From contig NC_010574.1 of the NCBI RefSeq assembly GCF_000165395.2, positions 1,302,001 to 1,366,000 on the forward strand: a DNA stretch of 64,000 nt, written 5' to 3'. Made by a program: the position numbers and the translations under genes. The notes under the pieces are model-generated. The model saw only the letters and a program-made list of their open reading frames with translations. It was not told the origin of the DNA and made no database searches. This document shows positions 1 to 64,000 of this stretch, one piece after another. Within the stretch, counting starts at the first letter, position 1, and every line of letters begins with the position of its first letter. The stretch comes from Babesia bovis T2Bo. Lineage: Eukaryota; Apicomplexa; Aconoidasida; Piroplasmida; Babesiidae.

Positions 1-1365
1 GTCAACCATGTGGAGAATTGCAACCTCAGTAGGCTCACCCTCGTCGTGTTCCACCGAAGCTTCGGAGCATACCGAACCACATTTGAAAAGTGTTTCGGCT
101 AATGCACTGAGCTTACCCTTTGCAGCGTAGTCTTTAGCACTGCCAGACTTCGCATCAACCTCACCGTCAGGAGTAAAGCATATTTGATCGACTTTGTGAT
201 CATCTTGGAACAACTTCAACAACTGAACACGCATCTTGTTGGTAGTGATTGTACCAGTCTTATCGGAACATATCACCGTGGTACAACCCAAAGTCTCAAC
301 TGATGGTAACTTGCGCACAATGGCATTACGCTTAGCCATATTCCTGGTACCTAGGGCAAGACTAGTGGTAATAACTGCGGGAAGACCCTCGGGAATAGCA
401 GCCACAGCAAGTGCAATGGCTATCTTGAAATAGTAAATGCAACCCTTGAAAACATTACTGTGGACAGGGTCACTGAAGTGGCGGAAATTGATTGCCCATA
501 CGGCAATGCAGATTAGCGTAATGAACTTGGATAGGGTAGTACCAAAATCATCCAACATACGTTGAAGTGGTGTGCTGCGGTCCTGGTTGTCAGCCTCTAG
601 GACAGCTGCCTGGATGGCACCAATTTCAGTGGACATACCAGTAGCAATAACCACACCAACACATGAACCAGCGGAAACTGTAGTACCACAAAACAACAAG
701 TTTGTCTTCTCCTGAATTTCGCAGCCTGCCATGTCCTTAGGTAATTCCTTAGATAACTTAGCAACGTTGCGGGACTCACCAGTCAGCTGTGACTGCTCAC
801 AACTAAGCGATGTTGATGATATTTCACATACACGCACATCGGCTGGAATCTTGTTACCTGTGCGTAGCTTAATGACATCACCAACTACAATATCCACAGA
901 ATCTACAGTACTCCAACGACCGTTGCGTAAACAGGTGGCTACAGTAGGCTGAAGTTTCTTCAATGCCTCCAAGGCCTGCTCAGCATTCGACTCCTGCCAC
1001 ACACCCACTATAGCGTTAAGTATAAGAATCAATAAGATAACCAAGGGCTCAATGAAATCAGTAATGGCATAGCTTTCAGAAACCTCAGTCAATGTCAATA
1101 TGAAGCTTATTACTGCCGCACCAAGTAATATCTTTACCAGTAAATCATCAAACTGTGATATGAACAATGATAGCAAAGATTCCTTTGAATGCTGAGCTAG
1201 CATGTTAGGGCCATATTGCTTTAGGCGAAGTTCAACGGTCTTGCTGTCCAGACCATGCTGCAATGTTACACCATAGTGCTTCAACACATCGTCCACGGAT
1301 GTTGTATGAGGATTTGCTAAAGCTCCGAGGCGCTCTGCAGGCTCACCCTTCAATGATTTAGACAT
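1..1365 (-). CDS. SERCA-type P-type Ca2+-ATPase, N-terminal part (cut by window edge)
   Basis: Calcium pump of the ER/sarcoplasmic P2A class, which moves cytosolic Ca2+ into the ER using ATP. The frame opens at ATG 1365-1363 and stays open for 455 codons to the left edge, so the C-terminal part is missing. Visible landmarks: actuator-domain TGES at residues 195-198, the M4 calcium-site PEGL at about 325-328 with the conserved stretch that follows, and the phosphorylated aspartate in CSDKTGT (Asp368). Hydrophobic segments around 76-93 and 106-123 fit M1 and M2. No intron is needed. The spacing of TGES, PEGL and DKTGT matches SERCA rather than plasma-membrane or Golgi pumps. The family call is secure; the exact subtype rests on overall resemblance to apicomplexan SERCA. 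Confidence 0.95.
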   Translation of the reverse strand, partial: MSKSLKGEPAERLGALANPHTTSVDDVLKHYGVTLQHGLDSKTVELRLKQYGPNMLAQHSKESLLSLFISQFDDLLVKILLGAAVISFILTLTEVSESYAITDFIEPLVILLILILNAIVGVWQESNAEQALEALKKLQPTVATCLRNGRWSTVDSVDIVVGDVIKLRTGNKIPADVRVCEISSTSLSCEQSQLTGESRNVAKLSKELPKDMAGCEIQEKTNLLFCGTTVSAGSCVGVVIATGMSTEIGAIQAAVLEADNQDRSTPLQRMLDDFGTTLSKFITLICIAVWAINFRHFSDPVHSNVFKGCIYYFKIAIALAVAAIPEGLPAVITTSLALGTRNMAKRNAIVRKLPSVETLGCTTVICSDKTGTITTNKMRVQLLKLFQDDHKVDQICFTPDGEVDAKSGSAKDYAAKGKLSALAETLFKCGSVCSEASVEHDEGEPTEVAILHMVD

Positions 1366-2334
1366 TGTTATCAAATGCGTTCTGTAGAATTTAACATAGA
1401 ACTGTTGTTATAAACTGTGTTTATACACAGGTATGCAGCGATATTTGATAAATACAAAAACAAATCGATCACGTCAGATACCGTTTTTCTCAAATAAAGT
1501 TTACTCCCATCCAACTACGACGCGTCTGTGCGCGTAGAGCGAGCTGCCGATGCTCTACACCTAAATCAAACAGGCAACTGAAAAGCCTGCATATACTATA
1601 GATATATTTACTCAGATTAGAGTGCACCGGGACAATATATCACAATATATAGGCGGGTTTGTGGGTGGTTCAACGTGTGGCGCTGCTGCGCTATAGATTC
1701 TAGCACAAAGTATAAAAAATATATAGTATTTTGTGTATAACTCTACAAATAGAATGCTTGACTGGCTGTTATAGGGCAAGGCATGAAATATCAACACCTC
1801 AGAGTGGGATATACTTAATGGATACACATAAATCAGCTTCTAACACCAATAGCAGTTGTTCACTGTGATTGAATATATTTGTGTACTGATATACATTTAA
1901 TAATCTGGCTTATACAATTAAGCATGCTTTCGAAGCTTCTTTATTGCTAGAGCAGCAATGAGTTGGATTATATCAGATAAATAATGTTAGATATATTATT
2001 GTTACCGGATAGCTGTGTTTAATGGCTCATTGTTATATAGTATATAAATTATTTATGTTTCACGGATATGTGTGTACAGTGGAGATACCATCGTGCTTTG
2101 TTAGCATAGTTGGGAAACTCCTTAGTAGTGATTCGCCTTTATTTTACAACTTCCTAACCATACACCTATACTATTGCTATAATATATGTTTAAATAACAT
2201 TGACTTCATCGCAATTATTACATATATAATCCTACTTGCCTGGCATATCGCATACACATCGCCCTGATGATAGGCATATATGGTGAATAACGCATATTCT
2301 ATAGATACCCTTGCTTTATATGTAGTGTTTGCCG
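1366..2334. other. Divergent intergenic region, no gene seen
   Basis: About 970 AT-rich bases between the Ca2+-ATPase start (minus) and the TRM1 start (plus), so it should hold both promoters. Small open frames occur on both strands (1612-1827 minus, 2022-2267 plus) but have low-complexity, family-less translations. I see no RNA gene. Confidence 0.6.
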
Positions 2335-4121
2335 ATGGAAGAAACAGGCACTGTTACTGAGGGATTAGTTACGGTCAGCAGCCTGTCTGTTGATGGGCAA
2401 CCTCTGTTCTATAACCCTCCGCAAGTCTTCAACCGTGATTTATCGTTAATAGTACTCAAAACGTTTGTGGAATATGAAAAAGATCGAGCTGCTACTTTGG
2501 TATCATCCAATGGCAATTCAGTTGTCAAAGACTTTGTCGGAGTCAACGTTCTGGAGATGCTAGCGGCAACAGGTAAGTATACCTCGTATGGCTCCAGTAA
2601 CTTAGATTGCTAGCTAATAATAGATTAGGTCCTAGCAGATGCATTTTACAAATCACTTACAGGGATACGAAGTATTAGGTACCTCAAGGAACTAGGGGAC
2701 TATGTTAACCATGTCTACATAAATGACTTAGATTACAATTCGGCGAGCGCTATTGCTATCAATTGCAGGAATAATGGCATCAGCGAATCACGTTATCGGG
2801 CAATATGTGCTGACGGTAACCAGTTAGCACAGCTGTTGACACCACCAGCTGATGTACTGCGGCTGATGCTAATGAATGGACATATACAGAAAGTGCCTTG
2901 TGGACATTTACCCAATAAAGATTTTACAGGACATGAGGAGTACAACAACAGAGTTGAACGCTTCCTTGATGTTATCGCAGTCAGTGCCCGAAGTGTGGAT
3001 AGCACTAAATATCGCAATGTAATCGACGTAATTGATGTCGATCCGTATTCAACAGCTACTGTGTTCCTCGATTCGGCAATCCGATGTGTAAAAAGCGGCG
3101 GAATGCTTTTCGTTACATCCACGGATATGCCAACTCTCTGTGGGAATAACCCTCTCGTGTCATTTTACAAGTACGGTGGATCCAGCATCAAGGCTACATT
3201 TTGCCATGAACTATCACTAAGGATTCTACTGTACACCATTGCAACTACAGCTTCCAAGTACCAGCGTGTTATGGAGCCTATGATATCCGTAAGTGCTGAC
3301 TTTTACGTTCGCGTGTTTGTGAGAATTACAAGCAACGCTCTGGAGTGTAAACGCTTAAGTGAGAAATGTGGCATCCTACTACTATGTGCTCAGTGCGCGT
3401 CATTCCGCATTATAAAACTTGGCGAGTTCAGCGCACCTAAACAGCGCCCAGCATCGCTACCTAGCGACGTTACTGGCACCTGCGATGAATGTAACGGCCG
3501 CCTGAAAATAGGCGGTCCTTTGTACATTGGGCCATTACACAACCAGGATTTTGTCAGGGCTGCGCTTAGGAATGCACAAGACGCTAAGGATACGCTACCC
3601 GGAGTTACGCAGAATGCTAAGATCATAGGTACGCTCTCGGCGATATCTGAGGTGGGTCTTGTAAGCCATCTAGCTTGTATAACACTATTTCTCTTTGATT
3701 CACTATAATACAGGAAATTGACGGGGCACCGCTATACTATAACATACCCTATCACTGCCAGCGCTGGAAGCTAACCACCATTAGCCCAGTGGTGTTCAAG
3801 AGTTGCCTTGAGAAACTAGGATACAGGGCATCACACTTCCACAGGGAGCCTCAATCGTTGAAGACGGATGCACCTAATAAAGTGGTAATGGATATTATAC
3901 GTCAGCATGCCATTGACCACAGTAAAACCACTGACCATCCGTTTTTCAAGACTCCCATACAGACTACTGGAATAGATTTGTCAGAACCGGAACAGACGGT
4001 AAAGAAATCTGTAGCGAGGTGGCTACAGAATCCAACGAGTCATTGGGGTCCGAAGAAAATGCATCGCCAAGCAGCATCGTCTAGAGCAATACTGCAAAAA
4101 GAGAACGAACCTATGGAATAA
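2335..4121 (+). CDS. TRM1: tRNA (guanine26-N2)-dimethyltransferase TRM1
   Basis: Methylates G26 of tRNAs using S-adenosylmethionine. Proposed exons are 2335-2572, 2663-3651 and 3714-4121, giving 544 residues. The first in-frame ATG is 2335; a reading frame beginning two codons earlier uses TTG. Joining exon 1 to exon 2 (intron 2573-2662) creates the TRM1 hallmark around TGIRSIRYLKE. Exon 2 carries the DPY motif (DVDPYSTA), the TDMPTLCGNNP stretch, KYGGSS, CHELSLRILL and SADFYVRVFVR, then a Cys-rich zinc-binding part (CAQC, CDEC). The second donor is uncertain: GTGGGT at 3652 gives the conserved ISEE junction, while GTAAGC at 3661 is closer to donor consensus and is also in frame. The tail after residue about 450 is basic and poorly conserved. 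The minus-strand GTPase ends 24 bases downstream. Confidence 0.93.
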
Positions 4122-4145
4122 ATCTTACAGAATATATTACATCAG

Positions 4146-4865
4146 TTATGTACTATGAGTTACAATTTCCCATAGCCCTAATGTACCGTACAGAATCATA
4201 GCCAGGTCACGGACCATCTTAGCTACGTTGCGATTGAATTGGGCCGATACACGGTATATGGGCACGGTATACTTTTGGCTGAATCCCTCAGCGTCCTGCC
4301 ATAAGGGAATGTCATCTTGAACAAGGTCGCACTTGTTGCCAACAAGGCATACTACAGGCTGCGTAGCACCGACGTAGCTGTAGTTTTGTATGATATACTC
4401 AGCTAGTGAAATCGCATATTTGTAACTATCCTCATTGCTAGCGTCGAATACCACAAGAAATGCCATGCGATTCTGCGATACAGGTCTAAAGCGCTCTCCT
4501 TTAGACATCGGTAATAGTGGTTCTTTGAAAATACCAAAGGGAGTATAGTCGTCCATACCACTCTCAAATGTCCAACGAGCTTTTGTCATGTCTATTAAGC
4601 CACGAACGTCGCCATCTGCACAGGTGTCTTCAAGTTCAAAGCAGAATGCATTGATATCCTCAAATTCGTTACCGGATATAGGATGGTCATAAGACAACCT
4701 GAGCAAGAAATAATACAACTCAGGTAATAATGTAGGCTGATACAAACGTGGTAATACATTGTTCATTATAGCATTGATCAAACATGTTTTACCAACGCCA
4801 TGGGCACCTAGAAAGGTTACCCTGAAAAGCGGTATTCCCGTAGCGTCAATTTTCTCTTCAATCAT
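4146..4865 (-). CDS. Ras-like small GTPase, unassigned subfamily
   Basis: A GTP-binding protein of 239 residues if translation starts at ATG 4865; the same frame extends upstream to a TTG at 4919 but has no earlier ATG. Visible motifs: G1 P-loop GAHGVGKT at residues 20-27, a hydrophobic strand with FDASNED where Rab/Ras proteins have VYDI, G4 NKCD, and a weak G5 (RVSAQ). The G3 DxxG motif is not obvious: a roughly 60-residue acidic, aromatic insertion (containing FELEDTCADGD) occupies switch II, so hydrolysis may be atypical. There is no C-terminal Cys for prenylation, unlike a typical Rab. It could belong to a divergent Rab-like or apicomplexan-specific group; I cannot place it further. Confidence 0.75.
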   Translation of the reverse strand: MIEEKIDATGIPLFRVTFLGAHGVGKTCLINAIMNNVLPRLYQPTLLPELYYFLLRLSYDHPISGNEFEDINAFCFELEDTCADGDVRGLIDMTKARWTFESGMDDYTPFGIFKEPLLPMSKGERFRPVSQNRMAFLVVFDASNEDSYKYAISLAEYIIQNYSYVGATQPVVCLVGNKCDLVQDDIPLWQDAEGFSQKYTVPIYRVSAQFNRNVAKMVRDLAMILYGTLGLWEIVTHST

Positions 4866-5401
4866 CGTCCCATTGTAGTGATCTGTAATTACACAAGTCA
4901 GTTCATTGACGCCGTACAACGTCCATATTCAAGAATGTGTAGCACAGAGTTGCAACCTACACATCTGCATCGAATAGTTACATAAAACCCAATCATACAT
5001 TACACATACCTTCTGAAGTCAATACAATTGGACTTCTTTAGAAATGTCTACCTTAATACTGTGTTCCAATACCCGCTAAATTAGGACCCCAAAGAATCTG
5101 AAAAAATTCATAGGGTAACTCAACAGTGTTCAAGTTAATGCTTAATATATTTTTCGCAATGGAATATATGTTATTTCACAATACCTATGTCTATATCCCG
5201 GGTTATATAGCACTTGCTAAAGCATAGACGCGCGTTGTTTCAGGGATTATTGATGGTTAATCTATTTTAGCAGCGAGTGGTATATATCTAGTCATTATCA
5301 GGAACTATCAGTTATCCACTCGATCTTCGCTGAACCAGGACCTTGGATTCTATTTAAACTGCGTATCGCTGGTACATTCAGTGCCTTCATTCTTTTGCAT
5401 C
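4866..5401. other. Divergent intergenic region between GTPase and TAF7
   Basis: About 540 bases between two divergently oriented starts. On the minus strand, positions 4881-4888 have an acceptor-like TTACAG, hinting at a possible extra 5' exon of the GTPase, but I found no frame-consistent upstream exon. No RNA gene seen. Confidence 0.5.
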
Positions 5402-6454
5402 ATGTCGACGGAACAACTAGTAATGTCAGATAACGATGAATCTATCGCAAGCAGTGTTGCGGATACGCAAAGCGATGTCACTAGCGTGGCCTTGAACAAT
5501 ATAAGAATACAACTTAAATTCCAAGAGCACATGCCAGCTACCAGCGCGAAGTCAGATGTATCTGCAACCAGTTTATCTCAGGCAACAGCTAACCCGCCAG
5601 AGGTACAAAGTAAATCTACAAGAGCTCCCGATTTTGAAGATGCCATCAAGGGGAAACTATTAGCACGCCATGGTATATTCGGAGCACATGAAATATATGA
5701 AGACATGCTTTTTAATAAACCTGTAAAGGGTGAACGAGTCAGCTCAAAACGTTTGCAAAACCTAGATGCAAATGCTCCTAGGGATTTTAGTGACCTCGGA
5801 TCAATTGACAAGCACTGCATCATCAGGTTCCCAAATGATGTTGCAGAAACTATACGTAGCAGGTCAGAAGCTGGGGAAGATATGGGTGTTGTTATTGAAC
5901 CTACGGGAAGATATGACTACCGTGAGTTTATGGTGAAGGTACGAGGCGTCCCATTGGAGCTCATTGGGATACTGGTCGAGCTGCCGTGCCATGTAGAGGC
6001 ACATAAAACACTGGACTGTGACCTGCTGTTCAAATCAGCCGACATATCGCAAATAATGATCGTCCAGGAAAGAAAACAGGCAGAGATAACAATTGAAGAG
6101 ATGCGCCAAAGGTTATGGGAGTGGCCGGATGGAATAACACCGCCCACGAAAAACATTAGGAAACGCAGGTTCAGGAACCTGGATGTATATAACAATGAAG
6201 AGATTAAGGAAGCGGAGAGAGAGGCGTTAACATTACTCAATGGCCTTGTTAGGGACAGCTATCACTTTGAAATTAAGAGTGCACAAGAAGTGAAAGAGCT
6301 GCTGGAAAATTTCCGTAAAGGTCTTATTGAAGAACGTATCATAGGACCCGATGAAGATGTAGAAACTTATATCAACGCACTGCAGCAGTATGAAGGAATG
6401 AATGAAGACTCGGAAATTATGTTCAATGGCAAAGGTACTCAAATGAGATTTTGA
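5402..6454 (+). CDS. TAF7: TFIID subunit 7 (TAF7/TAFII55)
   Basis: Subunit of the general transcription factor TFIID, which helps RNA polymerase II initiation in the nucleus. A single exon of 350 residues; the frame also runs upstream to a GTG at 5381, but the first ATG is 5402. The TAFII55 N-terminal domain lies at about residues 130-230: a beta-rich stretch with CIIRFPNDVA, then VELPCHVEAHKT, then FKSADISQIMIV, which match the family's LPciiEs-KT and aDisQmL signatures. N-terminal of this is a Ser/Thr/Asp-rich region; C-terminal is a charged helical region (residues 250-350) as in other TAF7 proteins. Apicomplexans have a reduced TFIID, so presence of TAF7 is informative. Confidence 0.88.
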   Translation: MSTEQLVMSDNDESIASSVADTQSDVTSVALNNIRIQLKFQEHMPATSAKSDVSATSLSQATANPPEVQSKSTRAPDFEDAIKGKLLARHGIFGAHEIYEDMLFNKPVKGERVSSKRLQNLDANAPRDFSDLGSIDKHCIIRFPNDVAETIRSRSEAGEDMGVVIEPTGRYDYREFMVKVRGVPLELIGILVELPCHVEAHKTLDCDLLFKSADISQIMIVQERKQAEITIEEMRQRLWEWPDGITPPTKNIRKRRFRNLDVYNNEEIKEAEREALTLLNGLVRDSYHFEIKSAQEVKELLENFRKGLIEERIIGPDEDVETYINALQQYEGMNEDSEIMFNGKGTQMRF

Positions 6455-6655
6455 TGCCCATTGAATGGCGACACCGCTCAAACACTACGCTGCTACACAA
6501 ATATACAACCAAATGGAAACAACATGACAATGCGATAATATATTACGTGATATTAAAAAGGCGAGTTTCCGCCAGAGTTTGCGATAGTAATGTGAAACGT
6601 CACATTGCGACGACAAAGTGGCAATGCCGTGTATATGTAACCAGCCACTAGTCCA

Positions 6656-7342
6656 CTAACGTTTCTTAGGGACCTTGCACTTTATCGGGTGGTTGGCAAT
6701 ATGACCTCCCTTAAGCGTGTAGGGGTTAGCCTCCACTAACCGGAAAAGACGATACACCACATTACCAACCATCATCTTATTGTAGCCATGAACTGATATA
6801 ATCAGTCCTGTACGATCTACTTCCACCTTTACTTGATTGGCATACATAGTACAAACACGAGTGGCGTCCAAACAATTAGATCCTACCCCAAGTCTGAACA
6901 TCAAGTGCGGAAATGCAGGTTCAAAATAAGCCTTAACACCACGACCATGGAGTAACACCTGACCGGCAAAACCACGAGTACGCTCATATAAACAGTTCTC
7001 TATAGTGCGAGTAGCCGTCAAACGCTTGTCAACATTCGATACTAGGCATATATCTTTACGACCAGGGATCAGCATGTGATAGTAACCAGTATTACTACGC
7101 TGACCTGGGCGGAAAAAATACGATGAACGTAAAGCTCGCACCTCACCTGGCCAACGAGTTACCTGAATGCGTGGATAGAGATTTACTTGAGGTTGCTGAG
7201 CCTCTTCCGGTAAACGAATGAGTCGTGTGTTAGTCTCTGTCTGTTGGATTCCATATATACTGGGTCCATAGCTCCCAGATACACCAAAATGCCTTGTTTG
7301 GCAACGAATCCATGGCGGTACTTTACAGCTACCAGCTAGCAT
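6656..7342 (-). CDS. Mitochondrial-type ribosomal protein uL6 (L6)
   Basis: Large-subunit ribosomal protein uL6, near the sarcin-ricin region and factor-binding site of the ribosome. 228 residues from ATG 7342, no intron. The C-terminal half carries the uL6 pattern: a VKAYFEPAFPHLMFRLGVG strand set, then VHGYNKMMVGNV and the signature NPYTLKGGH, equivalent to the bacterial PEPYKGKG. The N-terminal 90 residues are basic and lack a clear uL6 domain, consistent with a mitochondrial presequence and extension; the fit is to the bacterial/organellar form, not the cytosolic L9e form. An apicoplast location cannot be excluded but there is no signal peptide. Divergent from the next gene with about 160 bases between starts. 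Confidence 0.85.
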   Translation of the reverse strand: MLAGSCKVPPWIRCQTRHFGVSGSYGPSIYGIQQTETNTRLIRLPEEAQQPQVNLYPRIQVTRWPGEVRALRSSYFFRPGQRSNTGYYHMLIPGRKDICLVSNVDKRLTATRTIENCLYERTRGFAGQVLLHGRGVKAYFEPAFPHLMFRLGVGSNCLDATRVCTMYANQVKVEVDRTGLIISVHGYNKMMVGNVVYRLFRLVEANPYTLKGGHIANHPIKCKVPKKR

Positions 7343-7504
7343 TATATCGAAATTATATATAATGGTGCCAAGACACTACGCTTGGAGTGTGTAGCTCCAA
7401 TTAATAGTCACTATAAATTATTCTGAACGTTTATATTAGTTGCTAGCATACATAAAACATGATAGGTCCGAATATATTACACAGACTGACGATGATGTGG
7501 CATC

Positions 7505-9391
7505 ATGGACCGGCACGACCAATCGCCAGAAGCTTGTGGACTAACAGTGTCGAAACCGCTACAAGATGATGACCAGACTTCACCTAATCGCAGAGAACAC
7601 CGTTCTATTTCACGGACGTGCTCATCAGACGTATTGGATAATCTAAGATTTGTCAGCGATGCATCTGAATATACGGACTCATGGGCGGGAAGCACTCCCG
7701 CAAGAACTCCTAGGAGGTTAAGTTTTGGAATAGATTCAGATTCGTTGCTTAATAGTTCAGTAAACAATTCAGAACGTTCTACATCGCATAGTGAAGATAC
7801 TAGTCCAATCAATAGTACAGCTACTAGAGTATCGGAAACTAGAAACTTATTGGACGCGGAGACTGTTATATCGCCCCTTACTAGGATATCGAGACTTACA
7901 AAGGCGCCGAGGGGTTCCAAGGCAAAATGCAAACAGCTGCTGTTGGACGGTGGCGAGACTTGGAAGTCCCTGGAGCCAATAAGGAAACGGGGTACTAAAA
8001 AGGAAACCCGGAGGAAAGATGCTAATGGAGTGACTCTGCCTATAAATTTTAAACCTCCTACTGATAACGCAGTTCCATTCTGGTTATCAGCACCAAAGGA
8101 CGTCAAGGATATCAGCCCTTATGTCAAGAAAATATGCTCGAGAATATCAAACATTGAAAAGCACATGCGCAACTTTGAATCTGAACGTCAGACTCTGTTG
8201 AACGCTTTATACCAGATAAACACTCCACAAAGGCAAACTATGTTTCCGGGGTCGTTCAACGCTGATGAGGAGACAACCGTTACAGTCAATGGAGATCACC
8301 GTATGGATGAGCCTGATTCAAACCCACCAAGCGATGTTGCGCAGAACAGTGTCGAGCCATCAGGCACAGATAGAGCCGATCATGAAGGAACGAGCGACGA
8401 AAAAGTGGTAGCTACTACTCCAGAAAGGAGCTATGGTCCTTTATTGTGCAAACGTAGGGATGATGTAATATCAAGCCAGACTATACTGGTTCCCTCAAGA
8501 GCATCTCCTACAAATGCTGGTGTAATACAAGATACAGATGCATTAAATAAGGATGATCCGCCAACCCGCTCTCATTCATGTCCAATACAGGATTCTGAAG
8601 ATATCAAGGAGCCATCAATAACCGCTACTGGTATCATACACGACTCTGATGGCACCACCGATGTCAATAACCCAGTTGACACAGAGAGTAAACAAAGTGA
8701 AAATATCGCATCATTGAACAACAGTGTAGAAGTCATCGTTATAGATGACGAAGATAGTGTTACCCCAAGGGGTAAGGATCCCGCGAAACAAGACGAAGAG
8801 TTCCACAATTGTGAGCCCACTTCATCAATGGAAACATGCGCGGAGCAATTGACGGTCGACTTTTACGTACATAGCACCCAGTTGGATGAAGATATTGGGA
8901 ACCTGGCATCCATACAACTGGAATCTAACGTTCCTGATTATAACACGGATGTACCAAACCCGTCAACATCAGGTAGCAAGCTACCACTGTGGAGATCATG
9001 TTGGCTGCAAAGTGAAGATTCAAAGGCTGCTAGCCCAGGATATCGCTCTAACAGAAAGCGTAAAGTTCATTCGCCCAAAACAAGAGATGAGCGCAGGGTA
9101 TCAATTGACCATAGTGAACAAAGCCTAGCAGAGAATGCACAACCTGCTACCACCAGAGCCAATGACACGTTAAATATATTCTGGGACATGGATTTCAGAA
9201 ATGCTTCGCAGTCTAACCTTCTCAAGTGGGTACGCTTCTTCGGCGTGAAGGTAGGTACTAGTGTGTAAACTCAGGATTCCTGTATGTGGTGTACAAACGT
9301 CATACATTTACAGACCTCCGGCTCTAGTAATGCACTGGCCATGGAATTGGAAAAGATACGCGCCTACTTGTTAAATTATTGTCCAAAGTGA
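7505..9391 (+). CDS. Low-complexity nuclear protein with SIM-like motif and SAP-like C-terminus (candidate SLX4)
   Basis: Two exons, 7505-9250 and 9314-9391, joined in phase 0 across a 63-base intron, give 607 residues. Most of the protein is Ser/Thr/Asp-rich and probably disordered. A hydrophobic-acidic run VEVIVIDDED near residues 408-417 looks like a SUMO-interacting motif. The last 45 residues form the only clearly folded region: a helix after NASQSNLLK, the turn RFFGVK, then a second helix ending at the stop. Helix-FGV-helix resembles the SAP-like element of SLX4, the scaffold for structure-specific nucleases, and SLX4 also carries SIMs. The SLX1-binding domain that follows SAP in animals is absent. 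Basic NRKRK near 518 may be a nuclear signal. The SLX4 name is a hypothesis. Confidence 0.8.
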
Positions 9392-9462
9392 CCGTAACAT
9401 AACCCTAATGTGTGACTTAGATATATCATATAGACAGCAATGCGACTTTATACAGTGGCACT

Positions 9463-12400
9463 ATGTTGCTACGGCTACAGGCCATAGCATGCTTGGCACT
9501 GGTCATACCGCTCGCGGTATTATCTTTCAGACGTCGTGATAATGGGTCACAACTACACCGTGGATTCCACCCATTCTACACTTTGTGTCTTAAAGATAAC
9601 ATAAATCGTTATAATAATGGATCACATCTATATTCAGTGTCTATTGACCAAGAGTATGTGAAGAATAATGATGAAATCAAAAAGACATTGAATCTCCCGC
9701 AAAATATATGGCCTAAGCGAAGTAATTTCTTCAAGGCTAACATTGAACGGCAAATACGCATACAGTCATTTTGGAAACACTATGATGTATACCGGCTACT
9801 GTTGGAAAGGCGGTTGGCATATTTTGGTAATAAAGAATTCAACGACTCCAGAGTAACGCAAAAAACGTGTATTATTCTCGATGGACCACCTTACGCCAAT
9901 GGTAATGCGCATTATGGCCATTTTCTTAACAAAACGATAAAGGATGTGCTTTTAAGGGCATCACTGCTTGATGGTAAGCTTGCACTGCTCCTACCAGGGT
10001 GGGATTGCCATGGTATTCCCATAGAATCCAAGGTATTACAAAACACTGGGTACCATCCAGGGCAGTCACGAACTGATATCACAGAAACGGGATTGCCACT
10101 AGCAGTTGATATAAGGCAAAAATGCAGTCAAGTAGCAACGAAATCTATCGAGGCCCAAAAGAAGGTTTTCGAATCCGCTGGAGTATGGGCACTTTGGAAA
10201 GATTTTTATGCTACGTATCACTTCTACTATGAGCAGCAGGTGATGGAGGCCTTCGAAAAGCTTCTGCAATCTAATCTTATATACCGTGCGAGATGTCCAC
10301 AACACTATAGCACGCAGTCACAGTCAGTGCTATCGTACGCCGAACTGCAGACTAAGCAATTAGATACATTAACTGCTTTGGTCGGTTTTGAACTTGTTGA
10401 TAACACCGATGTTCTGCGTGCACTGGATTTCCATCGTCCTCTAGCTGAAGTACGCCTGGTATGTTGGACCACTACACCGTGGACATTACCAGCGAATCGC
10501 GGTGTCTTAATAAACGCAATCACTGATTACAACCTTTACTACAGGGATGGCATTTTATACGTCATGAACAACAATGAGAACTTCGGTATTTTCTCGGAGA
10601 AGCACTACGTGGGAACGCTGAGCGGCTCAATATTCGTTGGAAAGGAAATTATTAATCCCGTTACAGGTGCTATATATAAGGTCCACGACCACTGCGGTGT
10701 TATTGAAGATAAAGGCACGGGTATTGTCCATGCAGCACCGGCACATGGCATGGTTGATTTTAAGATACTCTCGAATTACCCAGGATTCACGATACATGAT
10801 GGATATGTAAATGATCCCAATGCTATAACGAATGTTATAGACGAAAACGAACGCTACTACCCTGGAGTACACCCGCTGCTGGATAATAAACTTATTAAAG
10901 AGGTCGACACCGAATGTCTACGAAAAGTGTTGGGAACTTCACTACTCCACACTGAGGTACAGAACCTACCCGTTGATGTTGACAATAGATTTGGTAATCG
11001 GACACACGTAAGGTTGACTAAACAGTGGTTCCTGTCACTATTACAGCGGAAGGCGTGCATACCTAAATTGGATGAAATGAAGATATACCCAGAAGGGGCT
11101 AAAAACTACCTGAAGAAAATCATAGCCAATCGTGCACAAGATTGGTGTATAAGTAGACAAAGAATTTGGGGTATACCAATACCCATTGCGTTCGTAGATG
11201 TGGACGCCCTGGATGACCCGGAACTGGCAAAGCTATACAACATAGATTACCACGTACCAGGGACTGCACAGGGAGAATACTGTCTAAAAGTTAATGTAGA
11301 CTCTTTGCCACACTATGAATTAGGCGATCGCGTCTTCAGGAAGTTGAACTACAAAGCTGATTCACTGGATATATGGTTCGAATCAGCATTAGCAAACCGA
11401 GTAACCATTAACAGACTTCGAGAAATACTGTTGACAATGGCCAAAAATGTAGCTCCACAGCAAAACTATGAATTTAGGGAACTGATACCCGAATATGCAA
11501 TAGAGGGACAGGACCAATTTAGGGGCTGGTACCAATCGTCGATATTGGTTAACTACCTGTTGCAAAACGATACCAAATGCCTACTCGCCAAAGGGATCAT
11601 TACACATGGATTCGTGAACGACGATAGTGGTAACAAGCTATCTAAGCGTAATCAACCTAGTGAAACACAGGATACAGTGAATCTTGATAATATGAAGCAT
11701 ACCACTACAGATAACATCGATCAGGATGGTACTGACGCTCCATTAACGGGGCCGTCCAATAAGAAATTGACCCATAAGCAACAAATCGATATACCCAATG
11801 TGGCCAAAGCTGGATTGGACAAAATGCTAGGTATGGAATACTACGAAGATACAGAACTGATAGAGCTCGACGAACCGCAGAGCCTTGGTGCAGACGTCTT
11901 GAGACTCTGGGCCTGCAGCAACGATTTCAAACGCAAGGATATACAGCTGAATAATTCCAACATATCAGAAGCTGTTGATCTTGCAAAGAAGATTGCTAAC
12001 TTCTTCAAATATGCCATAGGGGTTACGCACGACTGTAAGATTAAGAGTGATACGTGCCGTTTACGGCTGGATTACTTTAATGCCCTGGATATATACATGC
12101 TTAAACTGTCATACGATCTTGTATACACCGCTAGAAAATACTTCAAAGAAGGTTGTCTGCACAAAGTTGTTCGAGAATTGGAAATATTCCTAACACGCTT
12201 CTCAAATATATATGTCTCATACTGCAAGGATAGGCTTTACTGCGATGTAAAGCACGGATGGTCACGTACATGCGCACAAATCATAATTAAAAAGATAATG
12301 CGTAACGTGCTAGACGTCGTGGCCCCGATAATGCCGCATATGGCAGAGGATGTCTACCAGACGATCCATAACGTCACAATGCCACAGAAAAGAAAGGATA

Positions 12401-12951
12401 TGGCTAACATCAAGTCAGTATTTGGGAAGAGATGGATGAAGATGCCAAACTACCTTTCAAAAGTAGATGTCAATACCGCGATAGGCACCTTGCTGGATTT
12501 GAGGAATTTGGTTAACAAATTGAGACCGCAAAGAGATGACAAGGAGCTTATCATTCTATGTGACAGTGATGCCACAATATCGCAAATGCTAAATGTAGAA
12601 ACCACTGCTAAGGTAGACCTCAGGTTACTCCTAGGGGTGGCCAACGTAAGAATTCTACCCAAGTCAAGGGATTATGTACCTCCAGAAACGTCGATAAAAG
12701 GAAACGGTTATGAAATTTGGCTTGTGGAAACAGACTACAGCAAATGTCAAAGATGTTGGCTATATAGACAGGAGGTTACACAAGGGTTCTGCGAAAGATG
12801 TGCGTCCATATGTACCAGCCCACCGGATTATGATATGCCAATGGATTCTACAGATACATCTGATCAGGAGACCGTTGAAGAAGAGGTCGATTGCGCAATG
12901 CTGGATGACAACGATGGCACCATAGAAGATGAAGAATATTTTGACGAATAA
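9463..12951 (+). CDS. Isoleucyl-tRNA synthetase, apicoplast/organellar form
   Basis: Charges tRNA-Ile with isoleucine. Single exon, 1162 residues. Residues 1-21 are a hydrophobic signal-peptide-like segment (LACLALVIPLAVLSF-type), followed by about 100 residues before the synthetase core, which fits signal plus transit peptide for the apicoplast. The class I HIGH motif appears as HYGH at 150-153 after PPYANGNA; the KMSKS equivalent is KLSKR at 725-729. The editing domain has CWTTTPWTLPANRG. A C-terminal zinc-type module has CQRCWLY and CERC, as in bacterial IleRS. Oddities: about 65 extra, mostly polar residues sit between KLSKR and GADVLRLW (residue 809), and the C-terminus ends in an acidic tail. 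A separate cytosolic IleRS is expected elsewhere. Confidence 0.93.
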   Translation: MLLRLQAIACLALVIPLAVLSFRRRDNGSQLHRGFHPFYTLCLKDNINRYNNGSHLYSVSIDQEYVKNNDEIKKTLNLPQNIWPKRSNFFKANIERQIRIQSFWKHYDVYRLLLERRLAYFGNKEFNDSRVTQKTCIILDGPPYANGNAHYGHFLNKTIKDVLLRASLLDGKLALLLPGWDCHGIPIESKVLQNTGYHPGQSRTDITETGLPLAVDIRQKCSQVATKSIEAQKKVFESAGVWALWKDFYATYHFYYEQQVMEAFEKLLQSNLIYRARCPQHYSTQSQSVLSYAELQTKQLDTLTALVGFELVDNTDVLRALDFHRPLAEVRLVCWTTTPWTLPANRGVLINAITDYNLYYRDGILYVMNNNENFGIFSEKHYVGTLSGSIFVGKEIINPVTGAIYKVHDHCGVIEDKGTGIVHAAPAHGMVDFKILSNYPGFTIHDGYVNDPNAITNVIDENERYYPGVHPLLDNKLIKEVDTECLRKVLGTSLLHTEVQNLPVDVDNRFGNRTHVRLTKQWFLSLLQRKACIPKLDEMKIYPEGAKNYLKKIIANRAQDWCISRQRIWGIPIPIAFVDVDALDDPELAKLYNIDYHVPGTAQGEYCLKVNVDSLPHYELGDRVFRKLNYKADSLDIWFESALANRVTINRLREILLTMAKNVAPQQNYEFRELIPEYAIEGQDQFRGWYQSSILVNYLLQNDTKCLLAKGIITHGFVNDDSGNKLSKRNQPSETQDTVNLDNMKHTTTDNIDQDGTDAPLTGPSNKKLTHKQQIDIPNVAKAGLDKMLGMEYYEDTELIELDEPQSLGADVLRLWACSNDFKRKDIQLNNSNISEAVDLAKKIANFFKYAIGVTHDCKIKSDTCRLRLDYFNALDIYMLKLSYDLVYTARKYFKEGCLHKVVRELEIFLTRFSNIYVSYCKDRLYCDVKHGWSRTCAQIIIKKIMRNVLDVVAPIMPHMAEDVYQTIHNVTMPQKRKDMANIKSVFGKRWMKMPNYLSKVDVNTAIGTLLDLRNLVNKLRPQRDDKELIILCDSDATISQMLNVETTAKVDLRLLLGVANVRILPKSRDYVPPETSIKGNGYEIWLVETDYSKCQRCWLYRQEVTQGFCERCASICTSPPDYDMPMDSTDTSDQETVEEEVDCAMLDDNDGTIEDEEYFDE

Positions 12952-13193
12952 ATGCGTAGTGAGACTTTACTAGACAGCGATGTCATCTATAGAATACCTA
13001 AGCAATCGCTAAATAAGTTACCCTATACATATCAGTGGCCTAGTTAATAGATGCAAACCGTAAAAACTAAAAATTTAAACATTGAATATTAATGTAAAAC
13101 GCTCTGCAAATTATGGCAGATCCAAGGCGATAAACGGTGCTATGATTAAATGCTCATGATGGGCATCACCATCTCACATTGTAGTACAAAGAA

Positions 13194-13502
13194 TCACTTA
13201 GCATCTAACACATTTGCTGCAGGGGGTTGGTTTTTCCGATAGTTGTAAAGCCTATATAGCTGAGCTGCTTGAACGCTCGAGTTGCAAAAGTGGCATGCGA
13301 ACAACAGCATGTTACGAGGTTGAACGGCGATAGCAAAGCGCATAAACAAGATGCTGTAAAAACATAATACACCAGTCATACGACCAGAAATACGTTCAGG
13401 GTCTTTGCGAATCTCACTGAGTCCAGCCACAACAAATCCCCAATTTGCAACTGGTCCCCAAAAATGAGTAGATAAGAAATATCTCCCAGACGATGTTGCC
13501 AT
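13194..13502 (-). CDS. MPC1: Mitochondrial pyruvate carrier subunit (MPC1 type)
   Basis: Small inner-mitochondrial-membrane subunit of the heterodimeric pyruvate carrier. 102 residues from ATG 13502, no intron, normal length for the family. Family features visible: [20 protein letters not shown] (the conserved FWGP-N-G loop), then [19 protein letters not shown] and [22 protein letters not shown], where other MPC proteins have WaiQPrNylLfachf-N. Two to three membrane helices are expected. The partner subunit MPC2 is not in this window. IleRS converges on it from the left (242 bases between stops). Confidence 0.95.
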
Positions 13503-13996
13503 TGATACAATACAGACGAAAAAAGTTGGAAGTTTCTTGAATGTATCTTAATAAAGCTCGTGTGAACTAGAGTCCTATAAATAGATAAAACTATTGTATC
13601 AACTAGATATAGTACCGTTAACCATCCATAATCATGTTTATTACTCTAAGCGTAACACTATTAATGCCGTCTATGTGTTTTATGAATCATGTGTAAACGT
13701 TACGTTTGAGACGCACATCATGTACACTCCGTGGTACCTACTCTCTAATGCATATTGCACTTTAATCTGTCAATTCAATAATACATCTATATCTCAACCA
13801 ATAAAACGACAGTGTGGATATCCCCTGGGCTTGTGAACTACTTATTACCTAGGGACATTAAAGTAAACGGGCCATGTAAACACAATGTAACAATGGAGTA
13901 TATCCCATCTGAGGTGGTGTGTTATTCATATACTGATCACCGTATCTAAATGAGAAACATATTTAATGTTTAATGATCTGTACAGTGCTAATAACA
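13503..13996. other. Intergenic region upstream of MPC1
   Basis: About 490 bases between two minus-strand genes; promoter of MPC1 and 3' end of the next gene. An 80-codon plus frame at 13594-13836 has an AT-driven composition and no family look. Nothing else supported. Confidence 0.5.
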
Positions 13997-15613
13997 TTAG
14001 CCCGATTCTTGAACTATTTCATCGATATCACGGGTTACAATAGAACGTTCGTAGCTGCTCAAACGTTGGTTTATCACGGAATAAACGGCATTGACCAATG
14101 CAAGGTACAATCCTGCAGCAGAGTTGGCATACAATGCAAGTGATAAGTGGAATAGCAAAATGGGCCACTCAATACCACGAGGTACCAATCGAACCAAGTA
14201 ATCATGATAATAAGTCAGCTGAACAACAATATCCAAGTTGGCAGATTTCAACAACTTCGGAATGTTGTGAATGGCGTTCCGGACGTAACCCGTGGCAGCA
14301 GCCTGACTTTCAGTTGCACGGAAACTAGATTGATCCAACAAATGCTCAACGTCCACTGCATTTGCGAAATTCTTGAATATAAACATGGTACCAAGGTTAC
14401 CAGCAGTCGCAATAGCACAGACAATACCAGTGACCACGGAAGCCAACTTCGATGCCAAAGGACTCAGAATGAATGATGCAGTATGGAAATTCTCCCTAAA
14501 TAAAGCATGCTGAATAGCAGTAATAAATGCCAATCTGGCAATAACGGCAGAGTGTACAATGAAGTGAATCAAACCACTTAATGATTCACCACTCCAATAG
14601 CCGCCAAAAACACCAGTACCCAAAGCGTTCAGGGCGCGTGGCAAAAAGGCAAACTTTTGCGATATACTGCCGCCAACACTGTAGACACCATTGGGTATCA
14701 TCGATACCCAGTTAACGTTACGACCGTAAAACCAGGCGCGTAAACCTAACTTCATCACAGATTCAGCAGTTAACACGCTTAATGCGATACGCAACATATC
14801 CTCGACGGTAAAGCTCCCGCACTCACCCTGAAATGCCCAACGCTTACGTAACATCGACATAATAGATGGAGTTGAAGCGAAGCGTAAAACAAACCATGGA
14901 ATGGAAGATAATGTTGCCATTAAAAATAGCACAATGGGACTCTCTTGAGCACCAACACCATGGTCTAATAACAGCAACCTAAATGAAGCAAGAATGTTAC
15001 TCAGAACCCTAAACATGTTAGGTTGGGGAACGATAGAACAGTATGGCAACGACCGCATCATTGGATGCAGAGACTTCGTCATAGGTCCATAATGTGGATA
15101 TAAAGCATAAGGGGTGATAACGCCCAAACCAGCATCCACTATAGAGCTGGACTTAACAGCACTTGATCCATCTTTTGGTAATACGCGAGGGAATATGGAT
15201 GGTGCTTTACGATATGAATCCAGTCTTTGTTGTACAATGTCCTCTGATGGCACTGTGACATTTCGGCTTAATGAAACGTCGGTATTGTCCAATGTCAAAC
15301 CGTCGCCATTCTCATGGCTAGTGTATGTGCCATTGATAGGATTCAATGGTCGCCTTGTGTTAATCCGATTGATGCTGCCGTCATTTGCGATCTGAACCTT
15401 CGCTGTCTTCGCTGAAGACGGTTTGTCATATGACTTGGTTCTTATAGCGTCTACACGTGGACATAATGTTGCCTACAACAGGATGTATCATAGAGTCAGA
15501 ACTGTTTAAAGCAAACGATGTCTCATACCTACCTTCTGTGATTGGTATAACTCCTTTGCATAAGTAGAGTATACCAACAAGGTACAAATGTATACAGATG
15601 ACAAAGGCAACAT
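13997..15613 (-). CDS. Secretory-pathway multi-pass membrane protein, function unknown
   Basis: Exons 15533-15613 and 13997-15472, separated by a 60-base intron, phase 0; 518 residues. The long downstream frame has no ATG near its left edge (first start-like codon is TTG at 15346), and extending it through the intron reaches ATG 15613 with a short hydrophobic N-terminus (LPLSSVYICTLLVYS) that looks like a signal peptide. Several hydrophobic segments follow in the C-terminal two thirds (around residues 212-232, 330-350, 380-405 and 465-500). I recognise no family. A signal peptide followed by a polar stretch and then membrane helices could mean apicoplast membrane or endomembrane location; this is inference. 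Confidence 0.78.
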
Positions 15614-16080
15614 TGTTTCACCGAATGTGTCGGTGAAAAGGCAATGTGTCTAAATGGTACAAACCAGAAGTAAAAACATGGTACACCAGCTCAGTAGAGC
15701 TAATTCTATGACCAATCAAGCAATCACAAAGTTAGAAGATAATGTGTTTTTTAAGGACGGATAGAACTATCGCAATGATAGCCCCCATCCACATGAATAC
15801 TTCCATGAACGCGCGACTATATGGATATATAAACAATTAGATTCTATACCTTGTGTGTGTTTTTGTATAGGTAATATCTTTAGTCACTCGAACTCCTTAA
15901 GGAGTTACAAAAAAATCTACTTAATATCGTATTGTGCAATGTCAGACATAGGAAAACAGAACTATCGATAACTTGAATCGTTCTATTCTAGAAAAGTGCG
16001 TAACATCCATTTATATATAATATCCTGCAGTTATGAAACTTTATTTGTTGGAATAAGTCATAATCAAGCAAGATTACATC
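15614..16080. other. Divergent intergenic region
   Basis: About 470 bases between the start of the minus-strand membrane protein and the start of U1-70K. Presumed bidirectional promoter. No open frame or RNA gene I can support. Confidence 0.5.
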
Positions 16081-16824
16081 ATGTCGGCGCTAGGAATGCC
16101 TCCTCACCTATTGGTGCTATTTCAAGCAAGGCCGCCACTGGAATACATACCTCCCATCGAAAATGGAATGAAAAAGAAATTCAACGGTATCGCAGATTAT
16201 GTTGGTTACTTCTCAAAGGAACAAGTCCCACCTGATCCACCATTCGAGACACCTCATCAAAGAGCTGATAAAAAGAAAAGAGAACGAATCATAGAGCATC
16301 ACAAGAAACAAAAAGCAGAAAGAGATGCGTATGATCCGAAATATGACCCTGCATTAGCAAGAGGTGCTACGAACCCTTGGTTAACCCATGACCCGTATAA
16401 GACACTATTCGTCTCCAACATACCATATGAAGTCACGGAAAAACAATTATGGAAGGAATTTGATGTGTATGGACGAGTTCGTAGAATTCGTATGATAAAC
16501 GATCGCAAAAACATACCAAGAGGATATGCATTCATAGAGTATAATGACGAGAGAGATATGGTAAACGCTTATAAGAGAGCTGATGGACGTAAAGTCTCCG
16601 GACGTAGAGTGTTGGTAGATGTAGAACGCGCACGAACTGTTGCGGGATGGTACCCTAAACGTTTAGGTGGTGGGAAGGGTAGGTCAAGAACCAAGCCACC
16701 AAAGTTCTATGACGAGAAGCCATTAATCTTAGAAGAGCATCTGCCACCAGATAATGTAACATCTAGAAGTCCTTCGCTAGAAGAAGTAGAAGAAGGCGCA
16801 GTCCTCGAGGACACGAAGCAGTAA
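16081..16824 (+). CDS. SNRNP70: U1 snRNP 70 kDa protein
   Basis: Core protein of the U1 snRNP, which recognises 5' splice sites. 247 residues, single exon. The family's N-terminal tail is clear: the LLVLFQARPPLEYIPP region, a Lys/Arg-rich helix around residues 62-80, and the NPWLTHDPYKTLFV entry into the RRM. The RRM spans about 98-180 with RNP2 LFVSNI (104-109) and RNP1 RGYAFIEY (141-148), and the GRRVLVDVERARTV end typical of U1-70K. After the Gly/Arg segment the protein has only a short acidic tail; the long RS/RD/RE domain of animal U1-70K is missing, as in other small-genome protists. Confidence 0.95.
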   Translation: MSALGMPPHLLVLFQARPPLEYIPPIENGMKKKFNGIADYVGYFSKEQVPPDPPFETPHQRADKKKRERIIEHHKKQKAERDAYDPKYDPALARGATNPWLTHDPYKTLFVSNIPYEVTEKQLWKEFDVYGRVRRIRMINDRKNIPRGYAFIEYNDERDMVNAYKRADGRKVSGRRVLVDVERARTVAGWYPKRLGGGKGRSRTKPPKFYDEKPLILEEHLPPDNVTSRSPSLEEVEEGAVLEDTKQ

Positions 16825-16989
16825 CATTAGACGCGTCTAATATGTACTTAAATGATCTAGCATTGTGCATATATACTATGTCGTAAATCGCATAATGTAT
16901 CACAGAATTAAAAAGTACAAAAAGGTTTCCCATAAGGCCACATAATTACATATACATGGAATCTACACACTAGTAATACTTATTTCAAA

Positions 16990-17886
16990 ATGGAGATTAA
17001 TACAGATTATGAAAATGTAATCAATTTGTACCTCCAAGGAGAACGTTTCTTTAAAGAAAAACCAAACAGCGTAGACACCAGTATAGAATTGAAAGTTACA
17101 CTTATCAAGAGAATACCAATATCACCTACAGTCTACATTTTCATATTCCAATATCCACCGGAGTTAGAACAACATTTTATGTTACATATTTTCGCGCATT
17201 TTGAATTCAAAGGAGAACGCATGTTACCAAAGGTCCAGGGTCAGTGGAATGGAAAGATATGTCAACAGAATGACACTAATCAAGTGTCCCGTAAATACAC
17301 ACCTATATATATCGATCAAGAAAAAAAGGAAGTACACATACTAATGAGAATATACCGTCCGTGTGAGAAATATCCCGATGGAGGCAGCCTGACCAGAGTT
17401 ATTGAGTGTTTGATACCACAGGACCAATTGACAATTTATCCATCCATGTTTAAATTTAGCTTAACTCAAAATGGAGCTTTAACAATTGGAGGAGATAAAG
17501 TCGTCGAGTTTAACCACCTAAACCTCGTTGCAGGAGGAACTGGAATAACGCCATATGTGCGTTATCTAATCAACAACAAGAAGATACCAGTGAATTTAGT
17601 GTACTGCAATAAAACATTAAAGGAGATTCTGCTTAAACCGTTACTCGATAAGCTTCAAGAACGTGGATTATTAAAGGTTAAGTACCTAGTGACTTCGGAA
17701 GACCCAGAGGTAATACGAAACTATAAACCAAATAACGACGCTTTGGTCTTTGGGAAGTTGTCCATTGAGCACTGTGAAGGTTTCCTTGAAACTAAGGACT
17801 CCTTCACCATTGCTTGTGGTCCACCTGGTATGGTGATGAAAGCAAAGGAAATCACAACACAACTAGGGCTACCAATGGCTTGTTGA
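16990..17886 (+). CDS. NADH-cytochrome b5 reductase-like flavoprotein
   Basis: FAD-dependent reductase that passes electrons from NAD(P)H to cytochrome b5 or a similar acceptor. 298 residues, no intron. FAD-binding motif RKYTP at residues 101-105 (family RxYTxx), then the second flavin motif around YPDGGSLTR (about 131-139). The NAD half has LVAGGTGITPYVRYL (about 179-193) and the nicotinamide-site CGPPGMV (about 280-286). It ends soon after CGPP, lacking the usual final Phe, so the C-terminus may be trimmed. The first 35 residues have no strong anchor. A small basic-protein gene starts 49 bases downstream on the same strand. Confidence 0.88.
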   Translation: MEINTDYENVINLYLQGERFFKEKPNSVDTSIELKVTLIKRIPISPTVYIFIFQYPPELEQHFMLHIFAHFEFKGERMLPKVQGQWNGKICQQNDTNQVSRKYTPIYIDQEKKEVHILMRIYRPCEKYPDGGSLTRVIECLIPQDQLTIYPSMFKFSLTQNGALTIGGDKVVEFNHLNLVAGGTGITPYVRYLINNKKIPVNLVYCNKTLKEILLKPLLDKLQERGLLKVKYLVTSEDPEVIRNYKPNNDALVFGKLSIEHCEGFLETKDSFTIACGPPGMVMKAKEITTQLGLPMAC

Positions 17887-17934
17887 ATGTTTTGATAAAT
17901 ATAATATAGATCGCACATTGACCAAAGGAAGATA

Positions 17935-18306
17935 ATGAAAAAGTTTATTGCAAAGGCGACCATTCTCGCCAGAATGGCGGCTATGAGACTAAACAGGCCA
18001 CTTGCAACTAAAACACGTACGGATGAAAAATCACTTGAGGCGTCAATAAGAGCAGTGGATCTACTTAAAAGGTTCGTAGATATTTTGGAAATAGCCCAAG
18101 TCATACATCACAAAACACTGATACCATCAATCGGCAAATTGGTCGGAGCTACCGAAGATGAAATCGCAAAGGCAGGTAATAATGCTAAACAAAATCAGGG
18201 TATACTAAAGCCAATAGAGAGAATACACAACCTCCACGAAGAAGAATGGCGTATACTAAAACCTGGAAAGGAGCGTGAAACCAGGCACCTGAGGTGGAGA
18301 AAGTGA
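17935..18306 (+). CDS. Small basic protein, possibly mitochondrial
   Basis: 123 residues from ATG 17935, no intron, highly basic. The first 25 residues (Lys, Arg, Ala, Met, Leu, no acidic residues) look like a mitochondrial presequence; the remainder is predicted helical with a Lys/Arg-rich C-terminus. Size and charge suit a mitoribosomal protein, but I recognise no family. It lies 48 bases after the reductase stop on the same strand; such tight spacing is common here and does not prove co-transcription. Confidence 0.65.
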   Translation: MKKFIAKATILARMAAMRLNRPLATKTRTDEKSLEASIRAVDLLKRFVDILEIAQVIHHKTLIPSIGKLVGATEDEIAKAGNNAKQNQGILKPIERIHNLHEEEWRILKPGKERETRHLRWRK

Positions 18307-18437
18307 ACTCCATTTAAATATCAATTTTAACTTGTCGAATTACTTATCTATATTACGGTATTGCAAAACTTGCGCTACTATAGTACAACACAGAAAACCT
18401 AAGGTGAAGAACACGGTCCATAGTTTACCTACGGTAT

Positions 18438-19122
18438 CTACTTGTGCCGCTCCTTCTTTTGACATCGGAGCCGTTCCCTCTCCTCACGTTCCTGTTGTTT
18501 CAGTTTATGCAGCTGCTGTTTTGCTTGGGCATCTATGTGTTGCTGCTTCTGCATCATGCGGCGCTCCTGTTGCTCCTTTTTCACGCGGGCAGCGTTGTCA
18601 TTCACCGGTAGCGCAACATCGTCATCCAAATCACGAAGCGATACTCCAGATGCATAGAGCTGACCGTTTTCATCCAAATGCAACGTCTGAAGCTCAACTG
18701 ATGCATAGCGTTCCACAATCTCGCGCTTTACGTCCTTGTCCAATTCAACGCTACGATCCCAAGCAGAAGTGTTAAGGGAACTAGATTTCGGACATTCAGC
18801 AGCAGCTTTGGCTGCAGCTAATGCGATATCAACATGCTGTAAGGCATCAGCGACCGATATTTCCGATACAGAACTCGTGCTGTTATCTGTAAATGCTGAT
18901 GGTTTATGCCACAAAACAAGCAGACTCACTTTTAAGTGCTGTAAACGCTTCTTCTGCCAACGCACGAGCCTTACTACTGTCGCAGTCAGCTGAAGCCCCT
19001 GCTATCCACTCAGCACATGCATCGATGCCTTCGGATTCTAAGAGCTCAAGTAGATATTCAACAATATCAGAATCACATTCGATCCCAAGAGCAGGCAAGC
19101 CGGATTCCAATACCGAAGCCAT
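18438..19122 (-). CDS. CCDC43-like coiled-coil protein
   Basis: Exons 18930-19122 and 18438-18886 joined across a 43-base intron (phase 1), giving 213 residues. The N-terminal 65 residues form a small helical domain beginning LGIECDSDIVEYLLELLESEG, like the N-terminal fold of CCDC43, where the pattern is LGid-evy-Yilgile. The C-terminal 60 residues are a highly charged coiled coil rich in Lys, Glu, Gln and Arg, ending in basic residues as CCDC43 does. Separate open frames for each exon exist; neither alone explains both conserved ends. Function of CCDC43 is poorly defined. The assignment rests on domain order, not strong identity. Confidence 0.72.
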
Positions 19123-19809
19123 ACATAAAAATTATTTAACCTATACTAATACTTTCATTGAATTAAATGTGTAGGGATCCTGTAATTTGTACAATACATA
19201 TTATGTGTAACTCTATCAGTGTCGTTATGTCTTAAACCGCAACAATATATGTTATTGTATGACCTTGAAAATGTCTAATTGTTGTGTCCTATTTCTATTA
19301 CAAAGATAACAGCTGTTATCACTGGTGTATGTTAGTTGGAAGTAGATCAATGTCTATAAGGATACTTAGCTGTAGACATAGTAGTGGATATAATCAACCT
19401 TCTATTTGAATAATGGACACCTCGAATTAATTGTATCGTAAGAAGGTTCTGGAGTTCAGAAGTTAATAATTACCAGCTTCATCATTTGTTACATCGGCAT
19501 AGTACTGGACTATCATTCATTGGTAGCACAGTTATTCGTAAGATATCACATGGAGTCATATATTTCTAGAGCACCTGTGTTGATGACTCAATCTAAGCTA
19601 AAGTTGTGATCGTTATAGGTAGATATTTTACTTGGCAATTCATCGCTGCGGCCATAGTCATGCGAAACTAATAACTCCTGTTGATTCCATGGTAGCATAC
19701 ATTTATTTAATGGCTCTGTAGTAACCAGGAGCAATAAAAATATCGATCATGAATGTAGTACATTTTTACAATATTGCGATAACCAATGTCTGAAGACACT
19801 ACAAAAGTA
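19123..19809. other. Intergenic region, 0.69 kb
   Basis: Between the CCDC43-like start and the SF3B6 stop, both on the minus strand. AT-rich, no long frame on either strand, no recognised RNA. Confidence 0.5.
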
Positions 19810-20275
19810 TCATGTGTTCATCTTAAGAGCAGCCTTAACCCTATCAAGCTCCTCCTGTTCTTTATCAAGGTCTTTGCGCTTGTTCAAACGGGTAGGGTTA
19901 TAGTACAATACAACAAGATATCTTCCGGCAACGTTGAAACCGGATAGGTGGTCCAACGCATTCTTCGCGTCATAAATGTCGTCATACACAACAAATGCCG
20001 TGCCATTAGTCTTTGATGTGTTGCCTCTATAAAGAATCAGTGGTCAATATAAAATTTGATATACAAGACTATAGCTATATATAACATACTTCCTTATTTG
20101 ACGGACTGATCCATATTTGCCGAAAATGTCGTAAAGTTCCTCTGCCGATATTTTATACGGTAAATTCCTAAAGTGTGTTAAAAATGTAAACAACAACGTA
20201 CCTGAGGTAGAGAATACGGCTGACCTCAGGAGAGAGGCGCATAGTGCGCCGAGAAGCGCTAGTACCTATAATCAT
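19810..20275 (-). CDS. SF3B6: Splicing factor SF3B6 (p14/SF3b14a)
   Basis: U2 snRNP protein that contacts the branch-point adenosine within the SF3b complex. Rebuilt from three exons: 20202-20275, 20090-20167 and 19810-20026 (introns of 34 and 63 bases), giving 122 residues, the family's normal length. It has no long single frame. The RRM is intact: [13 protein letters not shown] (RNP2 region), then [19 protein letters not shown] (RNP1), [14 protein letters not shown] and RYLVVLYYN, each matching the near-invariant eukaryotic sequence. Frame closes exactly at both junctions. The start lies about 107 bases from the tRNA gene. Confidence 0.95.
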
Positions 20276-20381
20276 TTTTGAATGGTTATAAACCATATAA
20301 TGGCAGTGCTATAGAAATAGACGCGTCATATATTTTTGTAGTGTTTCATGTTATGGTAACTAAATTTGCACTTTAGCCTAG

Positions 20382-20454
20382 GCCTTTGTGGCGCAATGGA
20401 TAGCGCGTCGGACTTCTAATCCGAAGGTTGCGGGTTCGAGTCCCGCCGGAGGTA
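20382..20454 (+). tRNA. tRNA-Arg (anticodon UCU)
   Basis: A 73-base cloverleaf: 7-bp acceptor stem with some G-U pairs, D stem GCGC/GCGC, anticodon stem TCGGA/TCCGA around loop CTTCTAA (anticodon TCT), 5-base variable region, T stem GCGGG/CCCGC with loop TTCGAGT, discriminator A. Internal RNA polymerase III promoters match well: A box TGGCGCAATGG and B box GGTTCGAGTCC. No intron. CCA is not encoded, as expected for a eukaryote. Confidence 0.98.
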
Positions 20455-20456
20455 AA

Positions 20457-20460
20457 TTTT
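20457..20460 (+). terminator. RNA polymerase III terminator of tRNA-Arg
   Basis: A run of four T residues two bases after the mature tRNA end, the usual Pol III stop signal. Confidence 0.8.
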
Positions 20461-20816
20461 ATCAATTAAATTGAGTATCTATTGATAAATGTGTCTAAAA
20501 CGATGCTATGCATGTGATCTATTTGAAAATACAATGTATGATTTGATTGGAGGCGCTCTGGATGTTCTACCCAATGATCTAGAATCCCATAGTGTATCTT
20601 ATCCATCTGTTAAAAATTAATAATAATTTTATGAATAAAATGAATGTAGTATCTATATAGAACATTAAAGGGCTTGAAAGAATCACATGTGTGATATGTG
20701 TCACATCATCTATGCACTACCACCCTCAGTGATGCCACTTAGCGGCTAATCTATAGATTAACACATCTACTGCACAAAATGTGCAGCAATGTTGAATCTA
20801 TATCGTCGTAAAAATC
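20461..20816. other. Intergenic region between tRNA-Arg and HRD3/SEL1L
   Basis: About 355 bases with no open frame of note; promoter of the downstream gene. Confidence 0.5.
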
Positions 20817-23800
20817 ATGAAGATTACTTTTATATTAGCCGGTGGGTTGGCCACTTTTGGCCAATTGGCCGTGGCAAGTGTCGACTGGCTCCCGGCGCCT
20901 GCGCAAAATGATATAATAGGGGTATGTTGTATTAAATGTTGACATAAGCGATTGATCGTGTGCATATTAAAGTGGCAACCAGCTGGTTGTTGCACATGGC
21001 TATATTTATTGCCTCTTTCATGTTGTCTACATATCTGCATTTATGATTTCAAACACAAGAATCGACAACAGTGCATTTGTATCGATCATATAGTCGGTAA
21101 TGTGGTAGTATTATGGCTATATGGTTATTTTGTTTGTTACACGTGTTGAGTTGAATCAACTTCTAGCAACGATAGTGTTGCAATAACGTGTCTAATGTAT
21201 TTCAGCCGTCCATGGAAGATGTCGATGTACGTCGGTTTGAAAGATGGATTTCGGATCGGCTTATTATTCGTGAATACGGCAGATTCCATATGCTAAACCA
21301 AGACAACGGAAGATTGGTACGATTAGGAACTACTCTCATACCAAGAGATGTTGAGATTATGTTACATCTCATCAATTCACCTATTTTGCATGATTCTATG
21401 TTTGACCCTATGGCGTTTTCAACGGGGATATTACCGCATTTCCAAATGATAGGATTCCCGCATCGACTCACAATAGGAGGACCGTCATATACATTGGCAG
21501 TGGCATTGTTAGAAAATAATCCACAACGTTTGAAACACTACAAAGAGTTCAAACGAGATGAAACATCATGGCCAACATATATCGATAACGAAGCCGCATA
21601 TACATATCTATGGAGAATGTTGGCAGATCAGGTTTCTGTAAAACGCAATCGTGTAGATGGAAACCCAAAAAAGATTATTAAAAATATGAAGTATCTATAT
21701 CGCAATGACCGAAATGAACTGATGCTTTATAAATACCGCATAAGATTGAATAGGGAAAAGCATTACAAATTTGTAGCAATGATATCGCAGTGGTCCGTTC
21801 GCAAGTTACCAGTGAATCGAAAATACCTAGAGTTGCTAGATAAATTACTAATAAACCATGATAGATCAGCTTATGCGGAGGAACTCTTTGAAAATATAGG
21901 ACATTTTTCTAAATACGTCAATTATCATGGCAATACTGGAGCTCCATCAACTGAGGAAATATTGGCATTACCGCTGCTGAAGCCCAAGCTGACAAAAGAT
22001 GAAAGCCTGGATATAGAGGTGCAGTGTATATCAAATGTTACTATCAAACTAGCCCACAATCTACTGGCAAATATGTTAGAAAAACATGCTGTACCGGCCT
22101 TCAAGTCTTTGCGAAATCGAAAGCGGCTGCACAGAATACGTGGCGTAACTGGAGTAACCAGACATTTACGAATTACGATCAATGATTACCTAGAAACATC
22201 TCCCAAAGTGGCGGTGTTTGAACTCAACACGTCTCCAGAGGAACGAGAGGAAATTGAAGAGATGCTATTCGAATCAAGCTACAGCTTCCACCCATATTGG
22301 AATATGAAAAATGATACTTTGTACAATAAATCAGCGGATATCATGCTACTGGATGATACACAACAATTGAATTTGTTATTCGATGCGGAACGCGTTTTCC
22401 GTAAACTATTGAATATAAATGCGCGACACGTCGACTTCAAATTTTTACATGATGTTCTTCACAGACTCACTGCTCCACAAACACCATCACAACAGCTGTT
22501 CCCACGTAGTCCATTGGATACGTGCAGAGCGGTCCAGACATTAGCGGAAAAGGTAGAGGAACAGTATCTCTCGCTTTCATCCTTTGTACGTGATAAATTG
22601 GTGGCGAAGTGCCGTTGCCTGCTAGCATTCTTATATCTCTTTGGAGTGCCTGACGAATCCGGGAATCTAGAAATACCTGGAGGGTGGCCTCGTAATATAG
22701 CAAGCAGCTTGAGCTATATGACAGAAGGTGTAGGTGCGTCATGTGGATTGTGCAATGCCGTTTTGGGATTTTTGTCAGCCATAGGGTACCCTCCCGTAGC
22801 TAATAACATGTATGCATGGGAAACGCGTAACACGCATGGTGAGTCCACCGTGTACCAGATGCTGGTGACTTCCAAAGGATCGAAGCGCCAGAAGCATACC
22901 GAATATTTTGACAAGATACTACTGAGTTATTTAAGTGGACACTACAAATATGACGATGCTTCCAATCTTGCAATGAGCTACTACATATACAGCGGAATCG
23001 GAAACCCTTCACGAATCCTAGATGACTCTCTTCCCAGTAGCGGAATTGAGAGGATCCCCAAATCTATCGGGAGCAAATGTATAGACGCACTCCCTTACGT
23101 CATTGAAGCTGCAAAGTCGGCCATGCGTACAAAGAATCAATCGTATAACGGAGATGGAGCTGATGAATTTAGATCACGAAAATATGCTGAGTTCGTCAAA
23201 AAACTTGCAAACATGGGCGATGTTGATGGACTACGTGTCATGGGAGACTTCCATTATGTAGGACATGAAGCTGGTAACATAAGCGTGAATGTACCAAGAG
23301 CCTTGGAATATTGGTCTAGGGCAGCGCAAAACGGCGATGTGACATCTGCACTAACAATGGCAACACATTTGATCGATATGCTAAACCAAATCCCAAGGCG
23401 AGATGTTGATTATGGCGACATGGAAGATGCACCGATTGCCACAGCTCACTACAATTTAAATCCCAATGATCGAGCACATCTAGAATCGGCGGCAGAACGT
23501 TACTTGCGTATCGCAGCAAACTCTAATAATGCGTTGGCATCAGCAACAGCACGATTTTACATGACACGATACGGATTAGGAACGCAAAGAGACCCTATAG
23601 CAGCAGCAAGGTACCTACAGGAAGCAGCTGATCGTGGTGACATCGCATCGCAAATATTAATGGGACATGCATACGCAGGTATGCTGAACGACATAACACC
23701 TCCAGACGGTAAAAATGTGTTCACAGCATTGGAATATTATAGGCGTGCTGCAAAAGGCGGTAACCTAGTTGCTATATTCAACACAGCGGTGCTTACACTA

Positions 23801-24730
23801 CATGGATATGACTTGAAGTTCAATTCATCAGTTGAAAGATGCAAAGCATCATTCTCTCTGTTCCAGAAAGTAGGGCGTTATTCATTACTACCGTCGGTTG
23901 TGAGAATCTTGTCAAAACGCGCTAAAAGAGTTGGTGATGATATAGGTCATACTTTGCTTAACATGTTTCTCTCGGAAATGGGTGACCCAGACGCTCATAT
24001 AGCAGCGGCGAAGCATTTTAAGTACAATAATAGACTCTGTTATGTCGACAAGACGCTATCGCCGCTAAGGAGTCAGATGAATTCATATACACCAGATGGC
24101 ACCTTGATCCAGGGGGCAGGTAATGACCATGAAAATGAACAAAACAACGGCAATGAGAGTACACAAAGAGGGATACTACACGCTGTTACACACGAAACCG
24201 ATTCCCCAGGCACCTCTCTATGCCATCTATACTATGCACGTAGAAGTGCTCATGAAGTAAGTGGAGGGTCACCTCTACTGCTTGCGGAAGCGCTTCTAGA
24301 GCGTGACCCTAAGCAATCAGCAGAATGGATGCTTGAGGCCAAAGTGAGAAATGAAAACAAGGCAACTTACTTGTATGCCATGATGCTTGAAGCTGGTGCG
24401 GGGGTGAAGCAAGATTGTGCTGCTTCATATGACTACTACACTTCTATGGTCTACTCAAGGGACTACAGGAATAAACTGTTGGGGTTCCTGTGTATACAAA
24501 GAACGCGAATTACACGCTGGCTACACGGATATACCGACTTGTACAAATGGTTCGTGGTTAATTTTTACGACACACCCATAGTAAACCACCTGCAACAGAA
24601 GGGATATGAGCCCTGCTCTTTTGCAATGCCTGAGTTTCCTAATATCGCAAATACAAAGGAGATAGTTATCACCACGCTATTCGTCCTGGTTGTATCTCTG
24701 TTAGGGTCTATATACCTAAAGGCTCGCTAA
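20817..24730 (+). CDS. SEL1-repeat ER protein, HRD3/SEL1L type
   Basis: Partner and substrate receptor of the HRD1 ubiquitin ligase in ER-associated degradation. Exon 1 20817-20921 encodes a signal peptide (residues 1-20) and exon 2 21206-24730 the rest; the 284-base intron is long for this window. Spliced length is 1209 residues. Sel1-type helical repeats are visible between about residues 700 and 960 (for example MGDFHYVGHEA, ATARFYMTRYGLG and MGHAYAGM units followed by AL-YYRRAA), with a further repeat near 1110. A single membrane segment lies in the last 25 residues. Signal peptide, luminal Sel1 repeats and C-terminal anchor are the HRD3 layout. The N-terminal 600 residues are not recognisable to me. 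A reading-frame start at 21188 is inside the intron. Confidence 0.85.
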
Positions 24731-24876
24731 GCTGTAACCAACTACGAAGCGACCAATCACTGACACTTTAAACAGCGTTAATTAAATCAAAAGCTTAGAT
24801 TATATATCTAGACAGTATAATGGGAACCCAGCTTGGGATATGAACTATTTAAATGCACGGTTAATGTTCGGCGTGT

Positions 24877-26435
24877 TTAATGAGTCACATCATGCCAACG
24901 TAAAGAGCATTTCTGCAATGAAAACATACGACAGAATGCCACAAACTGGCTCTCCAAAGTACGCTTCTTGCATAACTGACTCAACGATGATAAAACTGGA
25001 ACATCAGCGCGTAATTTGGTAATCAAATGGAAGTCATATGCACGCTGTACACTGACGTTGTGCTTCTCACTGCGCTTCGCAATTTTAGCGATTTCGTCAG
25101 ATTCAATAATTTGCTGTAATCATTGTACGAAACGCAGATCAAACGTACCTTGAATGAATTATACTTCGATATAAGAACAGGTGCAGTTTTGGGACCGATG
25201 CCCATTACTCCAGGAATGTTGTCAGCAGAGTCACCAACCAACGCTAGATATTCGCTAAAACGACTAGGGGGAATTCCATACTCGTCTATGACCGTATCCT
25301 CATCGACCGTACGAAACTTTTTGTGCGGTTGAATTATACGAACACTTATATTTGCGTCATCGTTGTATTCAAGAACCTGCAACAGGTCCTTGTCAGCAGT
25401 TAGAACATGTACATCAAATTTACGATGGTTAATGTCACCACTGTCACATAAATCTAAGGGCTCTAACTCTCTACCGGTGGAACGTAATACACGATCAAAA
25501 ACACCACCTGAAGTAGAATCGGGCACACGATAATCGACTTGCTTAAGGCGCTGCACCTCTTCCTCTCCAGTTGCTGCTCGCTCATTTATAGTATTACCAC
25601 CACTCAGGAAACCTATCATACTTGCAATGATATCGTCAGCCTCAGTGGCGCGCTTCAAGAACACCGGAATACCAATAATAGCACAAAATTCTTTTATCCA
25701 CATTAACTGCTTCTTAAAAGAAGTCTGTATAGTTTGACGATTCGCTTTATATTCAGGCCACACTTCACGTTTTGTGCTGTTTGAACCTGGAGAATCAAAT
25801 GCAATGCCAATATATTTGGGCCCAAATGACTTATATATACGCCCAAGGGAGTTCATAAAACCAACTATTGCACCTATCTCCGTGCCTCTATAAGTAGTGA
25901 GAGTGGGTAAAGCAAAGAAACACCGATATGCCAACCCAGTTCCATCTACGAGTAGGACACGCTCACGTAACGTATGGCCAACCGATGATTTCAGCGGCTG
26001 TTTGCATTTTAATTCAGAGCTAACGGATTCCAATGCATTGATTTTGAAGAGCCAAGAGTCTTTAGGCCTTATGCGATAACCATGGGCCTTAGTCCATATA
26101 AAGCCTGCAAATAAACTTTGTGGCAGACACAAGGTATTTGAACCTCGATCTTTCAATAAAAAGGCATCTGAATGTCTTACACATACTTTAGGAAGGCACT
26201 CTTGTGCTGTATTTTTGCGATGATAATAACCAAATGAGCCTCCATCGTCATAAACATTGCGCACCGCATTAAGCGGCAATGAATACGTAGAGTTACAGCC
26301 TATTCCATGAACATACACAATATTTAATATAATACATAGATAGAAACACAGTGCGCACGATGCAGCAACACTGATATTTCGCATTCGATGCAGTATATTC
26401 ATCACATCTTCGAAGAAAGTCGCACTAATAGGCAT
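24877..26435 (-). CDS. Stand-alone 5'-3' exonuclease (Pol I N-terminal type), apicoplast-targeted
   Basis: Removes RNA primers and flaps during DNA replication and repair. Exons 25149-26435 and 24877-25113 with a 35-base intron; 507 residues. A signal-anchor-like segment near residues 24-42 precedes a long leader, then the nuclease core begins at about residue 155 with VLLVDGTGLAYR. Other metal-binding motifs: IAFDSPG, EADDIIAS, LTADKDLL and GDSADNIPGVMGIGPKTA (helix-hairpin-helix). An insertion of about 50 polar residues separates EADD from TADKD. No polymerase domain follows, unlike bacterial Pol I. A signal peptide plus bacterial-type enzyme fits the apicoplast; Plasmodium has a comparable stand-alone apicoplast exonuclease. 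Confidence 0.9.
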
Positions 26436-26836
26436 CGGTCGCCTTTAGGCAACCTTCTGTGATATTTAAGCACATATATAAGCCGACAGAGTACATATTA
26501 ACTAATGTGTACACTGTCTATTAGCAGTTGCTGCAAAGAAATTTCAAAGTGCCAGTACCACCTGAGGCAGCCACCTGCCATAGTTCGTGAATGATGGATA
26601 GAATAGATATAATTCTCTTTCTTGACATTCCCCGACTGAATGTCATTGGTTGGGGAATATCTATGTATGTAGAAAATGTTAAGACATACTCGCATGTATG
26701 GGTCTTCCTACCCAGGAATGCTACGATGTAGCAGTGGTCACACTAAGCAAATCGCTCATGCCATATGCTCACGATTTAAAGAAGTGGTTTTTACATTTCA
26801 TGCCATAATGAAATCTAGGTGCTGCGTATAAACGTC
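26436..26836. other. Divergent intergenic region with a small inverted repeat
   Basis: About 400 bases between two divergent starts. ATTCCCC near 26627 and GGGGAAT near 26652 could pair as a 7-bp stem with an 18-base loop. I see no complete RNA gene around it. Confidence 0.45.
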
Positions 26837-28588
26837 ATGGAAGATATACCCAAAACATGCCCCGAACCCTGCCATGAGAATAATGAAGTCAAGGAAATTC
26901 TACTTGTTGAACATCTTGTATGTGTGCTGTAAGATTAAACAATATTATCATCCAACGTATGTAGAATGAAAACTGGGATAGCACGATGTTACGATTCGGT
27001 ATTTAGACAAAAATATTCATAATATATGCCTCCAGACGGATGGACGCCTCTTATGTGAATTGAACCCTACAGACGATCGTTCCAACAATTTTGCAGGTGC
27101 TGTCTCATTTTATATTCTTAATGTTTAGCTGTGCATACAATCGTCCATAATCCAACGAATCGAACAATCATCATCGCTTACTCACAAATACCTGCTCATC
27201 TAAGATGTAAGGTTATATTGGTAGAGGTAAAATCATATACCATATGACATATATCATTACCAGTCACTCAAACTCGGCAAGTTGGACAGTCCTACGTATA
27301 GCTATAACTTTGAATGTGTTGTATTACAGCATCCGGCTTTCTTTGAATTTTGTGGTAGGTTTGGCACCACAACGTTGTGATTGACCTAGGCACAAACAAA
27401 CGAATTGGAGCTGCAGATCTCTGTAAGCATGTTTACAGGTTTTGGAACATGAACAACTACGAATTAGTGTTTGAAATTAAAGGGAAAGGCTATCAGGAGA
27501 TTAGAGTTTCAGATGGAGTGGTCGTCATGCTGAGCCAACCAAGGCACAACTATATACCACTTAGTTTGTATGACATTGAGGATGGAACATTGCTGGTACT
27601 TTTGATTCCGTATGGGCACCTATATATACAGGCTACACGGCACATTGAAATTGTTCAACATAGAGAACTACAGTTTCTAGAACTGCTTGTGACACAGCTT
27701 CTGGTGGGTAAACGATAATGCAACCATATAAAATAACAATCCATCAGATAAAACAGCATGGTGGCCCTGTTAGAGTATATGATATATTACGAGGAGATGG
27801 TTTTATAGTACAAGATACAATCAATTTTCAGCCAACCGGCTTTGTTTTCTATGATGTAAGTTTCCCACAATGTAGCCATATCATGTTTCTAGGCAACACC
27901 CCCTATAATCTGTTACGAATCATCTGCACCAGTCAGTAGCAAACTCTCATACGTCAGTTTGTTTGTAAAATATATTTAAATGCTCAGAGGCCAAGAAAAT
28001 TCTTTACCCTATCAAAGTCGTTGATCGAGTTTTGGGAACTGACAAGATATAATCTTGTACGGACTAACCAACTTGTATTACAGGGTATGAGCAATGTAGA
28101 TTATTTCAAAATCGTTTCTCAGGCATGGACAACCCTGATATATGCTGTCACTCGCTTTGGGCTAATTTACTCTTCGTTCGTGCGTTTAAGGAACAACCAC
28201 TATTTGGGAGTATAACAGCGAGTCCTTCATCAGATAGTACACAGACTAATCCCTTGTGTCACCACCACCCTAAACTGCTGAGAAGAAACGAACGTGTACA
28301 TACCCCAAGTAAGATGTCAAAAGAATCGTGTGAGGCAGACATTTTAAAACAAAATGAGGAAACACTACAAAAGCATGGTATACTATTATTCACACTTGAT
28401 GGTTCAAATTATTTGGGAGAGATAGATCAAGAAATAATAGATTCAAATATTGAGACCCTGGCCCTATCAAATGATCTATCAGTAAGATAGTGCGTTTATT
28501 CATCAACAATTCATAGGTAATCGCATGTGGAAGTGATGAAGGTGAGGTTTCTATTATGAGAATGCCGAATTATATCATCAATGGATAA
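26837..28588 (+). CDS. WD40-like conserved protein, 11 exons
   Basis: Rebuilt from exons 26837-26917, 27036-27096, 27129-27226, 27264-27354, 27390-27595, 27632-27703, 27748-27855, 27893-27964, 27988-28084, 28123-28481 and 28517-28588; 438 residues, frame closes throughout. Separate open frames in this stretch are exons read into introns. The middle reads as a beta-propeller: a repeat ending YRFWNMNNYELVFEI, then YQEIRVSDGVVVML, LSLYDIEDGTLL, ELLVTQLL, VRVYDIL, FFTLSKSLIEFWEL, and the last blade VIACGSDEGEVSIM. The order resembles an uncharacterised WD40-like family in plants and alveolates. The intron at 27965-27987 is only 23 bases; a GTCAGT donor at 27953 would make it 35 and also keep frame. 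No defined function. Confidence 0.78.
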
Positions 28589-28880
28589 ATCATTACGTCC
28601 GAAAGTGTTACATCTTCATTCCCCATGATATTTCAATGATTAATACATTATTGCCAATTATTTTGGTGATAATTACGCAATTGCTAATAACCATAAGGAA
28701 GAAACTATTCCAAGCGCAAAGTTCGCCCACTACTGATATTGTAATAAACGCTTAAAACAGCGAGGATTTATCATAATGAAGTAATGTACCAAAAGTTAAC
28801 GTAATTTTCGAACGTGTAAACAATATTTAATGACCACAACTAGATTATTCTATTATTCTTAGTTGATGGTGGCTTGCAAT

Positions 28881-29981
28881 TCAGGAAGAAACTGAAGCAT
28901 GCATCTTCGTTCTTCCCTTGACCGAGTTCTGATACTCCTGCCATTGCTCATAGAGATTGAGGTAATCAGGGTCACGTGCCGCTGCCCTATATTGTTCCAA
29001 TATGGTGTTAATTTGATCCTTTTTAGGCTTATCTTGTGGATTAGCAGCATATTTCCACGGGTCTTCACCTAGCAAATACGCCACCACTTCCACTTCGTAT
29101 GCACGAACATTATGGTTCTGTATCAGGCGAAGCTCCGTCATTTCAGCCGTCTTTTCCATGAAACATTCCTTATTATCAGCTATTAGTTTTCGCAACTTCC
29201 GTACAATATCAAGCTTGTTTACGAAACGGCACCTACAAAAGGATTCCGCACCAGGAGGAATCGGCCTAGTTTTAACATCAGAGGCCTCACTATGGTATTG
29301 CGATGATGAGCTTGGAATATCTCTGTACGGTGTTTCAGAAACTCCGTCAGTACCAGAAAATGAATCTGATTCATCTGTCAACAAGCTCTTATTCATCCCG
29401 TTCCAATATCGACGTGTGGCGAATTCATCATCGCTTTCAAAACGATGACGCTTCTGCCTCAAAGACTTTGAGAGGGATGTTGAATGCTGTAATCGTTGTA
29501 AATGAACATGATGGTCTATCGACATGCTATAAATATCACCTAATGTGAATTTAAGATACCCAAATCCCTCAAGCATTACAACAACGTAGCGCGTTGACGA
29601 TGTATACGTGAAACACGTTACTTTGCCTTCGACAAATCCATCAGTATCATCGCCGCTATCGGAACATGCGGCTATAGTAGAACGCCGAAAGTAGATGTTG
29701 TCTCCAACTGTTAAACTGTGTAATCTTCGAAGAGACTCTTCACATTCCAAATCTTTGCGTGACTTTTGTTTAGAAGGCTTAAAACTTTCATCATAATGAT
29801 ATGATATGCCATCAGATACATGCCGATCTAAGTCATTGAGAGCTGAAAACTTAGCAGCTATGCTATCACAAGGAAAACTTCTAGGAGATTGATCATTGTA
29901 AGATTGGCTTGTGCGAATGCTGTGGTCAGTATCAACGTTGTCTGAATAGTCCGCTTCATTAAATGCATCTGATAAACCCAT
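28881..29981 (-). CDS. Hypothetical protein, 366 residues
   Basis: Single frame from ATG 29981. N-terminal 100 residues are Ser/Asp-rich. Residues about 93-160 form a beta-rich segment (SVGDNIYF ... GKVTCFTYTSSTRYVVVMLEGFGYLKFTLGDI) that could be a Tudor- or SH3-like barrel; this is a guess from strand pattern. A low-complexity linker follows, then a helical C-terminus from about 255 with an FVNKLDIVRKLRKL helix and a final Gln/Tyr-rich helix. No family recognised. The region upstream (29982-30240) on this strand has intron-like GT...AG pairs and may be a spliced leader region of the mRNA. Confidence 0.75.
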   Translation of the reverse strand: MGLSDAFNEADYSDNVDTDHSIRTSQSYNDQSPRSFPCDSIAAKFSALNDLDRHVSDGISYHYDESFKPSKQKSRKDLECEESLRRLHSLTVGDNIYFRRSTIAACSDSGDDTDGFVEGKVTCFTYTSSTRYVVVMLEGFGYLKFTLGDIYSMSIDHHVHLQRLQHSTSLSKSLRQKRHRFESDDEFATRRYWNGMNKSLLTDESDSFSGTDGVSETPYRDIPSSSSQYHSEASDVKTRPIPPGAESFCRCRFVNKLDIVRKLRKLIADNKECFMEKTAEMTELRLIQNHNVRAYEVEVVAYLLGEDPWKYAANPQDKPKKDQINTILEQYRAAARDPDYLNLYEQWQEYQNSVKGRTKMHASVSS

Positions 29982-30270
29982 TTTCCTTTTGCATTGTGAT
30001 TAAATTCCTTGGCTGCGAGAAATGAAAGTTAGTTAAATTCCATTATACGGGATAAGCACAAAATCAAAACTTTCTTTATACCTCATCCCTCTTAATGTCC
30101 GTAGGAAGTGATTTAATGCATAAAGAGGTTCATTGACTATAGAAATGTGTCAAATTTTGCAGCTTATATTCCTGCCTACCTTCTCATTATGCTGCGCGAC
30201 ATCCTTGTCAAAATATATGCCTTCGTTCATTTAATAATGCAATTTTAAATAGTGAAAATAGTATACTATT

Positions 30271-30528
30271 ATGTTTGGAAGCTTTCAGTTTCGCAGACTT
30301 TCCAGCGGAATTACGCAGCCGTCGATGAAACGAGTGTCTCAGGCGATACACGACCTAACTCGCGATGCCCTAGCACGTCGTGATCAACTACGAATTGAAG
30401 CTATGACTCGATATGCAAAACAATTTGTACGAAAAGAGAAAAATATCGCAGCTCCGCGACCGGTATATGAAGGACCGAGGAACGTAAGATACTGGATCAC
30501 TCGTCGTCGCAGCGGGATGCGAAAATAG
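30271..30528 (+). CDS. Small Arg-rich protein, probably mitochondrial
   Basis: 85 residues from ATG 30271. The N-terminus (MFGSFQFRRLSSG) has the look of a mitochondrial presequence with an RxxSSG-type cleavage region; the remainder is strongly basic, helical in the middle, and ends RRRSGMRK. Fits a small mitoribosomal or RNA-binding protein. No family recognised. Composition is protein-like and unlike the flanking AT-rich DNA. Confidence 0.6.
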   Translation: MFGSFQFRRLSSGITQPSMKRVSQAIHDLTRDALARRDQLRIEAMTRYAKQFVRKEKNIAAPRPVYEGPRNVRYWITRRRSGMRK

Positions 30529-31428
30529 CGGCACCGGTTTAAATATGACTTTAAACTTTCTAGTTGTATTATTTGTTAGTTAATCTAGAGGCATAGACGG
30601 CATAATAGGTTATCGGCATACTTGCGGGATTCTCTATGTAGCACTTCTCAAATCTACATAGAATACACCCCTAAGTGTCATATTTCAAGTCTATCCCACG
30701 ATACATAATCTACCAAATTGAATTTTGGAATTATAATTGTATTATTTCCTACAAATTTGATAAATGATCCCTAGTGTATGCTACTGTAGCCTGTTTCACC
30801 ATGAGTCGACATACCACAATTTGATATTCATTTTTATAGCCCTGGTCGATCATTATAAGTACTTTCAACTTCTATGGCTTGTTGTATAGAGCTATAGTTG
30901 AATTACATGTTGGTGGGCAGATCACTCGTCGCGGTGTCAACCCTTAGCAACCGAGTGTCCCAACCACAAGTGTTTCTGCTATGAAACATATATTAATGTC
31001 CGTATATGCATGTCTGAACACGTTGGAAGGCGGGATGCGTCCATTGGAGAATCTATATATTTCGACACGCTCTACGCACTGCTACCTGCTCACCACCACG
31101 TAAGGATCAAGTAACTTAGGCTATACAAGTACTGTGTTTACTAATAACATTTCTTTATACGATCATTCTTAGTGTGCGACAACGGGACATCGAATCACAC
31201 TTCTGGGTTTTCGTGAATAGCGCAAAGACCTGCTTGAAGCCCCGCAGATGTAACACTACTTCTTTGGAAACCTCTTTTGAGGGTTATTACAATGTTTAAA
31301 TCGTATGGCATCATTACTCAATTGTATGTTGACCGCTGCGAACCTCAAATGTGCTAGGGAAGAAATTTTCTTTCCCTTGGTATACTTTGCCAGGCACACT
31401 CTGTTGAGGGTAGCACTTATTTGTACAA
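30529..31428. other. Intergenic region, 0.9 kb
   Basis: The longest stretch here without a supported gene apart from that before the SulP gene. Base composition is less AT-rich around 30900-31100 than is usual for spacers in this window. I find no spliced frame that closes, no tRNA, and no recognisable snRNA, SRP or RNase P RNA. Short minus-strand frames at 31256-31489 lack support. Confidence 0.45.
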
Positions 31429-32874
31429 ATGATAGACATGGAAGATCAATCGATGGCATCCATATCTGGAAGAGGGTTGAAAAACACAAAGGAAGAAACT
31501 GCTTCTGAGGCAGAATGCCCGTTTGGCGTACCTAGCTCATCTGTATTTAGTTATACAAATATGTCATCTGTGGCCAATTTCCAAGATTGGTCGGAGCAGA
31601 GCACCGGCACACATTCATTTATTGTTCAATTGTCTGCAGATAGCAAGGAGGGCAATTTACATTGTAGCGGTTTTCCGGGATGTCATAGTATCGAAATACC
31701 TACATCAACGGATGAAACGAATGATACACATCGCACAACTGGTATCACACAGAGCCTTATTCACATGGCGGCACCAGATGAACATTCTGATTCGAATGTA
31801 TCATCGACTGAACCACTAAACCAATCGACCTCATCTGTTTCACAATCAAACAGTCTACTTGGCTCCCCTCTGATGGAAGATGTTACACCGTCGATTAATA
31901 CTCAACCAGTAGAAGAGCACAAGACTGCGTATATGAATCATTCGTCAGACATAAATGTCGGCGTTGATAATTGTTCCAAAAAACGTGATATTCCAAATCC
32001 CAAACATGAGAATCAACCAGAGCAGGAATCTGTGGCTACAGCGGATGTAACCCCGCATACTTCTGAAGATCACAAGCCCGATGATTCTAAAAAACGTAAA
32101 AACCCTAGAAGGGCAGCTGCAAAGAAGGCTGTTTATGCTTCGGTAGAATCTGAAGATCCTATGTTGACACAGTCAGGTGTTCCTGCTGACACCAAAACCG
32201 CGAAAGGAAAGGCTGCACCTAGGGGTGGACGTAATAAAAATGGTTCCAACCCGAAACGTAAGAAAAAAGAAGTTGACGATGGAGACTCAGATAAGGATAT
32301 TGGTCCGCAATCTAAGAAATTCAAGAAAAAAGACTTCATTCGTGATACACTGCATATGTTGACTATGTGCAAGCTCAATACGCCAATACCGGAGGAAATA
32401 TTCAGTGTTATTACGGACAACTATGTATCAATTTCTGGTTCTCTAGAAGATCATGTAATTGACAGCTACTGCTGTGATACTGATATTTTGAGTGTTGAGG
32501 AGCTCAAGAAAGAAATGGGAGCTAGTGATAACATTTTCGTGTCAAAGTGCCATCTCAGTGTGAATGAAGAAGGAATTCCATGTTGGTGCTGTTGTTATAT
32601 AGATTTCTTTGGTGACTTTGAACAAAAAAAGTTTGTCACCGATGTGCTAGGATTTGAACTAGCTGAACAACTTGCTGAAAGAAGCAGGGAAAATGCCGAG
32701 ATATCATTTCACATGTTGTGGATACAGCAAAATAAGGATCACCTAAATTTCGATATACCAGATAATGCATCGAAATTGGTATTAGAAAGATTGATCCAAA
32801 TAAAGGATATCCTCATGCGAATTGATGACATCGGATTGTTAGTGGGTGAAATGCGTCGTGTAATTCAGCAGTGA
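31429..32874 (+). CDS. Hypothetical nuclear-type protein, 481 residues
   Basis: Single exon from ATG 31429 (a second in-frame ATG follows at codon 4). Residues 1-220 are low-complexity and rich in Ser, Thr, Asn and Glu. Two basic clusters, KKRKNPRRAAAKK (about 222-234) and PKRKKK (about 275-280) plus KKFKKK, look like nuclear localisation signals. The last 180 residues are well composed and probably folded, with a Cys-rich strand CWCCCYIDFFGDFEQKKFVTD and a helical end. No family recognised. Confidence 0.78.
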   Translation: MIDMEDQSMASISGRGLKNTKEETASEAECPFGVPSSSVFSYTNMSSVANFQDWSEQSTGTHSFIVQLSADSKEGNLHCSGFPGCHSIEIPTSTDETNDTHRTTGITQSLIHMAAPDEHSDSNVSSTEPLNQSTSSVSQSNSLLGSPLMEDVTPSINTQPVEEHKTAYMNHSSDINVGVDNCSKKRDIPNPKHENQPEQESVATADVTPHTSEDHKPDDSKKRKNPRRAAAKKAVYASVESEDPMLTQSGVPADTKTAKGKAAPRGGRNKNGSNPKRKKKEVDDGDSDKDIGPQSKKFKKKDFIRDTLHMLTMCKLNTPIPEEIFSVITDNYVSISGSLEDHVIDSYCCDTDILSVEELKKEMGASDNIFVSKCHLSVNEEGIPCWCCCYIDFFGDFEQKKFVTDVLGFELAEQLAERSRENAEISFHMLWIQQNKDHLNFDIPDNASKLVLERLIQIKDILMRIDDIGLLVGEMRRVIQQ

Positions 32875-33417
32875 GCGACATACATGTCTGTTGCTATGAT
32901 ATGTTAACCCACGTATATACTATCACGTATCATTCTTGTAGAATTGTTTACTGTAGCTTCTCTGAACTCAAACTCTAAATGTCTGTTTCCCTAAAAGTTT
33001 TTTGTAGATGCAGTTACCGCTACTAACATTCTGATATCGTACTGAATCCATCCGTAAACCCCTACACAGCGTATCCCAAATAGCCAATCCAATATCACAC
33101 TGATGATGGTCAAATTAATAAGGTATTAGACTTTAATATAAAATATAAACGTACAGCGGTTAGAAGTGTTATTGGAGGAACTTACATGCTAATATATTTC
33201 AGCAGTTATACAGATTTTCTGATGTGTAACTAGATGGATTCTACATCGTCAACACAATTATATGCACAAAAATTGTTAATAGATTTATTTAATAAAATAA
33301 TTCTAGTTAGTTCCAATCAATTAGGCTCGATCATGCATGATGCTGTATAGTATATGAACGCACAAGTGACACACTATAATAAGGAATCCATGTAAAGCGT
33401 TAGGAAATACACACATA
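32875..33417. other. Intergenic region, 0.54 kb
   Basis: AT-rich spacer between two plus-strand genes. No open frame or RNA gene supported. Confidence 0.5.
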
Positions 33418-34277
33418 ATGGATACCAGCAAGCATGAAGATTTTCCTCAAAGTGAAATTGTGAAATCGTTGCGGTAAGTAAGACTCAGAAATTTGACACA
33501 TCCACTTTTGCACATTATTATGAAATGCAGCAATATTATAAAATATGAGAGTCTCGAGCACAGCAATTTGCTGTCTATACGTAATGAGTTAGCCAAAAGG
33601 CATCCTAATGCTGAATCCTACTTTGAAACTCATAAGGAAGAAATAAATGGATTGATCGTAGATGTGCTTAAATGCCTACATAGTGAAGGTGAACTTTCAT
33701 ATAACGTGAAATCTGAAGTTGTGGAGACTAGCGTCAAAGTTGAGAATGATGCTAATGTACCCATATCTACTATGGAGAAAGTCAATAGTGAACCAAATCC
33801 AAAAGTGACAACATCAACTTCCGATGCCGGTGAAGATGTAGAGCAACTTGCAAAGCGTGCGCGCAAAAACCAGAGTACGTTTCATTTGTTCAGTGCTTTC
33901 ATGTTGTGTACATGTTTCATGTATATAAGAATACCGATTTTTTAATACCTCGCTGATTTACGCTCCTGCACGGAGCTATGAATAATATGCTGTATCCATT
34001 AATAATACTTCTATCACGAATAGGTTCCATTATGACACGGGAGGAATTTTCAGAGAAGGCCCATACAATAACCGTTCAAATTGAAAATACGGTATTCAAG
34101 GTACCAAGCAGGGTCTTTTCTACCGGTAGCTGTGGATGGTATGATCAGTTCCGTATATATCAAATGAACTACAGGGGTCTCAACGAGCGGGTTACAATAG
34201 AGGTAGATGGCAGGAGCCTTATTTGCCAAGTCGGACTCAACTGCACTGTAGTAGGTTCCAAGTCCTGGAAGCCTTAA
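33418..34277 (+). CDS. DEK_C-domain protein with conserved C-terminal beta domain
   Basis: Exons 33418-33473, 33531-33874 and 34024-34277 give 217 residues with frame closing at each junction. Residues about 13-68 are a four-helix segment (SEIVKSLRNIIKY ... LSIRNELAKRHP ... INGLIVDVLKCL) matching the DEK C-terminal DNA-binding fold, usually found in chromatin proteins such as DEK and KELP-type coactivators. A Ser/Val/Lys linker follows with KRARKN as a possible nuclear signal. The last 80 residues form a beta domain with VPSRVFSTGSCGWY and LICQVGLNCTVVGSKSW, probably a nucleic-acid or chromatin module; in plants the second domain is PC4, but the match to PC4 is not clear. Nuclear role inferred. 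Confidence 0.75.
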
Positions 34278-34693
34278 CTGATTTACACTGCACATTTTAT
34301 AATGCTACTGCAATGACTGCTTTCACAGTGTAGAATCTCTGAGGCAGAAAGGTAAAACTTTCGTAGACATAAATGCGGTAACATAAAACAACATATCGAT
34401 ACAAGAATTTTTTGGCTATATTTTACATTGACCGTATTCATGTTGTACAAATGTGATATTCGTTTTGTGATAGTAGAGTGATATACACAACGCAGTACAG
34501 TCCTCATAATATAACAAAAATAAGAGCTCAATAACTTGAAAATGATATCCATTGCCAACATTGTTAGTAAGACATAGTTTGATTCAGTTGTTATAGTGTA
34601 CGTGCCGGTACACAGATCTATATCAGTGTGTTGAAAGCAATTCCCCATACCAGCTAGGAATACCTATTATATAAACTATTCTACACTGTAAAA
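34278..34693. other. Intergenic region before MCM2
   Basis: About 415 bases between two plus-strand genes. A minus-strand frame (34283-34648) begins MGNCFQ, a myristoylation-like start, but the remainder looks like random AT-rich translation. Confidence 0.45.
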
Positions 34694-37600
34694 ATGGTAA
34701 GTGTGTGGATATAATGTTGGAAACACCATGTTGTAGGCACGTCGAGGTGCATACGGATCCAGAGATGGTGAAGAAGGCTACTACTCTGTATCTGAGGATG
34801 GTGAGTCAAATCGTTGTCTTCTATTACATATGTGCTATGCGTTAACAAAATCACCATGTTTTAACGTTTTTTCAAGCATATTGAGAGCGGTTTAACCATG
34901 GTATCCTATAGTTAACACCCGCTCTGGATGTGCAGGCGTGTCTAATTTGCTATTACTATTGTGTTGATTAACGTTATTCTTTAAGAATGCTTTGTTGTAT
35001 TAAAGGTGTTGAAATGTTTTACAGAAGCTTTGGAGGATAACAGAGATCACTTCCAGGAAGGTGATGATGAAGTTGTGTCTGAGGAGGGAGATGATCTCTT
35101 TGAGGAAGAGACGGGTTTCGTGGTTGGTCAGGACGATTTAGAGCGTGAAACAGCTGGATTTGCGAGGCTGGGTATCGATGTCGATGCTTACGATGAATCA
35201 CTGCTTGATGAAGAAGAATACGTTGATGACCCTAGGGCGCGTAGAGCTGCTGAACGCCGTCTAAGATACGAAGAGCAGCAGAGGCAAATTGAGAGTCGTG
35301 GGCATCAGCAACTATGGCGTAAAATCTTGAAATATGATGAAGAAACGGCTGAAGATGGTATATTTGAGCGTATAGTACAACGTGTGGAGAGCAGGCGTAA
35401 ACAGCTACAAAAGGGTGATACTGACGCTCCTGACTTCACCATGATAGATGGAGCTAAAACGATATTGCAGGCAGATCCGTCAGCAAGTCACTTTGATGAC
35501 AAGTTCCAACAGGCTATTGATACCCTTTTTAGGTATTTCATTCACAGGTTCAAGTTAAATGAGAAGGATACTAAATATTATTATATGGATCGTATCGAGA
35601 AAATGATACAGGACGATGCTAGCATTCTTAAAGTGTCTGTACCACACTTGATGTCATTTCATTGTGAAAACATAATTCCATGGTTGGAGTTCAATCCTAT
35701 GGGCGTTCTGCCAGTGCTCAACGACTGCATCAATGTAGAGGCTCACCGGGAGCGCAACCGTTTATACCGTGGTAGATATTGCAAAGTTGCTTTAATTGAA
35801 TGGCCATTTTCGACACAGCTTTGCAATTTGCGTAGTCGTGAAATGAACACGTTGGTAAAGATCAGTGGTATAGTTGTTCGCCGCGGTCTAGTGCTGCCAA
35901 AACTCAGGGTTCTCTACCTTAAATGCAGCCTTTGTGACTCCGGTATTGATTTGCCGATATACTTCAGCGACCAGCAGAAACCGGTATACCCGAATAAGTG
36001 TTCATTCTGTGGCTCTGCGGCTTTTAATGTTGACCGTATTAACACGGTGTATGACGATTACCAGAAGGTTACTATTCAGGAGCCACCTCAATCTGTTCAT
36101 GCAGGAAGGACTCCTAGGCAGCGCACTGTAATATTATCTGGAGATTTAGTGGATACATGCAGGCCTGGAGATTTGATACAGACATTGGCCATATACAAAG
36201 GACGATATGACGTTGTTCTTAATATCAAGCACAACTTCCCCGTTCTTAAGACGGAGCTTGAGGCGATATCTGTAGAAGTAGAAACAAACCAGACAGTCCA
36301 GGAGGATCTGACAGATGAAGACATCCAGCACATTAAGAAGCTGTCTAAGGACCCATGCATTCGTGAACGGCTGATAGCGTCCATTGCTCCTGCCATATTC
36401 GGTCAGAAGGCTGCTAAAACTGCCATTTGCTGTGCTTTATTCGGTGGTGTTGGCAAGGGTTCTGGTGCCAATAGGAGCGAGGCAGCTCCTGTTAATGCGG
36501 GGTTGGCAGCGATTAATCCCGAATCTTCTCACCGGATTAGGGGTGATATTAACGTACTGTTGGTGGGTGACCCAGGTCTTGGTAAATCGCAATTTCTCAC
36601 TTATGTGCACAAAACGGCTCCTAGAAGTGTATTAACAACTGGTAAAGGTGCGTCTGCTGTGGGTCTCACAGCGGGTTTGAGGCGTGACCCTGCTACTGGC
36701 GAATGGGCTTTAGAAGGTGGTGCATTGGTGTTAGCTGATCTAGGGGTTTGCTGCATTGATGAGTTTGATAAGATGTCTAACAAGGATCGTGTTTCAATAC
36801 ACGAGGCTATGGAACAGCAATCTATTTCCATTTCCAAGGCCGGTATTGTGACATCTCTCAAGGCTAGGTGCTCCGTTATTGCAGCAGCTAATCCAATTTA
36901 TGGTAGGTATGAACCATCGTTAACGTTTAAAGAGAACGTCGATTTTTCCGATCCCATTTTAAGTCGTTTCGACCTTATTATTGTCATGAAGGATGTCCCC
37001 AATACGCATGAAGACTTGTTATTGAGTGAGTATGTCATTACAAATCACCAGTTGATGCACCCGAAGATTGAAAATGTGGCCAACTATCAGCAGGTAGTCC
37101 AAAATCTGAAAAACAGGATTAGCGCGTCCTCTGCCTGTGAACCTTTGTCTCAGAAGGAATTCTCCAACTATCTGAAATATGCTAAAGCCAACTGTGTACC
37201 TACACTTTCACCTGAATTTTACCGCGTCATAGAAGGTAAACTTGCTGGATTCTACAGTTCAATAAGGCAAAAGACAGCTTATGGCGGAGGTTATCCGTTA
37301 ACATTGCGTCACATCGAGTCTGTTATTCGTATTGCTGAAGCTAATGCTAAGATGCGGTTATCGAATCATTTGAACTCAAATGACGTTGACATGGCAATTG
37401 CAACTCTTTTGGAATCTTACATTTCATCGCAGAGACACTCTGTTGCCTGCAAGCTTGCGAAGGAGTACTCTCGCTATCGCATGTTGTTCGACGGTGACGA
37501 CCATGTGCTTGTACAGATTTTGCGTAACACCATTCAGGCACAAATTGAGAGAAACGTGCGTCGTCGTGATGCCATGAACATACATCGCGGTGAAGAAGGT

Positions 37601-37795
37601 ATGGATCTGGAAGACGTTGAGTTGGACGTCGAAGAGGACACGGCTGTCGATATTCCAATATTTATACAAGTTGCTAAAGGTTTCAAGTTTGACCCCGATC
37701 GTGTTACTCGGTGGCTGCATTCGGCTTCATTTAACGACTCATTTAGCATTATCAATCGCAACGGCAAGGAGAGCATAATTGTGAAATCATTTTAA
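34694..37795 (+). CDS. MCM2: DNA replication licensing factor MCM2
   Basis: Subunit of the hexameric MCM2-7 helicase loaded at replication origins. Exons 34694-34696 (the ATG alone), 34737-34800 and 35025-37795; introns of 40 and 224 bases; 945 residues. After an acidic N-terminus, a C4 zinc finger spans about 323-349 (CSLC ... CSFC). The AAA+ core has Walker A GDPGLGKSQ at 537-545, Walker B CCIDEFDKM, the presensor AAANPIYGRY, and the arginine finger SRFD at 669-672. The acidic N-terminus and C4 finger are typical of MCM2. The reading frame from 35006 begins inside intron 2. It converges on the CX9C gene (131 bases between stops). Confidence 0.96.
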
Positions 37796-37926
37796 CTTGG
37801 TTTTCCATTAAAATCATGTATCGGTAGTTATTGTGCATATCATAGCGCATAATATTATTTCGTGTTCCGATTTAGATGTAACGGGTTACTACCTGTTGCA
37901 TCGACTGTTCGAAGGGGAGAGGTACC

Positions 37927-38637
37927 TCATATCTTCACCTTCGGGCTGAAATTCTCCTCGAAGTTTTTGAATCCACAAGCTGCGCGAAGGCGGTTGATGG
38001 TGTTACGAAGAATATTTCCTTCGCGCCTAGGTGCTGTCACTGGACAGAGCACATCAGATGTCACGTTGTACTTGTGCATGTGTTCCCTGTTAATCGTGTA
38101 CATCCTGTCCTGTATATGGTTAATTAGTCACAGCAGTAATAAGTGCTCATGTGAGTATCACAATGACTCCAAGTGACCGCGTACACAATATGTATTAGCA
38201 TATATGACAATGATCACTGCGTGGGATATACATGTCTGAACATACCTTGATTGCTATCTCGGGACCGCCTGGCCTGTTACATTCACGAAATGCAATAAAC
38301 TCCTTTGCACATCCAGTAGAATCAGGTGTCCTGCAAAATCGGTAAGCGTTACGTCGATTTGGGTAGTATCAGAAGAGCAACCATGAGAGCAGTTGCATAC
38401 ACAATATGCTTCTAAAAACGTACTTGGTACACCTAAGTAAACGTGTAATCTCATTTACACAGTAGTTTTCCTTCTTGTCTCTATAGTTCATGTATTCCTG
38501 GGATTAATGGCTTACCCTTCGCTACACTGGCGTAGCGCGCTTAATTCGCGATTGCATTGCGATAAATCGCGTCCAGACGTTCCCAAACAACTGTAAAATT
38601 CAGACAGTTGTGGAACACACGCCCTGTCGTCAGCCAT
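37927..38637 (-). CDS. Small triple-CX9C protein, likely mitochondrial intermembrane space
   Basis: Found only by joining exons 38516-38637, 38246-38330 and 37927-38109 (introns 185 and 136 bases); 129 residues, frame closes exactly. Cysteines are spaced C7-x9-C17, C28-x9-C38 and C48-x9-C58. Twin CX9C proteins are imported into the mitochondrial intermembrane space by MIA40-type oxidative folding and include respiratory-chain assembly factors and mitoribosomal mS37. A third pair is unusual. The C-terminal 60 residues are basic with two further Cys and no recognised domain. Splice junctions use GTAAGC and GTATGT donors. The plus-strand frame at 37862-38176 overlaps exon 3 and is a shadow. Confidence 0.85.
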
Positions 38638-38727
38638 TTTGCATAGCAATTATCTTTATGTGATTACTACGCAGCGGGCGCGCGCCCCAAATAGACAAAA
38701 GCAAAAGTATACTACATTAATCTATTG

Positions 38728-39774
38728 TTATTCAGGTGAACATGGCACCACAGTACCGTATCGTACTAGCTTCTCAAACTCTTCGCAACTAGTCTGTATG
38801 ACATTTCATGAGACTAACTATACAACACACCCTAACTCCATGAGGGATTCTTCGTAACCACGGTTTAGCAGCTTCCAAATCTTTCTGGCGCAATACCGGT
38901 GTCTTTCCGTCCAGCCTTTTGCCTGGAACAGGTTGTACAAGCTGAGGCTTTTTCTTTTTTGTCTCAGCGAATTCCACCTCCATGTCGGTCTCTATTATAC
39001 AACATGCATCAGCAGGTCGTAGATCCATTACGTCCAATTCATATACATTGCTAAGGTAGTGTATCGGTATCCTATCTCCAATAGTGAGAGTGGCGAAATT
39101 GCGAAGTGCAGTTTCAAGGCTGCATAGAGTTACAAAAATGAATTCAAAACCTACACTGCTTTGGGGTTTGATATGTCCCAATAATTATCGTTAAGTGGCC
39201 TAAACTTCACCCAGTTGGCCTTTGGTAACCTTACATTCCTAATGGTTAAATAATCGCCCTCTTGTAGTTGAAGGTGTTGCATCATCTGATGGGCAATGTT
39301 ATGTATATACAAAAGATCAGTGGATTCCATAAACTTAATGCAGCATAATAACCATATACGTTTATTGCCAATGTAGCATTTTTAATAGAGCTAACTACGT
39401 TTTAAACATGACGTGGAAAATATGGACGTCGTTTCCGAAAACGTACCCAGTAAGGAATGTGACACATGCCTTCTTCCGATATGAACTCAAGCACTCCTGC
39501 GTGAGTTGACCGTTTTCTTTCTTCATTGCGCAACTCGAACATCATCGGCCAGGTGATGTTCCTTGACGCCAGCTCATTCAACGCGCTGGCTGGCATACAT
39601 ATTTTGTTACCACTTTCCATGGCATCTTTGCCCAAAAACGATACGGGGTAACAACGATATCTCACAAGGAACGGTAGACCATCGAAGTATCCACCTGACT
39701 GGTTTATCAGTGAATCTAGAGGGTCAAAGTACCACTGTAAAATGCTTGGTTATGGAATATCGTCAACCTACCAT
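38728..39774 (-). CDS. UFD1: Ubiquitin fusion degradation protein UFD1
   Basis: Cofactor of the CDC48/p97 segregase in ubiquitin-dependent extraction and ERAD. Exons 39772-39774 (ATG alone), 39447-39734, 39155-39333, 38831-39119 and 38728-38793; introns of 37, 113, 35 and 37 bases; 274 residues. Conserved UFD1 segments fall across exons: YRCYPVSFLGKD, KICMPASALNELASRNITWPMMFEL, HAGVLEFISEEGMCHIPYW, then DISNPKAV|LETALRNFATLT exactly across the third junction, and CCIIETDMEVEF. The last donor could instead lie six bases earlier (in frame). No signal peptide, so this is the cytosolic/nuclear form; apicomplexans also have an apicoplast ERAD-like UFD1. Functionally paired with HRD3 in this window. 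Confidence 0.94.
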
Positions 39775-40051
39775 CGTTGCAGTACATTGTAAACTAGTAA
39801 TATGTAATTTATGAATGTGTCTAGGGTATTTATTTGGGCCAAAACGCGGTTCCAGCTTCCCCACAGGTTGTTGACTCGCCAGGCACATCTTAACTCATTC
39901 TAGACGTTGCATGAAGTCTACACACATTACACATCTTTATATATATAGGTCTGTATGTCTTGATTCCTCAACACATCGCTGTGATTGATATATTAACATT
40001 GCCTTTTACCACCGTGACGTTGTATTGACACACCTATTGTAAATTAGCAAA

Positions 40052-40786
40052 ATGAACTTGCGATTCTATTGCGGTGATTTAAATCACCAAACATTCGATA
40101 AAATGAGGCGGATTATGGCATTTTTGTCTTTATGTGTATTCGTTGCTGCTGGATTACACATTCATGCTGGGAATCGCGTCAACTCTATTTTGGATTTCAT
40201 TTTCGGTACGGTGTGCTTACACATTGTTAATTCTTTACAGGTATATTTATATTGGTACTTATCGTATATCCTACGTGGCTCGGGCTTGTCTGTAGTATGA
40301 CTTTAAGTACGTAAGACAACAGAATGCACATCAAATCCATATGCAGGTTTGACGTTGCTTTGCTCAGCTCTGTTGTTAGTCATTTCGGGAATAGCATATA
40401 AACAGGTATTATTCGATTTAGGGTTGAATAATAATTTGCAGATTACCTGGTCAAAAACATTCTTGGAGAACAGCGGTGTATTGGCATACAGTCTAGATGT
40501 GATATACTACGCTGCCACATTTGTTATGTTAAACCTTGGTAGGTTTCGGCACTGCATGTCAATATTTCGTCAGTATGGGAGAAACCTGCCTTGGAAGACA
40601 ATATATATGATGATCAAGATAACTCAACTTTTACTGACCAGGATGATATTTGGGCACCGTTTTCCGGTATGTCATTTAGTAGCTAAGACAATTTGTACAG
40701 GCACTGGTAAGGCAGTGACGGAATACGAGGTCGATTTCCCCAAACTGGATCAATCAGCCACAACTAATGCTGCCTATCAAGTCTAA
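40052..40786 (+). CDS. Multi-pass membrane protein, function unknown
   Basis: Exons 40052-40205, 40241-40306 and 40347-40786 (introns 35 and 40 bases); 219 residues. Hydrophobic segments at about residues 20-40, 50-75, 75-92 and 122-140 suggest four membrane helices with a short loop before the last, a tetraspan layout. The first ORF continues through intron 1 unspliced to a nearby stop, but splicing lengthens the second helix and links to exon 3. Another GTATGT ... TACAG segment of 34 bases at 40668-40701 could be a further intron, changing the C-terminus from the long polar tail to a short one. No family recognised. Confidence 0.72.
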
Positions 40787-41218
40787 AATAGAGCCTATGT
40801 CACTCGATAACAACAGCGAAGTCACACTAGAAATCGTGTATCCATTGATGTGACGGGCTGCTACATTCCAATTATCGGAATGTAATTGTACTTTATTGTA
40901 TTGTATCTGCAAACGCCATAAATTAATATCGCAATAAACCACCATTCTTATACGTAGTTGCCTAATTACCACATAGATTGGATGATGACCATCATTACAA
41001 CATATCTTCCGAACTGTGGCGATTGTTTTGTTATCATTATATACCTCGCGGTAGCCATGAGGCAGCGTTATATGTATTCTTACTACCCAAGAAGTTAACA
41101 AGGCAAACAGCTGTTACTACGGTTCACTGATATTGCACATATAGTAGTTTGACGATAGTTAATATAACTATTTTAATGATGAAAAGTTCAGCATGTACGT
41201 GATACAATGTTAACCGGT
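40787..41218. other. Convergent intergenic region, 0.43 kb
   Basis: Between the plus-strand membrane protein stop and the first rhomboid gene stop. No supported gene; minus frame 40754-41101 is antisense to the membrane protein end. Confidence 0.5.
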
Positions 41219-43678
41219 TCAACCAGAAACAGCACAGAACTTATCCCTGGCGCTTTCTGAATCGAAACAATAGAATTTGCCAGCTAGGTTGCCTATTTGA
41301 TTTAATAACAACTCATCACCAGATGATTTGAAATAGCCGCAATGGCAGGCACGAGAGAAAAGTATCGTTGCATTCCTATCTATATTCTTATAGACGCTTT
41401 CATAGAAAGTCGCCAAATAGAAGAATACAAACATCGCGATCTGCTCAGGAGTGTATGTAAATACCGGTTGACTTACTAGGGCACAAAGGAATACAACGCG
41501 AGTAAGTACATCACGCAGCCTCATACGGTATGGGCCATAGGGATATATACCGAACATACGCTTGACAAAGCGAAGACGATTAGCACTATCCTTAGCACCC
41601 TGCTCATATTTAATACGCAGAATCTCCTCTGACTGAGCACTCTTCACAACCTTGGCTTGGTGTTTCTGCACGGCCTCTGGTGAAAGCCTACTAGAAAACC
41701 GAAGTGCTATACGTGACCACAAGGCACCACGGTCAAACGCAGATACTGATTTCAATGTGGCGAAACCGAAACACAAACCAAACGCAAAACCACCCTGTGT
41801 ATTCATTAACATAGCAAATAAAAACCTACCAAGTGGGCATGATTACTAACGCCTACTCCCGGTAATATTATTTCCAGGAGAGAGATTGTTATGGCTATGA
41901 CAATTAGAGCCATTGGTGATCTCAGGTTGTCCCAATGCTCTACCGTGTAAGGAATGAATGCTCCATACAAACTAAACAGTGACCCAGAAGCTCCCCAGCA
42001 TGGGATACAAGGAGACATACTGGCGTGAACCAGATTGGCACTGTAACCACCGAATATATACAGCGCTAATGTGCGTTTGAATCCCCAGTCCTAGAATATG
42101 ATTAGCAAAACAAAAGTGGCCACTTACCGGCTCAATCACATAGAGAAGCAACATGTTCATCAAACAATTACAAAGAAGATGCCACCTTCCTCCATGTAAG
42201 AATATGGAAGTAAGCAACCTAGAGGACTCTCCATAGATACGAATTGTATTAGCCGATAGTGCGCCAACAATAGTGCCTATACGGTAATTAGGTCCGTCAG
42301 GAGGAGCAAGTGAAGTTGCCAAATTCCCTTTATGCACATAATCAACTGGATAGCCTTTATCACTCGCTCCAGCACCAAGGAATCCACGTTCGGCAGCAGT
42401 TGTTTTGAGGTTATTCTCACAACCAACATAACCCAGGTATGATAAGATAGCTTTACCCTCATGTCTGTGAGTATAATCCACCTCACCTATACAGCGACCG
42501 TTAAAGGTAGCTCTGTTGATGAATAACTCAAACATAAAAACAACAATTATCAGTATTGTAGTACTGATTGCCAATATCATCTTACCGGGAAATATCTTCT
42601 CCTTCACTTGAATACGAATCCAACATGGACGGCGACGCATACCAAACATGTTACGGCCACGCGAGGCACGCTCGGGTTGCTCTGGCTGACTAACACCAGG
42701 GCTGGAAAAGGATTGGGACATAGCCTGTCTAATACTAGCGTCATCAGTGGAAGCAGTGTCCGCCAAAGTATGAACACGACGACCAGCATTGGAGCTTACC
42801 TGAGATGAACCGCCAAAAGAGCCCGTACCTTTAATCACTGATCGGGATTCACGAGAGAATCTCAATTTTGATAGTGTAGTACTCAATTTGGACTCAGCTT
42901 TCGATGATCTGGGTTGTTCGCTGGTGTCTTTAGGTTCTTGTGGACCTAAGGAGGTAGATGGTGTGGTACTAGGTCGAGGTTCAGCTTTCGATGGCCTAGG
43001 TTGTTCGCTGGTGTCTTTAGGTTCTTGTGGACCTAAGGAGGTAGATGGTGTGGTACTAGGTCGAGGTTCAGCTTTCGATGGCCTAGGTTGTTCGCTGGTG
43101 TCTTTAGGTTCTTGTGGACCTAAGGAGGTAGATGGTGTGGTACTAGGTCGAGGTTCAGCTTTCGATGGCCTAGGTTGTTCGCTGGTGTCTTTAGGTTCTT
43201 TCGAAACACCAGATACAGAGGCCGGTATCTTTGCTGGTGTACTCGTCGCTGGGCGCTGCAATGCACGACTGGCGGACTCTTCCACCATGTTACGGGCAGC
43301 CAATATTTTTTCATATTTCTCTGCGAGGAATTTGGCTCGTGCTCGTTGATCAGTTCTCGGATCACCAAGAGGAGCCTTCGAGGTTAAGCTGCTCTGCCCA
43401 GCTTGCGAATTTTGGTCTTTAGATTCATCTTTCTCAGCAGCACGCTTGAATTGATCTCTCAAAGCAGCCACATTACCAGCTTTCATAGACGACGAATCCT
43501 TCGACACGTTACTCGGTTTTTCTCCACCTTTATCCTCTTTGCTATCATCATTCTTATCACTATCATTAATCTTCTTCCTGAATCCCCGATTCACCATATC
43601 CTTCACAAAACCGCCTTTAATAGCGTTAAGTGAATGCCTATTAGCATTCTTCTTATCATTCGAATCATTATCTCCCAT
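41219..43678 (-). CDS. ROM4-like rhomboid protease, copy 1 (with tandem-repeat N-terminus)
   Basis: Intramembrane serine protease; apicomplexan ROM4 proteins shed surface adhesins during motility and invasion. Exons 42128-43678, 41830-42090 and 41219-41794 (introns 37 and 35 bases); 795 residues. The N-terminal 360 residues are cytosolic, Ser/Pro/Lys-rich, and include about four copies of a 30-residue repeat. The rhomboid core starts with a membrane helix after PGKM; catalytic Ser552 lies in GASGS and His603 in HAHLGG, the latter restored by splicing out intron 2. After the core comes a helical linker and C-terminal membrane helix, where this copy differs from copies 2 and 3. Starts at ATG 43678. 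Confidence 0.92.
42870..43205 (-). repeat. Coding tandem repeat, 90-base period
   Basis: About 3.7 units of 90 bases inside exon 1 of rhomboid copy 1, each encoding a 30-residue Pro/Ser/Glu/Lys-rich unit (contains EPKDTSEQPRPSKAEPRPST). The central units are nearly identical; the one at 42870-42961 has diverged. Absent from copies 2 and 3. Confidence 0.9.
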
Positions 43679-43985
43679 TTTGGTGCACAGACTAGACTAT
43701 CAGAATAATGGCCACGAGCACATCTCACACATATGTAAACAAAAAACCAACACACGCGGGAAATAGTAATATTTTTATAGTAGTCTATAAAGAAATGTGA
43801 TGTCGATATATTCGTGAGTTGCATATCTCGCACATCAACGTGAATAATCAATAATAACGCATGTAATTAGGGATGCAACACACGCCCAATTACACATCAA
43901 GGGGTAAATAGAACACATCCATTGATGACACATGTTTTCGTGTTGTATATTAGTTTTACGTGTATACACCCTGGGTAATATATAT
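43679..43985. promoter_or_regulatory. Proximal upstream region of rhomboid copy 1
   Basis: The first about 85 bases upstream of the ATG are shared with copies 2 and 3; the next about 140 bases differ between copies, then similarity resumes at 43916. Inferred 5' UTR and promoter; no experimental element identified. Confidence 0.45.
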
Positions 43986-46410
43986 ACAATCCCATCACAC
44001 AGCTGCCTATATAAAATAATATAAGTCGCCTACACACTTTGTAACAAACCGAATGTGTAGTGCATTAGACCGGTAAACACAATGCTAATAGAGGCATAAA
44101 ACCACAAAGGGTCACTGAATAAAACGGTAGATTACATATAACGTGTTATATGCCTTGTGGTCAACAACTTTACCACGTTTAGTGATTGGCGCCATTCCCG
44201 TCAATAGTACCTTATTTACGACGATATAGCACAGATAATGGTCTAACAAAAGTATGTTACACATTGTTTCACATGCTTACGCAAGGAAGATGCGCAGTCG
44301 GTTTCGACCGCAGGGCAGAAGTGGTTCAACCAGTCTAACAGCATTTATCTTTTCTAATCGCTGATTGACTTTTTACATAGTGATGAATGTGATAAGTCAC
44401 CTATGGTTAATACCACTGCTTGCTATTATTTCTCACAAAAAACATTCCAGAGTGCTTCGCTTTGGAAGCAGTAATACTTTCCCGCCAGTGATCCTATTTG
44501 CTTCGACAAAATCGAAGGACCGGTAAGATCACGCAAATAACCACAATGGCACAGTGGAGACACAAAACGAATGCCGGCACGGTTTAGCCAAGTGTAGAAC
44601 CTCTCGTTAAACGTAGAATAGTAGAAGAATACAAACATCGCGATCTGCTCAGGAGTGTATGTAAATACCGGTTGACTTACTAGGGCACAAAGGAATACAA
44701 CGCGAGTAAGTACATCACGCAGCCTCATACGGTATGGGCCATAGGGATATATACCGAACATACGCTTGACAAAGCGAAGACGATTAGCACTATCCTTAGC
44801 ACCCTGCTCATATTTAATACGCAGAATCTCCTCTGACTGAGCACTCTTCACAACCTTGGCTTGGTGTTTCTGCACGGCCTCTGGTGAAAGCCTACTAGAA
44901 AACCGAAGTGCTATACGTGACCACAAGGCACCACGGTCAAACGCAGATACTGATTTCAATGTGGCGAAACCGAAACACAAACCAAACGCAAAACCACCCT
45001 GTGTATTCATTAACATAGCAAATAAAAACCTACCAAGTGGGCATGCTTGCTCACACCACGTACGAAGGAAAAAAACTCAATGCTAACGAATGCGACGGAA
45101 ATTAACAAGAGGAGCAAGGGACTGCGCAAATTATCCCAGTGTTCTATTGTATAAGGGATAAAAGCACCGTAGAGTCCAAAAAGGGACCCGGAAGCTCCCC
45201 AGCATGGGATACAAGGAGACATACTGGTATGGACAAGGTTTCCTCCAATACCGGCTACTAAATATAATAGGGATGTGCGTTTGAATCCCCAGTCCTAAAA
45301 TGAAATTAATAGAGTGAACGCAACAACTTACCGGCTCAATCACATAGAGAAGCAACATATTCATTAGACAATTGGTGAAAAGATGTGTGAAGCCAGCGTG
45401 CAAAAAGATTGCCGATAGAATACGAAACTTCTCATTATATAAGCGAACTTCATTGGCAGATACAGCCCCGATTATGGATGCAATACGAACATTCGGTCCA
45501 TCTACCACAGCAGGAGCGTGAGCGAGTCTTCCATCTGTAACTATATCATCGGGGTATCCAGCGTCGCTTGCTGCTGCACCAAGGAATCCACGTTCGGCAG
45601 CAGTTGTTTTGAGGTTATTCTCACAACCAACATAGCCTATGAATGAAAGTGTCGATTTCCCTGCAAGGCGGTTACTGTAATCTACCTGACCAATGCAACG
45701 GCCATTGAATGTTGTCTTGTTAAGTAACAATTCGAACAAGAAGACTACGATCATCAGTATTGTAGTACTGATTGCCAATACCATCTTACCGGGAAATATC
45801 TTCTCCTTCACTTGAATACGAATCCAACATGGACGGCGACGCATACCAAACATGTTACGGCCACGCGAGGCACGCTCGGGTTGCTCTGGCTGACTAACAC
45901 CAGGGCTGGAAAAGGATTGGGACATAGCCTGTCTAATACTAGCGTCATCAGTGGAAGCAGTGTCCGCCAAAGTATGAACACGACGACCAGCATTGGAGCT
46001 TACCTGAGATGAACCGCCAAAAGCACGTGCACCCTTTATTTCGCTAGAACCCATAGAGGTAGAAGGTGTGGTACTAGGTTGAGATTCAGCTTTGCTAATA
46101 AGTGATTCATCTACTTTGTTACGATTAAATAAACCACGCTCATATTTCTCGGCCAAAGACTTGGCAACAGATGGTTTATCTTTTGTATCCGATTGTGCCT
46201 GAGATAAAATATTTTCTGAATCCTCTATGCCTGCATTGCGGTGATGACCCTTATCCGTGATATCATTAGAAGGTCCATCAACATTGCTATCATCATTCTT
46301 ATCACTATCATTAATCTTCTTCCTGAATCCCCGATTCACCATATCCTTCACAAAACCGCCTTTAATAGCGTTAAGTGAATGCCTATTAGCATTCTTCTTA
46401 TCATTCGAAT
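43986..46410. repeat. Tandem duplication unit A (2745-base period)
   Basis: Contains rhomboid copy 2, its 3' flank and the upstream block of copy 1. Reads as near-identical to 46731-49155; the first differences seen are at the edges (for example one base near 46411 versus 49156). Confidence 0.85.
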
Positions 46411-46423
46411 CGTTATCTCCCAT
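44426..46423 (-). CDS. ROM4-like rhomboid protease, copy 2
   Basis: Exons 45332-46423, 45034-45294 and 44426-44998, same 37- and 35-base introns as copy 1; 641 residues. The frame can be read upstream to a TTG at 46435, but ATG 46423 matches the starts of the other copies. Catalytic Ser399 (GASGS) and His450 (HAHLGG). It shares with copy 1 the first about 45 residues, the stretch from GGSSQVSSNAG to FPGKM, and most of exon 3 up to AMFVFFY, all apparently identical; in between and at the C-terminus it differs, including the whole first luminal loop. The translated protein appears identical to copy 3. Confidence 0.92.
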
Positions 46424-46730
46424 TTTGGTACACAAACTATACTATCACAATAATGGCCACGAGCACATCTCACACATATGTAAACAAAAAACCAACACAC
46501 GCGGGAAATAGTAATGTTTTTATATTAAATTATAAAGAGATGTAATATTAAAGAATCTTCTTTAAAGTACTGCACCGTCACATGAATAAATAACCCGGTG
46601 CATGCACGTCCTTCAGATAAGAATAAGTAAAAATGAATATTACGGCTAATCAATAGAACACATCCATTGATGACATATGTTTTCGTGTTGGATATTAGTT
46701 TTACGTGTATACAGCCTAGGTAATATATCT

Positions 46731-49155
46731 ACAATCCCATCACACAGCTGCCTATATAAAATAATATAAGTCGCCTACACACTTTGTAACAAACCGAATG
46801 TGTAGTGCATTAGACCGGTAAACACAATGCTAATAGAGGCATAAAACCACAAAGGGTCACTGAATAAAACGGTAGATTACATATAACGTGTTATATGCCT
46901 TGTGGTCAACAACTTTACCACGTTTAGTGATTGGCGCCATTCCCGTCAATAGTACCTTATTTACGACGATATAGCACAGATAATGGTCTAACAAAAGTAT
47001 GTTACACATTGTTTCACATGCTTACGCAAGGAAGATGCGCAGTCGGTTTCGACCGCAGGGCAGAAGTGGTTCAACCAGTCTAACAGCATTTATCTTTTCT
47101 AATCGCTGATTGACTTTTTACATAGTGATGAATGTGATAAGTCACCTATGGTTAATACCACTGCTTGCTATTATTTCTCACAAAAAACATTCCAGAGTGC
47201 TTCGCTTTGGAAGCAGTAATACTTTCCCGCCAGTGATCCTATTTGCTTCGACAAAATCGAAGGACCGGTAAGATCACGCAAATAACCACAATGGCACAGT
47301 GGAGACACAAAACGAATGCCGGCACGGTTTAGCCAAGTGTAGAACCTCTCGTTAAACGTAGAATAGTAGAAGAATACAAACATCGCGATCTGCTCAGGAG
47401 TGTATGTAAATACCGGTTGACTTACTAGGGCACAAAGGAATACAACGCGAGTAAGTACATCACGCAGCCTCATACGGTATGGGCCATAGGGATATATACC
47501 GAACATACGCTTGACAAAGCGAAGACGATTAGCACTATCCTTAGCACCCTGCTCATATTTAATACGCAGAATCTCCTCTGACTGAGCACTCTTCACAACC
47601 TTGGCTTGGTGTTTCTGCACGGCCTCTGGTGAAAGCCTACTAGAAAACCGAAGTGCTATACGTGACCACAAGGCACCACGGTCAAACGCAGATACTGATT
47701 TCAATGTGGCGAAACCGAAACACAAACCAAACGCAAAACCACCCTGTGTATTCATTAACATAGCAAATAAAAACCTACCAAGTGGGCATGCTTGCTCACA
47801 CCACGTACGAAGGAAAAAAACTCAATGCTAACGAATGCGACGGAAATTAACAAGAGGAGCAAGGGACTGCGCAAATTATCCCAGTGTTCTATTGTATAAG
47901 GGATAAAAGCACCGTAGAGTCCAAAAAGGGACCCGGAAGCTCCCCAGCATGGGATACAAGGAGACATACTGGTATGGACAAGGTTTCCTCCAATACCGGC
48001 TACTAAATATAATAGGGATGTGCGTTTGAATCCCCAGTCCTAAAATGAAATTAATAGAGTGAACGCAACAACTTACCGGCTCAATCACATAGAGAAGCAA
48101 CATATTCATTAGACAATTGGTGAAAAGATGTGTGAAGCCAGCGTGCAAAAAGATTGCCGATAGAATACGAAACTTCTCATTATATAAGCGAACTTCATTG
48201 GCAGATACAGCCCCGATTATGGATGCAATACGAACATTCGGTCCATCTACCACAGCAGGAGCGTGAGCGAGTCTTCCATCTGTAACTATATCATCGGGGT
48301 ATCCAGCGTCGCTTGCTGCTGCACCAAGGAATCCACGTTCGGCAGCAGTTGTTTTGAGGTTATTCTCACAACCAACATAGCCTATGAATGAAAGTGTCGA
48401 TTTCCCTGCAAGGCGGTTACTGTAATCTACCTGACCAATGCAACGGCCATTGAATGTTGTCTTGTTAAGTAACAATTCGAACAAGAAGACTACGATCATC
48501 AGTATTGTAGTACTGATTGCCAATACCATCTTACCGGGAAATATCTTCTCCTTCACTTGAATACGAATCCAACATGGACGGCGACGCATACCAAACATGT
48601 TACGGCCACGCGAGGCACGCTCGGGTTGCTCTGGCTGACTAACACCAGGGCTGGAAAAGGATTGGGACATAGCCTGTCTAATACTAGCGTCATCAGTGGA
48701 AGCAGTGTCCGCCAAAGTATGAACACGACGACCAGCATTGGAGCTTACCTGAGATGAACCGCCAAAAGCACGTGCACCCTTTATTTCGCTAGAACCCATA
48801 GAGGTAGAAGGTGTGGTACTAGGTTGAGATTCAGCTTTGCTAATAAGTGATTCATCTACTTTGTTACGATTAAATAAACCACGCTCATATTTCTCGGCCA
48901 AAGACTTGGCAACAGATGGTTTATCTTTTGTATCCGATTGTGCCTGAGATAAAATATTTTCTGAATCCTCTATGCCTGCATTGCGGTGATGACCCTTATC
49001 CGTGATATCATTAGAAGGTCCATCAACATTGCTATCATCATTCTTATCACTATCATTAATCTTCTTCCTGAATCCCCGATTCACCATATCCTTCACAAAA
49101 CCGCCTTTAATAGCGTTAAGTGAATGCCTATTAGCATTCTTCTTATCATTCGAAT
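46731..49155. repeat. Tandem duplication unit B (2745-base period)
   Basis: Second copy of the unit, with rhomboid copy 3 and the upstream block of copy 2. Exact identity over most of the length suggests a recent event, gene conversion, or both; an assembly artefact should be excluded with long reads. Confidence 0.85.
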
Positions 49156-49168
49156 CATTATCTCCCAT
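47171..49168 (-). CDS. ROM4-like rhomboid protease, copy 3
   Basis: Exons 48077-49168, 47779-48039 and 47171-47743; 641 residues, identical in translation to copy 2 and offset by exactly 2745 bases. Catalytic Ser399 and His450 are present, so it should be active. Its immediate 5' flank (49169-49240) matches copy 1 better than copy 2 (for example the same bases at 49172 and 49178 as at 43682 and 43688), which indicates recombination between copies. The copy nearest the ancestral upstream neighbour (gene at 49831-50773). Confidence 0.92.
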
Positions 49169-49399
49169 TTTGGTGCACAGACTAGACTATCAGAATAATG
49201 GCCACGAGCACATCTCACACATATGTAAACAAAAAACCAACACACGCCAAAAATGGCAAATCTAGTATATTAGATGATAAAAGGTCGTTATTTTAAAGAA
49301 TCATTACACAGAGCACTGCACCGTCATAGGAATAAATAACGTCGTGCATGCAAGTCTTCCTAAAAAGAATAACTAAAATAATAAATGACGAAGCCATTT

Positions 49400-49840
49400 A
49401 GTGAAACACATCCATTGATGACACATGTTTTCGTGTTGTATATTAGTTTTACGTGTATACACCCTGGGTAATATATATACAATCCCATCACACATCTGTC
49501 TGTATACAAAACGAATATCAGTCGTCTACACACTTTGTAACAAACCGAATGTGTAGTGCATTAGACCGGTAAACACAATGCTAATAGAGGCATAAAACCA
49601 CAAAGGGTCACTGAATAAAACGGTAGATTACATATAACGTGTTATATGCCTTGTGGTCAACAACTTTACCACGTTTAGTGATTGGCGCCATTCCCGTCAA
49701 TAGTACCTTATTTACGACGATATAGCACAGATAATGGTCTAACAAAAGTATGTTACACATTGTTTCACATGCTTACGCAAGGAAGATGCGCAGTCGGTTT
49801 CGACCGCAGGGCAGAAGTGGTTCAACCAGTCTAACAGCAT
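49400..49840. repeat. Third copy of the rhomboid upstream block
   Basis: About 440 bases matching 43916-44341 and 46670-47086, with some differences around 49495-49525. It lies between rhomboid copy 3 and the end of the next gene and includes that gene's stop codon and last two codons; homology to the other two copies stops there. It is probably the rhomboid promoter region, carried with each duplication. Confidence 0.8.
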
Positions 49841-50773
49841 CCAGCGGTTGGTTTCCTGCGTCCTTGGGTACGTTCCCTACGCTGAGGAAGAGCAGCACCA
49901 GCGCTAATGCAGCCGCCATTTGGAGTCATTTCTGAAGAGTAAACAAAGCATTTAACTCCCTTCTGCCTGTTGTTAGAAGCCTCAGATACCAAGGTGTGGA
50001 TATAGTTTTCAACATTCTTCTGGTTCAATTGAGCCTCGTCTTCAGAGTCATTAATGTGCTCCAAATACTGCTGATCATTAATGGTAATTGAAGCGTCAAA
50101 CTCCGCAGTCTGACTCTGTAACTCCGAAGGGGAGTTGGCATTAGCAACAGTGTGAACAACGTCAGTCTCCTGCTTTACCGTTGAACTGCTAAAACACATT
50201 CCAGTTCCGCACATCATAGAAACACCAGCATCCTCCTGCTTGTATACATCACTAAGAACCTTCAGCCAAACAATAGCCAAGGTTGCCATCTCGTCGCAAC
50301 AAACCATGCGCTCGGGGTTAGAGTCCGATAAGTCTTCCATAGAAGAACCAATGAGGTAAGGAGCAACCCGATTGTGGTCCATAAGACCTAAGCATAATTA
50401 TAGAATGATATGCAATCGACAACAAAACATGTGCACATTCCAGACAACAAATATGCGCCACCAAGTGGCATAGCCAACATGAATATATACAAGCATAATT
50501 TGTCTAATGCCATTCAACAACAACGTAATGATAATATAACGCCAACACAAGCTAACCTTCACTGTTTGTCACCTCACGTATGTAATCCTCGAGACCACAT
50601 TCGTAAAAAAAGTTTCTCAAAAGAAGCTCAACAATCTCATAGGGAATTCTGTCATCACCAACAATGTCATGTTGGACAAAAACGCTCCTTAGACGTTGCT
50701 CAATACCGGGGTAGGACTGTAGCACAGTCTTCTTGAGCTCCTCGAGGGGAATAGTACTGCTGCAGAAAACCAT
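49831..50773 (-). CDS. Hypothetical protein next to the rhomboid array
   Basis: Exons 50557-50773 and 49831-50387 with a 169-base intron (phase 1); 257 residues. Exon 1 encodes a helical domain (PLEELKKTVLQSYPGIEQR ... IPYEIVELLLRNFFYECGLEDYIREV) that could be a pair of EF-hand-like or DEP-like helices without obvious calcium ligands. The middle is polar; the C-terminus is Arg/Gly-rich and ends in two cysteines (AGCC), which could be a lipidation site, though the protein is not a GTPase. No family recognised. The terminal codons are the breakpoint of the rhomboid duplication. Confidence 0.75.
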
Positions 50774-51242
50774 ATTGCGTGATTAATACATAAATAAAAT
50801 TTTATATTCGTATAGTATAAATATAAAAAATAAACCAATACAGCAGAGATAGTTGAGATTAAACCCCGTTGTGTTAAACCCCTATGGATTCCACACAATG
50901 CATTCTGGTGCGTAATAACCAAAGGATGGCAATATCAAATAGGATATTAGTGTTTACACATTTACCTTTACACATAACTATATTTACAAGGGTTGCGTCA
51001 CTCTATCAAGTTGTTACTTTTGACCTCCATTTGCATGTGTGGAGGTGTCTCAACGCCATCTCTAACTAAAGGAACAACCACACTTAACTGGACGGTAAGA
51101 AGGTTTTTGCACACCCAAAGGTGATTGTAAACAAGGGGAAAGTTAATTAAATATAAAGCAAGATCATAGTTAAAATTAATCACCGGGCCACCATATGGTA
51201 TATAATACTGGAACTATGCAAACATTTATCACCAAAGTACGT
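50774..51242. other. Intergenic region, 0.47 kb
   Basis: Promoter region of the hypothetical gene and 3' flank of the proteasome gene. Short AT-rich frames on both strands are not supported. Confidence 0.5.
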
Positions 51243-52043
51243 CTAGAAAGTGAAGCAAAACTCAGACACGCCGGTACGAGAAACAGATACCGCACGCATT
51301 AGACCGCCTGAACTATTATCGATGTCAATCGCGTACTTGATAGCCCTCTTTAGCAGTGACAAACACTGATCGCGAGACATGTCAGGCTCGTAGTTGTCGT
51401 GTAAAAATGCTGTAATGTATCCTGAACCCGATCCACTAGCCACAAAGTGTGGTACTTTCAACAGGGTGCCACCCAATGTCACATTGTATATCTCGGGACC
51501 GTGTTGCATATCATAACCTCCCAATATTATACCACAGTACAGCTGCTCACGGTACTCATGTACAATCTTGTGTGTCGCAGTAGCCAGTGCTTTAAGAGGA
51601 GGGTAAACCATACTCTCGTCGAATCTGTAACTATATTCACTCTCAGTAGGCATTTCGCTGTCAATCTGCATCGCATCGTCACTACCAATAGCATCATCAC
51701 CAGACGCACGTCCGCTCTTGCGCAATTGTAGACATAAAGCCTGTGCATGATAACGTACTATAACAGATAGCATCTGCGAATCGGCAGCTGAACCGGAACG
51801 TAGCATAAAAACATTTGGAAGAATGCGAGTAATCTTGCGAGCCACACGATTTACAACAATAGGACCAGATGATGTACGACTATCCGCAGCCAAAAGTATA
51901 CCATCACGATAAATCATCGCGATAATAGTCGTACCCATGCTTATGTCATGAGCACGATCGTCAGCCGCGGTGGAGCCAGACACACACTCCTGTGCGATTC
52001 CGGCTTCCGAAATGCCATCATAATAACTACAATCTACCATCAT
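51243..52043 (-). CDS. PSMB6: 20S proteasome subunit beta type-1 (caspase-like)
   Basis: Catalytic subunit of the 20S core with post-acidic cleavage specificity. 266 residues from ATG 52043; the frame continues to TTG 52136 but has no ATG there. A 37-residue propeptide ends in Gly, exposing Thr38 as the mature N-terminal nucleophile (TTIIAM). Asp17 and Lys33 of the mature enzyme are seen in AADSRTSSG and VARK. RSGSAADSQ and the GSGS region fit beta1. Oddity: an acidic, Asp/Ser-rich insertion of about 35 residues (around GDDAIGSDDAMQIDSE) sits between the second helix and the PPLKAL helix, absent from the usual beta1. A further 5' exon cannot be excluded. Confidence 0.93.
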   Translation of the reverse strand: MMVDCSYYDGISEAGIAQECVSGSTAADDRAHDISMGTTIIAMIYRDGILLAADSRTSSGPIVVNRVARKITRILPNVFMLRSGSAADSQMLSVIVRYHAQALCLQLRKSGRASGDDAIGSDDAMQIDSEMPTESEYSYRFDESMVYPPLKALATATHKIVHEYREQLYCGIILGGYDMQHGPEIYNVTLGGTLLKVPHFVASGSGSGYITAFLHDNYEPDMSRDQCLSLLKRAIKYAIDIDNSSGGLMRAVSVSRTGVSEFCFTF

Positions 52044-52600
52044 TTCTGATATATTTTTATACGATGTAGACAAATAACAAGTAGTATCACGTTGCGCCCT
52101 ATGGAAGGACAAACCCAAGCAACCACTACCGCACAATACAATGAAAGTAATATTAACTAGAAGTTACACTAGAATTTTATAAAAAGCATACTATTGTAGC
52201 CGAAATGATTTTAATAACTAACATCGCAGTTATATACACCGGGCGTAGTACCGAACATATCAATGTTACTTAGGAGATTAGACATCATAACTACTTAGCA
52301 AGAGTACCTAGTGAACACATTATAACATAATTAATATACAAAAGCGGTTATAATGTTGTTAAACCAAGAAACATACTCCTTGTTAACTAATGCTTGCAGC
52401 ACTGATATTAACGCTCTAAGTTTGCACATTTAATATGTTATAACCATACAAATAGTTACGCATAATAAATCAAAGTTCTACATACAATCCCATGTTGATG
52501 TGTAACAGCACGCGTAGAGGGCACCTTGTGTGGAGAGTGGATGAGAATGATCCTATGAACTCGATCGACATTGTCCACAGATATTATAATATTAGCTAAA
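52044..52600. other. Divergent intergenic region between beta1 and RAB11
   Basis: About 560 bases; its first 93 bases are an open continuation of the beta1 frame that begins at a TTG, more likely 5' UTR. No RNA gene seen. Confidence 0.5.
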
Positions 52601-53606
52601 ATGCCACAGGACGATTATGATAATGTATATAAAATCATCCTGCTTGGTGACGCCACCGTAGGTAAGACAACTGTACCTGAATGCTCAGTGATGGCCCTAA
52701 ACACAACTCTATTTACGTGCGGGAATACCTTGTTTATATGATCTAATGATGTTGCGTATCTCGTGTGTATGATAGTTAGTGGTCCCTTGTTAGGAACGAG
52801 GAGCTATTCTAGAATACAAGTGGGAGATAATGTTAATCCCTCTATATATGTTCATTTGTTAAATAGAAAGTGTTTTATTTGCGATCTATTGTGTCTACCC
52901 TGTTCCATGGTATTGTTGTTTTGGTACGGTACTACATTAGTATTATTAAGTGTCTAATATGTCTTCAGGTAAGAGCCATCTCCTCAGCCATTATATCAGA
53001 GGGACGCTCCCTAAACAGGCCAAAGCGACAATTGGAGTAGAGTTTGCCACAAGGACAGTGCCACTGGCCAGCGGAGGAACTGTAAAGGCACAAATATGGG
53101 ATACAGCAGGACAAGAGAGATATCGCAGCATCACTAGCGCGCACTACCGCCGTGCGGTGGGAGCGCTGCTGGTGTACGACATCACAAACCGTCAGAGCTT
53201 CTACAATTGCCACAAGTGGCTCGACGAACTCAGGATGGCTGCTGAGCCTGATATAGTTGTAGTCCTTGTTGGAAATAAAATAGATCTAGCCATACAAGAT
53301 CCATCCGTAAGGCAGGTACATAGGGAACAGGCCACCATGTTTGCTAATGAGTGGAACCTACATCTATTCGAAGCATCCGCAGTCTCAGGCTATAACGTAA
53401 AGGATGTGTTTGAGTTCCTGCTACAGGAAATACATAACCTCAAATCACGCGCGGATGCAACACATGGCAATGATGAAGCAACTATAAACACAATGGAATC
53501 AAGCAGAGTTGATCCCATGTACAGCGCAAGAAGAACATCCAACGAGGGTTTACTGGGATGTCTCCCTCAGGATGGATGTAGAGGAGGATCGTGCCTTTTC
53601 CAATAG
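52601..53606 (+). CDS. RAB11: Rab GTPase, RAB11 type
   Basis: Recycling-endosome and cytokinesis GTPase; in apicomplexans RAB11 proteins act in daughter-cell and inner membrane complex formation. Exons 52601-52661 and 52969-53606, intron 307 bases; 232 residues. P-loop GDATVGKS at 16-23 is split by the intron after the first base of Gly21. Switch I/II: TIGVEFATRTV and WDTAGQERYRSITSAHYRRAVGALLVYDI, which is RAB11-like; G4 NKID; G5 SAVS. The C-terminus ends CLFQ, a CAAX-like box with another Cys upstream, rather than the usual CC. Unspliced translation starting inside the intron at 52950 is not real. Confidence 0.93.
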
Positions 53607-53765
53607 TTGGACCACCGTGTAGAGTCAACTACCATTCTCTATTCCCGGTGCATGTGCGACGCCCGCATTGCATCCAAACTGATAATGAAATATTACCTAT
53701 ATCATAAAACGCAAGCACGAGGTAACTAGTACCTTATAAGTCAGATGTTAAAAGCATATACTGGC

Positions 53766-55529
53766 CTAGCGCCTGTGCTTAGATGATGGCTTTGCTACCT
53801 TGCGATTGGCCTTGGCGTTCTTTTTGACGCCGCTGGACTTTAAACCACCCTTATTCTTAGCGCTTTGCTTAGAATGTGAATCTTTTGCATGTTTATTACC
53901 CTTAGCAGTCACATTAGCCGAATGCGACTGGCGTCCTATCGAGGCACCAGGCATTGCTTTGGAAATTTTTACTTCGTCTGTATTAGATTGAGACGTGCTG
54001 TCCTCCGGTGCATTGCGACGCGGCTCACGGTATCGTTTCGTTAAAGTAGGTATTTTGGAGCTTAGCTTAACCAGCTTGGCAACAAAGAAACCATCTAGGT
54101 TGTGTAGATGAGGATAGAATCGACGAGCATGCTGACCAATGGATGGATGAAAGTGACGTCCCCTGAAACTAGAAAGGGCTGGAGATCCAGCTTCAACGCC
54201 TAGGCATTGATATATTCGCACAGACAAAACATACCGAGCGGTACCAATTTCACATCACGCATCCTTAAAGCGTAATCTATCACCTGCTCATTCTCCTCAA
54301 CCGATATACTACAAGTAGAGTAGACCACGCAGTTCCCTTTCTTCACGTTTACCGATAACATATCAATGCAACAAAGCAAAAGACGCTTCTGCAGATCCGC
54401 GTTCTGCTTCAAATCCATAAGTGTACGCTTCACCTTTACAGAAGGGTCCTTAGAAATGACTCCAAGACCGGAGCATGGCGCATCGCAGAGAACACGATCC
54501 AGTGGTGGTAAAATACCCTTTAGATCCAAACCGTCGTAATTCGTCACGATGGTATTCGTTATACCAAGGCTATATTAATGCTTAAACGTCGTAACCGTAA
54601 CTTACCGATGGATATTGGCGACCAGAGCCGTGCAACGCTCCTTGTTAAAATCGTTTGCATATAGTATACCACCATTGTTCATCATTTGAGCTATGTGAGT
54701 TGTCTTTCCACCAGGAGCTGCCGCTATGTCAAGAACCTTTTCACCTAGATAATAACTAAACAAAATAAACGCAACATACCGTCTTTAGGTGATAGAGCTA
54801 GTACTGGAATCAAAGAAGCTGCCGATTGCATCATGTAGTGACCAGCTAAGTATTCCGGTGTAGCACCAATAGGTACTTGCGAAGAATGCACAACTAAGCC
54901 TTCCTTGCTCCAATCCCCTACCGGGTCAACATTGGCACCACGAGCGATTAACGCAGCGGCCAACTCCTTACTAAACAATGAGTATAAAAGATAACTAAAA
55001 CCTACCGCCGCGTCTTCAAGGTATTCACACGCAACGTCATTGGAAGAGGTCTTTCATTAGCCTCAAAAAACTGAATTGCCTCAGTTGGACTAAAAAGCTA
55101 AAGAATAATATAAACATATGAGATGTATGACACACCTTAAGAAAGTAATCTGACATCTCATCCGAATATCCATAGTAAGCAGTTACCATCTCCTGAAGCT
55201 CACGCAAATAAGATCCTTAAAAGTGATTTAGCATTAAAAAATAACCAAATACCTCGTTTTTTTGTAGCTATGCCAGCCTTTGACGCAGCAGACCAATTAG
55301 ACAAGAGACCACATATACTCTCAATACGACTCTTAACAGCAGATAAATCTGTTAAATCAACTTTGCTGTGAAGATCGCCAGAGTCTATATCGTCCAGATA
55401 GGTTTCATCGCCATCTTCCACAATGCCTTCCGGTTCAGCGGTATCGAGGTCAAACTCATCCTGTTCAACGCCATCGTCGCTGTAATCGTCAGATTGACTA
55501 TCAGAAGCAATAAGATCTAACTTCTCCAT
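53766..55529 (-). CDS. NOP2: 25S rRNA m5C methyltransferase NOP2/NSUN1
   Basis: Nucleolar methyltransferase needed for large-subunit maturation. Seven exons: 55253-55529, 55136-55215, 55006-55097, 54780-54970, 54606-54744, 54235-54569 and 53766-54199, with introns of 35-38 bases; 515 residues, frame closing throughout. After an acidic N-terminus come [10 protein letters not shown], the YMMQSAAS motif, the SAM site [11 protein letters not shown] (completed by a splice junction), catalytic DAPCSGLG (motif IV) and YSTCS (motif VI), and the C-terminal [28 protein letters not shown] end that marks NOP2. A Lys/Ser-rich nucleolar tail follows. Individual frames on this strand are single exons. Confidence 0.95.
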
Positions 55530-55921
55530 TTCTATTAGCTAAAATAATAATTTGCAACCCCGGGGGTTATATATTACACCCGAATGTAGGGAGCATAGGA
55601 ACGCGCGACAGAGTGAAATAGGCCAAAGTAATGACATTCAACATTACACATCAATGAAATCCCTAATCGAATGTACTATACAATCTAGCCGTATTAACAC
55701 ATAATATATACGAAACAAAATGTCTAACACATAAAAGAATTTTTAATCATGTTGAAAGAAAGAAGCGGTATTTCACAGATAAATGTTTGTATTCATCGAG
55801 AGTGTTGAATGTTCAAATGGCTTAGTGTAATTACACGTTTCAGCCAGACATCTCCCGATCCTCACAGCAGTTTCGCAGACAACCATCTACTGTAGATTAA
55901 ACGTAAATATGAACATATGGG
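55530..55921. other. Intergenic region, 0.39 kb
   Basis: Promoter of NOP2 and 3' flank of profilin, both minus strand. Nothing else supported. Confidence 0.5.
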
Positions 55922-56571
55922 TTAATAACCATTGGCAGCCATGTACTCAGCCAAAGCAAACGCTGCCATCCTAGAAGCGGTCTTGTTTTGACCACGGTTC
56001 TCATCGAACACACAAATAACAATGTAACCACCTGGAGTCTTGACCAAGTGAGCGCCACCCTTGTTCTTGGCAGCGGAAACACACTTGAAGGTGTAGTCAC
56101 CAACGGGGCAGTCATCGTCGTAGTTAGCAAATGTGTATTTGTTGCCACCGATGAAAATACCGATGCTGGAACGACGCTTCTCAAAGACCTCCATAATAGT
56201 GGCCTTCTCCGTAATCTGGTGTTTTATGGGCTGACCATTCTCATCAGTAGCCTCAAACTCATATGGGTCACGGTACACACTGTCCCAGCAAAGATCGTCA
56301 TGGTCTATGTCAGCAGCAGAGAAAAGCTCGCCGTCTTCTGCCTACAAACATATTAAAAACAATATAACGACCATAGAAGACCACTGAATAAAAACAGAAA
56401 ATATGTAAACCGTAACTAGGAAGAACCTTCCGCTACGAAAAACAGACATGCATCATGTAAACACATTTCTTATACACAACTGTACAAAAAACATACATTG
56501 GCAATGCCACAGCCATAACAGGCATTGTCAGCAAGAGCTAACTGCTTAATAGTAGGAACCCAATCTGCCAT
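55922..56571 (-). CDS. Apicomplexan profilin
   Basis: Actin-monomer-binding protein that supports gliding motility. Exons 56497-56571 and 55922-56341 (intron 155 bases, phase 0); 164 residues, normal for the apicomplexan family. The N-terminus starts MADWVPTIKQL and continues CGIAN|AEDGELF across the junction; the beta-arm and acidic loop region expected for apicomplexan profilins appear as YTFANYDDDCPVGDYTFKCVSAAKNKGGAHLVKTPGGYIVICVFDE. In related parasites profilin is recognised by host TLR11; this is family knowledge, not seen here. Confidence 0.97.
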
Positions 56572-57083
56572 CTTAAATTCAGAATTTTATGCCAAATGTG
56601 CCAGTGACGTATTCGACCGCACACCATCCCCCATACGCGACACCCCGTTCACCTGCCCACAAGTGGGCACAAATAAAAGACCCTTCGACACTTTCCAATG
56701 TGTACTGTGAATGTGTCACCCAGTATCTACGCTTAAGTGCAACGCTGGTGACAATGTGTCAACGAAGTCACATCATGGTATCAAGTGATATATACATAAT
56801 ATCGACCACACATTCATAACCTTGAATTACGATACTTTAGTACTTCATAACATCGCTGCTATTATTTCGAATTAACCATATACACAATCTACGAAATTAA
56901 GCACGTAAGGATACACCTTTGTGGAATAATAGACAAATGACACACCATATAGAATTGCTCATCATAGCGAGCGTTATACATAAGAAATGAAGCTTATATA
57001 GTTGGCAAAATTTTACGTAAATCTTAATAGCACCCCAGCTCACCGTTGAGCCGGCAGCTGGCTGCCAGTATATATAACCCAAA
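56572..57083. other. Divergent intergenic region between profilin and CNNM
   Basis: About 510 bases; short plus frames at 56525-56819 overlap profilin exon 1 and are antisense. No RNA gene seen. Confidence 0.5.
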
Positions 57084-58627
57084 ATGCATGTCTGGGTAAA
57101 GGCGCTGCTATCAGTCCTCTGCGCAGCTGCCAGTGCCCTTTTTTCGGGTCTCATACTGGGATTCATGTCACTAGATATCCTACAGTTACAACTACTTACA
57201 TATGTCGAACCCGTGACCAAGCAAGATCAAATATACAGCCGCTACGCGCGGCGCATCCTCCCTCTGAGGAGAGATGCTAACCTTCTGCTATCAACACTCA
57301 TTCTAAGCAATTCAATGGTCAATGCCCTCATGGTTCTCATGCTTGGTGATATGTTAGACATGTAAGTAGATTCTTAGGGCATCTAAATTTTATACAGGAC
57401 TTGGGGATTTGTTGTATCGACCCTGGTTACAGCCTTACTAGGTGAAATAGCGCCGCAATCTGTATTCATGAAACATGCTTTAATGCTTTGTGGATTCTTC
57501 TCAGCGCCACTAAAAATCCTAGTCGTCATTTTATATCCAGCATGCAAGCCATTAGCACTTTTTCTTGATTTCATTTTGGGTCCTTCCAGCCAAGTGGTAT
57601 ATACGAGGCAACAGCTAAAGGCACTAGTTGACCTGCAACTAGAAAAGGGGAATGTATTAACACACCAAGAAGCTAAAATGCTTAAAGGGTGCTTAGAACT
57701 CTCTTCTATCAGAGCTGAAGATGTAATGACACCGTTGGATTCAATTGTGCATATCAAAGATGGTACAGTAGCAACCAAAGATGTTATACATCAAATTGCC
57801 TTGTCTGGATTCTCAAATATACCCATTGTAACCAATGACGCTGAAAGAAGTGTAATAGGCTTTATTGTTGCCAAGGACCTGATGTTGTTCGATAGCAATA
57901 AAACATATAGAGTCAAGGATCTTTTCGACACCATAGGCAAAGCGATCTATGCAGTTGACGCTGAAAACGATCTTATTGACCTTCTGACATTGTTTAAAAC
58001 TAATTCCAGACATGTGTTAGTAGTGCGCAAAGCAATAATACCAGATACCGGTGGAGACCCAGTCTACAAACATATTGGTATAATCACCGTAGGTGATATT
58101 CTTCGCGTAATGCTTCACGTAAGTATACACTGTTATGCAAACATGTCATACAGGATTATAATGATGATAAAGAACGACGCATCAGTGCCAAGGGTGATGT
58201 AATCGCCTACAAAAACGATATACAGGCAAAGAAACATGCCTGTATCAGTCAATTAATACCTGTTAATCACTTTAGCTTAAACTCAATCAAAGCGATTTTC
58301 CCAATGGAACAACCAAAACAGGTGCTCCGGGCATTAAACGTCACGGATTGCCCAAAAAATATCGAAATCATACAAACGAAGCATATATTTCTTGTGGAAA
58401 AGAATACAGTCATACCAAGCGGATGCATCTATGTTATTTTAAAGGTTCGTTTGTTAAAATAAGTCACTATGTAATTACAGGGTGAAGTGAGCTATCTAGA
58501 GGAGGAAAAGCCCCTCGGATTAGAACTCCCATTCGCTTTGGAGTCTGGCACAATAGAAAAAAAACTAGTAACTCGCACCGCATGTGAGATTGTGGAGATC
58601 CCTGTAAATGAAGATTTTACGCGATAA
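57084..58627 (+). CDS. CNNM/CorC-family membrane protein with CBS and cyclic-nucleotide-like domains
   Basis: Likely Mg2+ transport or regulatory protein. Exons 57084-57361, 57398-58118, 58154-58444 and 58481-58627 (introns 36, 35 and 36 bases); 478 residues. DUF21 region (about 1-150): SALFSGLILGFMSLDILQL, then ILSNSMVNALMVLMLGD and GEIAPQSV, matching the FSGse-l-s-d and GEi-Pk motifs. A CBS pair follows (about 205-335), starting AEDVMTPLDSIVHI, with FSNIPIV and IGIITVGDIL. The last 110 residues resemble the cyclic-nucleotide-binding-like domain of animal CNNMs, with VLRALNV ... IPSGCIYVILKGEVSYLE. The apparent end after the CBS pair in the raw frame is an unspliced intron. Confidence 0.88.
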
Positions 58628-58776
58628 TGCAATAACGACTACAGCTCATAGATGTAGTTCCGGTCCATCCATTGGTTGAGAAATTTTCAATCAATAGGCA
58701 ATGGAGGCCATATTTAACGCAGAACTTGCCTAGCCATGCCAAACAAGTCCAACAATGCCGTCTTGGAATTATCCAA

Positions 58777-59526
58777 TCACATCAAATATGGCGAATATTG
58801 CGGGCGGATGTGCATTGGCGAGGTGCTAGACATATCTCCCGGCTGATAGTTGTTCGGAGTAGATATAATCGCGCGGCCTTCGTAATAGGCATCACTGTCA
58901 GAAGGGTCGTAAACGTCAACTTTGCAGTTCTGGTCGGCAACCTTGTTACAGGCAACCACAGTACAAGCAGCGCCAGCGGCAGTAAAGATACCGAAAAATG
59001 TTACCATTCCAATGCCTACAATGCCCAGTCCAGCACCTGCTCGATGTGAAATTTTATAAAGGACGACCCACCGGCATAACATATTGCACGCTGTATGACC
59101 TTATATACCGAAACGTCCAAATTATCACAAACTACATTTCGAGGGGCTCCATCTACGCCATCACCCACGGAGGATGACCTTACTTTACGGTCATCAGTAG
59201 CAATGGACTCTACGCAGGATGTCAACTCATAGGTTATATAACGTACCTTCCAAAGTGCTATGGTCTTGGAATAAATCGCTTACGAATGCTGTAACACGCC
59301 CTGGAAGGAGTAAACAGTTCTTTATAGGGTCTTCCTCCTCGTATATAGAAGGTTTACGATTGTACTGCGAGATAAGCTGACGCCTGGCCCGGTGCGGATC
59401 AGGTCGACCAAAGTCAAAACTTATGGATAAATTTCTAAGCTGCAGAATATTATACAGAACTTATTGTATGCAAACCTTATTAACAATGTCAGTAAATGAT
59501 AAACCAGAACGCTCCCTTTGCCGCAT
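58777..59526 (-). CDS. Spliced hypothetical transmembrane protein
   Basis: Exons 59476-59526, 59247-59439, 59072-59209 and 58777-59036; introns 36, 37 and 35 bases, the modal size here; 213 residues. Frame closes at each junction. Residues 1-80 are polar with FGRPDP and PSIYEEEDPIKN; a second region contains NLDVSVYKVIQRAICYAG. The last exon encodes a long Gly/Ala-rich hydrophobic segment (LGIVGIGMVTFFGIFTAAGAACTVVA, about residues 131-155, cut here into GLGIVGIGMVTFFGIF and TAAGAACTVVA), then Cys and acidic-polar residues. No family. The start is the first in-frame ATG after an upstream stop; a further exon with a signal-like sequence at 59642-59842 is possible but I could not join it in frame. 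Convergent with CNNM. Confidence 0.65.
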
Positions 59527-60572
59527 CTTTAAAAGGAATAAAAAGGGTTCGGCAGCGAAAGTAATGGAATCAAGGGCAAATTAGCTATGCACAATTCTGC
59601 CCAAAAACAATGTACCTTCAATTTATATAAACAATAATTATTCAGCAATATAGAAACAAAATACGCAACATTACTGTGGCACTCTCACTCTTAAGCAGCA
59701 ATAATGCGGCGCAAAGTGGCACGCCTACAAAGAAACGCGCTATATGGTATTTAGCTGCAGTAAAGAACATTTCAAACGTATTTACAATCCAATGTGTAGC
59801 TCCTTGATAAAACACACGAAGTCTAAGGCACAACACTGTCACAGCTCACAGGCTCGAAAAGAGAGCGTTTACGAATATTAATCAGCATTGTTATATTCCA
59901 TGCTTTGTAAATTGTTGACTCTGTGATTCACAGGGATTCTACAATAGATATTATTTCATATAGAGCCATGGGTGTGCAACGAGTCCAGGGCAATGAAAAA
60001 GCATAGTAGTATCAACTGTCACAAAAAACACATAATGCAACATACATAAACGAAGTATATAAGCGTTACAAATAGCTATCTTATAATGTGATGTTATATT
60101 TACTATTATCTAATGAATGAAATCGGGCCCGTGTGATACCGCTGTCTGGCACAAGGTTGCTTATATTGTGTAATAATTTGAAATTATACTCTGTAGAATA
60201 TATATAAACTTATTTAAATGTGCAGTAATATCGAATCGAGTAATTGTGTGCTACGTAAGGATAATATCTAGCCTCAAGACGGCACATGGAATGTGAGGAA
60301 GTACATTAATCATTGATATGTATCTATAAAATGTAAGTACCTTCCTTTTGATAGATAGAATGAATACTTGTTTTTATAACACATAACTTGGACCGAGTAA
60401 GCTGTGGAAGTAAAATGAACTTATATGATGACACCGTTATTAAAATATAGGTGAACTAAAAGCATATGTAACTGAGAGGAAATCACACAAGATATTATAT
60501 CGCACATTTTAACGAGTATCGCTAAAATCCCTTGCCTTAGGTATAGAACTAAGGCTTAGTTAGGGTCTAAAT
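59527..60572. other. Intergenic region, 1.05 kb
   Basis: Divergent region before the SulP transporter. A minus frame at 59642-59842 has a hydrophobic helix (FFVGVPLCAALLLL) but begins at GTG and has no consistent splice to its neighbour. Otherwise AT-rich with no RNA gene seen. Confidence 0.5.
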
Positions 60573-62738
60573 ATGGAACGTTTAAGCTCTCATGGAGGGA
60601 GTGTAGCCTCCTCCGCGCCAATAAGCTCTCAACGCTCAGATTATCAAGATAATCGTGTCAAGGTCATTCAGTACGAAGATGAAGATAAGGACGTTTGTGT
60701 AAGGTACTATGACACAGATAACAAGGACGAGGAATCTACAGGATATAACTATCACGATTTTAGTCACCATACGTGGTATGATTATACACGCAGGAGGGAA
60801 CCTTTACCAGCACCTATTGAAAAACGTGAATGCGATGATATATTCGTGTGTCTACCATTTTATTATGGCTTTGGGAGGAGTCTTCTCAAATGCTCCTCGG
60901 GCGTAATCAGCGGCTGGGGATTTAATAGGCCACGTGAAAATTTCAGCTATTACCTCACGGAAGTTATTAACGGTCTGCTATGTGGTATGACCATGTTACC
61001 GGAAATCATCAGTTTCAGCTTCCTTGCAGGTATTCCGCCTCATGTAGCATTACATGGCACGTGGATAGCATGTATATGTGCAGCTGTATTTGGTGGATCA
61101 CCAGGGATCATGACTGGTCTTTCCGGAGCATTAGCCGCAGTGGTTGGGCAATATGCAATAAGCGAGCAAGTGCTCAACAATAACATTCTCGAGCAGCATC
61201 TATGGTCAATGTTGGTTGCCATGTTCTTCGCCGGTGTGGTCCTTATAGGATGCTCATTTTTCCATTTAGCCAGTATAAGCCAATTTTTAAGTACATCTGT
61301 CATTATAGGATATAGTAACGGGCTCGCTATTGTTATCGCTAGGGCACAACTACATGGATTCCAAGATCCAAAGACCCATGCATATATAAGGGGTGGAACA
61401 CTCTGCGTCGCGATTGTATATTGTCTGATTGCATTCTCATGTATGCAGTTTGCGCATAAGATACCAAAAATAGGGAAGTATTTACCATCCGCTCTTCTTG
61501 CCGTGATAATTGTTGTATTTATAGATATTGCAATTGTAAAGCAAGTGGCTCCCGAGCTTAAAGTAACCACTGTAGGAGATATAGCGTGTCTAACTACAGA
61601 TACAGCTTTACCGACGTTCTTCTTTTTAAACTGGGACAAAATAACAAATGTCACATTTAACAGGGCCTTCTTCACAAAAGTATTTGTCCTTTCTGGAACT
61701 ATCATAATGGAAGCCCTCATGGTTAATGATATTATCAAGACACTTAGCGGAAGCGATCCCAATTCCAATCAGCAACTTTTCGGACTTGGTATTGGAAATG
61801 TTCTGAGCCCGTTCCTAGGGTCTTCAGGTGGGAGCTCTATGGTGGGAATATCAATCATGAACCTCAAGGGTGGATCCAAGGGTAAAGAGTCAAGTATTGC
61901 AGCCGCACTCTTCATCTTTGTCATGTTAGGCGGAGGTTTCCCATTGTTGAACTACATACCGATCCCCAGTTTATGTGGAATTATGTTTTGCGTATCAACC
62001 CACTGCTTTAAGTGGTTCAGCCTTCCCATGTGCATTGTGACTTTCATGCCACAGGCAATAAGGAACATGCATCCAAGGCTTAAAATGAAGATTACAAGAT
62101 CTGATGCTATCATTATAGTGGCAGTTACCATCCTATGTAACCTAGTGGTCATCCCACTAGCCATCATGGCAGGTGTTATACTGGCGGCCTTCGCGTATGT
62201 TTGGGAATCTAAATCCAGGTTCAAAGTTGAAATTTACATGGACAACGAAACTAACATCAAGTACTATGAAATCGAAGGTAATATTTTTTATGCCAGCAAG
62301 CGTATGCTCACACGTGTTTTCACACCGGCAGATGACCCGCCCACCACAGTAATCGTACTGTTGGCGTCTACCACGCTCTTTGACTACACCGCCATTGAAA
62401 CGCTCAACTCCCTCAAGGTAGAGTACGCAGCGTACAACAAAACGCTGCTGATCAAGGGTCTCAGCCATGGCTGCATTAAGAAGGTCGCAAAGATGAATCA
62501 CTTATGCAGACACATGGAACATGACCTTGTTGGTATAGAAACGCCCAACCTGCCTACGTTATACAGCCGTTTTACACGTCTACGAGCTAAGTTGCAACTT
62601 ATAACAATCCGCCCTGCTGACGATCAAGGAGAAATGCCAGTGGCTAACGAAAAGCCAAACGAAGATACCGATGAGACGGTTCAACTCAAGATCGTACCAC
62701 ACGACTCAAAGGAAACATCAACGAAAGATACTTTATGA
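60573..62738 (+). CDS. SulP-family anion transporter
   Basis: Membrane exchanger or cotransporter for sulfate or related inorganic anions. 721 residues, single exon from ATG 60573. A 120-residue acidic N-terminus precedes the transporter core: NGLLCGMTMLPEIISFSFLAGIPPHVALHGTW fits SulP TM1, where the family has GL-vg-vlvPq-masallAgipp-yGLy, then GGSPGIMTGLSGA (TM3). About ten to twelve hydrophobic helices extend to about 545. A STAS domain follows (about 550-655: VEIYMDNETNIKYYEIEGNIFYAS, TVIVLLASTTLFDYTAIETL). The long N-terminal tail is protist-specific. No signal peptide. Which anion it moves cannot be read from sequence. Confidence 0.9.
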   Translation: MERLSSHGGSVASSAPISSQRSDYQDNRVKVIQYEDEDKDVCVRYYDTDNKDEESTGYNYHDFSHHTWYDYTRRREPLPAPIEKRECDDIFVCLPFYYGFGRSLLKCSSGVISGWGFNRPRENFSYYLTEVINGLLCGMTMLPEIISFSFLAGIPPHVALHGTWIACICAAVFGGSPGIMTGLSGALAAVVGQYAISEQVLNNNILEQHLWSMLVAMFFAGVVLIGCSFFHLASISQFLSTSVIIGYSNGLAIVIARAQLHGFQDPKTHAYIRGGTLCVAIVYCLIAFSCMQFAHKIPKIGKYLPSALLAVIIVVFIDIAIVKQVAPELKVTTVGDIACLTTDTALPTFFFLNWDKITNVTFNRAFFTKVFVLSGTIIMEALMVNDIIKTLSGSDPNSNQQLFGLGIGNVLSPFLGSSGGSSMVGISIMNLKGGSKGKESSIAAALFIFVMLGGGFPLLNYIPIPSLCGIMFCVSTHCFKWFSLPMCIVTFMPQAIRNMHPRLKMKITRSDAIIIVAVTILCNLVVIPLAIMAGVILAAFAYVWESKSRFKVEIYMDNETNIKYYEIEGNIFYASKRMLTRVFTPADDPPTTVIVLLASTTLFDYTAIETLNSLKVEYAAYNKTLLIKGLSHGCIKKVAKMNHLCRHMEHDLVGIETPNLPTLYSRFTRLRAKLQLITIRPADDQGEMPVANEKPNEDTDETVQLKIVPHDSKETSTKDTL

Positions 62739-62984
62739 AGTAACATTACAACCTAAAATTACTTAAGGTGCAAGTTCTACAGCAATTGTGCACTTGTAGT
62801 AACACCTTGAGGAAAGGTGCATAGCATATGAAATACAGCATACATTGTAGTACACTATGGTTGCATTACAGATATGGCTATGGCATTTAGATTCAAAATA
62901 CATGCAACTAGACGTTATATTGTATGCTCATATCATATTGGACAACTTTTAAGCTAATTTGGCAAGTTGCACAACCTAATGGCG

Positions 62985-64000
62985 TCACTCTGATTCGTTT
63001 TGCTTAAAGCGCTTAGCAGAACTCCATTTGGGTTTCTGTAACTGCCCAGGCTTCTCTGGGCGCTTCATACCACCGGTATTCGTTATATCAGGCTTTCCTG
63101 AAAGCTCCAGTAATTTCTGTTCAAGGTAACGCTTGCTCTCGATCGCCACTGTAGGTTCTTGACTATCTTGCAAGGCATCAACACGAACACATAAAGCCAG
63201 TTTTGCCGCCAGAATGCGTGATATCTTACCCTTGTGTTTAGGTTGAGCTTGGCCTACAAACCCAGCATGGTAGATAATGCCATATTTAGGTGTAGGAGCA
63301 TTCGTCTTCAGAGCCCTAAACAGAGCCTTCTCGGCACCAAGGATCTGCACAGTAGATGCAGGATGCTTAGCCAAGTTTATTAAAGAACCACTGTGAGATA
63401 ACAGCCGCGCACCAATCACCTCACCAACCATGTGAGTTAGGTTAGGAGCCAAGGCGCGCATACGCATACGAAGGTACTCCTCCAAAGTAGAACGGTAGTT
63501 AAGCATCTCTTCCAGACGCTCTGCCAATTCATTAATAGCCTCCAAATCATCAGTCATCAGCTCAGAACCCATGGAAATTTCACATGCTTTCTTTATCTCA
63601 TCGACAACATCCTTTGGGAGAAATGACTCCAACTCATCTAGTGATGTTGACCCGCGGATGCCAATCTGACGTACAGCGCGAGAATATAACGTCATGTCCG
63701 GAACAATGTGAGATAACTCGGGGAAATGCCAACCGTACCATTCCTTCAGTCGCATGCCAAAGTTGTTTGCTTCGCGGTCAAGGTCGTCAAGAAGACCGAT
63801 GGCTTGAACGACCATTATATCCACCTTGTCAGGTGAAAATTTCAGCTTGAACCGAGCCAAAGAATGCGATAAACTCAAAGACATAGATCTGGCATCCGAT
63901 TCCGAAATACCTGACACCAATTCAAAAAACTGGCCCTTGAGGCCACGAGCGATCTCCAGCGTATTAGGGTTGTACACAACATCAATCTTCAATTTCTTCT
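62985..64000 (-). CDS. NOP58: Box C/D snoRNP core protein NOP58, 5' end beyond window
   Basis: Scaffold of box C/D snoRNPs that guide rRNA 2'-O-methylation. 338 whole codons are inside the window, open to the right edge; a TTG at 63992 is not the start and the N-terminal part is missing. Visible: the NOPS/coiled-coil region with SHSLARFKLKFSPDKVDIMVVQAI and EWYGWHFPEL, then the NOP domain with APNLTHMVGEVIGARLL, GSLINLAKHPASTVQILGAEKALFRAL and QPKHKGKISRILAAK, all near-invariant. NOP58 rather than NOP56 is indicated by KKACEISMGSEL. The C-terminal Lys-rich tail is short compared with yeast and human. Confidence 0.94.
   Translation of the reverse strand, partial: KKLKIDVVYNPNTLEIARGLKGQFFELVSGISESDARSMSLSLSHSLARFKLKFSPDKVDIMVVQAIGLLDDLDREANNFGMRLKEWYGWHFPELSHIVPDMTLYSRAVRQIGIRGSTSLDELESFLPKDVVDEIKKACEISMGSELMTDDLEAINELAERLEEMLNYRSTLEEYLRMRMRALAPNLTHMVGEVIGARLLSHSGSLINLAKHPASTVQILGAEKALFRALKTNAPTPKYGIIYHAGFVGQAQPKHKGKISRILAAKLALCVRVDALQDSQEPTVAIESKRYLEQKLLELSGKPDITNTGGMKRPEKPGQLQKPKWSSAKRFKQNESE

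Follow-up and report, generated by a model that had tools for sequence, protein, structure and literature searches.

Babesia bovis is a parasite of cattle. The minus strand of the 64-kb stretch of B. bovis T2Bo DNA analysed here (the window) carries, at 41219-49168, three intact ROM4-type rhomboid genes arranged head-to-tail (Table 1), as the first-pass annotation had stated. The proteins encoded, of 629 and 783 aa, are exact matches of the B. bovis T2Bo database proteins P0001 and P0002. The three-gene array was already known, since it was published in 2022 by Gallenti et al. (PMC8956091), who gave the genes the names rom4.3, rom4.4 and rom4.5; locus names were taken from Table 1 of that article and assigned to the window copies by order and length. 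The genes described there show the same order, copy number, identical pair and 29-aa repeats (3.5 of them in T2Bo rom4.5) as the window genes, and two more rom4 loci are reported beyond the window. The earlier claim of a ROM4-like tandem expansion was correct and already on record. The spacers are 747 bp here; the article gives 747 bp each in one sentence, and 678 and 748 elsewhere.

Table 1. Positions of genes, introns, repeats and blocks in the window (blocks in rom4.3 coordinates, compared with rom4.5).
Feature	Position	Strand	Description
rom4.3 (copy 3), BBOV_II005950	47171..49168	-	629 aa; spliced translation = P0001
rom4.3 introns	48076-48040, 47778-47744, 47425-47390	-	
rom4.4 (copy 2), BBOV_II005940	44426..46423	-	629 aa if intron 3 is spliced; = P0001
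rom4.4 introns	45331-45295, 45033-44999, 44680-44645	-	
rom4.5 (copy 1), BBOV_II005930	41219..43678	-	783 aa; = P0002
rom4.5 introns	42127-42091, 41829-41795, 41476-41441	-	
rom4.5 N-terminal 87-nt (29-aa) tandem repeat	42870..43200	-	three overlapping 157-nt copies, 87-nt spacing
315-nt segment, 5' end of each unit	49526..49840, 46775-47089, 44030-44344	-	identical in all three
Diverged proximal upstream segment of rom4.3	49248..49404	-	counterparts precede rom4.4 and rom4.5
Homogenised block 1, codons 1-47	49029..49168	-	dS 0; one nonsynonymous difference; 46/47 aa identical
Diverged N-terminal block, codons 48-133	48769..49028	-	dS 1.64, dN 0.51; 43/86 aligned aa identical; gappy alignment
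Homogenised block 2, codons 134-214, up to first hydrophobic segment	48527..48768	-	242-nt identical run; dS 0; 80/81 aa identical
Diverged block, most of catalytic core, codons 215-447	47791..48526	-	dS 2.07, dN 0.26; 157/233 aa identical
Homogenised block 3, codons 448-565, with introns 2 and 3	47367..47790	-	424-nt identical run; dS 0.01; 118/118 aa identical
Diverged C-terminal block, codons 566-629	47171..47366	-	dS beyond correction (pS 0.83), dN 0.61; 27/63 aa identical

Family membership and gene models

The Pfam Rhomboid domain (PF01694) was detected in both protein types with E values of 1.1e-23 and, for rom4.5, 1.8e-24 (84.5 and 87 bits; cut-off 22.6 bits), which places them among the rhomboid proteases (MEROPS S54). 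The catalytic motifs GASG (at 397 and 550) and HAHLGG (at 448 and 601) are intact in both, as had been noticed before, and both carry an HxxxN motif (HLFTN at 347, HLLCN at 500). Members of the ROM4 group are characterized by a six-helix core, a seventh transmembrane helix and a long N-terminal region. The helices in a structure model of rom4.3 (six sequences) fit this six-plus-one arrangement, but at a mean pLDDT of just 43.8, and a hydrophobicity scan recovers only part of them; predictions of five to seven helices were reported (PMC8956091). When solved structures were searched with a profile, four distinct sequences matched over the rhomboid core, all of them the inactive rhomboids iRhom1 or iRhom2.

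The best four non-B. bovis matches listed all come from Babesia and bear the name ROM4 or rhomboid-like protease 4; they belong to B. ovis, B. sp. Xinjiang, B. caballi and B. ovata, and no extra relatives came from an alignment-based protein search (among the matches listed; 7978 candidates scored); the counterparts in B. bigemina and B. divergens named in PMC8956091 were left out of the comparisons. The Rhomboid domain, the Ser-His motifs and an extra hydrophobic segment past the core would be common to the window genes and to ROM4 of Toxoplasma gondii and Plasmodium falciparum. Orthology to the adhesin-processing ROM4 of Plasmodium and Toxoplasma is assigned to rom4.1, not to rom4.3, rom4.4 or rom4.5 (PMC8956091), and adhesin processing, as first invoked, would be no more than a putative role for these copies; judged by its place and strand, rom4.1 would lie outside the window.

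Every copy contains three introns, of 37, 35 and 36 nt, where the first-pass annotation had rightly seen shared introns but had counted two, overlooking the third. This third intron is in frame and stop-free in all three genes, which would also permit a two-intron reading (641 and 795 aa); it is the three-intron reading that reproduces P0001 and P0002 exactly. Three to seven introns are reported for rom4 genes, and rom4.4 is listed with 641 aa (Table 1 of PMC8956091), which is its length under the two-intron reading; the discrepancy of 629 versus 641 aa between ROM4.3 and ROM4.4 is probably due to one 36-nt intron left unspliced in the annotation. Three of the four relatives (B. ovis, B. sp. 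Xinjiang and B. ovata) have gene models that lack the 12 residues of intron 3, and in the B. caballi model an insert occupies their position.

An identical pair and a mosaic third copy

The same protein is encoded by rom4.3 and rom4.4, and a single base, 49157, separates their CDSs; the change is synonymous. The fixed offset of 2745 bases described earlier for these copies holds without deviation along an identical run of at least 2077 nt (49156-47080 vs 46411-44335), and the next identical run (47140-46730 vs 44395-43985) prolongs it at the same offset. The two genes were either recently duplicated or converted across the CDS and 3' flank, and they retain distinct proximal upstream segments. 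RNA-seq changes of 150-fold for BBOV_II005940 and 6-fold for BBOV_II005950 were reported (PMC9806345); given one differing coding base, this disparity must come from non-coding reads or from the way in which reads were assigned.

The third gene, rom4.5, is not a near-copy, with 75% identity to the other two across the protein alignment. Set against rom4.3/rom4.4, it forms a mosaic in which blocks at dS 0-0.01 alternate with blocks near or at saturation (dS about 1.6 or more, values that are unreliable at saturation), a structure that the first reading had overlooked while correctly recognizing that copies 2 and 3 encode identical proteins. The longest identical run between copies 1 and 3 within the gene reaches 424 nt, whereas 5000 shuffles of the same 1995 columns gave at most 57. 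It corresponds to block 3, in which the catalytic His lies together with two more hydrophobic segments and the linker that joins them. All three genes have an identical intron 2, whereas intron 1 of rom4.5 differs from that of the pair. Short common runs occur within the diverged core (48525-48498, 48379-48321, 48103-48071, 48042-48018 and 47972-47936, the last spanning the catalytic Ser region), and selection may be a partial cause of these. Gene-converted tandem paralogs are recognized by sharply bounded blocks with identical silent sites and introns next to diverged ones, and the array has this pattern.

The flanks are also heterogeneous. The 315-nt segment starts where the last long ORF of the upstream neighbour gene ends (that ORF stops at 49831), and the 467 bp reported upstream of rom4.3 (PMC8956091) would put the neighbour's annotated end at about 49636, within this segment. 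Over aligned sites of the proximal upstream segment, identity is 105/154 for rom4.3/rom4.4, 61/152 for rom4.3/rom4.5 and 82/151 for rom4.4/rom4.5; a polymorphic upstream segment, of about 120 bp, is likewise a feature of the published array (PMC8956091). Along the 5' flank the partners switch: at 10 consecutive differing sites (49525-49495) rom4.4 agrees with rom4.5, at the next five (49477-49424) rom4.3 does, and five more sites with rom4.3 equal to rom4.5 lie at 49193-49157.

A probable history of duplication, divergence and partial conversion

Tandem duplication, divergence of rom4.5 from rom4.3/rom4.4 and later partial gene conversion between neighbours very probably account for the published array. 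The evidence for repeated partial conversion over an older duplication is strong, the pattern being read directly from the sequence and the process deduced from it. As the repeat boundaries show, the duplicated unit starts where the upstream neighbour gene ends and extends through one rom4 gene, and the rom4.5 and rom4.3/rom4.4 lineages drifted apart to synonymous saturation. Conversion would later have overwritten separate stretches, namely parts of the 5' flank with the first 47 codons, the segment preceding TM1, and TM6-TM7 with introns 2 and 3, whereas a large part of the N-terminal region, most of the catalytic core and the C-terminal tail stayed diverged.

A recent tandem triplication in B. 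bovis, with rapid divergence, perhaps under selection, in some regions and without gene conversion, lies near the published view of recently expanded in-paralogs (PMC8956091) but is considered unlikely. In its favour, rom4.3 and rom4.5 are sisters in the core tree (84/87; 91/91 when the C-terminal block is added), as expected if the duplication took place within the B. bovis lineage and counting against an older split, with p-AU of 0.053 and 0.042 for a grouping of rom4.5 with B. ovis. Once the identical runs are removed, sister support drops to 65/35 and 70/75 and the grouping of rom4.5 with B. ovis is no longer rejected, with p-AU at 0.127 and 0.114, so that the trees do not place the rom4.5/rom4.3 split before the B. 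ovis split. The relative-rate test also lends triplication some support over codons 215-447, where rom4.3 has evolved faster than rom4.5 when measured against three of the four outgroups (p 0.0032, 0.0077 and 0.0015; p 0.19 with B. caballi); in the C-terminal block, however, the difference is significant with B. ovata only (p 0.013; others p 0.088-0.64). Against it stand the clusters of sites that switch partner in the 5' flank and the saturated synonymous sites of the diverged blocks with nearly unchanged ones between, as protein-level selection does not raise the synonymous rate; this adjacency likewise disfavours a simple recent duplication as the sole account.

The long identical run would also be explained if the assembly had entered a single gene twice, as rom4.3 and rom4.4, which is judged slightly less probable still. 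The published description was built on the T2Bo genome record, and rom4.3 and rom4.4 were amplified together in R1A (PMC8956091), so it supplies no independent copy count. An erroneously doubled unit would have the same flank, whereas the intergenic DNA of these two differs, with scattered differences down to 49157 in the CDS; pure duplication of one unit is therefore unlikely and the worry is largely, though not fully, answered. That purifying selection alone holds the common blocks identical is scarcely credible: the common C block, with its catalytic His and membrane segments, is functionally constrained, but its silent sites are unchanged as well, and block 3 is less similar to the B. ovis protein (63%, 74/118) than is the diverged core of rom4.5 (69%, 146/213). 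The behaviour of introns 1 and 2 rules out protein-level selection as the source of the identity. A single large event in which blocks were replaced by a diverged allele or paralog would be expected to leave a pattern similar to that of partial conversion.

Implications for the rom4 genes

The mosaic is an addition to known genes that alters how rom4.3, rom4.4 and rom4.5 are read. Neither "gene conversion" nor "recombination" occurs in the main text of PMC8956091, although parts of the block pattern may already be displayed in its Figures S1 and S2; where that article sees recently expanded in-paralogs, block-wise synonymous divergence points to an older split with partial conversion. Since converted and old blocks are interspersed, whole-gene identity misleads on the age of the array and cannot date the expansion, and whole-gene trees of the three genes mix histories.

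Partial conversion would likely have yielded one protease in two copies, each under a promoter of its own, and a third enzyme that differs in its core and N-terminal region. Of the dosage gain or diversification suggested in the first pass, both are represented as sequence patterns, by the protein-identical pair and the diverged third copy, respectively. By analogy with the family, each protease would cut single-pass membrane proteins inside the membrane helix or next to it, probably at the parasite surface. A more speculative and rather doubtful reading is that repeated conversion keeps the N-terminus, the membrane-proximal segment and TM6 to TM7 common across the array and that most of the core facing the substrate, together with loop 1 and the C-terminal tail, is free or under pressure to diverge, in which case the rom4 array would comprise proteases with different substrate ranges on a common chassis. 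Homogenised stretches are a feature of such tandem arrays. A comparable case of partial gene conversion is that of Trypanosoma brucei arrays (PMC1855330). The rom4 array resembles the latter in consisting of tandem duplicates, but differs in that conversion would cover only parts of each gene, alternating with saturated blocks.

The rom4 array and its gene structure

The tandem ROM4-like array reported by the first-pass annotation is real, and its genes were already known as rom4.3 (BBOV_II005950), rom4.4 (BBOV_II005940) and rom4.5 (BBOV_II005930), which lie head to tail among the five rom4 genes that Gallenti et al. (2022; PMC8956091) located in a 36-kb part of chromosome 2. The names were assigned to copies 3, 2 and 1, respectively, from Table 1 of that paper together with gene order and length. 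With three introns spliced, rom4.3 and rom4.4 yield exactly the 629-aa protein P0001 and rom4.5 the 783-aa P0002, both database entries for Babesia bovis T2Bo rhomboid family proteins; the catalytic motifs are intact. Searched at the protein level, the whole genome (8 contigs, 8,234,832 bases) gave nine exon-level matches (E <= 0.001), six inside these genes and three outside the window, which spans C2:1302001-1366000, in two more rom4 loci on contig 2 (C2). As DNA queries, the 1998-bp rom4.3 gene and a 438-bp upstream segment found at least seven and at least three genome matches, respectively, all in the array; these search counts are lower bounds, the best candidates having been scored. The array is flanked on one side by an MCM helicase ORF and on the other by a proteasome subunit ORF, and a tRNA-Arg (TCT) gene was also noticed.

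Both introns recognized earlier are present, and a third had been missed: a 36-nt GT...AG stretch, in frame and stop-free, whose translation is absent from P0001 and P0002. In B. ovis, B. sp. Xinjiang and B. ovata the gene models are likewise without its 12 residues, and that of B. caballi carries an insert at this site, which could be a retained intron. Published rom4 genes have 3-7 introns, and ROM4.4 is listed at 641 aa (PMC8956091), the length of a two-intron reading of rom4.4; this equality suggests that the listed protein reflects that reading. Intron 1 of rom4.5 is unlike that of the rom4.3/4.4 pair, and the three genes share one intron 2 sequence.

Features of the rom4 array and its surroundings (C2, contig positions; others, window positions or codons; dS, rom4.3 vs rom4.5)
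Feature	Position	Strand	Remark
rom4.3	49168-47171	-	
rom4.4	46423-44426	-	
rom4.5	43678-41219	-	
29-aa repeats	42870-43200		in rom4.5
Outside rom4 locus	C2:1371454-1372336	+	protein search; place and strand expected of rom4.2
Outside rom4 locus	C2:1379709-1379873	-	protein search; place and strand expected of rom4.1
tRNA-Arg (TCT)	20382-20454	+	
MCM helicase ORF	34985-37795	+	
Proteasome subunit ORF	51243-52163	-	
Upstream neighbour gene	49831-50773	-	start read by eye
5' flank group	49525-49495		10 sites, 4.4=4.5
5' flank group	49477-49424		5 sites, 4.3=4.5
5' flank segment	49404-49248		mixed partners
5' flank group	49193-49157		5 sites, 4.3=4.5
Block	codons 1-47		dS 0
Block	codons 48-133		dS 1.64
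Block	codons 134-214		dS 0
Block	codons 215-447		dS 2.07
Block	codons 448-565		dS 0.01
Block	codons 566-629		dS beyond correction

Mosaic divergence of rom4.5

A well-supported addition to the published description is that rom4.5 is a mosaic, near-identical blocks alternating with synonymously diverged ones relative to rom4.3/4.4; no such description was found in the main text of PMC8956091 or in limited literature searches. The rom4.3 and rom4.4 genes share an identical run of at least 2077 nt, and a single base (49157) separates their CDSs. With each of them, rom4.5 shares two long identical runs (424 and 242 nt) that alternate with diverged stretches, the longest run obtained by shuffling being 57 nt (5000 shuffles; 455 mismatches in 1995 aligned gene columns). 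A 219-nt identical run spanning the start codon is common to rom4.5 and rom4.3; in rom4.4 it is interrupted, leaving pieces of 67 and 128 nt. Outside the long runs, most 50-column windows of the core show 44-86% identity, and a 20-codon piece within it (codons 264-283) has a dS of 0.07 between rom4.3 and rom4.5.

The first 315 nt are identical in all three units and start where the last long ORF of the upstream neighbour gene ends (stop 49831), a point that marks the joint of the duplication. The differing sites of the 5' flank fall in groups that switch partner, which points to more than one exchange between the three units. High upstream identity and a polymorphic segment of ~120 bp were already described, as was a 467-bp spacer upstream of rom4.3 (PMC8956091), which would put the annotated neighbour end nearer rom4.3, at ~49636; this end seems unlike the ORF stop used here. 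The 3' end or 3' flank of the neighbour is copied at the start of each unit, and its last-exon ORF had no Pfam match.

Age of the split between rom4.5 and rom4.3

At silent sites the split is old, and the trees place it neither firmly before nor firmly after the split from B. ovis. Across 213 columns of diverged core, the B. ovis ROM4 protein (P0003) is 69% identical to rom4.5 and 59% to rom4.3, which are 64% identical to each other. The best core tree joins rom4.3 and rom4.5 (support 84/87), with a branch 2.5 times longer for rom4.3 (0.49 vs 0.20), and holding rom4.5 with B. ovis gave a p-AU of 0.053 (0.042 with the C-terminal block added). When codons touching identical runs were removed, leaving 173 core columns, support for the grouping was 65/35 and the p-AU of rom4.5 with B. 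ovis 0.127 (70/75 and 0.114 with the C-terminal block). By relative-rate test, rom4.3 evolved faster in codons 215-447 with B. ovis (p 0.0032), Xinjiang (p 0.0077) and B. ovata (p 0.0015) as outgroups, and not significantly so with B. caballi (p 0.19). For the C-terminal block, p was below 0.05 with B. ovata only (0.013; others 0.088-0.64). The 90% cluster of P0003 has two member sequences, both on one contig, as does that of rom4.3/4.4; B. ovis, too, may carry a near-identical ROM4 pair, or these may be two gene models for one gene.

Protein layout and expression

A poor structure model has helices consistent with a six-plus-one plan. On this layout, the diverged parts would tentatively be a large share of the N-terminal region, TM1 to TM5 for the most part together with loop 1, and the C-terminal tail; those homogenized would be the N-terminus, the stretch leading into TM1 along with the TM1 start, the stretch around the catalytic Ser, and TM6 to TM7. 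The rom4.3/4.4 pair may provide dosage or a separate timing of its copies, and the substrate range of rom4.5 may differ. Residues just before TM1 of rom4.5 are rich in Arg and Lys, and positively charged flanks of membrane segments lie on the cytosolic side (positive-inside rule); its 29-aa repeats would therefore be cytosolic, which fits badly with a surface-exposed antigen role.

Published expression data for the three genes conflict. By RT-qPCR, rom4.3/4.4 rose 218-fold in induced sexual stages, and RNA-seq cited in the same paper has raised bovine-stage levels for rom4.4 and rom4.5 and no significant change for rom4.3 (PMC8956091); elsewhere all three were raised in the blood stage, 150-fold for BBOV_II005940, 14-fold for BBOV_II005930 and 6-fold for BBOV_II005950 (PMC9806345). 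The latter source names BBOV_II005930 ROM4.3 and BBOV_II005950 ROM4.5, the reverse of Table 1 in PMC8956091.
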